From: Planctomycetaceae bacterium
GTDB taxonomy: Bacteria > Planctomycetota > Planctomycetia > Pirellulales > PALSA-1355
DNA: 49,417 nt
Direction: 5' to 3'
NCBI GenBank assembly: GCA_003153375.1
Contig: PLYM01000235.1
Coordinates: 211 to 49,627, forward strand
Below, piece after piece: positions 1 to 49,417 of the stretch. A program made the translations under genes and the position numbers. Under the pieces are notes generated by a model. It was not told where the DNA came from. It did no database searches and saw only the letters and a program-made list of their open reading frames with translations. How positions within the stretch are numbered: position 1 is the first letter of the stretch; each line of letters opens with the position of its first letter.

Positions 1-592
1 TGCCGTAGGTGATGTCGCAGGCATAAGATTTCTGGCGCTCGCCCGAGTCCATGCCCCCCTGGATGCTGCCGACCGTCATGCCCAGGCCCATGTAGAGCGG
101 CCCCATCCACTCCATGTCGCGGCGGGCCAGGTAGTCGTTGACCGTCACGACGTGTACGCCACGACCGGCCAGCGCGTTAAGATAGGCGGGCAGCGTAGCC
201 ACCAGCGTCTTGCCTTCGCCGGTGACCATTTCGGCGATGTTGCCGGCGTGCAGGATCATGCCGCCCATCATCTGGACGTCGTAATGGCGCATATTCAGAT
301 GCCGCCGGCCGCTTTCACGCGCCGCGGCAAAGGCTTCGGGCAGCAAACTGTCGAGCGTTTCGCCGGCTGCCAGCCGCGCGCGAAACAGCGCGGTCTGCTG
401 GTGAAGCTGCTCGTCGGTGAGCGCCTGGAATTTTGGCTCCAGGGCGTTGATCGCGGCGACCGTGGGATGTAACTTCTTGATATATCTGGCATTGGAAGAT
501 CCGAACAGCGACGTGATCGCGCGCTCGAAGCCGCTTCCCAAGGCCGTGAAGAAGCCACCAATGAATTCCCAGATTGATTCCAATACTTCCAT
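1..592 (-). CDS. secA: Preprotein translocase SecA, N-terminal part (cut by window edge)
   Basis: This is the ATPase motor that drives proteins through SecYEG. Only the first 197 residues lie in the window; the gene continues past position 1. The visible part covers the start of the first nucleotide-binding domain: a helical N-terminus, the RHYDVQ region at residues 102-107, the Walker A TGEGKT at 124-129 and the conserved VNDYLARRD at 151-159. The Walker region reads MVTGEGKT where most SecA proteins have MKTGEGKT. I place the start at the ATG at 592 because it gives the short MEVLE-type N-terminus; a second in-frame ATG at 607 would add five residues (MVLLT). Neither has a convincing ribosome binding site. 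A promoter-like pair and a leader hairpin lie upstream on the same strand. The family assignment is secure; the exact start is not. Confidence 0.95.
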
Positions 593-671
593 AGTCAACA
601 GAACCATTCGTTGTGAGTAGGCGGCCAGAGAGGCGCACTCGGCTCAGCGACGCCCCCTCGTTCCCTGCGGG

Positions 672-695
672 CGCCCCCGCACTACCTGGGGGGCG
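672..695 (-). promoter_or_regulatory. Hairpin in the secA leader
   Basis: CGCCCCC (672-678) pairs with GGGGGCG (689-695) around a 10-nt loop. If secA is transcribed from the promoter at 730-758, this stem lies in a leader of about 130 nt. Whether it regulates secA is unknown. Confidence 0.3.
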
Positions 696-729
696 AAAGT
701 CGCGATGGCGCAAGATTCATAAGCACCAT

Positions 730-758
730 AATTTATAACGATTTTTACGGAGGGTCAA
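730..758 (-). promoter_or_regulatory. Candidate sigma70 promoter for secA
   Basis: Read on the minus strand, TTGACC (753-758) is followed after 17 bp by TAAATT (730-735), with an overlapping TATAAA at 15 bp spacing. It sits in the only AT-rich part of the intergenic region and points at secA, with a deduced leader of roughly 130 nt. Confidence 0.4.
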
Positions 759-913
759 TAACGGTTGTTCTCCCCTCCCAACCGCCACGGCCACCTGCCC
801 TCGGGCGTGGAAGCCGGGCGTGTGCGTCAAGCTAAATCGCTAGCAGCCTTTGCCACCGGCCTAAACGGGGCCCAGGGCACCTACCAACCTTATTCGCCCC
901 GCGGGACCGAGTC

Positions 914-1717
914 TTGAGCAAAGCCGTCCTCACTGCTGATGTCCGTGGACAGTTGGTCTTTTTGGGCACGGGCACCTCGATCGGCGTGCCGGTCATCGGC
1001 TGCGGCTGTGCCACCTGCACCAGTTCCGATCCCCATAACAATCGGATGCGCTGCGGGCTGGTGCTGGGGCTGGCCGGGGGCAACCTGCTGGTCGACACGC
1101 CCCCCGACCTGCGCAGTCAACTGCTGCGAGAGAAGATTGGCATCGTCCATGCCACGCTCTATACGCACGATCATGCCGACCATGTGTTTGGCCTCGATGA
1201 CCTGCGGTTGTTCCCCTACTACCTGGGACACCCGATGCCGGTCTTTTGCGAGGAGCAAGTCGAATCGCGGATTCGAAAATCGTTTGACTATGCCTTCGCG
1301 GCCGAGTCGCAAAACTACGCCGGTGGCGTGCCGCAAATCGCCTTCCAGCGGATCGCGACCGAACCGTTCGAGGTCCTCGGCCAACACGTGATCCCGCTAC
1401 GGCTCGAGCACGGCCGTTTCCGGGTGCTGGGCTTTCGCTTCGGCAACGTCGCCTATTGCACCGACACCAACGGCATACCACCGGAGAGTTGGCCGCTACT
1501 GGAAGGGCTGGACGTGCTGGTGCTCGATGCCCTGCGGCTGAAGCCGCACCCGACGCACTTCAGTCTCGACGAGGCCGTCGCCACGGCCGAGCGCATTGGA
1601 GCCAAGCGCACCTATTTCACGCACATGTCGCACGACCTGGAACACGCGGCGACGAATGCCAACTTGCCCGCCGGCATGGAACTGGCCTACGACGGGCTGC
1701 GCATTCCGCTCACCTGA
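914..1717 (+). CDS. PhnP-like metallo-beta-lactamase-fold hydrolase
   Basis: This 267-residue protein belongs to the metallo-beta-lactamase superfamily, closest in look to PhnP-type cyclic phosphodiesterases. The visible evidence is an N-terminal FLGTGTSIGVP strand-turn, a structural zinc-type Cys cluster (C30, C32, C35) followed by NNR, the di-metal motif THDHADH at 84-90, a conserved YCTDTNGIP stretch near 181-189 and a late THMSHD with H237 and H240. PhnP opens cyclic ribose phosphates in phosphonate breakdown, but no phn genes are near, so the substrate is unknown. Translation appears to start at the TTG at 914; no ATG or GTG in this frame lies early enough to keep the N-terminal glycine motif. 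It is convergent with the protease gene, separated by a strong hairpin at 1744-1771. Confidence 0.88.
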   Translation: MSKAVLTADVRGQLVFLGTGTSIGVPVIGCGCATCTSSDPHNNRMRCGLVLGLAGGNLLVDTPPDLRSQLLREKIGIVHATLYTHDHADHVFGLDDLRLFPYYLGHPMPVFCEEQVESRIRKSFDYAFAAESQNYAGGVPQIAFQRIATEPFEVLGQHVIPLRLEHGRFRVLGFRFGNVAYCTDTNGIPPESWPLLEGLDVLVLDALRLKPHPTHFSLDEAVATAERIGAKRTYFTHMSHDLEHAATNANLPAGMELAYDGLRIPLT

Positions 1718-1743
1718 TGGCAAAACCTTCGCCGGGAAACGAA

Positions 1744-1771
1744 CAAGCGAGGGCAAGTGGGCCCTCGCTTG
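1744..1771. terminator. Hairpin between convergent genes
   Basis: CAAGCGAGGGC (1744-1754) and GCCCTCGCTTG (1761-1771) form a perfect 11-bp stem with a 6-nt loop. It lies between the 3' ends of the PhnP-like gene (plus) and the protease gene (minus), so it could end transcription from both sides. There is no T-run on either side, so it is not a textbook intrinsic terminator. Confidence 0.55.
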
Positions 1772-1795
1772 CACGTTGAAATCAAGAATCGCTGT

Positions 1796-3904
1796 CTACT
1801 TCTGGCCGACCGCGGCGGCTTGCGGCGCGCCGATCATGCGGGCGTAGTCGGTCGTAATCGACAGCACTTCGTTGCCGTAGAAGTCGCGCTTGAAGACCGG
1901 ACGATTGGCATCGTTCATCTCTTCCATCTCTTGCTCATCCTGCTTGTCGGCGTTCATTTCGGCCTTCTCGGCGGCGAACTTCTCCTGGTTGAGCGAGATC
2001 CGCTTCTTCTTGTTCTGCTCGTTGTACTTGGCGATTTCTCGCATCACCTTCTGAAAGTCCTTGGAGTCCTTGCGGCGCTCGGCCGAGGCGGTCTTCAGCT
2101 GCTCGACCAGCCGGTTGTCGACATAGTTGTACTTGCGATACGGCACCGGATCGACGTGGTCGAACTTCATTGCATAAGGCAAGCTCGACTCGCCCGTGTC
2201 GAACTGGCTGCTCAGCGACGGCAGGTCGACGTCGGCCAACACGCCACGATTCTGCGTGCTGTCGCCATCGGGCCGATAGAACTGCTGCATGGTGATCTTC
2301 AGCGCGCCCATCGCCGGAGCGTTGTTCAGGCCGCGAAAGATCTTCTGGCCCAGGTCGAGCAGGCTTTGCACCGTGCCCTTGCCGTGGGTCGAGACGTCGC
2401 CGACGATCAGGCCGCGTTTGTAGTCCTGAATCGCCCCGGCAAAGATCTCGCTGGCGCTGGCGCTCGACTTGCTGGTCAGCACCACCAGCGGGCCAGCCCA
2501 GGCGACGCCCCGCTCGGTGTCTTCATATTGGGTCTTCTGGCCGTCAAAGTCCTTCACCTGCACGACCGGTCCGGTGTCGATGAACAGGCCCGTGAGGTTG
2601 ATCGATTCGGTGAGCGAGCCACCGCCATTGTGTCGCAGGTCGATGACCACGGCGTCGACCTTCTGGGCATTGAACTGCTTGAGCAGCTTGGCCACGTCGC
2701 GGGTGGTGCTCTTGAAGTCATCGCGGCCACTCTTGGCCCCGCTCATGTCCATGTAGAAGCTGGGCAGGTTGATCACGCCAATCTTATAGGCCGAGCCGTC
2801 CGTCTTGTGGCCGGCTTCCAGGATCACGCTGCGGGCTTCGCTGTCGGTCAGCTCGATCTGCTGACGGACGATGTTGTAGATCTTGGGCTCGGTCTCGCCC
2901 TTGGCGACCACTTGCAGACGCACGGTCGTGCCCTGGTGGCCGCGGATCAGCTTGACCACATCGTTGAGCTTCATGTCCGCGACGTTGACAATCGGGCCGT
3001 CGACCCCTTGGCCGACGCCGGTAATCTTGTCCTCAGCCTTCAGCCGGCCATCCTTGGCGGCGGCGCCGCCGGGAATCACCTTCTTGACCACGGTTTCGCC
3101 ATCGGGCGCTTCGAGCGCGGCGCCGATGCCTTCCAAGTTCAAACGCATCTGAATCTCGAAGTTCTCCAGCGAGCTTTTCGACATATAGGTGGTGTGCGGA
3201 TCGTACGAAGTCGTCAGAGCCGTCAGGTAGATTTCGAGCAATTCGTCGTGGTCGGTCTGCCGCATCCGCTTCGAGAGCTGATGGTAGCGCTTCGAGACTT
3301 TCTCCTGGGCGGCTTTGCCTTCGAGCTTGGTCTTGTCGTTGGCCAGGTCCAGCAGCTCATACTTGATCCGCTTGCGCCAGCGGTCGCGCATCTCAGGGCC
3401 TTCCTTGACGTAGGTGACATCGTCCGGATCGGTGGCCATCTCCATCTCTTCGTCGAGCGTGAAATCCTGGGGCAGGGCCAGCAACTCGTCGGCCAGCCGC
3501 ACCCGCTCGTCAAGCCGCTCGAGGAACTTGTTGAACACGGTGTAGGCGAACGAGGTGTCGCCGCGCAGCGCCATGTCGTCCAACTGGTCGCGATAGATGC
3601 TCAGACCGTCAACGTCTTCCTTGGAGAAGAACACCTTGCGGGGGTCGAGCATCTTCAGATAGTTGCCCAGCCAGCGGCGACTGATTTCGTTATCGAGCGG
3701 GTGCCGCGTCAGGTGTTCCTTGACGATCAGGTTGGTAATGTTTCGCGTGATCTGCCGATCTTCCGGCTTCGGGCCAACCTGCTCGGCTTGGGTCAGCTGG
3801 CCGGGGACCAACAGCGCCAAGCCGAAAATCGCCGCGACAACCAGCGTGCTCAACATCACAGGCGACCGACGCAAACGGTTCGATACGGCGGTGGATCGGC
3901 TCAT
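1796..3904 (-). CDS. prc: Tail-specific (carboxy-terminal processing) protease, S41 family
   Basis: This 702-residue protein resembles Prc/Tsp, the periplasmic protease that recognises C-terminal tails of proteins. A membrane anchor or signal segment (about residues 16-35) is followed by an N-terminal helical region, a PDZ domain (about 245-340) and the S41 core. The core shows the DLRHNGGGS turn near 422-430, the SASASE motif with the likely nucleophile S483, and GKGTVQ with the likely general base K509; the Ser-Lys spacing fits E. coli Prc apart from one inserted residue. A Prc-like C-terminal domain rich in Lys and Glu follows (about 600-690). The start has a good ribosome binding site (GAGGGAG just upstream). 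It stands alone between a convergent and a co-directional gene. Confidence 0.93.
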   Translation of the reverse strand: MSRSTAVSNRLRRSPVMLSTLVVAAIFGLALLVPGQLTQAEQVGPKPEDRQITRNITNLIVKEHLTRHPLDNEISRRWLGNYLKMLDPRKVFFSKEDVDGLSIYRDQLDDMALRGDTSFAYTVFNKFLERLDERVRLADELLALPQDFTLDEEMEMATDPDDVTYVKEGPEMRDRWRKRIKYELLDLANDKTKLEGKAAQEKVSKRYHQLSKRMRQTDHDELLEIYLTALTTSYDPHTTYMSKSSLENFEIQMRLNLEGIGAALEAPDGETVVKKVIPGGAAAKDGRLKAEDKITGVGQGVDGPIVNVADMKLNDVVKLIRGHQGTTVRLQVVAKGETEPKIYNIVRQQIELTDSEARSVILEAGHKTDGSAYKIGVINLPSFYMDMSGAKSGRDDFKSTTRDVAKLLKQFNAQKVDAVVIDLRHNGGGSLTESINLTGLFIDTGPVVQVKDFDGQKTQYEDTERGVAWAGPLVVLTSKSSASASEIFAGAIQDYKRGLIVGDVSTHGKGTVQSLLDLGQKIFRGLNNAPAMGALKITMQQFYRPDGDSTQNRGVLADVDLPSLSSQFDTGESSLPYAMKFDHVDPVPYRKYNYVDNRLVEQLKTASAERRKDSKDFQKVMREIAKYNEQNKKKRISLNQEKFAAEKAEMNADKQDEQEMEEMNDANRPVFKRDFYGNEVLSITTDYARMIGAPQAAAVGQK

Positions 3905-4205
3905 CGCACTCCCTCGGAGAATGGCTGGGAAATCCTAAGTTCCACAAACGACAGGGTTTAAAAGGATCGTATACGCCCAGGCCCTAGAATGCAATATCAG
4001 CATTCCTTGCCTAACCGTTAGCATCGCAACCACCCGAAAGCGGTCGCGTCGAACCGATAAGCCCGTGGGCTTTCATACGTGCCGCGAGCCTGCTTGGGTC
4101 GCGCAAAACGGTTCACCAGTGGACCATGAGTCGACGGTCCTGGGGCAAGACGGCTCGCTGCGAGTCCCTTGCCGCGAAACTTGGCGTCGCCCTCGTCAGC
4201 AAGGC
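3905..4205. other. Intergenic region upstream of prc and downstream of the CbiX gene
   Basis: These 301 bases follow the CbiX-like gene and precede prc, both on the minus strand. A weak promoter candidate for prc lies at 3966-3994. Short stems occur near 4130-4175 (for example GGACC/GGTCC and GGCAAG/CTTGCC), but none is strong enough to call. Short open frames here look like chance frames and I reject them as genes. Confidence 0.4.
3966..3994 (-). promoter_or_regulatory. Weak candidate promoter for prc
   Basis: On the minus strand TTGCAT (3989-3994) and TACGAT (3966-3971) are 17 bp apart, about 60 bp upstream of the prc start. The matches to consensus are modest (3/6 and 4/6), and the position is the main argument. 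Confidence 0.25.
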
Positions 4206-4970
4206 CTACCTCGCCGCGCGGGACGCGATCGCTTGCGCCAGCAACGCGTGGGTGCCGAGATGTGATGCGACGACCCATTCGCAACCGCGATGCCGCCCGG
4301 CGAAGTCAGCAACGGTGGCCGCGATGCGGTCCAGCAAGACGCCGCCGAACAATAGATGCGGCTGCACAATCACGCGGGTGCAATCGTTACCGGCCAGGTC
4401 TGCGAGCACTTGCTCCAGCGGCGGTTCGGCCATGGCGACAAACGCGGTCCGCACCTCGTCGACCGGTGTCAACGCGACCCGCCGGCGGACGAACTCGTGC
4501 ATTTCCGCCGTCGCGCCCGCATGGTGGCTGCCGCGCCCAACCAGCACCAAAGCCGTCTTGTCAGTGATCGGCCGGCCGGCAATGGCTTCCTGGTAGCGGA
4601 TTTGAGAAAGCGCCAACAGCGCTTCGTGGCAACCCAAGTGTGCGCACTGCTCGACAACGATCGAAGGAAACTCCGCCGCCACCGCCGCGACGGCCTGCGG
4701 AATGTCGCGCTCCGCATGTCCGGCCGCGAACAGTAATACGGGCGCCACGGTGACGCGGCGCACCCCCCGGCTCGCCAGCGTCCTGAATCCCACGGCAATC
4801 GACGGCTCGGCGAATTCCAACAAGCAGCCTTCGACCGGCTGATCGTCCCGCAGTCGAGCAACGAGTCGGGCCGTCTCGTGAAACTCGCGGATGCCGATCG
4901 CCTCGCGCGTGCCGTGGCCGACGAGGAGCAAACCGTGGTCGGAAACGGCGTCCGCGGGAGCGTTTGACAT
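4206..4970 (-). CDS. Sirohydrochlorin chelatase-like protein, two-domain CbiX/SirB type
   Basis: This 254-residue protein matches the double-length CbiX/SirB family, which inserts cobalt or iron into sirohydrochlorin. The first half carries LLLVGHGTR with metal-site H19 and AAGHAERDIP with H85. The second half repeats the fold with VGRGSHH (R146 where the first half has His) and QPHLLFGGVLLDRI with H205. This pattern of an active first half and a degenerate second half is usual for the long form. I start at the ATG at 4970 so that the first strand begins close to the N-terminus; an upstream in-frame ATG at 5030 would add 20 residues with no family resemblance. No siroheme or cobalamin genes are adjacent, so the metal and pathway cannot be told from context. 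Confidence 0.85.
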   Translation of the reverse strand: MSNAPADAVSDHGLLLVGHGTREAIGIREFHETARLVARLRDDQPVEGCLLEFAEPSIAVGFRTLASRGVRRVTVAPVLLFAAGHAERDIPQAVAAVAAEFPSIVVEQCAHLGCHEALLALSQIRYQEAIAGRPITDKTALVLVGRGSHHAGATAEMHEFVRRRVALTPVDEVRTAFVAMAEPPLEQVLADLAGNDCTRVIVQPHLLFGGVLLDRIAATVADFAGRHRGCEWVVASHLGTHALLAQAIASRAAR

Positions 4971-5129
4971 AGCCAAGACCGGGACACTAGCACGGAGGGG
5001 AAACCAGCGGAAATCCGCACGCTCAGCCATTCTAGGCCGCCACTGCGGTGCCAAACAACGTGCCGCGTCGGGCCCGCGTGCGGACTTGCCCGGCCGCTCG
5101 ATTATCATGGGGTGGACCAAGATACGGCG

Positions 5130-5138
5130 TGATATACT
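5130..5138 (+). promoter_or_regulatory. Candidate extended -10 promoter for the FHA regulator gene
   Basis: TGATATACT at 5130-5138 fits an extended -10 element (TGn followed by TATACT, 5/6 to TATAAT). It lies in the gap between the divergent CbiX gene and the FHA gene and would give a leader of about 70 nt to the GTG at 5216. No good -35 element is visible. Confidence 0.35.
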
Positions 5139-5215
5139 CGGCGGCGTTGGCGCCCCATGGCCCCCCGCCGGCTGCATCCCGCCGAGAGCCCCGAGCTACA
5201 CACTCCGAGACCTTC

Positions 5216-7051
5216 GTGTACATCTACTTGACGATGACGGTCGGCAGCCGAGCCGGCGTCAGCTTTGTGCTCGATCCCACCGAGGCGAATCGCCTGGGTC
5301 GCGATCCCAATTGCGCGATCGAGCTGGGCGATCCGCTTTGCTCGCGGATTCACGCCGTGATCGTCAACGAGAAGCACGCCTGGCGCATCCGCGACAACGG
5401 CAGCCGCAACGGCACCTTCGTCAATGACCAGAAGATCGACGAAGCCGTGTTGGCCGATGGGCATCACGTGCGCGTGGGGTCGACCGAATTCGAATTCCAT
5501 CAGAGCGATCAACCGCCGACGATCGATTCGCAAACCGATCACGGGTTGAACGAGACGTTGATCAAGAACCAGCCGGTGGGCCAGGCGGCCTTTGAGCCCG
5601 ACCCCCTGGCGGCCCTGTCCGATTCGCGTCGAGCCCAAGAGTTGCTGTTGCTCTATCAGTTCAGCATCAAGCTGCTCGGTTGCCAGTCGCCGGACGAAGT
5701 CGTGCGGGCGTCGCTCGAATTGCTGCAAGAATGGACGCACGCCACGGTGGCCGGCTTCCTGTGGTTCAGTGACGAGGGAGACCTGAAGCCCCGGCTGGTC
5801 ATTCCGCCCGACGCCGCGCAGCAGGTGAAACTGAGCAAGACGCTGACCGAAATGGTCTGTCGCCAGAAGCAAGCGATCTGGACTGCCGATCGTCGAGCCA
5901 AGGACCCGATGGAAAGCCTGCAGCACTATGCCGACGCCTTGTGCGTGCCCCTGGTTCATGAAGACACGGTGCTGGGAGCCATCCACGCCTATCTGGAACG
6001 AGGCGGCTTTCGGCACAGTGATTTCGATTTCGCGATCTCGCTGGCCAACATTACGACCGTGGCCCTGGTGCGAGCCCGCCGCGACCGCAGCTTGAGCACC
6101 GAGTATCAGAACCTGGTCGCCAAGCTGCCCGAACGGGGCGAGATCATTGGCCACAGCACGGCAATGACGGAGCTCAAATCGAAAATCGGCCGCATGGCCC
6201 GCACGTCGAGCTCCGTGCTGATCACCGGCGAAAGCGGCACGGGCAAGGAGTTGATCGCCCGGGCGCTGCACCAGGCCAGTTCGCGCGCCGACCGGCCGAT
6301 GCTGTGCGTCAACTGCGCGGCCATTCCGGCCGACCTGATGGACAGCCAACTGTTCGGCCACAAAGCGGGGGCCTTCACCGGCGCCGATCGCGACCATATC
6401 GGCTATTTTCAGCAGGCCGACCTGGGCACGCTGTTTCTTGACGAAGTCGGCGAAATGACGCTCGAGGGCCAGGCCAAGCTGTTGCGCATCCTGGAGCGGC
6501 ATCCGTTCCTGCCCGTAGGGGCCCGACAGGAAGTGACCGTCGACGTGCGCGTGATCGCGGCCACGAACCAGGACCTGCAAGCCTATGTCCGGCAGCGGAA
6601 GTTTCGCGAGGACTTGTACTATCGCTTGGCCGTGTTGCGGCTTTCGGCCCCACCGTTGCGCGAGCGTGGCGGCGACATCGAACGGTTGATCGAATTCTTT
6701 CTCGACCACTATCGCCGGCAACACGGCCGACCCGGCTTGCAACTCTCGGCCGGTGCCCGCGACAAGTTGTTGACCTACTCCTGGCCGGGCAACGTGCGAC
6801 AATTGCGCAACGTGGTCGACAGCGCGGTCGTGCTGGCCGAAGATCCGGAGATCAAGGCGGCCGACCTGGGACTGCACGAGACGATGAACGGAGACCTCGA
6901 ATCGCTCGATCTCAAACACTGGGAAAAACGGCTGATCGACGAGGCCCTGCGGCGCACCGCCGGCAACGTGCCCGAAGCGGCCACCCTGCTAGGGCTCGGC
7001 CGGGCCACGCTATATTATAAGATCAAACAGTACGGCCTCGCGCCCTCCTGA
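5216..7051 (+). CDS. FHA-GAF-AAA+ sigma54-type transcriptional activator
   Basis: This protein of about 611 residues joins an FHA phosphothreonine-binding domain (about 1-95; RLGRD, SRIHA at 43-47 and NGSRNG at 61-66), a GAF sensor domain (about 140-290), a sigma54-interacting AAA+ ATPase and a C-terminal Fis-type helix-turn-helix. The ATPase has Walker A GESGTGK ending at K344, GAFTGA at 385-390, Walker B LFLDEV at 406-411 and WPGNVRQLRN further on. GAFTGA is the loop that contacts sigma54, so this should be a true enhancer-binding activator. The FHA domain replaces the usual receiver domain, which suggests control by Ser/Thr kinase signalling. I chose the GTG at 5216 because it begins just before the first FHA strand; the ATG at 5234 would clip it, and the open frame runs back to 5048 without family sense. 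Targets are unknown. Confidence 0.9.
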   Translation: MYIYLTMTVGSRAGVSFVLDPTEANRLGRDPNCAIELGDPLCSRIHAVIVNEKHAWRIRDNGSRNGTFVNDQKIDEAVLADGHHVRVGSTEFEFHQSDQPPTIDSQTDHGLNETLIKNQPVGQAAFEPDPLAALSDSRRAQELLLLYQFSIKLLGCQSPDEVVRASLELLQEWTHATVAGFLWFSDEGDLKPRLVIPPDAAQQVKLSKTLTEMVCRQKQAIWTADRRAKDPMESLQHYADALCVPLVHEDTVLGAIHAYLERGGFRHSDFDFAISLANITTVALVRARRDRSLSTEYQNLVAKLPERGEIIGHSTAMTELKSKIGRMARTSSSVLITGESGTGKELIARALHQASSRADRPMLCVNCAAIPADLMDSQLFGHKAGAFTGADRDHIGYFQQADLGTLFLDEVGEMTLEGQAKLLRILERHPFLPVGARQEVTVDVRVIAATNQDLQAYVRQRKFREDLYYRLAVLRLSAPPLRERGGDIERLIEFFLDHYRRQHGRPGLQLSAGARDKLLTYSWPGNVRQLRNVVDSAVVLAEDPEIKAADLGLHETMNGDLESLDLKHWEKRLIDEALRRTAGNVPEAATLLGLGRATLYYKIKQYGLAPS

Positions 7052-7088
7052 TTTCTTGGACCCCACGCATCCTCTGGGCGAGTACACC

Positions 7089-8330
7089 ATGAAACGTCAC
7101 GCGCTCTGGGCCATGGCCTTCGCCCTCGTCGCGCTCTCCGGCGCGGCCACGGCGCAAGAGTGGACCCGTTTTCGCGGGCCCAACGGTTCGGGGCAAAGTG
7201 AGACCACCTCGATCCCTTCCGCTTGGGGCGAGGGAGAGTTTCTGTGGAAGGCCACGCTGCCGGGCAAGGGCAACTCCTCGCCCGTGCTGTGGGGCAACCG
7301 CGTGTTCCTGCTCAGCGCCAATCCGGACAACGGCACCCGGCACGTGCTCTGCTTGTCGGCCGACGACGGCAAGATGCTGTGGCAGCAGGACTTCCCGGCC
7401 AAGACCCATCCGATCCATCTGCAAAACACTTTGGCCTCGAGCACGCCAACGGTCGACGAGCATTACGTCTATTGCGCGTGGGCCACGCCCGAGGAATTCA
7501 CGCTGTTGGCGCTCGACCACAACGGCGGCCCCGGTTGGCGGGTGAATCTCGGCCCGTTTGCCAGCAAGCATGGCTTCGGCACCTCGCCGATTCTTTATGA
7601 AGACTTGTTGATCATCACCGACGACCAGGACGCCGAGAGTTTTCTGATCGCCGTCGACCGTCGCACCGGCCAGACCCGCTGGAAGGTGGACCGCAAAGTG
7701 CATGCCGAGCAGAGTGCGTCGTATGCGGCCCCTTGCATCTTTCAGCCCAAGCAAGGGCCGCAAGAATTGATCGTCTGCAGTTGGGCTCACGGCGTGACGA
7801 GCCTTGACCCCAAGACCGGCGCGACCAACTGGGAAGCGGGCGTGCTCGAGCGCCGGCCGGTCGGTTCGCCGATTGTCGTCGACGGGTTGATTCTGGCCAA
7901 TTGCGGCGAAGGGGGCGGCAACAACAACGTCGTCGGGCTGCGGCCGCCCGCCGTGCCGCACGGCGAAGCCGAGGTGGTCTATCGGATCGACAAGAACTCG
8001 GCCCCCTACGTGCCATCGCTGGTGGCCAAGGGACCGCTGGTGTTCTTATGGGGCGACAAGGGAATCGTGGCCTGCATCGACGGCCCAACCGGCACGCCGC
8101 ATTGGCGGCAGCGGGTTGGCGGCAATTTTTCCAGCTCGCCGGTCCGCGTCGCCGATCAGGTGTTTTGCGTCTCGGCCGAGGGGGACGTAGTTTGCCTGGC
8201 CGCCGCGGACGAATATAAGTTGTTAGGCAAGAGCTCATTGGGCGAAGGAAGCCGAGCGACGCCGGCAGTGGCCCGCGGCCGCATGTTCCTGCGCACCGAC
8301 TCGCATTTGTTCGCGGTGGGCCAGAAATAA
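7089..8330 (+). CDS. Secreted PQQ-like beta-propeller repeat protein
   Basis: This 413-residue protein begins with a clear signal peptide (MKRHALW, a hydrophobic core, and a likely cut after AATA near residue 22) and continues as a PQQ-like beta-propeller. WTRFRGPNGSG close to the mature N-terminus is typical of the planctomycete members. Blade-type motifs include LSADDGKMLWQ, VDRRTGQTRWK, LDPKTGATNW and the late CIDGPTGTPHWR. There is no sign of the PQQ-dehydrogenase active site, so it is more likely a BamB-like scaffold or binding protein outside the cytoplasm than an enzyme. It starts 37 bp after the FHA regulator gene on the same strand and may be read through from it. A frame extending upstream to 7056 lacks a signal-like start. 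Confidence 0.85.
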   Translation: MKRHALWAMAFALVALSGAATAQEWTRFRGPNGSGQSETTSIPSAWGEGEFLWKATLPGKGNSSPVLWGNRVFLLSANPDNGTRHVLCLSADDGKMLWQQDFPAKTHPIHLQNTLASSTPTVDEHYVYCAWATPEEFTLLALDHNGGPGWRVNLGPFASKHGFGTSPILYEDLLIITDDQDAESFLIAVDRRTGQTRWKVDRKVHAEQSASYAAPCIFQPKQGPQELIVCSWAHGVTSLDPKTGATNWEAGVLERRPVGSPIVVDGLILANCGEGGGNNNVVGLRPPAVPHGEAEVVYRIDKNSAPYVPSLVAKGPLVFLWGDKGIVACIDGPTGTPHWRQRVGGNFSSSPVRVADQVFCVSAEGDVVCLAAADEYKLLGKSSLGEGSRATPAVARGRMFLRTDSHLFAVGQK

Positions 8331-8367
8331 CGCGCGGCCTGGGGCGCGCTGGGGTTGAGGTTGCCGC

Positions 8368-9936
8368 GTGGCCACGATTAGCGAAGCTCTGGCGTTGGCC
8401 TTCGCGCTGCACGAGCGGGGCGAATTGGCCCAGGCTGAACAAATCTATCGCCGTATCCTCGACGTCCAGCCCGCAAATGCCGACGTGTTGCACCGGCTGG
8501 GCGTGCTCATCCTGCAATCGGGCCGTGCCGACGAAGCCGTGACGCTGCTGGAACGGGCCGTCGCTCTCGATCCGCGCGACGGCGGCATGGCCGCCAACCT
8601 GGGAGCGGCCTACACGGTCGCCAGCCGGCACGAAGACGCGCGCAGGACCCTCCAGGCCGCGGTCGAACGCGACCCCTCGAACGCCGGCGCCTTCATGAAC
8701 TTGGGGAACACGCTCTACCTGCTCGGCCGCTTGGACGAAGCCGCCGCGGCGCTGCAAAGCTGCTTGCAACGCGCGCCCGAGCATGGCGCCGCCCACGGCA
8801 ATCTGGGCGTCGTACTGCAAGATCTGGGACGCCTCGAAGAGGCGCAAGCCTGCTACGAACGTGCCGTCGAATTGAACCCCGAATCGGCCATGGCCCACGC
8901 CAACTTGGGCACGTTGCTGAAAGATCGCGGCCGATTGACCGATGCTCTCGATTGCTTCGCCCGGGCCCTGGCAATCCAGCCCGATTGCCAGCCGGCGCTG
9001 TGCGGCCGCGGCACCGTTTTGCTGAGCCAGGGAGATTTTTCCGCCGGCTGGGCCGATTACGAAAATCGAATCGGTTGCCAGCAGTTCAACACGCTGCAAT
9101 TTCCTCAGCCCCGCTGGGACGGCTCGCCGCTCGGCGATCGCACGCTGTTGATTCATTGCGAACAGGGGCTGGGTGACACCTTCCAATTCATTCGTTACCT
9201 CAAACTGGTCGCCCAGCGTGCCAGCAAGATCGTTGTCGCCTGCGAACCGCAACTCATTCCGCTGCTGACCGACTCGGGCGTGCCGGGCTTGGTCGAACGC
9301 AAGGGACCGCTGCCGCCCTTCGACGTGCATGCGCCGCTGATGAGCTTGCCGCTGATCTTTGGCACGACCGTGGACACCATTCCGCGCGATGTGTCGTATC
9401 TGACGGTCGACCAAGGACGAATCGCGAAATGGCGCCTGGAACTCGGTCGCTATGAGGGACTGAAAGTCGGCATCGCCTGGCAAGGGGCCAAGTCGTTTGC
9501 CCGCGATCGCACGCGTTCGATTCCGCTCGAGCAATTCGCCCCGCTGGCAAAGGTGCCTGGAGTGCGGCTGTTCAGCCTGCAAAAGGGCCAGGGCAGCGAG
9601 CAGCTGGCCGCGCTCGCCGATCGTTTCCCCGTGATCGATCTGGCCCGCGATCTCGATCCTCCGGGCGAAGCGTTTCTCGACACGGCAGCCGTGATGCAGT
9701 GCCTGAATCTGGTCGTAACGTCCGACTCGGCGCCGGCCCACCTGGCCGGGGCACTGGGCGTCAACGTGTGGGTGGCCCTGGCCCGCGTGCCCGAGTGGCG
9801 CTGGATGTTCGAACGAGCCGATAGTCCCTGGTATCCGACGATGCGGCTGTTTCGCCAACGGCAGAGCGGTGACTGGCCGGCGGTGTTCGCGGAGATGGCC
9901 GCTGAGTTGGCGAAGCTTGCTGGAGGGTCATCGTGA
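8368..9936 (+). CDS. TPR-repeat glycosyltransferase-like protein (short paralogue)
   Basis: This 522-residue protein has about six to seven TPR repeats (residues 1 to about 230) followed by a GT-B-like C-terminal domain (about 250-515). Marks of the latter are LLIHCEQGLGDTFQFIRY, a PPFDVHAPLMSLP stretch, KVGIAWQG, RSIPLEQFAPLA and VTSDSAPAHLAGALG. The layout resembles O-GlcNAc transferase-like and family 9/41-type bacterial proteins, but donor and acceptor cannot be read from sequence. It starts at a GTG at 8368 and ends with a GTGA overlap into the next gene, which is a paralogue with the same N-terminal opening and the same C-terminal domain. The two should be translationally coupled. Confidence 0.85.
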   Translation: MATISEALALAFALHERGELAQAEQIYRRILDVQPANADVLHRLGVLILQSGRADEAVTLLERAVALDPRDGGMAANLGAAYTVASRHEDARRTLQAAVERDPSNAGAFMNLGNTLYLLGRLDEAAAALQSCLQRAPEHGAAHGNLGVVLQDLGRLEEAQACYERAVELNPESAMAHANLGTLLKDRGRLTDALDCFARALAIQPDCQPALCGRGTVLLSQGDFSAGWADYENRIGCQQFNTLQFPQPRWDGSPLGDRTLLIHCEQGLGDTFQFIRYLKLVAQRASKIVVACEPQLIPLLTDSGVPGLVERKGPLPPFDVHAPLMSLPLIFGTTVDTIPRDVSYLTVDQGRIAKWRLELGRYEGLKVGIAWQGAKSFARDRTRSIPLEQFAPLAKVPGVRLFSLQKGQGSEQLAALADRFPVIDLARDLDPPGEAFLDTAAVMQCLNLVVTSDSAPAHLAGALGVNVWVALARVPEWRWMFERADSPWYPTMRLFRQRQSGDWPAVFAEMAAELAKLAGGSS

Positions 9937-12122
9937 CCACGATTCCCGAAGCACTTGCGATTGCGTTCGCGCAGCACGAACGGGGCAACCTGGCAGCGGC
10001 CGAACGAATCTATCGCCAAATCGTCGAAGCCGAGCCCACGCATGCCGAAGCCTGGCACCTGTTGGGCGTCGCCGCGCACCAGGCGGGACGTCATGCCGAG
10101 GCCATCACGTCGATCGGTCATGCGCTCGCCCTGGCGGGTCCGAACGCGGCCTATCTGAACCACTTGGGCGCCGCGCACGGCGCGCTACAGAATCTCGAAC
10201 AGGCCGAGGCCGCATTTCGCCAGGCCTTGCAACTGGCTCCGGCCGATTCGCAAACGCATTACAACCTGGCGGCCTTGCTCAATCTGCAAGGCCACACCGA
10301 CGCGGCGATCGCCAGCTACCGTCGGGCCATCGAGTTGAATCCTCGTTTTGCCGAAGCTCAATTCAATCTCGGCAATCTGCTGCGCGACCGGCAACAACTG
10401 GCCGAAGCCGAGCGCTGCTACGCCGCGGCGCTGGCCGCGCGGCCGGGCTATTTGAAGGCCGCCACGAGCCTGGCGAACGTGTTGTCGCTGCAAGATAAGC
10501 AGCCCGAGGCCGAAGCCGCATGGCGACAAATCGTCGCGCTCGATCCAAACAGTGCTGACTCGCATTTTCGACTCGGCTCGCTGCTGCAAGCGCAAGGCCG
10601 CAATCGCGAGGCGGCCGATGAGTTGCAAGCCGCCGTCTATGCCAACCCGCGACTCGTCGAGGCTCAGAACAACCTGGGCTGCGTGCTGCGTTCGCTCGGG
10701 GAACTGGACCGGGCCGAACAATGTTTTCGACTGGCGCTGGCCGAGCAGAGCGACTTTGCCGAAGCACTGAATAACCTGGGCTCGGTGCTGCACAAAAAGA
10801 AGGACTATGACGCGGCCGTCGATTGCTTCCGCCGGGCCTTGGCCCTGCGGCCCGATTTTTCGCAGGCGCATAACAACCTGGGTGCCGTGCTCCTCGATCA
10901 AAAACAGCCCGACGCGGCGCTCGAGCACTATCGCCGGGCCTTGGAGCTCGACCCCGCGTCGAGCGAGGTGCTGATCAACATCGGATCAGCGCTACAAATG
11001 CAAGGCGACATGGCTGCGGCCGTCGACTATCATCGCCGCGCACTGGCAATCGATCCGCGGGCCCACCGCGCCCACTTCAGCCTGGGAGCGGCGGCCCATT
11101 TTGCCCAGCAGGTCGACGAGGCGCTGGCCCATTATGACGAGGCGATTCGTCTCAAGCCCGACTATGCCGAGGCCTATTACAATCGCTCGTTTGTCTGGCT
11201 CAGCCAGGGTGACTTTCCGCGCGGCTGGCGCGACTATGAGTGGCGGTTCCGCTGCGAGGACTATCAGGGCCGCCGTTTCGGTGCGCCGCGTTGGGACGGC
11301 TCGTCCCTGGCCGGCCGCACATTGCTGATCCATGCCGAACAGGGCTTGGGCGACACGTTTCATTTCATTCGTTATGCCCGCCTGGCCGAGCGGCTGGGAG
11401 GTCCGATCGTCGTCGAGGTGCAGCCGGCGCTCGTGCCGCTGCTGACGGCATCGGGCTATCGCAACCTGTTGGCGGGCGGCTCGCCGCTGCCGCCGTTTGA
11501 CGTGCACGCCTCGCTGATGAGCATGCCGGGTCTGTTGGCCACGACGGTCGACACCGTGCCCGCCGACGTGCCTTATCTGTCGACCGATCCTGAGTTGGTG
11601 GCGCGATGGCGCGAGCGACTGGCCGCGACGCCCGGCTTCAAAGTCGGCATCGTCTGGCAGGGCAACCCCTCGTACACGTTCGATCGCTTTCGTTCGATTC
11701 CCTTGCTCGAGTTCGCGCCGCTGGCGGCGGTGCCCGGCGTGGAACTGCTCAGTCTGCAAAAGAACGCCGGGGTCGAGCAAATCGCGGCGCTCGAGGGACG
11801 ATTTCGTGTGCGCGATCTTGGCAGCACGCTCGATGTCACGGTCGGCGCCTTCCTGGAAACGGCGGCCGTGATGGCTAACTTGGATTTGCTGGTCACCTCC
11901 GACACCGCCGCGGCCCATCTGGCCGGCGGCTTGGGCGTGCCGGTGTGGCTGGTCTTGGGCAAGGCCTGCGAATGGCGCTGGATGAACGACCGCACCGACA
12001 GCCCGTGGTATCCGACCATGCGGCTGTTTCGGCAGTCGCGACAGGGCGACTGGTCTGACGTGTTCCGTGCGATGCAGCGTGAACTGACCGAGCTGGTGCG
12101 CCGCCGGCCGCCAGCTTCCTGA
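9933..12122 (+). CDS. TPR-repeat glycosyltransferase-like protein (long paralogue)
   Basis: This 729-residue protein has about twelve TPR repeats (residues 1 to about 440) and then the same GT-B-like C-terminal domain as its upstream neighbour (LLIHAEQGLGDTFHFIRY, PPFDVHASLMSMP, KVGIVWQGNP, RSIPLLEFAPLA, TSDTAAAHLAGGLG, WYPTMRLFRQ). The start is the GTG at 9933, which overlaps the stop of the previous gene by four bases (GTGA). The paralogues differ mainly in TPR number, so the pair looks like a tandem duplication followed by repeat expansion or contraction. A protein glycosylation role is plausible, because TPR arrays commonly hold acceptor proteins, but this is inference. Confidence 0.87.
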   Translation: MTTIPEALAIAFAQHERGNLAAAERIYRQIVEAEPTHAEAWHLLGVAAHQAGRHAEAITSIGHALALAGPNAAYLNHLGAAHGALQNLEQAEAAFRQALQLAPADSQTHYNLAALLNLQGHTDAAIASYRRAIELNPRFAEAQFNLGNLLRDRQQLAEAERCYAAALAARPGYLKAATSLANVLSLQDKQPEAEAAWRQIVALDPNSADSHFRLGSLLQAQGRNREAADELQAAVYANPRLVEAQNNLGCVLRSLGELDRAEQCFRLALAEQSDFAEALNNLGSVLHKKKDYDAAVDCFRRALALRPDFSQAHNNLGAVLLDQKQPDAALEHYRRALELDPASSEVLINIGSALQMQGDMAAAVDYHRRALAIDPRAHRAHFSLGAAAHFAQQVDEALAHYDEAIRLKPDYAEAYYNRSFVWLSQGDFPRGWRDYEWRFRCEDYQGRRFGAPRWDGSSLAGRTLLIHAEQGLGDTFHFIRYARLAERLGGPIVVEVQPALVPLLTASGYRNLLAGGSPLPPFDVHASLMSMPGLLATTVDTVPADVPYLSTDPELVARWRERLAATPGFKVGIVWQGNPSYTFDRFRSIPLLEFAPLAAVPGVELLSLQKNAGVEQIAALEGRFRVRDLGSTLDVTVGAFLETAAVMANLDLLVTSDTAAAHLAGGLGVPVWLVLGKACEWRWMNDRTDSPWYPTMRLFRQSRQGDWSDVFRAMQRELTELVRRRPPAS

Positions 12123-12145
12123 GATTTCGAATCGCAAAGGTCCAC

Positions 12146-15100
12146 ATGGCCGCTTGGGAATTCTGGATCGATGTCGGTGGCACCTTTACCGATAGCTTTG
12201 CGCGAGCGCCCGACGGCCGCGTCACGCATTACAAGATTCTCAGTTCGGGCACCGTCAAGGGAGCCGTCGGCCACGGTTCGTCGCTCGATCGCATCCTCGA
12301 CCCGGCGCGCACGGCCGACCCGCAAGGTTTTTGGACCGGCTATCGGTTGCGATTGCTCGACGCGGAGGGCGGCACGGTACACGACACGAAAGTCTCGCGC
12401 TTCCATCGCGAAGCCGGCGGGTTGCAACTTGCCCAACCGCTGGGCCACGTTCCGGCGGCCGGCACGCGCTACGAGCTGTCTTGCCGGTCCGAAGCTCCCC
12501 TGGTGGCAATTCGCTACCTGCTCGGTTTGCCACTCGAGCGGCCTATTCCGCAAGTCGCGGTCCGCCTGGGCACGACGCGCGGCACGAACGCCCTGATCAC
12601 GCGGCGCGGCGCGCGCACGGCATTGGTCACCACGCGCGGGTTTGGCGACATCTTGCACATCGGCTATCAGAATCGCCCGCGGCTGTTCGAGCTGGCGATC
12701 CGCAAGCGCGAGCCGCTGTTTGCCGCCGTGGCCGAGATCGATGAGCGGCTGGACGCCGAGGGCCGCGTTCTGCTGGTGCCCAATTCGCGTCAGATTCGCC
12801 AGCAATTGATCGCCCTCAAAGAACAAGGCATCGAGTCACTGGCAATCTGCTTGTTGCACGCCTTTGTGCGCGGCGATCACGAGACGCTCGTCGCCGAGGT
12901 GGCGCGGGAAGTTGGGTTCGAGGAAATTAGCGTCTCGAGCCAGGTCGCGCCGCTGGTGAAGATCGTCTCGCGCGGCGACACCACGGTGATGGACGCTTAC
13001 TTGAATCCGATTCTCAGGCGCTACGTCGGCAGCCTGCGCGACGAACTGCCCGACAGTTCCCTGCGACTACTCACCTCGGCCGGTGGGCTGGTCGATGCCG
13101 ATCATTTTGTCGGCAAGGACAGTATTCTCTCCGGACCGGCCGGCGGCGTCGTGGGCTTTTCACGCGTCGCCGCGGCGGCAGGGTTCGCCCGCGCCATCGG
13201 CTTCGACATGGGCGGCACCAGCACCGACGTCTCGCGGTTCGACGGCCGCTATGAACGGGAATTCGAAACCGAAAAGTCGGGCGTACGCGTCGTGGCGCCG
13301 ATGATGGCTATCGAGACCGTGGCCGCCGGCGGCGGATCGATCTGCCGCTTCGATGGTGTGAAGCTCGTGGTGGGGCCCGATAGCGCCGGCGCCGATCCGG
13401 GCGGGGCCTGCTATGGTCGCGGCGGGCCGCTGACGATCACCGACGTCAATTTTCTGCTGGGAAAGATTCCGCCCGAGCGGTTTCCCTTTCCGCTCGATCG
13501 CGATGCGGCCCTGGCCCGTGTCGCGGAGTTGATCGACCAGATCGTCGGCGCGGGCGGAAAGCGCTATGAGCCGCTCGAACTGGCCGAAGGATTTGTGCGG
13601 GTGGCCAACGCCAGCATGGCCAAGGCGATCGGCTCGATTTCGGTGGCCAAGGGCTACGATCCACGGGACTATGTGTTGGTGCCATTCGGCGGCGCCGCCG
13701 GACAGCACGCCTGCGCCGTGGCGGCCGAGCTGGGCATCGGCCAGATTCTGCACCATCCCCACGCCGGCTTGCTCAGCGCTTATGGCATCGGCCTGGCCGA
13801 CGTCGAACGACGTGGCGTTGCGGGCGTCTACGAAACGCTGTCGCCCGAATCGTTAACCCGTTTGCAATCCGTCTTCGCGGGCTTGGAGCAGACCGCCATC
13901 GCCGGCGTACTGGCCGAAGGAATTGCCCGCGAGCGGATCGCGGTTGCGCGTTGGCTCGAACTGCGCTATCGGGGCGTCGAGGCCTCGCTGACGATTGCCT
14001 GTGCGGACGAGAACGGCGGCCAGCGCGGTTGCGCTGAACTGATCGAGGCGTTTCTCGCCGAGCATCGACAGCTTTATGGCTATGTTCACGAGGGGCGACC
14101 ACTCGATATCGTGGCGGCGCATGTCGAAGCCCGTGGGCAGTCGTCATCGCCTTTGCCCTCGTCGCACCGCGTCGAGGGCAACGAGCGGACCACGAGTCGA
14201 ACCACGCCGGCCTACTTTGCCGGCCAGCAAGTCGCGGCGCAGGTGTTCGACCGGCACGAGCTTGCGCCCGGCGATCGTCTGTGGGGCCCGGCGATCGTCT
14301 GCGAGGCGGCTTCGACCACGGTCATCGATCCGCACTGGCAGGGCGAAGTCCTGAGCGGCAGTGAGATACTCGTGACCGAAACCGGCCGGCCGGGGGCCGG
14401 TGCGCGCGAGGTTTCGACGGCGGTCGATCCGATCATGCTCGAAATCTTCAACAACCAGTTCGCGGCCATCGCCGAGCAGATGGGCATCACGCTGCGCAAC
14501 ACGTCGAGCAGCGTGAACGTGAAGGAGCGGCTCGATTTCAGTTGTGCGCTGTTCACGCCGCGGGGCGACCTGGTGGTCAACGCACCGCACATTCCGGTCC
14601 ACCTGGGAGCCATGGCCGAAACGGTGCGCCACGTGATCGCCGACAATTCCCAGATGGCGGCCGGCGACGTGTTCGTGACCAACGATCCGTATCGAGGCGG
14701 TTCGCATCTGCCCGACGTGACCGTGATCACGCCCGTGCACGGCCGCGACGGGCGGCTGTTGTTCTTCACGGCCAGCCGGGCCCATCACGCCGAGCTGGGC
14801 GGCATTCGCCCCGGCTCGATGCCCCCCTTCTCGCGCAATCTGGCCGAAGAGGGCGTGCTGATCGGCAATTTCCGGCTCGTCGACCGCGGCGTGGCCCATT
14901 GGGAAGCACTCAGCGCGTTATTGTCTGCGGGCCCCTTCCCCACCCGCGCGCTCGAGGCCAACCTGGCCGACATCGCGGCGCAGGTAGCGGCCAATCATCG
15001 TGGCGCGGCCGATCTGGCACGACTTGTCGATCGCTACTCGCTGGCGGTGGTGACCGCCTACATGGATCACATTCAACGCGCGGCCGAGCAGAAAGTGCGC

Positions 15101-15964
15101 CGCGCCCTGGGTCGAATCGAGCCGGGCGTCTATCCGTTCGTCGACCACCTGGACGACGGCACGCCGGTGGCCGTGACCATTACGATCGCCGGCGAGCAGG
15201 CCACGATCGACTTCACCGGCACCGGGCCGGTCAGCGCCGGCAACCTCAATGCCAACCGCGCGATCACGACCGCCGCCACGATGTACGTGCTGCGTTCGCT
15301 GCTCGACGAAGACATTCCCCTGAACCAGGGCGTGCTGGCCCCGGTCAAAATCATCATCCCGCCCGGCCTGCTGAATCCGCCCGCCGCCGCGCGAGCCGAG
15401 GATTGCCCGGCCGTAGTGGGCGGCAACGTCGAGACGTCGCAGCGCGTGGTGGACGTGATGCTGGGAGCGCTCGGCGCGGCGGCGGCTAGTCAGGGGACGA
15501 TGAACAACCTGCTGTTCGGCGACGCGACGTTTGGCTATTACGAGACCATCTGCGGCGGCGCGGGCGCCACGCGCGACCGGGCAGGAGCCGATGCCGTTCA
15601 CACCCACATGACCAACACCCGCTTGACCGACCCCGAAGTTCTGGAGCGACGCTATCCGGTCCGCCTGCGTTCGTTCTCCATTCGCCACGGCTCGCACGGC
15701 GCCGGCAAACAGCGCGGTGGCGACGGCGTCGTGCGACGGCTCGAGTTTCTCAAACCGCTCGAAGTCTCGATCCTCTCTCAGCGCCGCGGACCTTACCCGC
15801 CCTACGGCCTGGCCGGCGGCAGCCCCGGAGCATTGGGCCGAAACACGCTGGAGCGCGCCGACGGCACGCATGAGGAACTGGCGGCACGTGCACAGTTCAA
15901 TGTATCCCCCGGCGACATGCTGATCATCGAGACGCCCGGCGGCGGCGGGTTTGGAACGGAGTGA
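12146..15964 (+). CDS. 5-oxoprolinase (ATP-hydrolysing), HyuA-HyuB fusion
   Basis: This 1272-residue protein is a full-length eukaryote-style 5-oxoprolinase, which opens 5-oxo-L-proline to glutamate using ATP. The first part (about 1-700) is the hydantoinase A half with an N-terminal [11 protein letters not shown] phosphate loop, [11 protein letters not shown] near 140, [13 protein letters not shown] and [11 protein letters not shown]. The second part (from about residue 760) is the hydantoinase B half, beginning [12 protein letters not shown], with [26 protein letters not shown] and a C-terminal GGGGFG. Length and order match the fused enzyme rather than the split HyuA/HyuB pair. Hydantoinases share these domains, so the substrate is inferred. 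A DUF1445 (D-glutamate cyclase-like) gene lies 3 kb downstream, which supports a pyroglutamate link. Confidence 0.92.
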
Positions 15965-16020
15965 GCCTTGTGGCTTCGAACCGTTGTGCCCTCGGTTCTC
16001 AGCGCGCGAGTTGGTCTCGT

Positions 16021-16099
16021 GGGTGCCACTGCTGGCTTGTCCAGCAGTGGAAACTCGTGTGGCTCGCAGGCACTGTTGGACAAGCCAGCAGTGGCACCC
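16021..16099. repeat. Paired palindromic repeat, copy 1 (REP/BIME-like)
   Basis: A 29-nt arm (16021-16049) and its inverted copy (16071-16099) match at 28 of 29 positions across a 21-nt spacer. Each arm contains its own hairpin: CACTGCTGG, loop CTTGT, CCAGCAGTG in the left arm. The same element recurs at 40489-40564. It lies between the convergent 5-oxoprolinase and MFS genes and could act as a bidirectional terminator. In all frames it encodes chance peptides. Confidence 0.9.
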
Positions 16100-16145
16100 G
16101 GCACACGGCGACTTCAAGAATCACACCCCATAGCGAGTGTGACCG

Positions 16146-17435
16146 TTAGGCGTCGACGGTTCCGTAGTCGTGGCCGCGGCGCGTGGCGACGAGAATCAAG
16201 ATGACGCCCAGCGCCATCAAGGCGGCGGCGAAGATCGACGGCAATTGCGCGGATTTCACGCCCCAGCCTTCGGCCAGGGCCCGGTTCTCGAACAGCGGCA
16301 CGCCGATCATCGGGCCGACGATGCGGGCCAGCGAGGCGATGCTCTGACCGATGCCCAGGATGCCCCCCTGCTTGGCCGGATCGCTCCACCGCGAGAGCAA
16401 CGAGTTGAGTGACGGCGTGATGAACGCGAAGCCCGTGACAACCGTGGTCAACCCGGCGAATAGCAGGCCGACGGACGTGTGAGCGGCGGCCGTGGCCATC
16501 AGCATGAAGCCGAAGATCTCGAGCACCGTGCCGGTCGTGGCCATCCATTTTTCGGGCACCTTGCCAGACAGCCGGCGGACGATGCCCCCCTGCACGACCG
16601 TGAGCACCAGGCCGATGAAGGCAAAAGTAAGACAGAGCTGGCCGAAACTGAAGCCGTAGCCAACCTTGTCGTCTTTGACCGTCAGCGACAACGTCGATTC
16701 GAAGCTGGCGAACGAGACGATGCACACGAAGCTGGCCCACAGCAGCATGCCGATGCCCGGCGTGGTCAGCGCGTCGGCCAATGCCCGGCGATCGAACCAA
16801 TGCCGCTCGGTGGCTTGATTGCCAGGCTTCAGGCTTTCGGGCAATTTGAAATAGGCCAGCAGCAGCGCGCCGGCAGACAGCACGGCGGCGGCGTAGCCGG
16901 GCCCCGGACCGGGGTCACCCCCTTCGGCGGGCACGGCCAGAAAACCGAACAGCGGACCGAAGGTGAATCCCAGACCAAACGCCGCGCCGACCAGGGCCAT
17001 GCCCTTGGCCCGCGTCTCGAGCGTCGTGGAGTCGGCAATGTAGGCTTGGGCGGTCGAGATCGTGGCGCCGGCAATGCCCGCGCCAATACGGGCGACAAAC
17101 AGCAGGGGCAAGCTCTTGAGCACCGTGGCGATGCCGAACAGCGTATAGAAGATGACCGAGCCGGCCAGGCCGACCATCAACACCGGGCGGCGGCCAATGC
17201 GATCCGACAGACGACCCCACAACGGTGCGAAGACGAATTGCATCAGCGAGAAGCTGGACATCAAGAAGCCGATCAGCAGACCGACTTTCAAATGGCCTTC
17301 TTCCAGACCCAGTTGCTCGGCAAAGTCGGTCGCATAGACCGGCAACAACGGCAATACCATGCCAAAGCCGAGCAGGTCGATGAAGACCGTGAGAAAGATG
17401 ACCAGCAAGGAGCCTTTGCGAGGAGCGTCGGACAT
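16146..17435 (-). CDS. MFS transporter, TetA/drug-efflux-like
   Basis: This 429-residue membrane protein has the twelve-helix layout of the major facilitator superfamily. The N-terminal half shows FIDLLGFGMVLPLLPVYA in helix 1 and the loop 2-3 signature GRLSDRIGRRPVL, followed by ARIGAGIAGATISTAQAYIAD, the helix 4-5 pattern of the TetA group of drug:H+ antiporters. The second half is less distinctive but keeps another six hydrophobic spans. Family members export tetracycline or other small molecules, or have unknown cargo; substrate cannot be assigned here. It is divergent from the PaaK-like gene (141 bp apart) and convergent with the 5-oxoprolinase gene. It is a normal-length chromosomal gene with no sign of recent transfer. 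Confidence 0.88.
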   Translation of the reverse strand: MSDAPRKGSLLVIFLTVFIDLLGFGMVLPLLPVYATDFAEQLGLEEGHLKVGLLIGFLMSSFSLMQFVFAPLWGRLSDRIGRRPVLMVGLAGSVIFYTLFGIATVLKSLPLLFVARIGAGIAGATISTAQAYIADSTTLETRAKGMALVGAAFGLGFTFGPLFGFLAVPAEGGDPGPGPGYAAAVLSAGALLLAYFKLPESLKPGNQATERHWFDRRALADALTTPGIGMLLWASFVCIVSFASFESTLSLTVKDDKVGYGFSFGQLCLTFAFIGLVLTVVQGGIVRRLSGKVPEKWMATTGTVLEIFGFMLMATAAAHTSVGLLFAGLTTVVTGFAFITPSLNSLLSRWSDPAKQGGILGIGQSIASLARIVGPMIGVPLFENRALAEGWGVKSAQLPSIFAAALMALGVILILVATRRGHDYGTVDA

Positions 17436-17539
17436 AAGGGGCGGCCGGCGGGGTGCGGAAACGGGGTGAGATCGAAGCGAGCTAGTCTAACAGATCGAAT
17501 GGCCGGACCGCAGGGCATTTGGCGCCGTCGACCGACCGC

Positions 17540-17568
17540 TGGCCAGCGAATCCCAGGGGCTCTATGAT
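17540..17568 (+). promoter_or_regulatory. Weak candidate promoter for the PaaK-like gene
   Basis: TGGCCA (17540-17545) and TATGAT (17563-17568) are 17 bp apart. A start about seven bases after TATGAT would fall at the ATG at 17576, implying a leaderless or nearly leaderless message. Consensus fit is moderate. Confidence 0.25.
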
Positions 17569-17575
17569 TTGAAAC

Positions 17576-18886
17576 ATGATCAGCACCACGTTTCAAGAGC
17601 GGCGCCGGATTGAATCGCTCGACGCCCCGGCACTGGCGGCGCATCAATTAGGCCGACTCAACCGCTTGCTCAAGGCAATCCTGCCGGCCAATCATTTCTA
17701 CGGCGAGAAGCTCGCGGCGATCGCGCCCGAACATCTGGCCAACGCCGACGGGCCACTTTCTTCCCTCGAACAGTTGCCTGAGCTGCCGTTTACGTTCAAG
17801 GAAGAGTTGATCGCCTCGCGGCATCCCGGGCAGCTCACGGCGAACCTGACGTTTCCTCTCGATCGCTACACCCGGTTTCACCAGACCTCGGGCACGCATG
17901 GGCGACCATTGGTCGTGCTCGACACGCCCGAGGATTGGGCCTGGTGGATGGATTGCTGGCAGTATATTTTCGACGCCGCGGAGGTGCAGCCGGGCGAGTG
18001 TGCGTTCTTTGCCTTCTCGTTCGGCCCGTTCATCGGTTTTTGGAGCGCGTTCGACGCGGCGGCGGCGCGTGGCTGCCTGGTCGTGCCCGGCGGAGGAATG
18101 ACCACGCTGGGGCGGCTCGAGCTGATGCGCACCAGCAAACCAACCGTGATCTTGTGTACGCCCAGCTATGCCTTGCACATGGCCGAAGTGGGCAGCGAAC
18201 ATCAGCTCGACGTCGGCAACCTCGGCGTGCGCTGCCTGATTTTGGCCGGCGAGGCCGGCGGCAGCGTACCGGCGACCCGGGCACGCATCGAGGCGGCCTG
18301 GCAGGCGCGGGTGCTCGATCATGGCGGCGCCAGCGAAGTCGGGCCTTGGGGCTATGGCGACGCCGAAGGCCAGGGGCTGTACGTCAACGGCAACGACTTC
18401 GTGGCTGAGTTTCTGTCGCTGGAGAGCGGCGCGGCGGCTGCCGAAGGCGAATTGTCGGAATTGGTGCTGACGAATTTGGGACGCGTCGGCACGCCCATCG
18501 TGCGTTATCGCACCGGCGACGTCGTGCGGCCCAGTTGGCGGCACGAGGGGCCGAATCGATTCGTGTTCCTGCCCGGCGGAATTCTGAGCCGGGTCGACGA
18601 CATGCTCGTCATTCGGGGCGTCAACGTGTTTCCCAGTTCGGTCGAGCAGATCATCCGCAGTTTTCCGGAGCTGATCGAATATCGCATGTTGGTCCGCAAG
18701 CAGGGCGAGATGGATCAACTGCTGGTCGAAATCGAAGACCGCCTGGACGACCCGCCGCGCGTGGCGACGGAGCTGCAACTGCGGCTGGGACTGAAAGTGG
18801 AAGTGCGCTCGGTGCCGCTGGGCAGCCTGCCGCGCGTCGAAGGCAAAGGCAAACGTTTTATCGACGAACGATGCAATCCCCAGTGA
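17576..18886 (+). CDS. PaaK-like AMP-binding acyl/aryl-CoA ligase family protein
   Basis: This 436-residue protein is of the phenylacetate-CoA ligase type, enzymes that activate an acid as an acyl-adenylate and then usually form a CoA thioester. Visible marks are PFTFKEEL near residue 81, the phosphate-binding FHQTSGTHGRP near 101-111, TPSYALHMAEVG, ILAGEAGGS, the GGASEVGPWG adenine-binding region and YRTGDVVRP, then a C-terminal domain starting near LSRVDDMLVIRGVNVFPS. The substrate is unknown; several family members work in secondary metabolism or amino-acid activation. Its 3' end overlaps the DUF1445 gene (by 16 bases, or by GTGA if that gene starts at 18883), so the two are probably coupled. 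Confidence 0.85.
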   Translation: MISTTFQERRRIESLDAPALAAHQLGRLNRLLKAILPANHFYGEKLAAIAPEHLANADGPLSSLEQLPELPFTFKEELIASRHPGQLTANLTFPLDRYTRFHQTSGTHGRPLVVLDTPEDWAWWMDCWQYIFDAAEVQPGECAFFAFSFGPFIGFWSAFDAAAARGCLVVPGGGMTTLGRLELMRTSKPTVILCTPSYALHMAEVGSEHQLDVGNLGVRCLILAGEAGGSVPATRARIEAAWQARVLDHGGASEVGPWGYGDAEGQGLYVNGNDFVAEFLSLESGAAAAEGELSELVLTNLGRVGTPIVRYRTGDVVRPSWRHEGPNRFVFLPGGILSRVDDMLVIRGVNVFPSSVEQIIRSFPELIEYRMLVRKQGEMDQLLVEIEDRLDDPPRVATELQLRLGLKVEVRSVPLGSLPRVEGKGKRFIDERCNPQ

Positions 18887-19689
18887 TTACGGCCGACCAG
18901 CGCGCGACCGCCACCGGCGCGGCGCTGCGCGGCTGGATTCGCTCCGGCCGTTGGACAGGTACCACGGCGGGTGCGGCGCGGGGATTCGTGCAGGCCAATC
19001 TGGTGATTCTTCCAGATGTCGACGCGGCCGACTTCGGCGAGTTCTGCCGCCTCAATGCCCAAGCTTGCCCCCTGTTGGAGCAAACCGCCGCGGGCGATGC
19101 CGAGCCCCGGCGCATGGCGCCGGGCGCCGACCTGCGCACCGACGTGCCCCGTTATCGCGTGTTTCGCGACGGCCAGCCCGATCCCGAGGAGCCCACGGAC
19201 ATTCGCGGTTTGTGGCGCGAGGACCTGGTCGGCTTCTTGCTGGGTTGTTCGTTCACGTTCGAAAATGCCTTGCTGGCCGCGGGACTCGACGTGCGGCACA
19301 TCAGCCAGGGGTGCAACGTGCCGATGTATCGCACCGCGCGGCGCTGCCAGAGCGCCGGACGATTCGTGGGCGACCTGGTCGTCAGCATGCGGCCGTTTCC
19401 GCCGGCCGCGGTCGAACGGGTGATCGCGATCACGAGCCGCTTTCCGACCATGCACGGCCCGCCGGTACACGTGGGCGATCCCGCGGCGCTGGGCATCGAG
19501 CGACTGGAACGGCCCGACTTTGGCGACGCGGTGACGATCGCCCCGGGCGAGGTGCCCGTGTTTTGGGCCTGCGGCGTGACGCCCCAATTGGCGATTGCCG
19601 AAGCGCGGCCGGAGTTGGCGATCACGCACAGCCCGGGCTGCATGTTTGTCAGCGATTGGAAAGACGCGGATCAGGAAGTTTCACCTTAA
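18871..19689 (+). CDS. D-glutamate cyclase / putative hydro-lyase family protein (DUF1445)
   Basis: This 272-residue protein matches the DUF1445 family, whose mitochondrial relative is D-glutamate cyclase, converting D-glutamate to 5-oxo-D-proline, and whose bacterial members are annotated as putative hydro-lyases. Typical stretches seen are GFVQANLVILP, TDVPRYRVFRDG, LVGFLLGCSFTFE, ISQGCNVPMY, VVSMRP and the C-terminal ITHSPGCMFVSDW. Two starts are possible: the ATG at 18871, overlapping the ligase gene by 16 bases, or a GTG at 18883, giving a GTGA overlap. With a 5-oxoprolinase upstream, a role in pyroglutamate or D-amino-acid handling is attractive but remains inference, because DUF1445 enzymes are little characterised in bacteria. 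Confidence 0.87.
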   Translation: MQSPVITADQRATATGAALRGWIRSGRWTGTTAGAARGFVQANLVILPDVDAADFGEFCRLNAQACPLLEQTAAGDAEPRRMAPGADLRTDVPRYRVFRDGQPDPEEPTDIRGLWREDLVGFLLGCSFTFENALLAAGLDVRHISQGCNVPMYRTARRCQSAGRFVGDLVVSMRPFPPAAVERVIAITSRFPTMHGPPVHVGDPAALGIERLERPDFGDAVTIAPGEVPVFWACGVTPQLAIAEARPELAITHSPGCMFVSDWKDADQEVSP

Positions 19690-19735
19690 ACCAAAACCGG
19701 CCGGTTGTCGGCCGCGAACACCCACGAGGCCTTGC

Positions 19736-20992
19736 ATGTCCGTTGCGTCCACGAAGGCGTTTCCCGTCGCCTGGTGTCGTCAGCAGTTTCCGGCGCTAGC
19801 GCGGCAGGTGGACGGGCTCGAGGCGGTCTATCTCGACGGTCCGGCCGGCAGCCAGGTGCCGCGGCGCGTGATCGATGCGATCGGCCGCTACCTGATCGAG
19901 ACGAACGCCAACCACGGAGGACGTTTCATCACCAGCCGCGACAGCGACGCCATGCTCGAAATGGCGCACCAGGCCGTGGCCGACTTGCTGGGCACGACCT
20001 CGCCCGAGTGTACGGTGTTTGGCGCGAACATGACCTCGCTGGCGCTGGCCTTCAGCCGCTCGCTGGCCCGCACGTGGAAGCCCGGCGACGAAGTGATCGT
20101 GACCCGGCTAGATCATGACGCCAACGTCAGCCCTTGGGTGTTGGCCGCGCGCGACGCGGGGGCGACCGTGCGGTTCGTCGGCATTCACATCGAGGATTGC
20201 ACGCTCGACCTGGAACAGATGCGCCAAGCGTTGTCGCCGCGGACTCGGTTGGTGGCCGTGGGCTGCGCGTCGAACTCGGTGGGCACGATCAATCCCGTGG
20301 CCAAGATTTGCGCCTGGGCCCATGAGGCCGGCGCCGAGGTGTTTCTCGACGCCGTACACTATGCCCCGCACGGGCTGTTGGACGTCGACAGCTGGGGCTG
20401 CGATTATCTGGCTTGCTCGGCCTATAAGTTTTTCGGCCCGCACGTGGGCATCCTGTGGGGACGTCGCGAGCGGCTCGAGCGGCTGGCGGCTTACAAGGTA
20501 CGCCCGGCGGCCGACACGCTGCCGGATAAGTGGATGACCGGCACACAGAACCACGAAGGCATCGCCGGCGTTCTGGCGGCGATCGAGTATCTGGCCGACC
20601 TGGGGCGGCAATTTGGCGGCGGCGACGAGCGGCGCGGGGCCATCGTCACGGCGCTGAACGAGATCGGCGCCTACGAGCAGCAACTATGTCGCGAGCTGAT
20701 CGCGGGACTAGAAGAGCTGGACGAGGTGCGCGTGTGGGGCATCACCGATCCGGCCCGATTGGCCGAGCGCGTGCCGACGATCGCGATCACGCATCGCAAG
20801 TTGCCACCGGTGGCCCTGGCTGAGTATCTGGCATCGCGCGGCATCTTCGCCTGGCACGGCAATTTTTACGCCTTGGAGCTGAGCGAAACGCTCGGGCTGG
20901 AACCCACGGGGCTCGTGCGCCTGGGCCTGCTGCACTATAACACCAGCAGCGAAGTGGCGCGGCTGTTGGCCGTCTTGAAAGAATTGCGATAG
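19736..20992 (+). CDS. Cysteine desulfurase-like class V PLP-dependent aminotransferase
   Basis: This 418-residue protein belongs to the fold-type I class V aminotransferases, close to the CsdA/SufS-like 'cysteine desulfurase-like' group. Seen are YLDGPAGSQVP near the N-terminus, ANHGGRF, TRLDHDANVSPW, the FLDAVHYAPHG PLP-phosphate and pyridine region, and the Schiff-base lysine K231 in CSAYKFFGPH. The TGTQNHEGIAG motif and a C-terminal FYALELSETLG follow. The AHYAPHG form, in place of the AQ found in true SufS, and the absence of suf/isc partners argue for another lyase or transaminase role. The start at 19736 has a GAGG ribosome site six bases upstream; the longer frame back to 19595 overlaps the DUF1445 gene and is not needed. 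Confidence 0.87.
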   Translation: MSVASTKAFPVAWCRQQFPALARQVDGLEAVYLDGPAGSQVPRRVIDAIGRYLIETNANHGGRFITSRDSDAMLEMAHQAVADLLGTTSPECTVFGANMTSLALAFSRSLARTWKPGDEVIVTRLDHDANVSPWVLAARDAGATVRFVGIHIEDCTLDLEQMRQALSPRTRLVAVGCASNSVGTINPVAKICAWAHEAGAEVFLDAVHYAPHGLLDVDSWGCDYLACSAYKFFGPHVGILWGRRERLERLAAYKVRPAADTLPDKWMTGTQNHEGIAGVLAAIEYLADLGRQFGGGDERRGAIVTALNEIGAYEQQLCRELIAGLEELDEVRVWGITDPARLAERVPTIAITHRKLPPVALAEYLASRGIFAWHGNFYALELSETLGLEPTGLVRLGLLHYNTSSEVARLLAVLKELR

Positions 20993-21027
20993 CCAGATCG
21001 AGATAGCCGCTCACACGGCGTGCGAAC

Positions 21028-21354
21028 ATGGAACTCCGACCCACCAAAATTCAACTCGACGGCGACAATCGGCTGCTGATCGATTGGAGCGATGGCCAGC
21101 GACGGGCCATCAGCGTGTCCGAGCTGCGCAAGGTTTGCCCCTGCGCGACGTGTCGCGAAAAGCGGGCCCAGCCCCCCGCTGCCCCCTCGCTGGGTCTGCC
21201 GGTCCTCTCCCTGGCCGAGGCGCGGCCGCTCAAGGTGCTGGGCATGAAGCCGGTGGGCAATTACGCCTATTCGATCGAATTCAGCGACGGCCACGACACA
21301 GGCATCTTCACGCTCGATTTTCTCCACGGCCTCGGAAGTGACGTCCCGGCATAG
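21028..21354 (+). CDS. DUF971 domain protein
   Basis: This 108-residue protein is a stand-alone DUF971 domain, related to the N-terminal zinc domain of gamma-butyrobetaine hydroxylase. The cysteines C37, C39 and C42 in CPCATC form the expected metal-binding group, followed by the GNYAYSIEFSDGHDTGIFTLDFL segment split here as GNYAY and FSDGHDTGIF. Stand-alone members are frequently found with iron-sulfur carrier or assembly genes. Here the upstream neighbour is a cysteine desulfurase-like enzyme 35 bp away on the same strand, so the two may be co-transcribed. The biochemical role is unknown. Confidence 0.88.
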   Translation: MELRPTKIQLDGDNRLLIDWSDGQRRAISVSELRKVCPCATCREKRAQPPAAPSLGLPVLSLAEARPLKVLGMKPVGNYAYSIEFSDGHDTGIFTLDFLHGLGSDVPA

Positions 21355-21388
21355 GGCCGCGTGGTCATGTTCCTTTGATGAGCCTTTG

Positions 21389-21421
21389 GGTGCCATGCTT
21401 GCGAAGCGCAAGCATGGCACC
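21389..21421. repeat. Perfect 15-bp palindrome
   Basis: GGTGCCATGCTTGCG (21389-21403) and its exact complement (21407-21421) flank a 3-nt AAG loop. It lies between the convergent DUF971 and DUF4340 genes. It has no T-run and differs in sequence from the 16021 repeat, although both arms begin with GGTGCCA. It looks like a dispersed intergenic palindrome. Confidence 0.85.
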
Positions 21422-21453
21422 GGGCATAGATCCGCGTGCTCGCTGATGGGCGC

Positions 21454-21482
21454 AAAGAAAAGCCCACGACTGGCGTGGGCTT
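21454..21482 (-). terminator. Intrinsic terminator of the Gld-like operon
   Basis: Read on the minus strand, AAGCCCACG and CGTGGGCTT form a 9-bp stem (21460-21482) with a 5-nt loop, followed at once by TTCTTT. It lies 34 bp after the stop of the DUF4340 gene, the last gene of the minus-strand block. This is the clearest rho-independent terminator in the window. Confidence 0.8.
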
Positions 21483-21515
21483 GGGTGTGAAACCAAAGTG
21501 CCGACGGACCGGCGA

Positions 21516-23405
21516 CTATTGGCCTTTGAGGCCCTTTTGCAGTTCCTGCAAGTCGCCGATGCCAGGAATGCCACCGGGTTGACCGGGGGGCTTGGCGGCG
21601 CCTTCGGCGTCCTTCTTCTTGACAATGTCGGCGCGGCCCAGGTGGATCTTCTTGTAAACATCATCGGGAATGATGAAGTACCAATCGGCAAAGCGATCGT
21701 TGAGCTCCTTGACCTTGTCTTGAGCCTTCTTCAACGCCGTGTCGTACTCTTCTTGCTTGCGTTTGTTCTCTTTTTGAATGGCGATCTTCTTCTCTTCGTC
21801 GACCGGGGCCTTCGAATCCTTCGCGTCGGCCGCCGGCGCGTCGGCCTTGGGGGCATCCGCCGGCGCAGCGTCGGACTTAGCTGCCTCGGCCTTATCAGGC
21901 TCGGCCTTGCTCTCGGCGGCCGGTGCCGCGGCTTCGGTCCCTGGGTCTTCCTTGGCGGCCGTTTGCTTGGCCTTGGCGGCTGCCTTTTTCGTTTTGCTCG
22001 TGCCCTTCTTGGCCTTGGCGGCCGGCTGCTCGTCGGCGTCGTCGGCCGCGGCCGTCTTTTGTTCGGGAGCCTTCTCTTCGGCGGCCTTTTCCTCGGGCGC
22101 CTTTTCGCCCGGTTTGTCGTCGCCCGGTTTGGCGTCGGCGGGCGCCTCGTCGGCCGGCTTGGCTTCGGCGGCGTCAGCCGGCTTTTCTTCACCGGGAACC
22201 GGTTCGAGTTGCGGCTGGGGAATCTGGGCTTCGTCGAGCTGCGCCATCACGAACAGATAGCGGTTGAGAGCCGGATTAGTCTTGTCCTTCTCGCCGGGTT
22301 TCTTGTCGTCTTTGCTGGCCGATCCGCCGGCCAGATTGCCGAACCGCAGCACGTAGCGCACGCCGTCCTTGGTGGCGCAGGTGACTTCGCCCTCGCTGGA
22401 GTAGATCTCGTTTTGCTGACCAACCGGATAAAAGCCGCGTTCGATCAGCGACACCTGGGCTTCGCGGTCCTTGACGAACTCGTCGCTGGCCCGCAGATCT
22501 TGGCTCAAGCCCTTGGGCTTGCGTTGCACGTCGACGATCGCCAGATCGTTGAGCGCGGTCTTCATCGCGTTCAGCTTCTCGGCGTTCAATTCCTCATCGG
22601 CGGCCAGTTCCGTGACGACCGGCTGGCCTTCCTTGTCGAAGGTGGTCATCGAGACGACGTTCCAGCTTGACTTGGCGTCGTCGAAGCCAAGCTTGACCAG
22701 GCTGTTCTTCTTCATCCGCAGCACCACGCCGTCGCGGGTTACGTTTTCGCTCAGCGAATAGTCGTTCAGTTCGACGCCGCGAACGTCAAAGGCGGCGATC
22801 TTGAGCAGGTTCTTCTCGATCCAGTCCTCGAACTTCGTCGAGAACTTGTCGGTTTTGACCGCCACACGATAGACCTGGTCTCGCCCCGCGCGGCGCACGT
22901 AGTGCAGCGCCGGCTGGTCCTTGACCTCTTTGCCGATGATCAAATCGGCCAGCACTTTGTCCTTGTCGTCCTTGAGCGTGATCCGCCGACCTATGCCCAC
23001 GGCGCCGGGACGCAGCTTGTCGGCGTCGGGCGAAATGACGCCAAACTCTTCGTGTTCGCCCGGGCTGGTGCTGGCTACGCCCAGGATCTCGATATCGAGC
23101 AGCGCCGTGGCGGCCTGGGCCATGTGTTCGCGAGCGTCGGCCGGATAGTTGCTGTGCGAGGGAATCGACCACACCCCGTTGACTTGCGCCACGTTGAAAT
23201 CCGTGATCGTGGCGTTGTCTTCGTCATAGGTGATGACGTTCAAGCTCTTGGCGGCGTTGGGGTCCGTGAAGTCGGGAAACAGCTTGGTGCCGACGTCCGG
23301 GGGCGCGCTGTTCGAAGCCGGCGCCGGCCGCCACGGCTCCCAGGCCACCATCACCGCCATCAGGGCGACGAGCACGAACACCAACGTCTTGTGTTTGTCT
23401 TGCAT
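21516..23405 (-). CDS. DUF4340 membrane-anchored protein of a Gld-type ABC system
   Basis: This 629-residue protein has an N-terminal membrane anchor (about residues 7-24), then DUF4340-type repeats (NVITYDEDNATITDF, NGVWSIPSHSNYPAD, LADLIIGKEV, YRVAVKTDKFSTKFEDWIEKNLLKI) that are typical of the auxiliary protein of gliding-type ABC systems. From about residue 400 to 560 it turns into an Ala/Lys/Glu/Asp/Pro-rich low-complexity stretch, then a short C-terminal domain with NDRFADWYFIIPDDVYKKIHLGR. It follows the permease-GldG fusion gene by 62 bp on the same strand and is the last gene before a terminator. It is likely an extracytoplasmic partner of the transporter; the substrate is unknown. 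Confidence 0.85.
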   Translation of the reverse strand: MQDKHKTLVFVLVALMAVMVAWEPWRPAPASNSAPPDVGTKLFPDFTDPNAAKSLNVITYDEDNATITDFNVAQVNGVWSIPSHSNYPADAREHMAQAATALLDIEILGVASTSPGEHEEFGVISPDADKLRPGAVGIGRRITLKDDKDKVLADLIIGKEVKDQPALHYVRRAGRDQVYRVAVKTDKFSTKFEDWIEKNLLKIAAFDVRGVELNDYSLSENVTRDGVVLRMKKNSLVKLGFDDAKSSWNVVSMTTFDKEGQPVVTELAADEELNAEKLNAMKTALNDLAIVDVQRKPKGLSQDLRASDEFVKDREAQVSLIERGFYPVGQQNEIYSSEGEVTCATKDGVRYVLRFGNLAGGSASKDDKKPGEKDKTNPALNRYLFVMAQLDEAQIPQPQLEPVPGEEKPADAAEAKPADEAPADAKPGDDKPGEKAPEEKAAEEKAPEQKTAAADDADEQPAAKAKKGTSKTKKAAAKAKQTAAKEDPGTEAAAPAAESKAEPDKAEAAKSDAAPADAPKADAPAADAKDSKAPVDEEKKIAIQKENKRKQEEYDTALKKAQDKVKELNDRFADWYFIIPDDVYKKIHLGRADIVKKKDAEGAAKPPGQPGGIPGIGDLQELQKGLKGQ

Positions 23406-23467
23406 GGAACCAATTCCTCGCTATCTGGAGAGCACGTGGTCACGTGCAAAAGGGTCGGGGAGTGGGC

Positions 23468-26353
23468 CTACCGCAGCCGGGCTTTGGATACGCCCTCGCG
23501 CTCCTTGGCGCGACGGTTGAAGAACACGAAGAACGCCACCAGCAAGGGCGGAATCGGCGGCAGCAGCACGGCCCACAATTTGCGCTTGTCCTGCACTTTG
23601 CGAACCTCCTGAGCCAAATTGCGCTCGATCTTCTTAATCTCGCGATCGCGGTCTCGCTTGTGCTGCTCGAGCTTGATGGCCAATTGTCGCTGGCCGGCCT
23701 CGCGGGCTGCCATGAACTGCACCGTGGCTTGTTGCGAGTTGCCGCCACCCTGGCTCTTTTGCATCTCGGCGATCTTCTCGTCGAAATCCTTCTGCGCCTT
23801 GGCGATGGTTTCTTCATACTTCTTGGTGAACTTCTCCCGCTGCCGATCGGCCTCTTCCTTGGCCGCCTGGGTGGCCTCGTTCACGCTGGTCAACACACGG
23901 TGCGAGGGACGTCGGGTGCGGATCGCGACAAAGCGCTCATCACCGGCGAGCGTGTCGAGCACGTTGAGCACGAACGGCACGTTGTCGAAATGGAACTCGA
24001 ATTCCTCGTCCGGGTCGTCGCCACGAGCTCGCAAAGCGAAGAACGCGCTGTACAGGCAGTCGATATCGCCAACCACGACGACGTTGATTTCCGGATCGGC
24101 CTTGGGCTCGGCGGCTTTGGCATCGGCTGGTTTCGCATCCGCGGGTTTCGCATCGGCTGGTTTCTCGCCGGCGGCTTTGGCATCGGCCGCGGGGGCTTCG
24201 GTTTTGGCCGCGTCCACTTCAGGAGCGGTCTTGGATTCGGCCGGCTTGGCGTCGGCGGCTGCCGCTTCGGCCGGCTTATCGCTCATCGGCACGGCCTCGG
24301 GCTTGAGCTTGCCCTTGATCTGCGCGGCCAGCACGTACTTGTCGTTGGTCGGCTTTTCCAGCAGCGGCAACTCGGGGTTCAACTGCGGCCGGCCCATGAA
24401 GTTGCGTTCCATCACCTGGTCCCAGCGAACCGTGCCGGTGCGATCGCTGGTTGAGACCAGCTCGGTGAATTTCAACTGCGACGAGTTCAAGCCCGTCACG
24501 GCGCCTGGAAAGAGAAACAGCACCTGCTGAAGCTTCGATGAGATCGAGCTGTTATTGTTGAACGGGCGGGGAGCGCCGCTGCCGTAGTCGACGAACACCC
24601 ATTCGCGCGGAATGGAGCCGAACTTCGGATAAGGGTTGTAGGCCTGCCAGACGACGTTGTCGCCGCCGAAATCAACGCCCAGCATCTTCCACAGCGGACC
24701 AATGTCGCCCTTGGGCTGCGGGGGCTGGCGCTGCTGCATGAACATGTTGCCGCCGCCGGGCGGTTGCTTGGGCGCCTTGGTGCCGGGCACGTCGCCCGCC
24801 AGGTAAGGGAACGGATCCTCGAAGATCGCCGTCGGCTGACCGCCCTTGACCGCCGCGATGAAGTTATCCATCTGCGGCGGACCCAGCGACGAGGGCTGCA
24901 CGGCCAGCAGAACGTCGTACTTTTCGGTGATGGGATTCGTGGGGTCGACTTGCACCACGTCGTACTGCTTTTGCAGCTCTTCGATGATCTGCTCGTTGCG
25001 ACCCGGCGACATGTTTTGCATGTCGAACTGGGCAAATAGCTTGGCGTCGGTCGACAGCACGCCCAGCTTTTTGCGCTTCTGCTGGCTGACCGTGGCGATC
25101 GAGCGGATTAATTCATACTCCACCGGAATGCCACGGCCGAGGAACGGAATCACGACCTTGTCGAGACCGCAGGTAAAGGCCAGGCCCAGGAAGATTTCTT
25201 CCTGTCCCCGCGCGCCCCGCGCTCGCGACTCGACCGGCATGGCCCGAATGCCATATTGCTGCTCGGCCCGTTGAGCCTCTTCGCTAAACGGCTCGACGTC
25301 ATGGCCGATGACTTGCACCTTGTCGCCGGCCGCGGCTTGCATCTCGCGAACGGCCGAGAGCAGGTTCAACCGCGTTTGCACGTAGCCCTCGGGCACGTTG
25401 GGACTGACAAAGTATTCAATGACCACGGGCCGCTTATCGGGCAGTTCTCGCAGTAGCTCCAGACTTTTAGGAGCCAGTGAGCTGAGCCCCTCGGTCGTGG
25501 TGTCGACGCGCAGCTTGTCGTGATGCGAGAGGAAAATATTGAGCGAAACGACCACGACGCACAGGGCCAGGAACCGCAATAGGTAGTGGCCGGCCACGCC
25601 CTGCCCCTCGCGTCCGCCGCGCCAATGGCGGCGACCAAGCAGCACGACGCTCAAGTAGAGCATCAGGGCCACGATGGCCAGGAAGTAGCCGAAGCTGGCT
25701 AGGCTGACCACGCCGCGAGAAAAGTCGCGGAATTGTTCGGTGACGCTGAACCGCTTGATGAACGTCAGCGGGATACTCCAATTGCCCACGTTGAAACTGT
25801 CGGGAATCGAGCCGGCAAAGGCCAATGGGGCGTTGAACAGCGCGCCCAGGATGAAACCGATGGTGAGATTACCCGTCAGGAACGAGGCCACCATGCCGAT
25901 GCCCAGCATGGCCAGGCCGACGATCCAATAGCCCACATAGGTGCCAAACAGCAGCCCCAGGTCCGGATCGCCCAGCGTCCAAAGCACGAAAAAATTCGAA
26001 ACGAACGAGAACCCGAGCGAGACGGTGAAGATCGCCACGGCGGCCAGATATTTGCCCATGACCACGTCGAAATCGGCGGCCGGAATCGTCAGCAACAATT
26101 CGTCGGTGCCCTGGCGGCGTTCGTCGGCCCAGATGCTCATCGTGATCGCCGGAATGAACACCAGCATGATGTAGGGCAGGTATTTATTGAGCTGGTCGAG
26201 ATTGGCCAGGTTCGAATTGAAAAAGTCGTTGGGCCAAAATGCCGCGAACGAGCTGAGGAGCACGAAGACGCAGATGAAGACGTAGCCGGTGGGATTACTG
26301 AAGTAGCTGACAAAGTTCCGCTTGAAGATCGCACGGATAACGTGAGCGTTCAT
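23468..26353 (-). CDS. ABC-2 permease fused to GldG-like domain
   Basis: This 961-residue protein fuses two parts usually encoded apart. Residues 1 to about 240 are an ABC-2-type permease (GldF-like) with six membrane spans and WADERRQGTDELLLTIP at 75-91. A further span near 257-276 leads into a GldG-like extracytoplasmic domain (about 280-680), including LSSLAPKSLELLREL, IEYFVSP, GHDVEPFS and RSIATVSQQKRKKLG. An Ala/Lys/Pro/Asp low-complexity linker follows (about 700-780), then DINVVVVGDIDCLY-like sequence, a charged coiled coil (about 845-920) and a last membrane span near the C-terminus (LLPPIPPLLVAFFVFF). It sits between the ATPase gene and the DUF4340 gene. In Bacteroidetes, Gld ABC proteins serve gliding; in planctomycetes the role is unknown. 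Confidence 0.9.
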   Translation of the reverse strand: MNAHVIRAIFKRNFVSYFSNPTGYVFICVFVLLSSFAAFWPNDFFNSNLANLDQLNKYLPYIMLVFIPAITMSIWADERRQGTDELLLTIPAADFDVVMGKYLAAVAIFTVSLGFSFVSNFFVLWTLGDPDLGLLFGTYVGYWIVGLAMLGIGMVASFLTGNLTIGFILGALFNAPLAFAGSIPDSFNVGNWSIPLTFIKRFSVTEQFRDFSRGVVSLASFGYFLAIVALMLYLSVVLLGRRHWRGGREGQGVAGHYLLRFLALCVVVVSLNIFLSHHDKLRVDTTTEGLSSLAPKSLELLRELPDKRPVVIEYFVSPNVPEGYVQTRLNLLSAVREMQAAAGDKVQVIGHDVEPFSEEAQRAEQQYGIRAMPVESRARGARGQEEIFLGLAFTCGLDKVVIPFLGRGIPVEYELIRSIATVSQQKRKKLGVLSTDAKLFAQFDMQNMSPGRNEQIIEELQKQYDVVQVDPTNPITEKYDVLLAVQPSSLGPPQMDNFIAAVKGGQPTAIFEDPFPYLAGDVPGTKAPKQPPGGGNMFMQQRQPPQPKGDIGPLWKMLGVDFGGDNVVWQAYNPYPKFGSIPREWVFVDYGSGAPRPFNNNSSISSKLQQVLFLFPGAVTGLNSSQLKFTELVSTSDRTGTVRWDQVMERNFMGRPQLNPELPLLEKPTNDKYVLAAQIKGKLKPEAVPMSDKPAEAAAADAKPAESKTAPEVDAAKTEAPAADAKAAGEKPADAKPADAKPADAKAAEPKADPEINVVVVGDIDCLYSAFFALRARGDDPDEEFEFHFDNVPFVLNVLDTLAGDERFVAIRTRRPSHRVLTSVNEATQAAKEEADRQREKFTKKYEETIAKAQKDFDEKIAEMQKSQGGGNSQQATVQFMAAREAGQRQLAIKLEQHKRDRDREIKKIERNLAQEVRKVQDKRKLWAVLLPPIPPLLVAFFVFFNRRAKEREGVSKARLR

Positions 26354-26501
26354 GGCTTCGACCTGACTGAACGGGATGGTGTGCTAAAGTTCTCTGCTTC
26401 GATCTCGCGGGCCGCCCGAGGGCGGGGCGATGGGGAGGGACGTTGGTTTGCCGCCGCTTGGCTCGTTGCGCCAGCCGCCGGCGGCGCCGGGGTGTGGCGG
26501 G

Positions 26502-27239
26502 TCACGAATTCTGTGTGGTCAGTTCCTGGAAATGCGTATCGAGGCCGCGCCCGTCGGCCGTCAGTCCCGAGACCGGACCGTCGTAGACCAGCCGGCCTTC
26601 GTTGATGAACAGCACGCGGCTGGCGATGGCCTCGACCTCTTGCAAGATGTGCGTTGACAGCAAGATCGTCTTGTTGCGGCCCAGCGTGCGGATCGTGTCG
26701 CGCACTTCGCGAATCTGATTCGGATCGAGCCCGGCGGTGGGCTCGTCGAGAATCAGCACATCCGGCTCGTGCAGCAATACCTGAGCCATGCCCACGCGTT
26801 GACGATAACCCTTCGATAGCTTGCCGATGGCCTTGCCGATCACGCTGCCCAGGGCACAAAGCTCGACGACAGCCTCGATGCGCTGGCGTTTGCGCTGCGC
26901 GGTCAACCCGCGGGCGTCGGCAAAAAACTCGAGCAGCGTGCGGGGCGTCATATCGGGGTAGAGCGGGCCGTTTTCGGGCAGATAGCCCAACCGGGCCGAG
27001 CCGGCCAGGCGATCCACGGCCATGTCGTGCCCCGCGATGCGGGCCACGCCGCGCGAGGGCGCCAGGTAGCCGGTCAGCACCTTCATGGTCGTGCTTTTGC
27101 CGGCCCCGTTGGGGCCGAGAAAGGCCACCACCTGCCCCTGCGGAATGCTGAAAGTGACGTCTTCAATGGCAGCAAAATCGCCATAGTACTTGGCGAGCCC
27201 GACGGCCTCGATCATGGCCGGACCTTGCTGTTGATTCAT
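26502..27239 (-). CDS. ABC transporter ATP-binding protein, GldA-like
   Basis: This 245-residue ATPase energises the permease-GldG fusion encoded next. It has Walker A GPNGAGKS at 42-49, the ABC signature region LSKGYRQRVG at 141-150, Walker B LILDEPTAGLDP at 162-173 and the switch His in STHILQEVE near 195-203. LPENGPLYPDMTPRTLLEFFADARGL is typical of the GldA/NatA-like group (quoted here in part: LPENGPLYPDMT). I start at the ATG at 27239 (MNQQQ); the ATG at 27215 (MIEAV) is also possible, and the frame continues upstream to 27386 without resemblance to the family. It is the first gene of a three-gene minus-strand operon. Confidence 0.93.
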   Translation of the reverse strand: MNQQQGPAMIEAVGLAKYYGDFAAIEDVTFSIPQGQVVAFLGPNGAGKSTTMKVLTGYLAPSRGVARIAGHDMAVDRLAGSARLGYLPENGPLYPDMTPRTLLEFFADARGLTAQRKRQRIEAVVELCALGSVIGKAIGKLSKGYRQRVGMAQVLLHEPDVLILDEPTAGLDPNQIREVRDTIRTLGRNKTILLSTHILQEVEAIASRVLFINEGRLVYDGPVSGLTADGRGLDTHFQELTTQNS

Positions 27240-27587
27240 CGCTCGCAGACTCCAGAGTGTCGGAAAAAAATAGCAACGCCTTGTCAGACAATCAGTTCTG
27301 TCCGGGACACCCAATCGCGAGCACCGCGTCGACCGCAGGCCCCGAGGGCGACCATCCGAGGTCCCCCGCCGCGTGCCGGCTGACATGCTTTACGCACGCC
27401 CGCTGGCATACTGCCGGATACCGAGGGGGCTATCTTGCCCTATAAGCCGCATAAAGCGAACTAGAAGTGACTATGAACATAGCGTCCCTGTCCAGACTTA
27501 CGCAAGACCGGCGGAAATGGATCGCCCCGGGGCATTTTTTTTACCCCGTCGACCCAATTCCCAGCGATCTTCGCCGGCCGTCCGCGT
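27240..27587. other. Gap between nadB and the Gld-like ATPase gene
   Basis: These 348 bases lie between two minus-strand genes. On the plus strand GCCCCGGGGC is followed by a run of eight T (27524-27542), but no plus-strand gene ends here, and as read on the minus strand the run is A. I see no convincing gene or strong promoter for the ABC operon; a T-rich run near 27262-27272 (minus) lacks a matching -35. Confidence 0.4.
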
Positions 27588-29192
27588 TTAATCACGGCTG
27601 AACGTGATTCGATGCTGCCAGTGTGCGTCGTCGAGGTCCGGGAAATCAGTGCGCAGGTGCACGCCGCGGGTTTCTTCGCGGGCGGTGGCGGCGGCGATGA
27701 CAATGCGGGCCACGGTCAGCATGTTCTGCAGCTCCCAGCCATCGGTGTCGGAAAACTGCCGATCGAGCACGTAGCCGCACCAGCGATCGATCGTTTCGGC
27801 CGCTTCCAGCAAGTGCTGCCGATCGCGGCGCACGCCGGCGCTGCGCCAGACGAGGCTCTTGAGCGAATTGCGAATGTCGGCCAGGTCGAGCGCCTCGGCG
27901 GCGTCTTCGTGTGGAGGGTTGACCAGGGGCAAGGCGCGATAGTCGTCGGCCTGCCGGGCCACCTCGCGCGAGGCGCCGCGTCCTGCATGCGCGCCATAGA
28001 CCAGTCCTTCGAGCAGGCTGTTGCTCGCCAGCCGATTCGCGCCGTGCAAGCCGCTGGACGTGACTTCGCCGGCGGCCCACAACCCGTCAATCGTCGTGCG
28101 GCCTTCCATGTCGACCGTCACGCCGCCGATCATGTAATGCGCTCCGGGCCGCACCGGGATCCAATCGCGCGCGATGTCGAGACCAAACTCGGCACACGTG
28201 GCGGCGATGCCCGGAAAGCGGGCCCGCACGGCGACCGGATCCAGGTGCGTCAGGTCGAGATAGACGTTCGAGTGCCGCGTGCGATCCATCTGCGAAACAA
28301 TCGCGCGACTCACGATGTCGCGGGGAGCCAACTCGGCGCGCGGGTCATAGTCGGGCATGAAGCGGTGGCCGGCCCGATCGACCAGCTGGGCGCCCTCGCC
28401 GCGCATGGCTTCGGTGATCAAGCTGCGGCTGCTGCCGGCAATGTAGAGCACCGTGGGGTGAAACTGCATAAACTCCATGTCGCGCAGCTCGGCGCCGGCC
28501 CGATAGGCGATCGCCAGGCCGTCGCCGGTAGCGACCTCGGGGTTGGTGGTTTCACGATAAATTTGCCCCGTGCCGCCGGTGCAGAGAATCGTTTGCTTGG
28601 CCCAGACCAGCGTCTTGCCTTGCTCGGCGCTCCAGACCAGCGCGCCGCGGCAGCGGCCTTGGTCGGTCAGCAGGTCGAGCGTGAAGGCGTTTTCCCACGT
28701 CTCGACGTTCGGTAGCGCGCACGCGCGATCGATCACGGCGCGCATCACTTCTTTGCCCGTGGCATCGCCCAGAGCATGGACGATGCGGTGATGGCTGTGG
28801 CCGCCTTCGCGGCCCAGGGCCAGCGTGCCCGACTCCTGATCGAAATGGGTGCCCCACTGCACCAGTTCGTTGATGCGCTCGGGGGCTTCGCGCACGACCA
28901 TTTCGACCACGTCGGGATCGCACAGATGTCCGCCAGCCGAGAGCGTGTCGGCGATGTGATCTTCGAAACGATCCTCGGGATCGAGCACGCCGGCGATGCC
29001 GCCCTGGGCATAGTTGCTGTTCGATTGCTGCATGGCGCTCTTGGTGATCACCAGCACCGATTGATCGGGCGCCACCGCCAGCGCGGCCCGCAGACCGGCC
29101 AGGCCGCCACCGATGATCAGCACGTCGGCAAAGCGGTGCGGCACGCGCTTCGGATGAAAGGGAACGAGGTAACGTGGGATGCGTTCGAGCAT
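27588..29192 (-). CDS. nadB: L-aspartate oxidase
   Basis: This 534-residue FAD enzyme oxidises L-aspartate to iminoaspartate, the first step of de novo NAD synthesis. It has the dinucleotide-binding VLIIGGGLAGLRAAL at 24-38, SNSNYAQGGIAG and the GGHSHHRIVHALGDATG region, MEFMQFHPT, PGAHYMIGGV with its catalytic-type His, and GEVTSSGLHGANRLASNSLLE (given in parts) with the conserved Arg. A fumarate-reductase-type C-terminal helical domain follows. Length is normal. The ATG at 29192 gives a typical N-terminus; the frame upstream to 29492 overlaps the next gene. No nadA or nadC is in the window. It starts 59 bp after the stop of the DUF4175-like gene, so the two may share a transcript. Confidence 0.94.
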   Translation of the reverse strand: MLERIPRYLVPFHPKRVPHRFADVLIIGGGLAGLRAALAVAPDQSVLVITKSAMQQSNSNYAQGGIAGVLDPEDRFEDHIADTLSAGGHLCDPDVVEMVVREAPERINELVQWGTHFDQESGTLALGREGGHSHHRIVHALGDATGKEVMRAVIDRACALPNVETWENAFTLDLLTDQGRCRGALVWSAEQGKTLVWAKQTILCTGGTGQIYRETTNPEVATGDGLAIAYRAGAELRDMEFMQFHPTVLYIAGSSRSLITEAMRGEGAQLVDRAGHRFMPDYDPRAELAPRDIVSRAIVSQMDRTRHSNVYLDLTHLDPVAVRARFPGIAATCAEFGLDIARDWIPVRPGAHYMIGGVTVDMEGRTTIDGLWAAGEVTSSGLHGANRLASNSLLEGLVYGAHAGRGASREVARQADDYRALPLVNPPHEDAAEALDLADIRNSLKSLVWRSAGVRRDRQHLLEAAETIDRWCGYVLDRQFSDTDGWELQNMLTVARIVIAAATAREETRGVHLRTDFPDLDDAHWQHRITFSRD

Positions 29193-29251
29193 GGCAGTGG
29201 CGGGGCAACCTTGTGAAGACAGCGGCGGCGTGTGGGCAATCGGGCGAGGGT

Positions 29252-32200
29252 TTACTTGCCGCCGCGCGCGGTTCCCTGCGAGTAGGCTTTGGATTGATCG
29301 AGATATTCCAACGGCGGCGTCGTGCGGCGCGATTCCTTGACCCCTTGCACCTGATCGTCGCGGGTTGCTTTGCCCCGCATGCTCGTGGCCCGGGGACGCA
29401 GGCCCAGACTGCGCAGCGACTCGTCCAACTCGCGGCGAGCGGCCGTTCCTTCGGTGCCGGCCGATTGCGACTGCTTGCGCATCTGCTCCCACCGCTCGAC
29501 AAAGTTCTGCAAATCCTTCTTGGTCCAGCCCAAGCGATTCAACAACTCGGGGTCGGGGCGGTCCTTCCGCAATTCATCCTTCAAATGATTGACCGCCAAA
29601 TCCGTGGCCTTGCGCGCGTAATCAAGATTGGCCGCGTCGGCCTGCTCGTCGCCGCGCGTGTCGGACGGTTTATTGGGCCGCGTCGACTGCGGCGGCTTCC
29701 CGGCGCCGGGAGCGCCCGAGGACTGCGCACCGGCCGAGTCAGCCGGCTCGTCGCTGGAGCTATTCGACGATTGCGATCCGGGACCGCCCTTGGGTTGGGG
29801 TTTGCCGGCGCCGCTTTGGTCGCCAGCGGAGGAATCGGTCTTGGAACCCTCACCGGGTTTCGAGCCGCTGGAGCCGGATTTTTGCTTGGCCTGCTGATCG
29901 CGGCCCGCGCGATCCGAGGTCTCGCCGCCGCCGCTTTCGTCGGCTTGGCCGGCGCCTTCGTCCGAGGGCGTGTTTTCGCCTGGTCCGCCAGTGCCGGGCT
30001 TGTTGGCCTTCTGGCCGCCACCTTTCTTGCCCCCGCCCGATTCGTCACCGGAGTTCTGCCCCTGCGAGTCCGATTCCTTTTCACTGTTGCTCGGCGACTG
30101 CGCCTCGTCGCCGGGCTTCTCGTCCTTGTCGTCGGGCGAGGAGGACTGCGATTTGTCGCGCCCTTGATTCTGCTTCGCCGAACTCGGCGAGCCCTTCGGA
30201 TCGCTGCCCTTTTGGCCGGCGCCGGCGGAGCCCTTTTCCTTTTCCGGTTCGCCGCCTTTCGCTTCATCGCCTTGCTGATCGCGTGGCTGCTTTTCCTGGG
30301 AGTTCTTGGCGTCGCCCTTGGCTTTGTCGCCCTGGCCCGGTTGGCCTTCGGTTTGTTTTTCGGCGCCGTCCGAGGCCTCGTCACCTTGCGATTCGCGGCC
30401 GCGGCCATCGCGATCCGCCGGCTGCTTGCGACCTTGGCCCGAATTCTTCTCGCTGGGCTTCACCCCATCGGACGGCTTTTCGTCTGAGCCGTCGGCCGAG
30501 TCCGACTTGCCCGCTGGCTTGTCGCCGCTCTTGGCAGGTTTGTCGGGCTGGCCCTGGGCTTGTTGGTCGTCGCCGGGCGTGCCCTGTTCGCCATCAGATT
30601 TCTTGCCGGGGGATTGCTTGCCGGGCTTCGGACTCTGTCCCGACTTTTCCCCCTCACCAGACTTTGCCGAGTCATCGCCGTCGGCACGGTCGCCCTTTGA
30701 ACTATCGCCCGAGTCACCCTTGTCGTCCGCTGAAGCGCCGCCGGAGCGCGACTTGTCGCCGGCTCCCTTCTTGCCGCCTTGCGATTTCTGGCCGGCCTGG
30801 TTTTCGCCGGCCTCGCCCGGGTTCTCACCCTTGCCGGCGCCCTGGCTCGACGACTGGCCCGACTTGCCCTGCTGCCCCGGCTGCCCCTTCTCGCCATCCT
30901 GTCCGCCGCCCTGATCATTGCCTTGTCCGTTATCGCCGGCGCCGGCTCCCTTCTGCTCCGACTTGCCCTGCGACCGATCCGACGGATCGTTCTTCTTGTT
31001 CGGCGGACGTTTGGCTTGCTTGTCTTCTTTGCCCTGCGGCTCTTGGCCTGGCTGTTCCCCCGAACGCTCGCGGCTGTCGGACTTCGCACCCTCGGAGGGC
31101 GGTTGATCACCCTGCCCCTCGTGGGACTGCTGTTTGTCACCCGGCTTTTGCTTGTCGCCCGACTTTTGCTGATCGCCGCCCTGCTGCTTGTCACCCTTGT
31201 CGGATTGCTGCTTGTCGTCCGATTGTTGTTTGTCGCCGGGGCGTTGCTTGTCGCCAGCCTGTGGTTGGTCGCCGGGCTTTTGTGGGTCGCCAGATTTTTG
31301 TTGCGAGCCCGGCTGCTTTTCGGCACTTTGGCCTTGGCCAGATTTTTCTTGGGCTTGCTCTTGCTGCCGCTCAAGGATCTTTTCGATCGCGCTGCCGTCG
31401 TCGGAACCGTCGTTGGCAACGTTCTGATCGGCTGGCTGGTTGGCGGCGGACGTGTTGTCCTTGTTGTCCTTCTTGTCGCGAGACGAATCAGCCGTTGATG
31501 AACCCGCCTCGCCGGGCTTGCCGGCCTGCTGGTCGCTGTGCGGTTGATCGGCGTTGTTGGCGACCGGATCGGATTTGGCGCCGTGCTCGCCCTCGACCGG
31601 CTTACGATCCCCGGGACGAGTGGGAGGCTGGGTCGCGGCCTGGGCCGCCTTTTCCTCGGCCGCCGGGTCGTGACCATCTCCCGCCCCGTCGTCTTTGTCG
31701 CCGCGCTGGCCGGCGGGCTCTGGCTTGGCAATGCCTGGCTCGCCCTTTTGTGCCACGCGGTCGCTCTTGTTCTCTGGCTTCACTGCCGACGCGATGCGAA
31801 TGCGTCGCGGGGGAGTGGTGACGCGATTGGGCAGCGGATCCTTGTTGTCTTCGGCCCAGGCTGAATACTCCACGACGTCGCCCGCCTTGAGGCCCAGCCG
31901 CCGCGGCTCGAAGCGGAACTTCCGGTCGCACTGGCCGCGCCACACTTCGTCGAGCAGCGGTTTGTCCAGAATGTTACGCCCAGCCAAGGTGGCCACGAGC
32001 TTGATGGTTCGCAGGGCAAAGTCGGGATCGTGGGCCACGATCTCCAAGTCGACCACGCCGTTGAGCGGCAGATCGAGCTCGTCGCTCTTGGGTCCGACGA
32101 ATTGAATCTCCGGCGACAGGTCGCGCGTGATTTCGATCTGGTGGCGAACCGGCTGCGGGTTTTGTTGCCCCTGCTCGTTTTTGAACAGCAGTTGATAGCT

Positions 32201-33412
32201 GGTGTGCCGCGCGGTCTGCCGATCTTCCTTCAGTTCGAGCGTGAAAGTTCCCCGGGCCGCCTGCTGCTCGGCTTTCATGCGAACGTCGACCTTGCCGTCG
32301 CAGTCGAAATCGATGCCGGCCGACTGCATGTCTTGATTCGCCAGGGCTTCGATCGTGATCTCGGTGCCCTCGATGGCCTTGATGTCACCCTGGTATTCCA
32401 CGCGCTGCGCGAGCAGCCCGGTATAGGCGGGATATTTGTAGTTCACCCGTTCCACGACGATCGTGGGCGCGGCGACCACCTCGACGTGATACGTGCGCGT
32501 CGTGGCATCTCCGGCCGCGATGCGATAGGTCAGGCTCTGCTGCAACGACGACTCGCCGGCCGGCAACAGGCAAGAGTATTTGTAACCATCGGGCGGCAGG
32601 TTCATCTCGACGGCCCGATCGACCAACTGACCGTCGTCGGTCGAGTAGTAGAGCAACACCTTGCCCTCGGCGGTCAAACCGCCGACGCGGGCCGCGACCG
32701 TCAGTTGTTGACCGCGAAACACGCGGGCGTCTCCCGGTTCGATTTCGACGATCGAAGTGCGCGTCGGCGCGCTAATCTCGGCCCAGGGCAGCACCACGCG
32801 CTCGACCGTCTGGAACAGATCCTTGGGCGAGAACAGCGCATACAACGCGCAGACCAAGACGATCGCGATCAGTGCATAGCCAATGTGGATCAGCTTCGAG
32901 CGGTCGACGGCCGTCTCGGCGCGTCCCTTGGCCAGGTTCGTGGCCGCCTGTTCCTCGATGGCTTGATAGACGACCGGCGACAAGGCGCCGGGGTGAGCGC
33001 GAAACAGCAGGAAATTGACCAGGCCATTTTTCATGCCCGGCCGGCTGCGCTCGATCGTATGGGCGGCGTAAATCGGATTGATTCGCTTGAGCAGCAGCGG
33101 CAGCACGTCGGCGGCCAGAAAATAGATCGCCGCGATCACGAAGCCAGCCAACGCCAGCAGCCGGCCGATAAAGCCCAAGCCGCCGGTAATCACCCAATGA
33201 TCAATCAGTGCAACCAAAAAGAAATAGGTCACGCTGCCGGCGACGAGCAGCATCACGCTGCCCGTCAGGTCGACGCTGCGGACGTGGCTGCGCGTGCGGC
33301 GCAACTGGTCGTCGATGAACTGCTCGTACTCGACCAGACGCCCCTGAGGGGCCTGTTTCGGCGGGGGCGGAGGAACCGCCTGGGGCGCCGCTGGATCGCT
33401 GTGAGTCGCCAT
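29252..33412 (-). CDS. Giant DUF4175-like membrane protein with long low-complexity region
   Basis: This protein of 1386 residues has three parts. The first (about 1-200) has three membrane spans (about 52-72, 80-105 and 175-195). The second (about 210-540) is a beta-rich extracytoplasmic part with RVFRGQQLTVAARVGG and DVVEYSAWAEDNKDPLPN, as in DUF4175-type proteins. The third is roughly 715 residues (DNA 29640-31790) made almost only of Gly, Ser, Lys, Gln, Asp, Glu and Pro, with short repeats such as GDKQQ. A conserved C-terminal domain of about 125 residues follows (ARKATDLAVNHLKDEL, LGWTKKDLQNFVERWEQM). I start at the ATG at 33412, preceded by AGAGAG; the frame continues upstream to 33499. 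Function is unknown; in other bacteria relatives lie near MoxR/BatA-type genes, which are not seen here. Confidence 0.8.
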   Translation of the reverse strand: MATHSDPAAPQAVPPPPPKQAPQGRLVEYEQFIDDQLRRTRSHVRSVDLTGSVMLLVAGSVTYFFLVALIDHWVITGGLGFIGRLLALAGFVIAAIYFLAADVLPLLLKRINPIYAAHTIERSRPGMKNGLVNFLLFRAHPGALSPVVYQAIEEQAATNLAKGRAETAVDRSKLIHIGYALIAIVLVCALYALFSPKDLFQTVERVVLPWAEISAPTRTSIVEIEPGDARVFRGQQLTVAARVGGLTAEGKVLLYYSTDDGQLVDRAVEMNLPPDGYKYSCLLPAGESSLQQSLTYRIAAGDATTRTYHVEVVAAPTIVVERVNYKYPAYTGLLAQRVEYQGDIKAIEGTEITIEALANQDMQSAGIDFDCDGKVDVRMKAEQQAARGTFTLELKEDRQTARHTSYQLLFKNEQGQQNPQPVRHQIEITRDLSPEIQFVGPKSDELDLPLNGVVDLEIVAHDPDFALRTIKLVATLAGRNILDKPLLDEVWRGQCDRKFRFEPRRLGLKAGDVVEYSAWAEDNKDPLPNRVTTPPRRIRIASAVKPENKSDRVAQKGEPGIAKPEPAGQRGDKDDGAGDGHDPAAEEKAAQAATQPPTRPGDRKPVEGEHGAKSDPVANNADQPHSDQQAGKPGEAGSSTADSSRDKKDNKDNTSAANQPADQNVANDGSDDGSAIEKILERQQEQAQEKSGQGQSAEKQPGSQQKSGDPQKPGDQPQAGDKQRPGDKQQSDDKQQSDKGDKQQGGDQQKSGDKQKPGDKQQSHEGQGDQPPSEGAKSDSRERSGEQPGQEPQGKEDKQAKRPPNKKNDPSDRSQGKSEQKGAGAGDNGQGNDQGGGQDGEKGQPGQQGKSGQSSSQGAGKGENPGEAGENQAGQKSQGGKKGAGDKSRSGGASADDKGDSGDSSKGDRADGDDSAKSGEGEKSGQSPKPGKQSPGKKSDGEQGTPGDDQQAQGQPDKPAKSGDKPAGKSDSADGSDEKPSDGVKPSEKNSGQGRKQPADRDGRGRESQGDEASDGAEKQTEGQPGQGDKAKGDAKNSQEKQPRDQQGDEAKGGEPEKEKGSAGAGQKGSDPKGSPSSAKQNQGRDKSQSSSPDDKDEKPGDEAQSPSNSEKESDSQGQNSGDESGGGKKGGGQKANKPGTGGPGENTPSDEGAGQADESGGGETSDRAGRDQQAKQKSGSSGSKPGEGSKTDSSAGDQSGAGKPQPKGGPGSQSSNSSSDEPADSAGAQSSGAPGAGKPPQSTRPNKPSDTRGDEQADAANLDYARKATDLAVNHLKDELRKDRPDPELLNRLGWTKKDLQNFVERWEQMRKQSQSAGTEGTAARRELDESLRSLGLRPRATSMRGKATRDDQVQGVKESRRTTPPLEYLDQSKAYSQGTARGGK

Positions 33413-33485
33413 GACTCTCTGCTCGCATTCCGAGTGTGCCACTCCCGGCAGGCGCGCTACGGCTCTGGCACGGTGGCATTGCTTA

Positions 33486-33494
33486 AGTATAGCA
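33486..33494 (-). promoter_or_regulatory. Candidate extended -10 promoter for the DUF4175-like gene
   Basis: On the minus strand TGCTATACT (33486-33494) matches an extended -10 element (TGn plus TATACT). It lies in the 176-bp gap between the HEAT-repeat gene and the giant gene and would give a leader of about 65 nt. The -35 region is poor. Confidence 0.35.
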
Positions 33495-33588
33495 GCCAAG
33501 GGCAGCCGACGACGCCGATTGGCACGGACGGCGGGCGGCTAAAATCGAGGATTGGACCGGCCTTTTGACAGTTGCCGCCCCAAGGGGC

Positions 33589-35295
33589 TCAATTGTCCGC
33601 CGGCGTCGCGTCAACGACCGCGCCCATCCGCTCCAAGGCCGCCACCGCGGCTTTGCGGACCGAGGGATCGGGGTCGCGGGTCACGGCGCGCAAGGCCTGC
33701 TCCGCGCCGCGCGCCGGCTTGCCAAGCTTTCCCAAAGCTTCGGCCGAGCCGCGACGCACCGCGGTCGTCGAACTTTGCAACCCTTGCATCAACACCGGCA
33801 GCGTGAGCCGGACCAATTGCTCGTCAACCGGCCCGATATGAACCATCGCATAGGCGCTGCTAACCCGAACCACCGGATCGGGCGATTCCAACCCCCGGCG
33901 CAACTGCGGCAGCGCCACCTTCGCCGAGGGTCCAATCTGGCCTAGAGCATAGGCCGCGGCCGCGCGGACGCGCTCATCGGGATCGTCGAGCGCTTTGATG
34001 ATGGCTCCCTGAGCCGGAGTCGCGGAGCTGCCGAGACCGGCCAAGGCGAACAGCACTTCGCGACGGACGTGCGGATCCTTGTCGACCATGGCGGCCGCCA
34101 GGCCGTCGAGCGAGCCGACGGCTTTGGGGCCAAGCCGTGAGAGCATTTCGGCGGCGCGACCGCGGGTTTCAGCCCGCTTCAGCGCGGCCGTCATCGCGGG
34201 CGTCGCGGCATCGCCCAGGTGCGGCAATGCGTCCACCGCTTCCTCGGCGGCGGCCGGAGCGCCCTTGGCAATCGCCTCGGCGAGAATGGGCGCCAGCACG
34301 GCAGGTTCCAGCTCAAGGCCGATCAAGCCCTTGAGCGCGGTCAATTGCACTTGCGGGTTCTTGTTGCTCAAAGCCTTGGTCAGATACTCGATCGCTTGTT
34401 TGCGAGCTTCCGCATTCTCGGGCTCGATGCGAGCCAAGGCCCAGGCGCTGACCGTGGCCAGCAGGTCCTCGGGCTTGGTCAGCGTTTCACGCAGCACGTC
34501 GGCTGCTGGCATCGCGGCGGGTCCAATCCGACCCAGCGCAAAAGCCGCGCTGTTGCGAACGCCCGGGTCGCGGTCCGCCAGGCGCTCGCTGATGGCTGGC
34601 ACGGCCGGCGCCGCTTCGGGACCGATCTTGCCCAGCGCGATCAGCGCCTCGCGGCGCACTAGCGGCCGGTCGTCTTTCAAAGCGGCGATCAGACCGTTGA
34701 CCGCCTCTTTGGCATCGTTGCCCAACTCGCCCAAGGCCAAGGCGGCCCAGTAGCGCGTGGCCGGTTTCCCCAGCGCTTTATCGAGGGCCGGAACCGCGGC
34801 GGCGCCGTGATCGGTCAAGCCGCTCAGCGCGGCGATGCGCACCGCGGGATCGGAATCATCCAATGCCTTGGCGAAGGCCGCGATCTCGATAGCCGGATCG
34901 GGATGAATGGCTTCCAGGGCCGAGATCGCCACGCGGCGCACATGCGCGTCAGGGTCCTCGATCAGTTGCACCAGCGCGCCGGCCGCGGGGGCAGCGGCTG
35001 GACCAATCAATTGCAGGGCCCGCGCGGCGTGGGCACGGACGCGCGGCGAGCTGTCGGCCAACTGGCCCGTCAGATCATTGACCGCATCCTTGGCCCCGAC
35101 CCCTAAGTGGCCCAGGCTATCAATCGCCGCAATGCGCACCTTTTCGTCGCTGCTCTTGAGCGAGTCGGTCAGCTTGGCCAGCGAATCTTGCGCGGCCGTG
35201 GCCGGGCGCGGACACACGAGCACGGCGGCCGTCAGGGCGAGCAGGAACCAAGCGGCGCGAGCGCGAAAGACAAGTCGCGGAGAGTCATTTTGCAT
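33589..35295 (-). CDS. Secreted HEAT-repeat protein
   Basis: This 568-residue protein has a signal peptide (MQNDSPRL, a hydrophobic core, and a likely cut after ATAA near residue 35) and then consists almost entirely of HEAT repeats, about fifteen units of roughly 31-37 residues. Repeat marks such as DSDPAVRIAAL, DRDPGVRNSAAFALGRIG, DKDPHVRREVLFALAGLG and DPDERVRAAAAYALGQIG recur through to the C-terminus. HEAT arrays form curved scaffolds for protein binding; no enzyme domain is present. The ATG at 35295 gives the signal peptide a normal n-region; an upstream ATG at 35331 is possible. It lies upstream of and on the same strand as the giant DUF4175-like gene, so a joint envelope role is possible but unproven. 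Confidence 0.87.
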   Translation of the reverse strand: MQNDSPRLVFRARAAWFLLALTAAVLVCPRPATAAQDSLAKLTDSLKSSDEKVRIAAIDSLGHLGVGAKDAVNDLTGQLADSSPRVRAHAARALQLIGPAAAPAAGALVQLIEDPDAHVRRVAISALEAIHPDPAIEIAAFAKALDDSDPAVRIAALSGLTDHGAAAVPALDKALGKPATRYWAALALGELGNDAKEAVNGLIAALKDDRPLVRREALIALGKIGPEAAPAVPAISERLADRDPGVRNSAAFALGRIGPAAMPAADVLRETLTKPEDLLATVSAWALARIEPENAEARKQAIEYLTKALSNKNPQVQLTALKGLIGLELEPAVLAPILAEAIAKGAPAAAEEAVDALPHLGDAATPAMTAALKRAETRGRAAEMLSRLGPKAVGSLDGLAAAMVDKDPHVRREVLFALAGLGSSATPAQGAIIKALDDPDERVRAAAAYALGQIGPSAKVALPQLRRGLESPDPVVRVSSAYAMVHIGPVDEQLVRLTLPVLMQGLQSSTTAVRRGSAEALGKLGKPARGAEQALRAVTRDPDPSVRKAAVAALERMGAVVDATPADN

Positions 35296-35454
35296 GAGAG
35301 GCAGTTTTTTCGGGATGGGCGCTTTTTGCATAACCGGCGCTTTCTCGAGGGACCAAAGACTTCATGTCTGCCGGGCGGGCGCCATGCCGCCGCGTCACCC
35401 CAGGGGGCGCCACGACGAACCACGCGCAACGATCCGCGAGCTTCCTCACCGGCA

Positions 35455-35483
35455 TTGTACCCGGACAGTTGGCAATGTATACA
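35455..35483 (+). promoter_or_regulatory. Candidate sigma70 promoter for the Gly/Tyr-rich secreted protein
   Basis: TTGTAC (35455-35460) and TATACA (35478-35483) are separated by 17 bp, with an overlapping TACAAT. A start near 35490 would give a leader of about 40 nt to the ATG at 35532. It is one of the better promoter matches in the window. Confidence 0.45.
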
Positions 35484-35531
35484 ATTTCTTGGGGAGCACC
35501 AACGTCTCGATTTTCTCGTGGAGCCGTCGCC

Positions 35532-36248
35532 ATGTCCGTTCACGTTCCGCCGCGCTGGTGGTTGTTTGTCGGGAGCGTAGGGTTCGCGACCGTCATCTAC
35601 GCCACGGTCGCTGGCGCGCAGGTCTATTCGAGCGGAGGGTACTATGCGAAGCCGTACTACGGCGGCTATGGCGGATACGGCTATGGATACGGCGCCGGCA
35701 TTGGCTCGACGGCGGCCGGCAGTTATCTGGGCGGGATGGCCCAGGCCATTCGCGCGGCCGGAGAATATAACCTCAACACCTCGGCTGCCGACATCAACGA
35801 GCAACAAGCCTTGAAGCTCGACACGGAAAACCAGGTCGAGTGGACCAAGGCCTACATCGAGATGCAGAACATGAAGCATGCCTATCACAAGGAACAAGAG
35901 GCTCCGCCGGTTCCGCCCGAAACCTGGGCCCGCTTGGCCCACGCCGCCGCCACGCCACGGCTGACGCCCAGTCAGTTGGATCCCGTGACCGGCACCATCA
36001 ACTGGCCGACGATGTTGCAAGGCCCCGATTTCAAGAACGACCGGGCCCTGCTCGACAAGCTCTTCTCCGATCGGGCCAAGTCGCGCGGCGCCATCGGCGT
36101 CGCCGGCTTCAACCAGATTCGCGAAGGCACGGACCGCATGCTCGACGCGCTCAAAGCCCACATCCAGCAAGTGCCCATCCGCGAGTACAACCTGGCCCGC
36201 AACTTCCTGACCAGCCTCGGCTACGAAGCCAACTTCCCGGCGGGGTGA
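35532..36248 (+). CDS. Hypothetical secreted protein with Gly/Tyr-rich N-terminal segment
   Basis: I do not recognise a named family for this 238-residue protein. It starts with a signal-like sequence (MSVHVPPRWW followed by a hydrophobic core ending near AGAQ, residues 1-30). A Gly/Tyr-rich stretch (YGGYGGYGYGYGAG) and a helical region with SYLGGMAQAIRAAGEYNLNTS come next; many planctomycete genomes carry several secreted proteins with this kind of segment. The C-terminal half has WPTMLQGPDF, LDKLFSDRAKS and a closing helix. I chose the ATG at 35532 because it gives the signal peptide; the open frame starts at 35364 but lies across the promoter-like elements. It is divergent from the HEAT-repeat gene. 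Confidence 0.75.
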   Translation: MSVHVPPRWWLFVGSVGFATVIYATVAGAQVYSSGGYYAKPYYGGYGGYGYGYGAGIGSTAAGSYLGGMAQAIRAAGEYNLNTSAADINEQQALKLDTENQVEWTKAYIEMQNMKHAYHKEQEAPPVPPETWARLAHAAATPRLTPSQLDPVTGTINWPTMLQGPDFKNDRALLDKLFSDRAKSRGAIGVAGFNQIREGTDRMLDALKAHIQQVPIREYNLARNFLTSLGYEANFPAG

Positions 36249-36307
36249 CGTCACTTTGAGGCAGGTCTACTTCAGCAGCAGTCTTTGCCGGCTAGGTTCG
36301 TTCTGGA

Positions 36308-36907
36308 CTAGCTTGACGAACCCGGATTCAAGGAAAGAGTTGTGACAACCGACGTGTTTGTATTCGTCGTCGACGAAATGACCACTGAGGGGCTAGACGG
36401 TCCGGTTGGACCCTGCACGGGAGACGGCACGGAGCCAATTGGTAAACGGCTCGGCTCAAAATGTACGACTCGAAAAGGGTCGCTTTCGATCGTCGCCGAC
36501 GAAAGCTGCACGTCTTTCGGCGGCTGTAGTTGGACCAACTCACGGTGCGTAATCGGGGATCGCTTGCCGAGCGCTGCGACCTGATTGACCGCGGTCTTTC
36601 TCGCAGACACTAGAATTTCTGAGACCTGGGGTAACTGAACGCCGACCGCCAAAGCGAGTACAACCGCAAGCGTCTCGTACGCCTGGAGCGGCACGGCGAT
36701 CACACGATAGACTTTCGAGCCCGCCTTGAGCGCGAGCAGACACAGTCCTTGAACAGTGCCTAGAAAGTCCACCTCGTCTGCGCCATCGAAGTCCTTTGCC
36801 GTGAAGTCGGAATCGACTAACGCGACCTTCGTTGGATCGAACGTCGGATGTGTGACTTGCAGCAATCGCTCGATTTGCTTATCCGTGTCGTCAAAACTTA
36901 TCGGCAT
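36308..36907 (-). CDS. Hypothetical protein, orphan in a lower-G+C pocket
   Basis: This 199-residue product has no family I recognise. Reality of the gene is supported by a strong ribosome site (AGGGAGGG five bases before the ATG at 36907) and a sigma70-like promoter 46-74 bases upstream. The N-terminal part is acidic and helical (DDTDKQIERLLQ), the middle has a hydrophobic stretch (ETLAVVLALAVGV, about 78-90) followed by SARKTAVNQVAALGKRSP, and the C-terminus is Ser/Thr/Pro-rich and probably disordered. Base composition is clearly lower in G+C than its neighbours, which fits either a fast-evolving gene or acquisition from elsewhere. It is convergent with the secreted-protein gene and divergent from the 84-residue gene. 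Confidence 0.65.
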   Translation of the reverse strand: MPISFDDTDKQIERLLQVTHPTFDPTKVALVDSDFTAKDFDGADEVDFLGTVQGLCLLALKAGSKVYRVIAVPLQAYETLAVVLALAVGVQLPQVSEILVSARKTAVNQVAALGKRSPITHRELVQLQPPKDVQLSSATIESDPFRVVHFEPSRLPIGSVPSPVQGPTGPSSPSVVISSTTNTNTSVVTTLSLNPGSSS

Positions 36908-36952
36908 TTCTGCCCTCCCTTGGCTTTTGCCTGTCTCCGATTTAGCACCTCT

Positions 36953-36981
36953 ATTTTAGCAGATTATCGGCACGCACTCAA
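36953..36981 (-). promoter_or_regulatory. Sigma70-like promoter for the orphan gene at 36308-36907
   Basis: On the minus strand TTGAGT (36976-36981) and TAAAAT (36953-36958, 5/6) are exactly 17 bp apart. The deduced start is about 40 nt upstream of the ATG at 36907. It is the best-spaced promoter pair in the window. Confidence 0.55.
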
Positions 36982-37132
36982 TTTTTTCATCCAGCCGCCT
37001 GGTGAATTGAACGGCCATGTCCAGCTTCACGTGCCTGTGCCTCGGTGGCGCCAATACCCAAAACCCGTTTTATCATTGGCGCACCGCGCGCTAAGCTAAG
37101 GCACACCTAAATTCGATCAAGGGGGTCAATCC

Positions 37133-37387
37133 ATGGGCAGGCATCACGAAGACGGTTATTCGGCTGATGTCGAGGGGTTCCTCGTCGTCGATGGCCAGCG
37201 ATTTCCGCTCGCCAAGACAAACGGCCAGACGTTTTATCTCGCTGAGTCCTGCGAATTGGCTCCCGGCACGCAGGGTGAGTTGTTGATCATCATCGACGGC
37301 AATGCGCGATCGAAACTCGTATCGCTTCCCGGGGGGGTCTCGCCGGGGCAAACGGTCGTCAGCTACACCGTCGCGGCCCCATTCTAA
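37133..37387 (+). CDS. Small hypothetical protein (84 aa)
   Basis: This is a likely real small gene: a strong GGGGG ribosome site (37121-37125) lies seven bases before the ATG. The product has beta-strand-rich sequence (GFLVVDGQRFPLAKTNGQTFYLAE and GELLIIIDGNARSKLVSLPGG, each quoted only for its pattern: GFLVVDGQRFPL, GELLIIIDG), ending SYTVAAPF. It resembles a single compact beta domain with no signal peptide and no catalytic signature. I do not recognise the family. It is divergent from the orphan gene at 36308-36907, 225 bp away, and is followed 119 bp later by the altronate-dehydratase-family gene. A link between the small gene and either neighbour is not shown. Confidence 0.65.
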   Translation: MGRHHEDGYSADVEGFLVVDGQRFPLAKTNGQTFYLAESCELAPGTQGELLIIIDGNARSKLVSLPGGVSPGQTVVSYTVAAPF

Positions 37388-37506
37388 GCAAACCGCTCTG
37401 CGTCAGACACGCCCCGCCAGCCGCCCCTTAATTGCGGTCCTTGTGGCCCCCCAGTAAGCTGAAGCCGTGCCGCCGGCTAACCGCTTTCTTCTTCGGGGTC
37501 CTCGCG

Positions 37507-39060
37507 ATGTTCAAAGCCCAGGCGATCGACCAGGTCTTTTTGCACAATAAAGACAACGTCTGCGTGTCCGCGCGCGATTTGCCGGCGGGCACGAAGCTTT
37601 CGGCGGGCGGGCATGACGTGCAACTGCCGGCCGCCGTGCGCATCGGCCACAAGATCGCGCTGGCGAAGCTGGCCGTCGGCCAGCCGGTGCTCAAATATGG
37701 ACAGATCATTGGCTTTGCCACCGAGGCCATCGAACCGGGCACCTGGGTCCACACGCACAACCTGACGGCCGGACAGTTCGAGCGCGATTATGCGGCGGCC
37801 AGCGAAGTGCCGCCCGATCCGACGCCGCTCGTGGGTCGCACGTTCGAGGGCTATCGCCGGCCGAATGGCTCCGCCGGCACGCGCAACTACATCGCCGTGA
37901 TCTCGACGGTCAACTGCTCGGCCTCGGTCAGCAAGTATGTCGCCGCGCGATTCAACGCCGAAGCGCTGAAGGACTATCCCAATGTCGATGGCGTGGTGGC
38001 CTTCACCCACGGCGGCGGTTGCGGCATGCAATTCGGCGGAGAGGGGCACGCGATGCTCAATCGCGTGATGGGAGGCATCGCCCGGCATCCGAACATCGGC
38101 GGCTACGTGCTGATCGGCTTGGGCTGCGAGACCGCCACGCTCGGCTACCTGCTCGACGATCAGAAGCTCGTGCAGATCGGCGGCACCAACGGCGGAAGTG
38201 TCACGCGTCCGCCGGTCCTCAGCATGCAAGACGTCGGCGGCACCACCAAAACGATCGAGGAAGCCTGCCGGCTGGTGCGCGAGATGTTGCCGCGGGCCAA
38301 TGACGTGCGCCGCCAGCCGATTCCGCTCAGCGAGTTGATTCTCGGCACCAATTGCGGCGGCTCGGACGGCAACTCGGGCATCACGGCCAACCCGGCGCTG
38401 GGCGTGGCCAGCGACCTGCTGGTGGCCGCCGGCGGCACCGTGATTTTGGGCGAAACGCCGGAAATCTACGGCGCCGAACAACTGCTCACCCGCCGAGCCC
38501 GCTCGCCGCAAATCGCCCAGAAGCTGATCGACCGCATTCACTGGTGGGAGTGGTACACGGGCCTGTTCGGCTGCACGCCCGACAACAATCCATCGCCGGG
38601 CAACAAGGAAGGCGGCCTGACGACGATCTATGAAAAATCGCTCGGCGCCGTCGCCAAAGCCGGCAGCACCGCGATGACCGACGTCTATCAATACGCCGAA
38701 CCGGTCACGGCCAAGGGCTTTGTGGTGATGGACACGCCGGGGCTCGACCCGGTGAGCGTCACCGGCATCGTGGCCGGCGGCGCGCAAGTGATGGTCTTCA
38801 CGACCGGCCGCGGCAGTTGCTTTGGCTGCAAGCCCACGCCTTCAATCAAAATCGCCACCAACACGCCCATGTATCAGCGGATGATCGACGACATGGACCT
38901 CGACGCCGGCACCGTGCTGGTCGGCCGCAGCCTCGACGAAGTCGGCCGCGAGATCTTCGAAGAGATCATCGCCGTCGCCAGCGGCAAGCGCACCAAGAGC
39001 GAACAGCACGGCATCGGCCAGGAGGAGTTCGTGCCCTGGAACGTGGGGCCGACGTTGTGA
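37507..39060 (+). CDS. UxaA/GarD family dehydratase (altronate dehydratase-like)
   Basis: This 517-residue enzyme belongs to the altronate/galactarate dehydratase family, which removes water from sugar acids. The N-terminal SAF domain (about 1-90; IDQVFLHNKDNVCVSARDL, in part) is followed by the UxaA/GarD core: GYRRPNGSAGTRNYIAVIS, FTHGGGCGMQFGGEGH, GLGCET, LGTNCGGSDGNSGITANPA and TTGRGSCFGCKPTPSIKIATN, with conserved Cys and His residues for the iron site (motifs shown in parts). Length is close to E. coli UxaA, favouring altronate dehydratase, but altronate and galactarate or related acids cannot be separated by eye. The ATG at 37507 starts the SAF domain; the frame opens earlier, at 37432. 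The last base of its stop begins a long inverted repeat. Confidence 0.88.
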   Translation: MFKAQAIDQVFLHNKDNVCVSARDLPAGTKLSAGGHDVQLPAAVRIGHKIALAKLAVGQPVLKYGQIIGFATEAIEPGTWVHTHNLTAGQFERDYAAASEVPPDPTPLVGRTFEGYRRPNGSAGTRNYIAVISTVNCSASVSKYVAARFNAEALKDYPNVDGVVAFTHGGGCGMQFGGEGHAMLNRVMGGIARHPNIGGYVLIGLGCETATLGYLLDDQKLVQIGGTNGGSVTRPPVLSMQDVGGTTKTIEEACRLVREMLPRANDVRRQPIPLSELILGTNCGGSDGNSGITANPALGVASDLLVAAGGTVILGETPEIYGAEQLLTRRARSPQIAQKLIDRIHWWEWYTGLFGCTPDNNPSPGNKEGGLTTIYEKSLGAVAKAGSTAMTDVYQYAEPVTAKGFVVMDTPGLDPVSVTGIVAGGAQVMVFTTGRGSCFGCKPTPSIKIATNTPMYQRMIDDMDLDAGTVLVGRSLDEVGREIFEEIIAVASGKRTKSEQHGIGQEEFVPWNVGPTL

Positions 39061-39150
39061 GCCAGTGGCGTGTGATTGATGGTTAGTTGTTAGTGACGGG
39101 GAGTCTGCATTCTTCACTAACCACTAACCATCAATCACTCGCCACTGGCT
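39060..39150. repeat. Long inverted repeat after the dehydratase gene
   Basis: Two 37-nt arms (39060-39096 and 39114-39150) match at 35 of 37 positions around a 17-nt loop. The arms start AGCCAGTGGCG and include tandem TTAGT/ACTAAC units. The left arm begins at the last base of the dehydratase stop codon, so it could end that transcript, although there is no T-run. It looks like a dispersed element. Confidence 0.88.
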
Positions 39151-39257
39151 CTTCCCGCGGCGCAAAACTCATCTCCAGCCGGCCGAGCCACCATGCGCCG
39201 GCTATAAAAATGCAGCGGCAAGTTGTTTGGCCCCGTTTGCATAGATCCCCCACCCCT

Positions 39258-39286
39258 TTGACGCTCGGGGGCGCATCGGATAGGCT
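39258..39286 (+). promoter_or_regulatory. Candidate promoter for the isocitrate dehydrogenase gene
   Basis: TTGACG (39258-39263, 5/6) and TAGGCT (39281-39286, 3/6) lie 17 bp apart, about 70 bp upstream of the ATG at 39356. The -10 is weak; the placement just after the inverted repeat and before the gene supports it. Confidence 0.35.
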
Positions 39287-39355
39287 GCCGTCTTTGCAGA
39301 ATTGTTCATAATACGCGGTTTATGGCGGCGAAACCGGGGGGAGTTGAGCGACAGC

Positions 39356-40450
39356 ATGGCACATGAGGTTACGTTAATTACCGGAGACGGCACCGGTCCG
39401 GAGCTGGCCGAGGCCGCTCGTCGTTGTGTCGACGCGACGGGCGTGAAGATCAACTGGGACGTGCAGGAAGCCGGCGTCGACGTGATGTTGCGACTCGGCA
39501 CGCCGCTGCCCGACGCGGTGATGGAAAGCGTGCGCCGCACCAAGTGCGCGCTGAAGGCTCCGATCACGACGCCCGTTGGCACCGGCTTTCGCAGCATCAA
39601 CGTCCATCTACGCCAGGCCCTGGGTCTGTATGCCTGCATCCGTCCCTGCAAGCACTACGAAGGCGTGCGCACCTTCTTCAACTCGGTCAAGGTCGACCTG
39701 GTGATCGTTCGCGAAAACACCGAAGACCTGTATGCCGGCATCGAGTTCGAACAGGGCAAGCCCGAAACCAGCCGGCTGATCAAAGTCATCAACCGACTTT
39801 CGCCCGATCGACAAATCAAAACCTCAGCGACCGAAACCGGCATTTCAATCAAGCCGATCAGCGTCAGTGGCAGCGAGCAGATCGTCAAGTGCGCCTTCGA
39901 CTATGCGCGCGACAACGGCCGCAAGACCGTGACCTGCGTTCACAAGGCGAACATCATGAAGCACACCGACGGGCTGTGGCTGGCCACCGCCCGCGAAGTG
40001 GCCAAGAAGTATCCCGACATCGGTTTCGAAGACCGCATTGTCGACAACATGTGCATGCAACTGGTGCAGAAGCCCGAGTTGTACGACGTGCTGGTGCTGC
40101 CGAACCTGTATGGTGACATTCTCAGCGACCTGGCTGCCGGCCTGGTCGGCGGCCTGGGCGTGGCGCCTGGCGCCAACATCGGCCCCAACGGCGCCGTGTT
40201 CGAAGCGACGCACGGCAGTGCTCCGAAGTATAAGGGCCAGAATCGGGTCAACCCAACGGCCCTGATTCTGTCGGGCATGTTGATGCTCAAGTATCTGGGC
40301 GAGGCCAACGCGGCCAGCCGGTTGGAAAAGGCCGTGGCCGACGTGATCGCCGAAGGGAAGAACGTCACCTACGATCTCAAGCCCGACCGCAACGACCCGA
40401 CCGCCGTCGGCACCCGCGAAATGGCCGAAGCGATCTGCAAGAAGTTGTAG
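39356..40450 (+). CDS. NAD-type isocitrate/isopropylmalate dehydrogenase family protein
   Basis: This 364-residue enzyme is in the beta-decarboxylating dehydrogenase family. It has [13 protein letters not shown] near the N-terminus, the substrate-loop region [20 protein letters not shown] (in part), [31 protein letters not shown], the D-rich metal and active-site VDNMCMQL and [27 protein letters not shown] (in parts), and [17 protein letters not shown]. The short length, the [11 protein letters not shown] segment and HGSAPKYKG point to a mitochondrial-type NAD isocitrate dehydrogenase rather than LeuB, but homoisocitrate and isopropylmalate enzymes are close. I start at the ATG at 39356 because the family motif follows directly. 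Its product may feed the TCA cycle; the next gene starts 161 bp on, across a paired repeat. Confidence 0.85.
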
Positions 40451-40488
40451 GTTCGGCCGCGCCGATTCGATTTCAAGCGTGTTAATGC

Positions 40489-40564
<76 letters not shown>

Positions 40565-40611
40565 ACAGATGCCGACCGGAATTGCGTGTCGCCGGCCGCG
40601 CACCGCTACGG

Positions 40612-41697
40612 ATGGCGAACATTTTGCTCAGTCCGTCGGCATTTCGAGAGCTGGTCAGTGGTCGCCGCCAAGGAGCGGTGGCCGCCGCCACGCGCGCGGC
40701 GTTGCGACTGCTCGAAATTCCTTATACGGCCGCCGTCTCTTGGCGGAACCGGCAGTTCGACCGCGGCCGGCGCCCCATCGACAGCGTCGGCGTGCCGGTG
40801 CTCAGCGTCGGCAACATCACGCTCGGCGGCACGGGGAAGACCCCGGCCGTCGAATGGCTGGCAAATTGGTTTGCTGCGCATGGCGTGCGTGTGGGACTCG
40901 TCAGCCGCGGCTACGGTGCGAGGCCGGGCGTGGCCAACGACGAAGCGCTCGAGCTCGCGCAAAAGTTGCCCGGCGTGCCCCACGTGCTCGACGCGAATCG
41001 GGTGCGCGGAGCAACCAAGGCTATCCAGGAATTCGGCTGCCAGCTCGTGCTGCTGGACGATGGCTTTCAACATCGACGGCTGCACCGAGATTTGGACATC
41101 GTGCTGGTGGATGCCAGCGAACCGTTTGGGTTCGGCCACGTGTTTCCGCGCGGCACGCTGCGCGAACCTCTATCGGGCTGGTCGCGGGCCGGCGTGATCG
41201 TGCTGACCCGCGCGGAGCTGCTAGGCGCCGATGAGAGGGTGCAGCTTCGCAATCAGATCCTGCGCTACGCGCCGCGGGCCCTGTGGGTTGAGGCCACGCA
41301 CGCTCCGCGAGCGCTCGTCTCACCGACCGGCGAGCAATTGCCGTTCGGCCACCTGGCCGGACAAAAGATCGCGGCCTTTTGCGGCATCGGCAATCCGGCC
41401 GGCTTTTGGCACTCGCTCGCCGGCTGCGGCTATCGATTGGCGGCGAAGCAAGAGTTTGCCGACCATCACGCATATTCCCCCGCCGACATCGAATCGCTGG
41501 CCTCCTGGTCGGGCGGGCTCGACGTGGCCGCGGTGGTCTGCACCGGCAAGGACCTGGTCAAAATCGGCGGTCGCTGGCCAGGGGCACGGCCGCTGTTTGC
41601 CCTCTCCAGTCAGATGCAGATTCTGGCCGGCAAGGCCGAATTCGAAGCCGTGCTCATGCCCCTTGTCCGCAGGGCCCGCGGCGAAAAGGATTCCTGA
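40612..41697 (+). CDS. lpxK: Tetraacyldisaccharide 4'-kinase
   Basis: This 361-residue inner-membrane kinase adds the 4' phosphate to the lipid A disaccharide. It carries PVLSVGNIT, the phosphate-binding GGTGKTP at 72-78, GLVSRGYGARPG near 95-106, LVLLDDGFQHRRLHRDLDIVLVD (in part; DDGFQH is the catalytic region), PRGTLREPLSGWSRA and AFCGIGNP. The start is the ATG at 40612, which gives a family-like N-terminus (LSPSAFRELVSGRRQG); the longer open frame back to 40489 lies in the inverted repeat. It opens the plus-strand LPS cluster. No waaA is next to it, unlike in many Gram-negative genomes. Confidence 0.93.
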   Translation: MANILLSPSAFRELVSGRRQGAVAAATRAALRLLEIPYTAAVSWRNRQFDRGRRPIDSVGVPVLSVGNITLGGTGKTPAVEWLANWFAAHGVRVGLVSRGYGARPGVANDEALELAQKLPGVPHVLDANRVRGATKAIQEFGCQLVLLDDGFQHRRLHRDLDIVLVDASEPFGFGHVFPRGTLREPLSGWSRAGVIVLTRAELLGADERVQLRNQILRYAPRALWVEATHAPRALVSPTGEQLPFGHLAGQKIAAFCGIGNPAGFWHSLAGCGYRLAAKQEFADHHAYSPADIESLASWSGGLDVAAVVCTGKDLVKIGGRWPGARPLFALSSQMQILAGKAEFEAVLMPLVRRARGEKDS

Positions 41698-41771
41698 ACG
41701 CCTGAAACTCTCAGCCAAGTGAGACTTACTGATCTTGGTCGATTTCGGCTGGCAAGGCTATGTTGTGCCTC

Positions 41772-42869
41772 ATGAGCGAGCCGGAGATTGCACTTTTGTT
41801 GTCCACGTACCAGCGACCCGCGCACCTGCGCCGTGCGCTGGCGTCGATTGCATTGCAAGCAGGGGTCGCGGGGCGGATGGAGCTGATCGTGACCGACGAC
41901 GGCTCAACCGACGAAACCGCCGCGATCGTCCAAGAGTTCGCCCGCACGGTCCCGTTCCCGGTGGGCTTCACGACCCATCCGCACAAGTCGTTCCAATTGT
42001 CGCGTTGCCGCAACGAAGGCGCCCGGGCCAGTCGCGCGCCCTACCTGCTGTTCATGGACGGCGATTGCATCCTGCCCCCCGATCACGCGCGGATTCACCT
42101 GGAGCACCGCAAGCCGGGCGTGGTCATGGCCGGCGATTGCGTGCGGCTCGACCAGGAAACGTCGGCGCGGATCTCGATCGACACCATCCAACGCGGCGAA
42201 TTCCAAAACATCGCTTCGTCCCGCGAACTGCGGCGTTTGCAGCGACAAGCCCGGGCATCGTGGTTTTATCGCCTGCTGCGACATCCCACGAAACCGAAGT
42301 TGATCGGCAACAACGTCGGCATTTGGCGGGCCGACTTCGAGCGCATCAACGGCTACGACGAGAACTTTCAGGGCTGGGGCTGCGAGGACGACGACCTGCG
42401 CTTTCGCCTGCGCCACTCAGGCGTACACGTCGAGTCGATTCTGCCCTGGACCCACACGTTTCACCTCTGGCACCCGAACGACTCCAGCTTGCCAGCCCTT
42501 TGGAAACAGGGAGCCAACGTCAACTATCTGCTCCGCAAGGGCCGATTGACGCGGTGCCGCAACGGCCTTGAGAAACGGCCGCTAGCAGACCTCGCCATTC
42601 GCGTGATCGGCCAGCCGAATGAGCCGCACGCCGTCGCGCGGCTGTTCCGTGGTCGCTTTGGCTCGCGGCGGGCCGTCGAGCCGGAAGTCGAAATCCTCTT
42701 TCTTCCCGGCGAGGGACGCTTTAGCGGCCAGGCCGAGTGTAACGTGGTCGTCGCGCTCGATGACCATGCCGCTCGGTCTTCGCTGGCACGGCGTGCCCAC
42801 CTGACCATCACGTCCCCCGCCGCCGATTCGCTCGATCAAATCGAGCAAGCATTGGCGGCCGTGGCCTGA
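41772..42869 (+). CDS. Family 2 glycosyltransferase with galactosyltransferase-like C-terminal part
   Basis: This 365-residue protein has a GT-A fold: ALLLSTYQRPAHLRRAL at the N-terminus, DDGSTD at 42-47, the metal-binding MDGDC (D95 and D97), then GNNVGIWRADFERINGYDE and GWGCEDDDLRFRLRHSG (motifs in parts), the latter typical of the glyco_transf_7C galactosyl/chondroitin-type subgroup. A C-terminal region of about 120 residues (from KRPLADLAIRVIG) is not part of the catalytic fold. Donor and acceptor are unknown. The ATG at 41772 gives a compact N-terminus; another in-frame ATG at 41760 adds four residues. It lies between lpxK and hldE, so it likely works on lipopolysaccharide or a cell-surface polysaccharide. 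Confidence 0.82.
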   Translation: MSEPEIALLLSTYQRPAHLRRALASIALQAGVAGRMELIVTDDGSTDETAAIVQEFARTVPFPVGFTTHPHKSFQLSRCRNEGARASRAPYLLFMDGDCILPPDHARIHLEHRKPGVVMAGDCVRLDQETSARISIDTIQRGEFQNIASSRELRRLQRQARASWFYRLLRHPTKPKLIGNNVGIWRADFERINGYDENFQGWGCEDDDLRFRLRHSGVHVESILPWTHTFHLWHPNDSSLPALWKQGANVNYLLRKGRLTRCRNGLEKRPLADLAIRVIGQPNEPHAVARLFRGRFGSRRAVEPEVEILFLPGEGRFSGQAECNVVVALDDHAARSSLARRAHLTITSPAADSLDQIEQALAAVA

Positions 42870-42943
42870 ATTGGCCCGTTCCAAATCAGGGCGTTCTAAA
42901 ATCGGAACGTGCGTGACTCGCGGGCGAATCGGGTGAATCTCTA

Positions 42944-42972
42944 TTGCCCGGCCTGGGTAGCTGGCCGATAAT
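42944..42972 (+). promoter_or_regulatory. Candidate sigma70 promoter for hldE
   Basis: TTGCCC (42944-42949) and GATAAT (42967-42972, 5/6) are 17 bp apart in the 193-bp gap before hldE, giving a leader of about 85 nt. It suggests that hldE and following genes can be transcribed independently of lpxK. Confidence 0.4.
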
Positions 42973-43062
42973 CACCGCTCGCTGCACCGTGCCGACGTGG
43001 CCGCCCGTGCCAGCGTCGCCCCGAAGACATCCGCTGCTCGCTCATTGGGAATGGAAGCCCGC

Positions 43063-44604
43063 ATGAGTCCGAACGATCTCGTCCACGTACTCGAGTCCGT
43101 GCAGCATCCCAGGATCCTGGTGCTGGGCGACTTGATTCTCGATCGCTACACGTGGGGCAACGCCGAACGCATCAGTCAGGAAGCCCCCGTGATCGTGTTG
43201 CGCGCCGATCGCCGCGAGGCGCGCCTAGGCGGAGCGGCCAATGTGGGCAACATGTTGGCCGGACTCGAAGCCCGCGCGTCCTGCTGCGGCATCGTGGGGG
43301 AAGACGCGGCCGGCAACGAGCTGCGTGGCCTGCTCGTCGATGCCGGCGTCGATTGCGAGCTGGTGCTGGCGGATCTACGGCGTCCCACTTCTGTGAAAGA
43401 GCGCTTCATCGGCCGCGCGAGCAGCCGCCATCCCAACCAGATCCTGCGCGTCGACCATGAAGACTGCGAACCCCTGTGCTCGCCGCTCGAAAACGAACTG
43501 ATCCTCAAAATCGCCGCGCGCATTGCCGACTTCGACGCGGTGCTGATTTCCGACTATGGCAAAGGCGTCTGTACGCCCCGCGTGCTCAGGGCGGTGATCG
43601 AAGCGGCCCAGCAGGCGGGCGTGATTTCGATCGTCGACCCGGCCCGCGGCTGTCCGCTGGAGCACTATCGTGGCGTGACCGTGATCAAGCCGAATCGCAT
43701 CGAGACCGAACAAGCCGTCGGCCGCAAGATCGCCGATTCTGGCGATGCCCTGGCGGCGGGCCGGGAGCTTTGCCGCGAGTTGGATGCCGAGATGGCACTC
43801 GTCACGCTCGATCGCGATGGCATGATGCTCGTCGAGCGCAACGGCGACGGCGAGATTTTTCCGACGCACGCCCGCGCGATTTACGACATTGCCGGAGCTG
43901 GTGACATGGTGCTGGCCACGGTGGGCCTGTGCATGGCCGGCGGCGCCAGCGGCGCCAATGCCGCGCGGCTGGGCAACGTCGCGGCCGGCCTGGAAGTCGA
44001 ACGCGAGGGCGTGGCGGTCATTTATCGCGACGAGATTCGCGCCGCGCTGCTCTCGGCCCAGGGCGGGCCACCGCGAAAGATCATCACGCTGGCCGAGGCC
44101 GCAGTGCTGGCCGCCGGACATCGTCATCGCGGCCAACGCGTGGTCTTCACCAATGGCTGCTTCGATCTCTTGCACGTCGGCCATGTCACCTACCTGGCCG
44201 AAGCGGCGGCACTAGGTCATGTGCTGATCGTGGGCGTCAACAGCGATGCCAGCGTGCGCAAGCTCAAGGGCCCGGAACGGCCCGTCATCGGCGAGAGTGA
44301 CCGCGCGGCCATGCTGGCGGCGCTGGCCTGCGTGCAGCACGTCATCGTGTTCGACGACGACACGCCGCACGAGATGCTGCGGGCCATCCGCCCGGACGTG
44401 CTGGTCAAAGGCGGCACCTACACCACCGAACAGGTCGTGGGCCATGAGGTCGTCGAAGCCTACGGCGGCTCGGTTTGCGTGACCGGCGTCGTCGACGGCA
44501 TTTCGACCACGAACATCCTGGCCTCGCTCGCCCGCGGCGAGACGGCCCCTTCGCTCACTCCCACACCACCCCGCTCCGGCCAGCCGTTGCGCCGCGCCGG
44601 TTGA
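43063..44604 (+). CDS. hldE: Bifunctional heptose 7-phosphate kinase / heptose 1-phosphate adenylyltransferase
   Basis: This 513-residue protein combines both activities that flank GmhB in ADP-heptose synthesis. The first domain (about 1-320) is a PfkB-type kinase with RLGGAANVGNML, VKERFIG, VLISDYGKGV, VTVIKPNRIE and the ATP-site GAGD at 278-281. The second (about 345-480) is a nucleotidyltransferase with TNGCFDLLHVGHVTYL starting near residue 362, including the HxGH motif, then SDASVRKLKGPERPV and KGGTY. The full fusion matches the E. coli HldE layout. The ATG at 43063, with a GGAAG box five bases upstream, was preferred over the ATG at 43051. The C-terminal tail (about 490-513) is Pro/Ser-rich and not conserved. 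Confidence 0.95.
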   Translation: MSPNDLVHVLESVQHPRILVLGDLILDRYTWGNAERISQEAPVIVLRADRREARLGGAANVGNMLAGLEARASCCGIVGEDAAGNELRGLLVDAGVDCELVLADLRRPTSVKERFIGRASSRHPNQILRVDHEDCEPLCSPLENELILKIAARIADFDAVLISDYGKGVCTPRVLRAVIEAAQQAGVISIVDPARGCPLEHYRGVTVIKPNRIETEQAVGRKIADSGDALAAGRELCRELDAEMALVTLDRDGMMLVERNGDGEIFPTHARAIYDIAGAGDMVLATVGLCMAGGASGANAARLGNVAAGLEVEREGVAVIYRDEIRAALLSAQGGPPRKIITLAEAAVLAAGHRHRGQRVVFTNGCFDLLHVGHVTYLAEAAALGHVLIVGVNSDASVRKLKGPERPVIGESDRAAMLAALACVQHVIVFDDDTPHEMLRAIRPDVLVKGGTYTTEQVVGHEVVEAYGGSVCVTGVVDGISTTNILASLARGETAPSLTPTPPRSGQPLRRAG

Positions 44605-44650
44605 CCCCATTGCAGGCCGCCCCGCCCTGCCCGACTTAGACGCCCGCGTC

Positions 44651-45478
44651 ATGAAACAAAAACTCACCGTCGTCATCCCCTGCAAGAACGAACGGAAAAA
44701 TATCCGCGCGTGCATCGAGTCGGCGAAGCGCGTCGCCGACGAGGTGCTGGTGGCCGATTCCGGTTCGACCGACGGCACGCTCGAGATCATCGACGATGCC
44801 GGCGGTTGCCGCGTGATCGAGCGCGAGTATCTCAATTCCGGCAACTTCAAGAACTGGGCCATCCCGCAAGCCCGTCATCCCTGGGTGCTGATCCTCGACT
44901 CCGACGAACGCGTGACGCCCGACTTGGCGACGGAAATCAACATACTATTGAGCGGCGCTCCCCCGCGCGACGGCTACCACATTTATCGCGCAAACTATTT
45001 TTTGGGACACCGTATTCGCCACGCCGGCTGGGGCGCCGACAAGGTGATGCGGCTGTTTCGCCGCGACTTGGGGCGCTACGTGGGCGAGAGCGACCACGCC
45101 GAGATCCACGTCAGCTCGGGCAACGTCGGCCATCTGCGCCAGCGGCTCGAGCACTACACCTATTGGACGTACGACCAATACTTTCAGAAGCTCTCGCGCT
45201 ACACCGTGCAAGGGGCCCGCAACTATTACGCGGCCGGCAAGCGGGTCAGCTATTGGCGCATGCTGCTGAGCCCACCACTGCGGTTCCTGCACTGCTACTT
45301 CATCCGCCTTGGCTTTCTGGACGGGCTGGTCGGTCTGCAAATCAGCGCGCTGACGGGCATGTCGTCGTTCGTCAAGCAGATTCGGCTTTGGGAATTGGAG
45401 CACGCGCGGCCGCAAGGCGATCCAGAGCAGGAGCGGGCCGAACGGCATCAGGCCATGGCGGCGCGCGAGGCGGCCTGA
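44651..45478 (+). CDS. Family 2 glycosyltransferase, LPS core type (WaaE/KdtX-like)
   Basis: This 275-residue enzyme resembles WaaE/KdtX-like core glucosyltransferases. The GT-A nucleotide-sugar motifs are VVIPCKNERKNI at 7-18, ADSGSTD at 35-41 and LDSDERV at 82-88. Further on come GYHIYRANYFLGHRIRH (in part), WGADKVMRLFRR and a region with several aromatic and hydrophobic residues (YWRMLLSPPLRFLHCYFI, in part) that may lie at the membrane. WaaE adds a beta-1,4 glucose to the first heptose of the inner core; the exact sugar here is unknown. It starts 46 bp after hldE and is followed by two family 9 genes, so a core-assembly role is likely. Confidence 0.86.
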   Translation: MKQKLTVVIPCKNERKNIRACIESAKRVADEVLVADSGSTDGTLEIIDDAGGCRVIEREYLNSGNFKNWAIPQARHPWVLILDSDERVTPDLATEINILLSGAPPRDGYHIYRANYFLGHRIRHAGWGADKVMRLFRRDLGRYVGESDHAEIHVSSGNVGHLRQRLEHYTYWTYDQYFQKLSRYTVQGARNYYAAGKRVSYWRMLLSPPLRFLHCYFIRLGFLDGLVGLQISALTGMSSFVKQIRLWELEHARPQGDPEQERAERHQAMAAREAA

Positions 45479-45574
45479 GCGGGGCCTGCGTCACTGGCCC
45501 AAGAAACCAAAACAGCGTACGTGACAAGACCGACCGAGAGTGCGTAACTTCGACGCGTGAGGGGGTGTGACTTG

Positions 45575-46672
45575 GTGTGGAGCAAAACAACAAAACCGCG
45601 GCGCATCGTGCTGGTGCGAAACGACGGGATCGGCGATTTGGTGCTGACGTTGCCAGCGATGGCGGCGATTCGTCGCCAATTTCCGGATGCCCACTTGACC
45701 GCCCTGCTCGGTCCTGGCGCGGCGGGCTTGCTGGACGGCAGCCATCTGATCGACGGCACAATTGTCGACGACCCGAGCCACGGCCATTTTCAATTGGCGG
45801 CCCGCTTGCGGCAGGGACGCTTTGACACGGCCGTGGTGTTCAACAGCAAGTCGCGCAACTGCCGGGCGATATGGCTGGCCGGAATTCCGACGCGGGTCTG
45901 CTGGGGCTATACGCCGCTGGGAATGTTGCTGGGCAACCGACGGATCTTCGTCCACCGCAGCCGACCACCGATTCACGAGTCGGCCTTTTGCCTGGAATTC
46001 GCCCGCCGCTTGGAGGCCCAGCCGCAGTCGACCGACTTCGCACCACAACTGGCGATCGACACGCCCCTGCGCGCACAAATCGCCTCGCGGATTGCCGGCG
46101 AACTCGGCACCTCCGGCCCTCTGTTCGGCGTGCATCCCGGCGACAAAGGCAGCGCGTACAACTGGCCGGCCTCGCAGTATGCCGAGTTGGCCATTCGCCT
46201 GGCCCGCGTGGGCCGCGTGATCGTCACCGGCAAGCAATTGGAGCGCCCGCTGCTGGAGCAAATTCGTTCGCAGCTCAGCGATGAGACGCGCAAGCGCGTC
46301 GGCCTCTTATGGAATCTCGATTTGCTCGAGCTGGCCGCCGTCATCGAACAGCAGACGTCCCTGACGGTCGGCAGCACCGGGCCGATGCACGTCGCGGGCA
46401 TCGTGGGCACCAAGGTCGTTGCGCTGTTCAGTCCCCACCCCTGCCACTCGCCGAAGAAGTGGGCACCGCTGGGAGACGGCCACACGCTGCTCGTCGCGCC
46501 GCTGGAAGCTGGAGAAGACCCGTACGTGCCCCGCGCCAAGTCAGCCGCCGTCATGGCCAGAATCAGCGTCGAACAAGTGCTGGAAGCCAATTTGCGGATC
46601 GCGCGCGACTCGCTCGGCCCAGCCGCCGCGCGTGTGCACGCCCCCGGTGACATCGCTCAACAAGCCGCCTAA
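45575..46672 (+). CDS. Family 9 glycosyltransferase, heptosyltransferase-like
   Basis: This protein of about 365 residues is a GT9 family member like WaaC/WaaF, moving heptose or a similar sugar onto the LPS inner core. Typical marks are LVRNDGIGDLVLTLPAM near the N-terminus, GVHPGDKGSAYNWPASQYAEL (in parts), a GSTGPMHVAGIVGT donor-site loop and SPHPCHSPKKWAPLG. I prefer the GTG at 45575, which has a GAGGGGG ribosome site nine bases upstream; the frame is open from 45557, with another possible TTG at 45572. It is separated by 14 bp from the next gene, so the two are co-transcribed. Confidence 0.85.
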   Translation: MWSKTTKPRRIVLVRNDGIGDLVLTLPAMAAIRRQFPDAHLTALLGPGAAGLLDGSHLIDGTIVDDPSHGHFQLAARLRQGRFDTAVVFNSKSRNCRAIWLAGIPTRVCWGYTPLGMLLGNRRIFVHRSRPPIHESAFCLEFARRLEAQPQSTDFAPQLAIDTPLRAQIASRIAGELGTSGPLFGVHPGDKGSAYNWPASQYAELAIRLARVGRVIVTGKQLERPLLEQIRSQLSDETRKRVGLLWNLDLLELAAVIEQQTSLTVGSTGPMHVAGIVGTKVVALFSPHPCHSPKKWAPLGDGHTLLVAPLEAGEDPYVPRAKSAAVMARISVEQVLEANLRIARDSLGPAAARVHAPGDIAQQAA

Positions 46673-46686
46673 GGAGCCCCGAGTCC

Positions 46687-47679
46687 ATGAGCCGTTATGA
46701 ATTGTTCGACCGTGGCCGCATCGCCCTGCAGGATCTCTCCGAGCGGGGTCACGACCTGTTGGCCAAGGATTGCCAGCCACTGTCGGCCCGGTTTCCCGTT
46801 TATTCGCATCCCGAGTTCGCCTCGCTGGTTTCGCGCCTGGTAGCCGCGCGACAACAGGGACGCAACGTGGTGCTGATGATGGGCGGCCATGCGATCAAGC
46901 TCGGCCTGTCGCGCTACCTGGTCGACCTGGTCGAACGGGGCCTCGTGACCCACCTGGCCACGAATGGGGCGGGCATCATTCATGACTTCGAATTGGCCGC
47001 CGGCGGGGGCACGAGCGAAAATGTTTCGAAGTGGATTCAACGCGGGCAGTTTGGTCTCTGGCAGCAGACGAGCCGGCTGAACGACATCATCTTTCAGGCC
47101 GCCAATCGGGGCGAAGGACTGGGCGAGGCCGTCGGCCGCGTGATCGAAGAAGAGCAATTGCCCTTTCGCCACCTGAGCATCGCCGCCGCCGGCTGGCGGA
47201 TGGGAGTGCCGGTCACGTCGCACGTCGGCGTCGGCAGCGACATCATTCACGCGCACGCCAATTGCGACGGCGCGGCCCTGGGCGCGGCCAGCTACACCGA
47301 TTTTCTGATTTTCGCCCAGAGCATCGCCGGACTCGAAGGGGGCGTGTTTCTCAACATCGGCTCGGCGGTGACCGGGCCGGAAGTCTATCTCAAGGCGCTC
47401 TCGATGGCCCGCAATGTGGCGGCCCAGCGACGCGAGCACATCAGCAACTTCACCACGGCCGTGTTCGACCTGGTCGAGTTGCCGGCCGATTTTCGCAAGG
47501 GCCCGCCATCGAAGAGCCACCCGCAGTATTACTACCGCCCCTGGAAAACGATCCTGGTGCGCACCGTGGCCGACGGCGGACGCAGTTACTTTTTCTCGGG
47601 CGATCTCAGCTCGACGATCCCCACGCTGTGGCGCGACGCGGTCGCCGCGCAATCGGCCGATAGCCTGCGAGCCGCCTGA
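46687..47679 (+). CDS. Deoxyhypusine-synthase-like protein of unknown role in the LPS cluster
   Basis: This 330-residue protein looks like a distant deoxyhypusine synthase (DHS)-type Rossmann protein. The pattern LMMGGHAIKLGLSRYLVDLV at 63-82, THLATNGAGIIHDFELA at 88-104, MGVPVTSHVGVGSD at 172-185, and TDFLIFAQSIAGLEGGVFLNIGSAVTGPEV (in parts, 204-233) follows the DHS order. Near the C-terminus PWKTILV (285-291) lies where DHS has WGK, and SGDLSSTIPTLW where DHS has its last strand and helix. Bacteria lack eIF5A, so true hypusine formation is unlikely. The gene lies between a heptosyltransferase and gmhB, with 14 and 30 bp gaps, so it probably acts in sugar-nucleotide or LPS work. The relation is from reading, not from a search. 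Confidence 0.6.
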   Translation: MSRYELFDRGRIALQDLSERGHDLLAKDCQPLSARFPVYSHPEFASLVSRLVAARQQGRNVVLMMGGHAIKLGLSRYLVDLVERGLVTHLATNGAGIIHDFELAAGGGTSENVSKWIQRGQFGLWQQTSRLNDIIFQAANRGEGLGEAVGRVIEEEQLPFRHLSIAAAGWRMGVPVTSHVGVGSDIIHAHANCDGAALGAASYTDFLIFAQSIAGLEGGVFLNIGSAVTGPEVYLKALSMARNVAAQRREHISNFTTAVFDLVELPADFRKGPPSKSHPQYYYRPWKTILVRTVADGGRSYFFSGDLSSTIPTLWRDAVAAQSADSLRAA

Positions 47680-47709
47680 ACAACCCCACCACCCCCAGCG
47701 AGGCCAGCC

Positions 47710-48339
47710 GTGAAACAACGGGCCGTATTTCTCGATCGTGATGGCACGCTGATTCGCGACATTCCCTACGCGCATCGCGTCACCGATTTGCACCTACTCA
47801 ACAATGCCGTCGCGGGGCTGCGCGGCTTCATGGCGCTGGGCTTCAAGTTGATCGTCGTCACTAACCAGTCGGGCATCGGGCGGGGATACTTCACCGAAGA
47901 AGACATGCGGCACTTTCACGAGGCGCTCGAGGGCCAACTGCGCGCCGAGGGGGTGGAACTCACCGCGATCTACTATTGCCCCTACCATCCGACCGAAGGC
48001 ATCGGCCCCTATCGTCGGCCGTCGGAGCTGCGCAAGCCGCGGCCCGGCATGCTGCTGCGAGCCGAGCGACACCACGATTTGGACCTGGGCGCCAGCTATA
48101 TGATCGGCGACCGCGAACGGGACATCGTGGCCGGCCAGGCGGCGGGCTGCCACACGATTCTGGTACGCGACGCCAGCGGCGCGATCCCGGCAGACCTGAA
48201 GGCTCGACCCGACTTCATCGCGCCCGATCTGCTGGCGGCGGCGCGGTTCGTCGAGCGTAACGAGCGGCCCGTCAGCGCCGTCCCCCGGCCGGCGCATCGT
48301 GGCTTCCTGCCCCTGACCCCGACACTCGAGGAAGCGTGA
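47710..48339 (+). CDS. gmhB: D-glycero-D-manno-heptose 1,7-bisphosphate phosphatase
   Basis: This 209-residue HAD-superfamily phosphatase removes the 7-phosphate between the two HldE steps. It has the catalytic FLDRDGTL (D9 and D11), VTNQSGIGRGYF at 50-61, the Lys in RKPRPGML near 108-115 and GDRERD with D134 and D138. In E. coli GmhB a zinc loop uses a Cys and a His followed by two Cys; here C90 and H93 are present, but the next pair is replaced by SELRK (105-109), so the zinc site is incomplete. The start is a GTG at 47710. Its stop overlaps the GTG of the next gene by four bases (GTGA). Related phosphatases (HisB-type) are close, but the LPS context favours GmhB. Confidence 0.9.
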   Translation: MKQRAVFLDRDGTLIRDIPYAHRVTDLHLLNNAVAGLRGFMALGFKLIVVTNQSGIGRGYFTEEDMRHFHEALEGQLRAEGVELTAIYYCPYHPTEGIGPYRRPSELRKPRPGMLLRAERHHDLDLGASYMIGDRERDIVAGQAAGCHTILVRDASGAIPADLKARPDFIAPDLLAAARFVERNERPVSAVPRPAHRGFLPLTPTLEEA

Positions 48340-49397
48340 CCTTGAAAATCGGCGTGTTTGTTCCCAATTGGATCGGCGACGTGGCGATGGCCACGCCAAC
48401 GCTGCGCGCGCTGCGACGACACTATGGTCCTCAAGCGGAAATTATCGGCATCCTGCGCCCTTACGTCGCCGAGGTGCTGGCCGGCACGCGCTGGCTCGAC
48501 CGGCAGATCCTGTTTCATCCCAAGTCGGCCAACCCGGCTGAAAAAACCTGGGGCGTGCTCGAACAACTGCGCCGCGAGCGCTGCGATACGTTCCTGCTGC
48601 TGACCAACTCGCTGCGCAGCGCGGCGCTGGCTTGGGCCGCCGGAGGAAGCCAGCGCGTCGGCTATGTGCGCAATGCGCGCGGCCCGTTGTTGACGCATCG
48701 GCTCTATCATCCGCGCAAGGGTCGCGCCTGGCTGCCCACGCCGGCGATCGACGTCTATCTGCAATTGGCCTACGCGGTCGGTTGCGAGTTGGAATCACCA
48801 CGGCTCGAGCTGGCGACCTTGCCCGCGCACGAGGCGGCCGCCGACCGGGTTTGGAATCAACATCGTCTGCCGCACGGCGAACGTGTCGTGGTGCTCAACT
48901 CAGGCGGGGCCTATGGCGCGGCCAAGCTCTGGCCGACGGAATACTTCGCCGAACTGGCCCGGCGAATCGCCAGCGAACATGACCTGGCGGTGTTGGTCAA
49001 TTGTGGACCGGCCGAACGGGCCGTGGCCGAGCAAATCGTGGCGGCGGCCCATCATCCGCGCGTCGTCAGCCTGGCTGACCAGCCGCCGTCGATCGGCCTC
49101 AGCAAGGCGTGCATCCGCCGCAGCCGTCTGCTGGTGACCACCGACAGCGGGCCGCGCTTCTTCGGAATTGCTTTCGGCGTGCCGATGGTGTCGTTGTTTG
49201 GCCCGACCGATCCGGCTTGGACGCGCACGCACGAGCCGAGCGAGATCTGCCTGCAACACGCCGTGCCCTGTGGCCCCTGCGCAAAGCGGAGCTGCCCCCT
49301 GGGACATCATGAGTGCATGCGGTTGCTCACAGTCGAGCGTGTGCATGCCGCCGTGGCTGCTCAACTGACGAAAAGCCGCATCGGACAGGCGGCCTAA
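48336..49397 (+). CDS. waaF: LPS heptosyltransferase, WaaF-like family 9 glycosyltransferase
   Basis: This 353-residue protein is a second GT9 enzyme, closer to heptosyltransferase II. The N-terminal VFVPNWIGDVAMATP is the classic WaaF opening. Then come LTNSLRSAALAWAAG, RVGYVRNARGPLLTHRL (in part), VLNSGGAYGAAKLWP, VTTDSGPRFFGIAFGVPMVSLFGPTDP (in parts) as the donor loop, and a Cys-rich CGPCAKRSCPLGHHECM end typical of the WaaF group. The start is the GTG at 48336 in the GTGA overlap with gmhB; a TTG at 48342 is also possible. It should add the second inner-core heptose. It is the last gene in the window, ending 20 bp before the edge. Confidence 0.92.
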   Translation: MTLKIGVFVPNWIGDVAMATPTLRALRRHYGPQAEIIGILRPYVAEVLAGTRWLDRQILFHPKSANPAEKTWGVLEQLRRERCDTFLLLTNSLRSAALAWAAGGSQRVGYVRNARGPLLTHRLYHPRKGRAWLPTPAIDVYLQLAYAVGCELESPRLELATLPAHEAAADRVWNQHRLPHGERVVVLNSGGAYGAAKLWPTEYFAELARRIASEHDLAVLVNCGPAERAVAEQIVAAAHHPRVVSLADQPPSIGLSKACIRRSRLLVTTDSGPRFFGIAFGVPMVSLFGPTDPAWTRTHEPSEICLQHAVPCGPCAKRSCPLGHHECMRLLTVERVHAAVAAQLTKSRIGQAA

Positions 49398-49417
49398 TAC
49401 CAATCCCAACATTTAAC

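Follow-up and report, generated by a model that had tools for sequence, protein, structure and literature searches.

The window, i.e. the whole stretch of 49,417 nucleotides analysed here (G000:C99:211-49627), belongs to a planctomycete genome of 6.7 Mb. It carries a lipopolysaccharide (LPS) region in which the genes follow the order lpxK, GT2, hldE, GT2, GT9 heptosyltransferase, GSU2086-family gene, gmhB, waaF:

40489..41697, + strand: LpxK, lipid A 4'-kinase; part of the same LPS region, further upstream, and its start codon is uncertain (TIGR00682, 167.9 bits, cut-off 91.95)
41760..42869, + strand: GT2-type glycosyltransferase, between lpxK and hldE
42997..44604, + strand: HldE, fused heptose-7-P kinase and heptose-1-P adenylyltransferase (NF008454, E 4e-126; TIGR02199, 195 bits, above cut-off)
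44651..45478, + strand: GT2 glycosyltransferase (PF00535)
45557..46672, + strand: GT9 heptosyltransferase-like protein (PF01075; TIGR02195, 90 bits, below cut-off)
46687..47679, + strand: GSU2086-family protein (NF052581) with a deoxyhypusine synthase (DHS)/ornithine-cyclodeaminase fold, proposed heptose C6-epimerase replacing HldD (365 bits, cut-off 250; clade II of the family tree)
47710..48339, + strand: GmhB, heptose-1,7-bisphosphate 7-phosphatase (PRK08942, E 1e-43)
48336..49397, + strand: WaaF-type heptosyltransferase II (TIGR02195, 148.5 bits, cut-off 134.6)

The ORF at 46687-47679 (+) encodes a product of 330 aa and begins with ATG, with AAGGAG, a good ribosome-binding site, about 12 nt upstream. 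It starts 14 bp after the end of the heptosyltransferase gene (46672) and is followed, after a gap of 30 bp, by the GmhB gene (start at 47710), within which (end at 48339) the WaaF gene starts at 48336, giving a 4-base overlap. This order, with its gaps and overlap, had been described in an earlier note made from the sequence alone, and all coordinates agreed; the names given there to the neighbours (heptosyltransferase, gmhB, waaF) were matched by PF01075, PRK08942 and TIGR02195. The ORF is a genuine gene: its relatives in GTDB (106 confirmed, 80 kept), together with 48 invariant columns across 78 sequences, place it far beyond chance. No close second copy was found in the window genome. Just upstream of lpxK, at 39302-40450, the window encodes an isocitrate dehydrogenase-type protein, for which the closest NCBIfam models scored under their own cut-offs.

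Against the NF052581 model ("GSU2086 family"), the window protein scored 365.1 bits (cut-off 250) over model positions 2-300 of 301 and, judged from its sequence, it is a full-length member. NF052581 is an NCBIfam family named only after the Geobacter sulfurreducens locus tag GSU2086, without an assigned function. Sequence resemblance to DHS was weak, with 20.4 bits for Pfam DS (PF01916; cut-off 27) and 12-14 bits for the NCBIfam DHS models, versus cut-offs above 300. The model of the ArgZ/AgrE domain (PF21570) was also below threshold (15.5 bits, cut-off 27). A PDB search with the single sequence of the window protein gave no significant match, and a search from the family alignment gave a weak ArgZ/AgrE match alone; plain sequence search was thus too weak, and a fold comparison was needed to find relatives in the PDB. 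For an AlphaFold model built from 78 relatives (mean pLDDT 95.8, pTM 0.93), DHS was ranked first by Foldseek (7cmc, E 7e-9). With VIA-align, the highest fold score was obtained against the ornithine-cyclodeaminase domain of AgrE/ArgZ (Z 19.7, 221 residues aligned), and DHS gave Z 18.9 for the archaeal (7cmc) and 18.7 for the human (1dhs) structure, with about 255 residues aligned at 12% identity. Profile-profile comparison with true Planctomycetota DHS-family proteins returned a homology probability of 97-98%. The structure prediction, its comparison with human DHS and the profile comparison bear out the DHS-type fold that the earlier note had proposed. Family membership and fold are established, and the window protein represents a separate family inside the DHS/ornithine-cyclodeaminase superfamily.

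The window protein resembles DHS (PF01916; 7cmc, 1dhs) in fold and profile relation, but it lies under the Pfam cut-off, its family does not keep the DHS lysine throughout and the invariant residues are others. It also shares its fold with the C-terminal domain of ArgZ/AgrE (PF21570; 6juy, 6lrf/6lrg) and with the archaeal LOR/SDH 3c2q. The likeness to ArgZ/AgrE extends to an HD-x-E segment (NAIAVHDIE in ArgZ, NGAGIIHDFE in the window protein); however, the window protein has no arginine dihydrolase domain, and its gene context is heptose, not amino-acid, metabolism. DHS and ornithine cyclodeaminase both use NAD, and the 1dhs and 6lrg structures are NAD complexes. By analogy with this fold, the cofactor of the family would be NAD.

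Near-universal residues in 166 family members included R20, G66, H68, G73, H99, D100, E102 and E111, as well as D185, D205, K236, N243, D261, Y281 and R284. The earlier note had given weight to PWKT (residues 285-288 of the window protein) as an altered form of the WGK active-site motif of DHS. In the hhalign alignment, the W of PWKT fell on the W of WGK and K287 one column before the DHS lysine; K287 was invariant in clades II-IV of the family tree and variable in clade I, the main LPS clade, where the commonest residue was T (35%). K287 is therefore not a family-wide catalytic lysine and, given the one-column offset as well, DHS lysine chemistry is not a family trait, so that the weight placed on the motif does not hold. 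The PWKT lysine was accordingly rejected as the catalytic residue of the entire family.

On sequence grounds, the window protein is not a DHS. Its fold and its profile relation to DHS would suit a true DHS-like enzyme that modifies polyamines or a protein and lies in an LPS operon by chance, but we regard this as very improbable: the heptose/LPS context is conserved in several phyla, the lysine next to the DHS position varies in clade I, and a separate DHS-family gene, for a bis(guanidino)azanonane synthase (C265), is present in the genome. Bacteria have EF-P and not hypusinated eIF5A.

The separate gene (G000:C265:7384-8280; L191:1429-2481) encodes a true DHS-family protein with 1,9-bis(guanidino)-5-aza-nonane synthase as its best NCBIfam match (612 bits), and genes of this type are common in Planctomycetota. 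Genes scored as HldD (269-298 bits; L193 G035:C32, L195 G051:C20, L196 G017:C34 and L199 G084:C69) have a true DHS-family gene as their immediate neighbour in families f21 and f49; these HldD-scored genes may encode either a real HldD or a polyamine-pathway SDR.

Gene neighbourhoods were compared for 80 GTDB loci and about 130 Planctomycetota and Acidobacteriota loci. Two contexts were observed among them: context A (LPS/heptose), with lpxK, a lipid A acyltransferase gene, the GSU2086 gene and hldE, in some cases also with gmhA, gmhB or heptosyltransferase genes; and context B, in which a HAD phosphatase, GSU2086 and a PfkB kinase akin to the kinase domain of HldE make up a compact cassette. 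These cassettes often encode a GmhA-like SIS isomerase as well, which in some Clostridia is fused to the HAD, and sometimes add a ROK kinase, a sugar ABC transporter and a LacI regulator. In the family tree, clade I and clade II, which includes the window protein, are found in context A, clade III is found nearly always in context B, and clade IV is small and has a long insert. Genes for HldE, GmhB, LpxK, LpxL or GT9 proteins were neighbours at 62 of the 68 clade I loci and at 13 of the 20 clade II loci. The association with heptose/LPS genes (hldE, gmhB, gmhA, lpxK, heptosyltransferase genes) recurs in Planctomycetota, Acidobacteriota, Elusimicrobiota and Geobacter, and is thus established; the tie to heptose and LPS-core synthesis that the earlier note had drawn from one operon was repeated in several phyla.

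In G. sulfurreducens, GSU2086 itself has this heptose operon context, between hldE and gmhA. A transposon survey of this species on electrodes gave log2 ratios of -3.1 for hldE (GSU2085), -3.2 for GSU2086 and -3.7 for gmhA (GSU2087) (PMC5585712). Such like scores are expected for genes of one pathway, and polar effects inside the operon are possible.

Several further observations were made on the divergent clades and on unusual loci. The cassette of HAD phosphatase, GSU2086 and PfkB kinase, with or without SIS, ROK and sugar ABC transporter genes (L020-L081, e.g. L073:9156-12667, L056:820-12144 and L076), occurs in Clostridia, Treponema, Anaerolineaceae, Acidobacteriota and Planctomycetota, and reads as an undescribed sugar(-phosphate) pathway. 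ORFs of about 272 aa adjoining GSU2086 were considered as GmhA candidates and rejected, since Pfam identified them as HAD phosphatases; the SIS-HAD fusions of Clostridia had misled the profile. Clade III copies stand beside adenylyltransferase, kinase and SIS genes at L125 (G161:C5) and L070 (Elusimicrobia); G161 also has a clade I copy, and therefore two GSU2086 genes and two heptose-type clusters in one genome. Clade IV proteins (L168, L171, L174, L175, L178, L181, L183, L184) are divergent and carry some 60 inserted residues; for most of them, no heptose or cassette neighbours were recognised. Finally, at L091, L092 and L098, hldE is followed on its 3' side by a gene for a radical SAM/B12-binding protein and then by a second, split pair of HldE-like kinase and adenylyltransferase genes, which suggests a second activated heptose or a related sugar.

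We found no GmhA/SIS gene within the window, as the earlier note had stated, and on this absence it had raised the idea that the window protein takes the place of GmhA. Replacement of another pathway step, be it that of GmhA or of GmhB, is hardly credible and already largely refuted: a GmhA-type SIS isomerase is encoded elsewhere in the window genome (G000:C92:53485-53961), GmhB adjoins the gene in the window itself, and SIS, GmhB and GSU2086 genes are found together at L123, at L140 and, side by side, in the relative L019. The window protein showed no match to the SIS domain by which GmhA is recognised. GSU2086 was thus ruled out as a GmhA substitute. The operons at L123 and L140 hold HldE in addition to GSU2086, the GmhA-type SIS and GmhB, which leaves HldD as the sole known step unaccounted for.

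HldD is the ADP-L-glycero-D-manno-heptose 6-epimerase, which inverts C6 of ADP-heptose. In the window genome, the best HldD score was 121 bits (cut-off 274.6), so that HldD is absent, with the GmhA-type SIS, HldE and GmhB present. HldD was above its cut-off in only 1 of 48 GSU2086-carrying genomes (G225, whose GSU2086 copy, L044, is in context B). We then counted both genes in 195 Planctomycetota genomes of 90% completeness or more: GSU2086 was found in 99 (97 without HldD), HldD in 46 (44 without GSU2086), both in 2 and neither in 52. Co-occurrence in 2 genomes, versus about 23 expected, corresponds to a Fisher p of 2e-14 with ancestry ignored, and the two genes form a mosaic inside families f25 (11 HldD, 6 GSU2086), f34, f49 and f56. 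The 149 Acidobacteriota genomes gave a similar result, with GSU2086 in 48 (46 alone), HldD in 40 (38 alone), both in 2 and neither in 63 (Fisher p = 7e-6, ancestry again ignored). The double carriers have clade III cassette copies only (G264 and G286, Acidobacteriota), a clade IV copy only (G003, Planctomycetota), or come from a MAG that is split into 1340 contigs and 7% contaminated (G049, Planctomycetota). As these are divergent types or a contaminated MAG, clade I and HldD were never clearly found together in the sample, and the exclusion of HldD is established in the two phyla. No sampled genome of the window's own class has HldD, and the exclusion is therefore uninformative for clade II itself.

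HldD was also exchanged in place. Genomes of family f25 share the order rpoZ-lpxK-lipid A acyltransferase (lpxL)-[X]-hldE, where X was HldD in 7 genomes and GSU2086 in 6 (genes named by Pfam), and each of the 17 HldE-bearing f25 genomes sampled had exactly one of the two. The f25 genomes with HldD are nested among those with GSU2086 in the HldE tree, which means that at least one true swap took place in this family; swaps in further families are implied. The HldD-bearing f25 genomes fall into one or two groups in the trees of both HldE and LpxK, and the number of independent exchange events is modest. The two proteins thus share a slot before hldE in members of one family and exclude each other, but HldD (HldD/GmhD, TIGR02197) is an SDR epimerase (PF01370), whereas the window protein is folded differently and, with E values up to 1 allowed, matched neither TIGR02197 nor PF01370.

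We therefore propose, with a probability of roughly 0.6, that the GSU2086 family does the C6-inverting job of HldD by means of a different fold, in the ADP-heptose branch of LPS-core synthesis. HldD, which was left out of the options in the earlier note, is the missing function that fits. That note's link to heptose and the LPS core, its DHS-type fold and its view of the gene as a candidate for an undescribed activity all stand; its GmhA replacement and its reading of the altered WGK motif do not. A literature search, with subscription journals mostly outside it, found no paper describing what GSU2086 does, and none on DHS-like enzymes acting on sugars or on a substitute for HldD.

We infer both the reaction and the substrate, which may be a heptose phosphate or ADP-heptose. 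A soluble enzyme would turn the D-glycero heptose into the L-glycero form by inverting C6: a bound nicotinamide would transiently oxidise the C6 hydroxyl, and re-reduction would follow from the opposite face, as HldD does with its other fold. Some clade III cassette genomes, including Clostridia, have no HldE adenylyltransferase at all, yet most invariant residues are common to the family, which makes a heptose phosphate, not yet activated with a nucleotide, a somewhat likelier substrate than ADP-heptose; clades may differ in this respect.

The exclusion and the common operon slot would also be produced by two alternative heptoses. The protein could then be a different heptose-modifying enzyme (acting in another epimerisation, an oxidation, a deoxygenation or a branch reaction) in organisms whose core heptose is a different one and makes HldD unneeded. 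The clade III cassettes, with no adenylyltransferase nearby, are in keeping with such an enzyme, as are several Planctomycetia (including G089, G129, G188, G192, G036 and G052) that have HldE but neither HldD nor GSU2086 above cut-offs, where heptose synthesis seems possible without either gene. However, HldD was exchanged in place between the same lpxK-lpxL and hldE neighbours, for which a like-for-like swap is the simplest explanation, and we consider a different heptose modification unlikely. The Planctomycetia with neither gene may make do with D,D-heptose, or a third epimerase may be at work in them.

Identification as an HldD replacement is firm in the case of clade I, and weaker in that of clade II, to which the window protein belongs: with no HldD in the window's class, and with neither gene in several HldE-bearing Planctomycetia, the assignment of clade II is based on homology and operon context. 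Clade II is nearer to clade III (median identity to the window protein of 53%) than to clade I (36%); the clade III relatives in SIS/PfkB/HAD cassettes are 45-57% identical to the window protein, and clades II and III share a C-terminal motif, RPWKT...RTVADGG, which is absent from clade I. Clade II might therefore keep the reaction of the clade III cassettes, feeding or draining a heptose-phosphate pool, with HldD replaced by clade I only. We find this improbable, as clade II genes adjoin those for HldE, GmhB, LpxK and heptosyltransferases and not a HAD/PfkB cassette.

Replacement of HldD may be part of a wider picture, which we put forward tentatively and with odds somewhat against it: a family of the DHS/ornithine-cyclodeaminase fold that epimerises a sugar would provide a second, unrelated route to L-glycero-D-manno-heptose, acting on heptose phosphate before activation, in a step order unlike that of Escherichia coli, and the same reaction would take place in the isomerase/kinase/phosphatase cassettes of Clostridia, Acidobacteriota and Planctomycetota.

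L-glycero-D-manno-heptose is the conserved inner-core sugar of most LPS, and HldD has been the sole enzyme known for the last step of its synthesis. In both Planctomycetota and Acidobacteriota, many members lack HldD although the rest of the pathway is plainly there. If our proposal is true, this hole in the pathway would be closed for both phyla and possibly for Geobacter as well; a fold of polyamine and amino-acid chemistry would gain a sugar activity, and a family so far named after a locus tag would gain a testable function.
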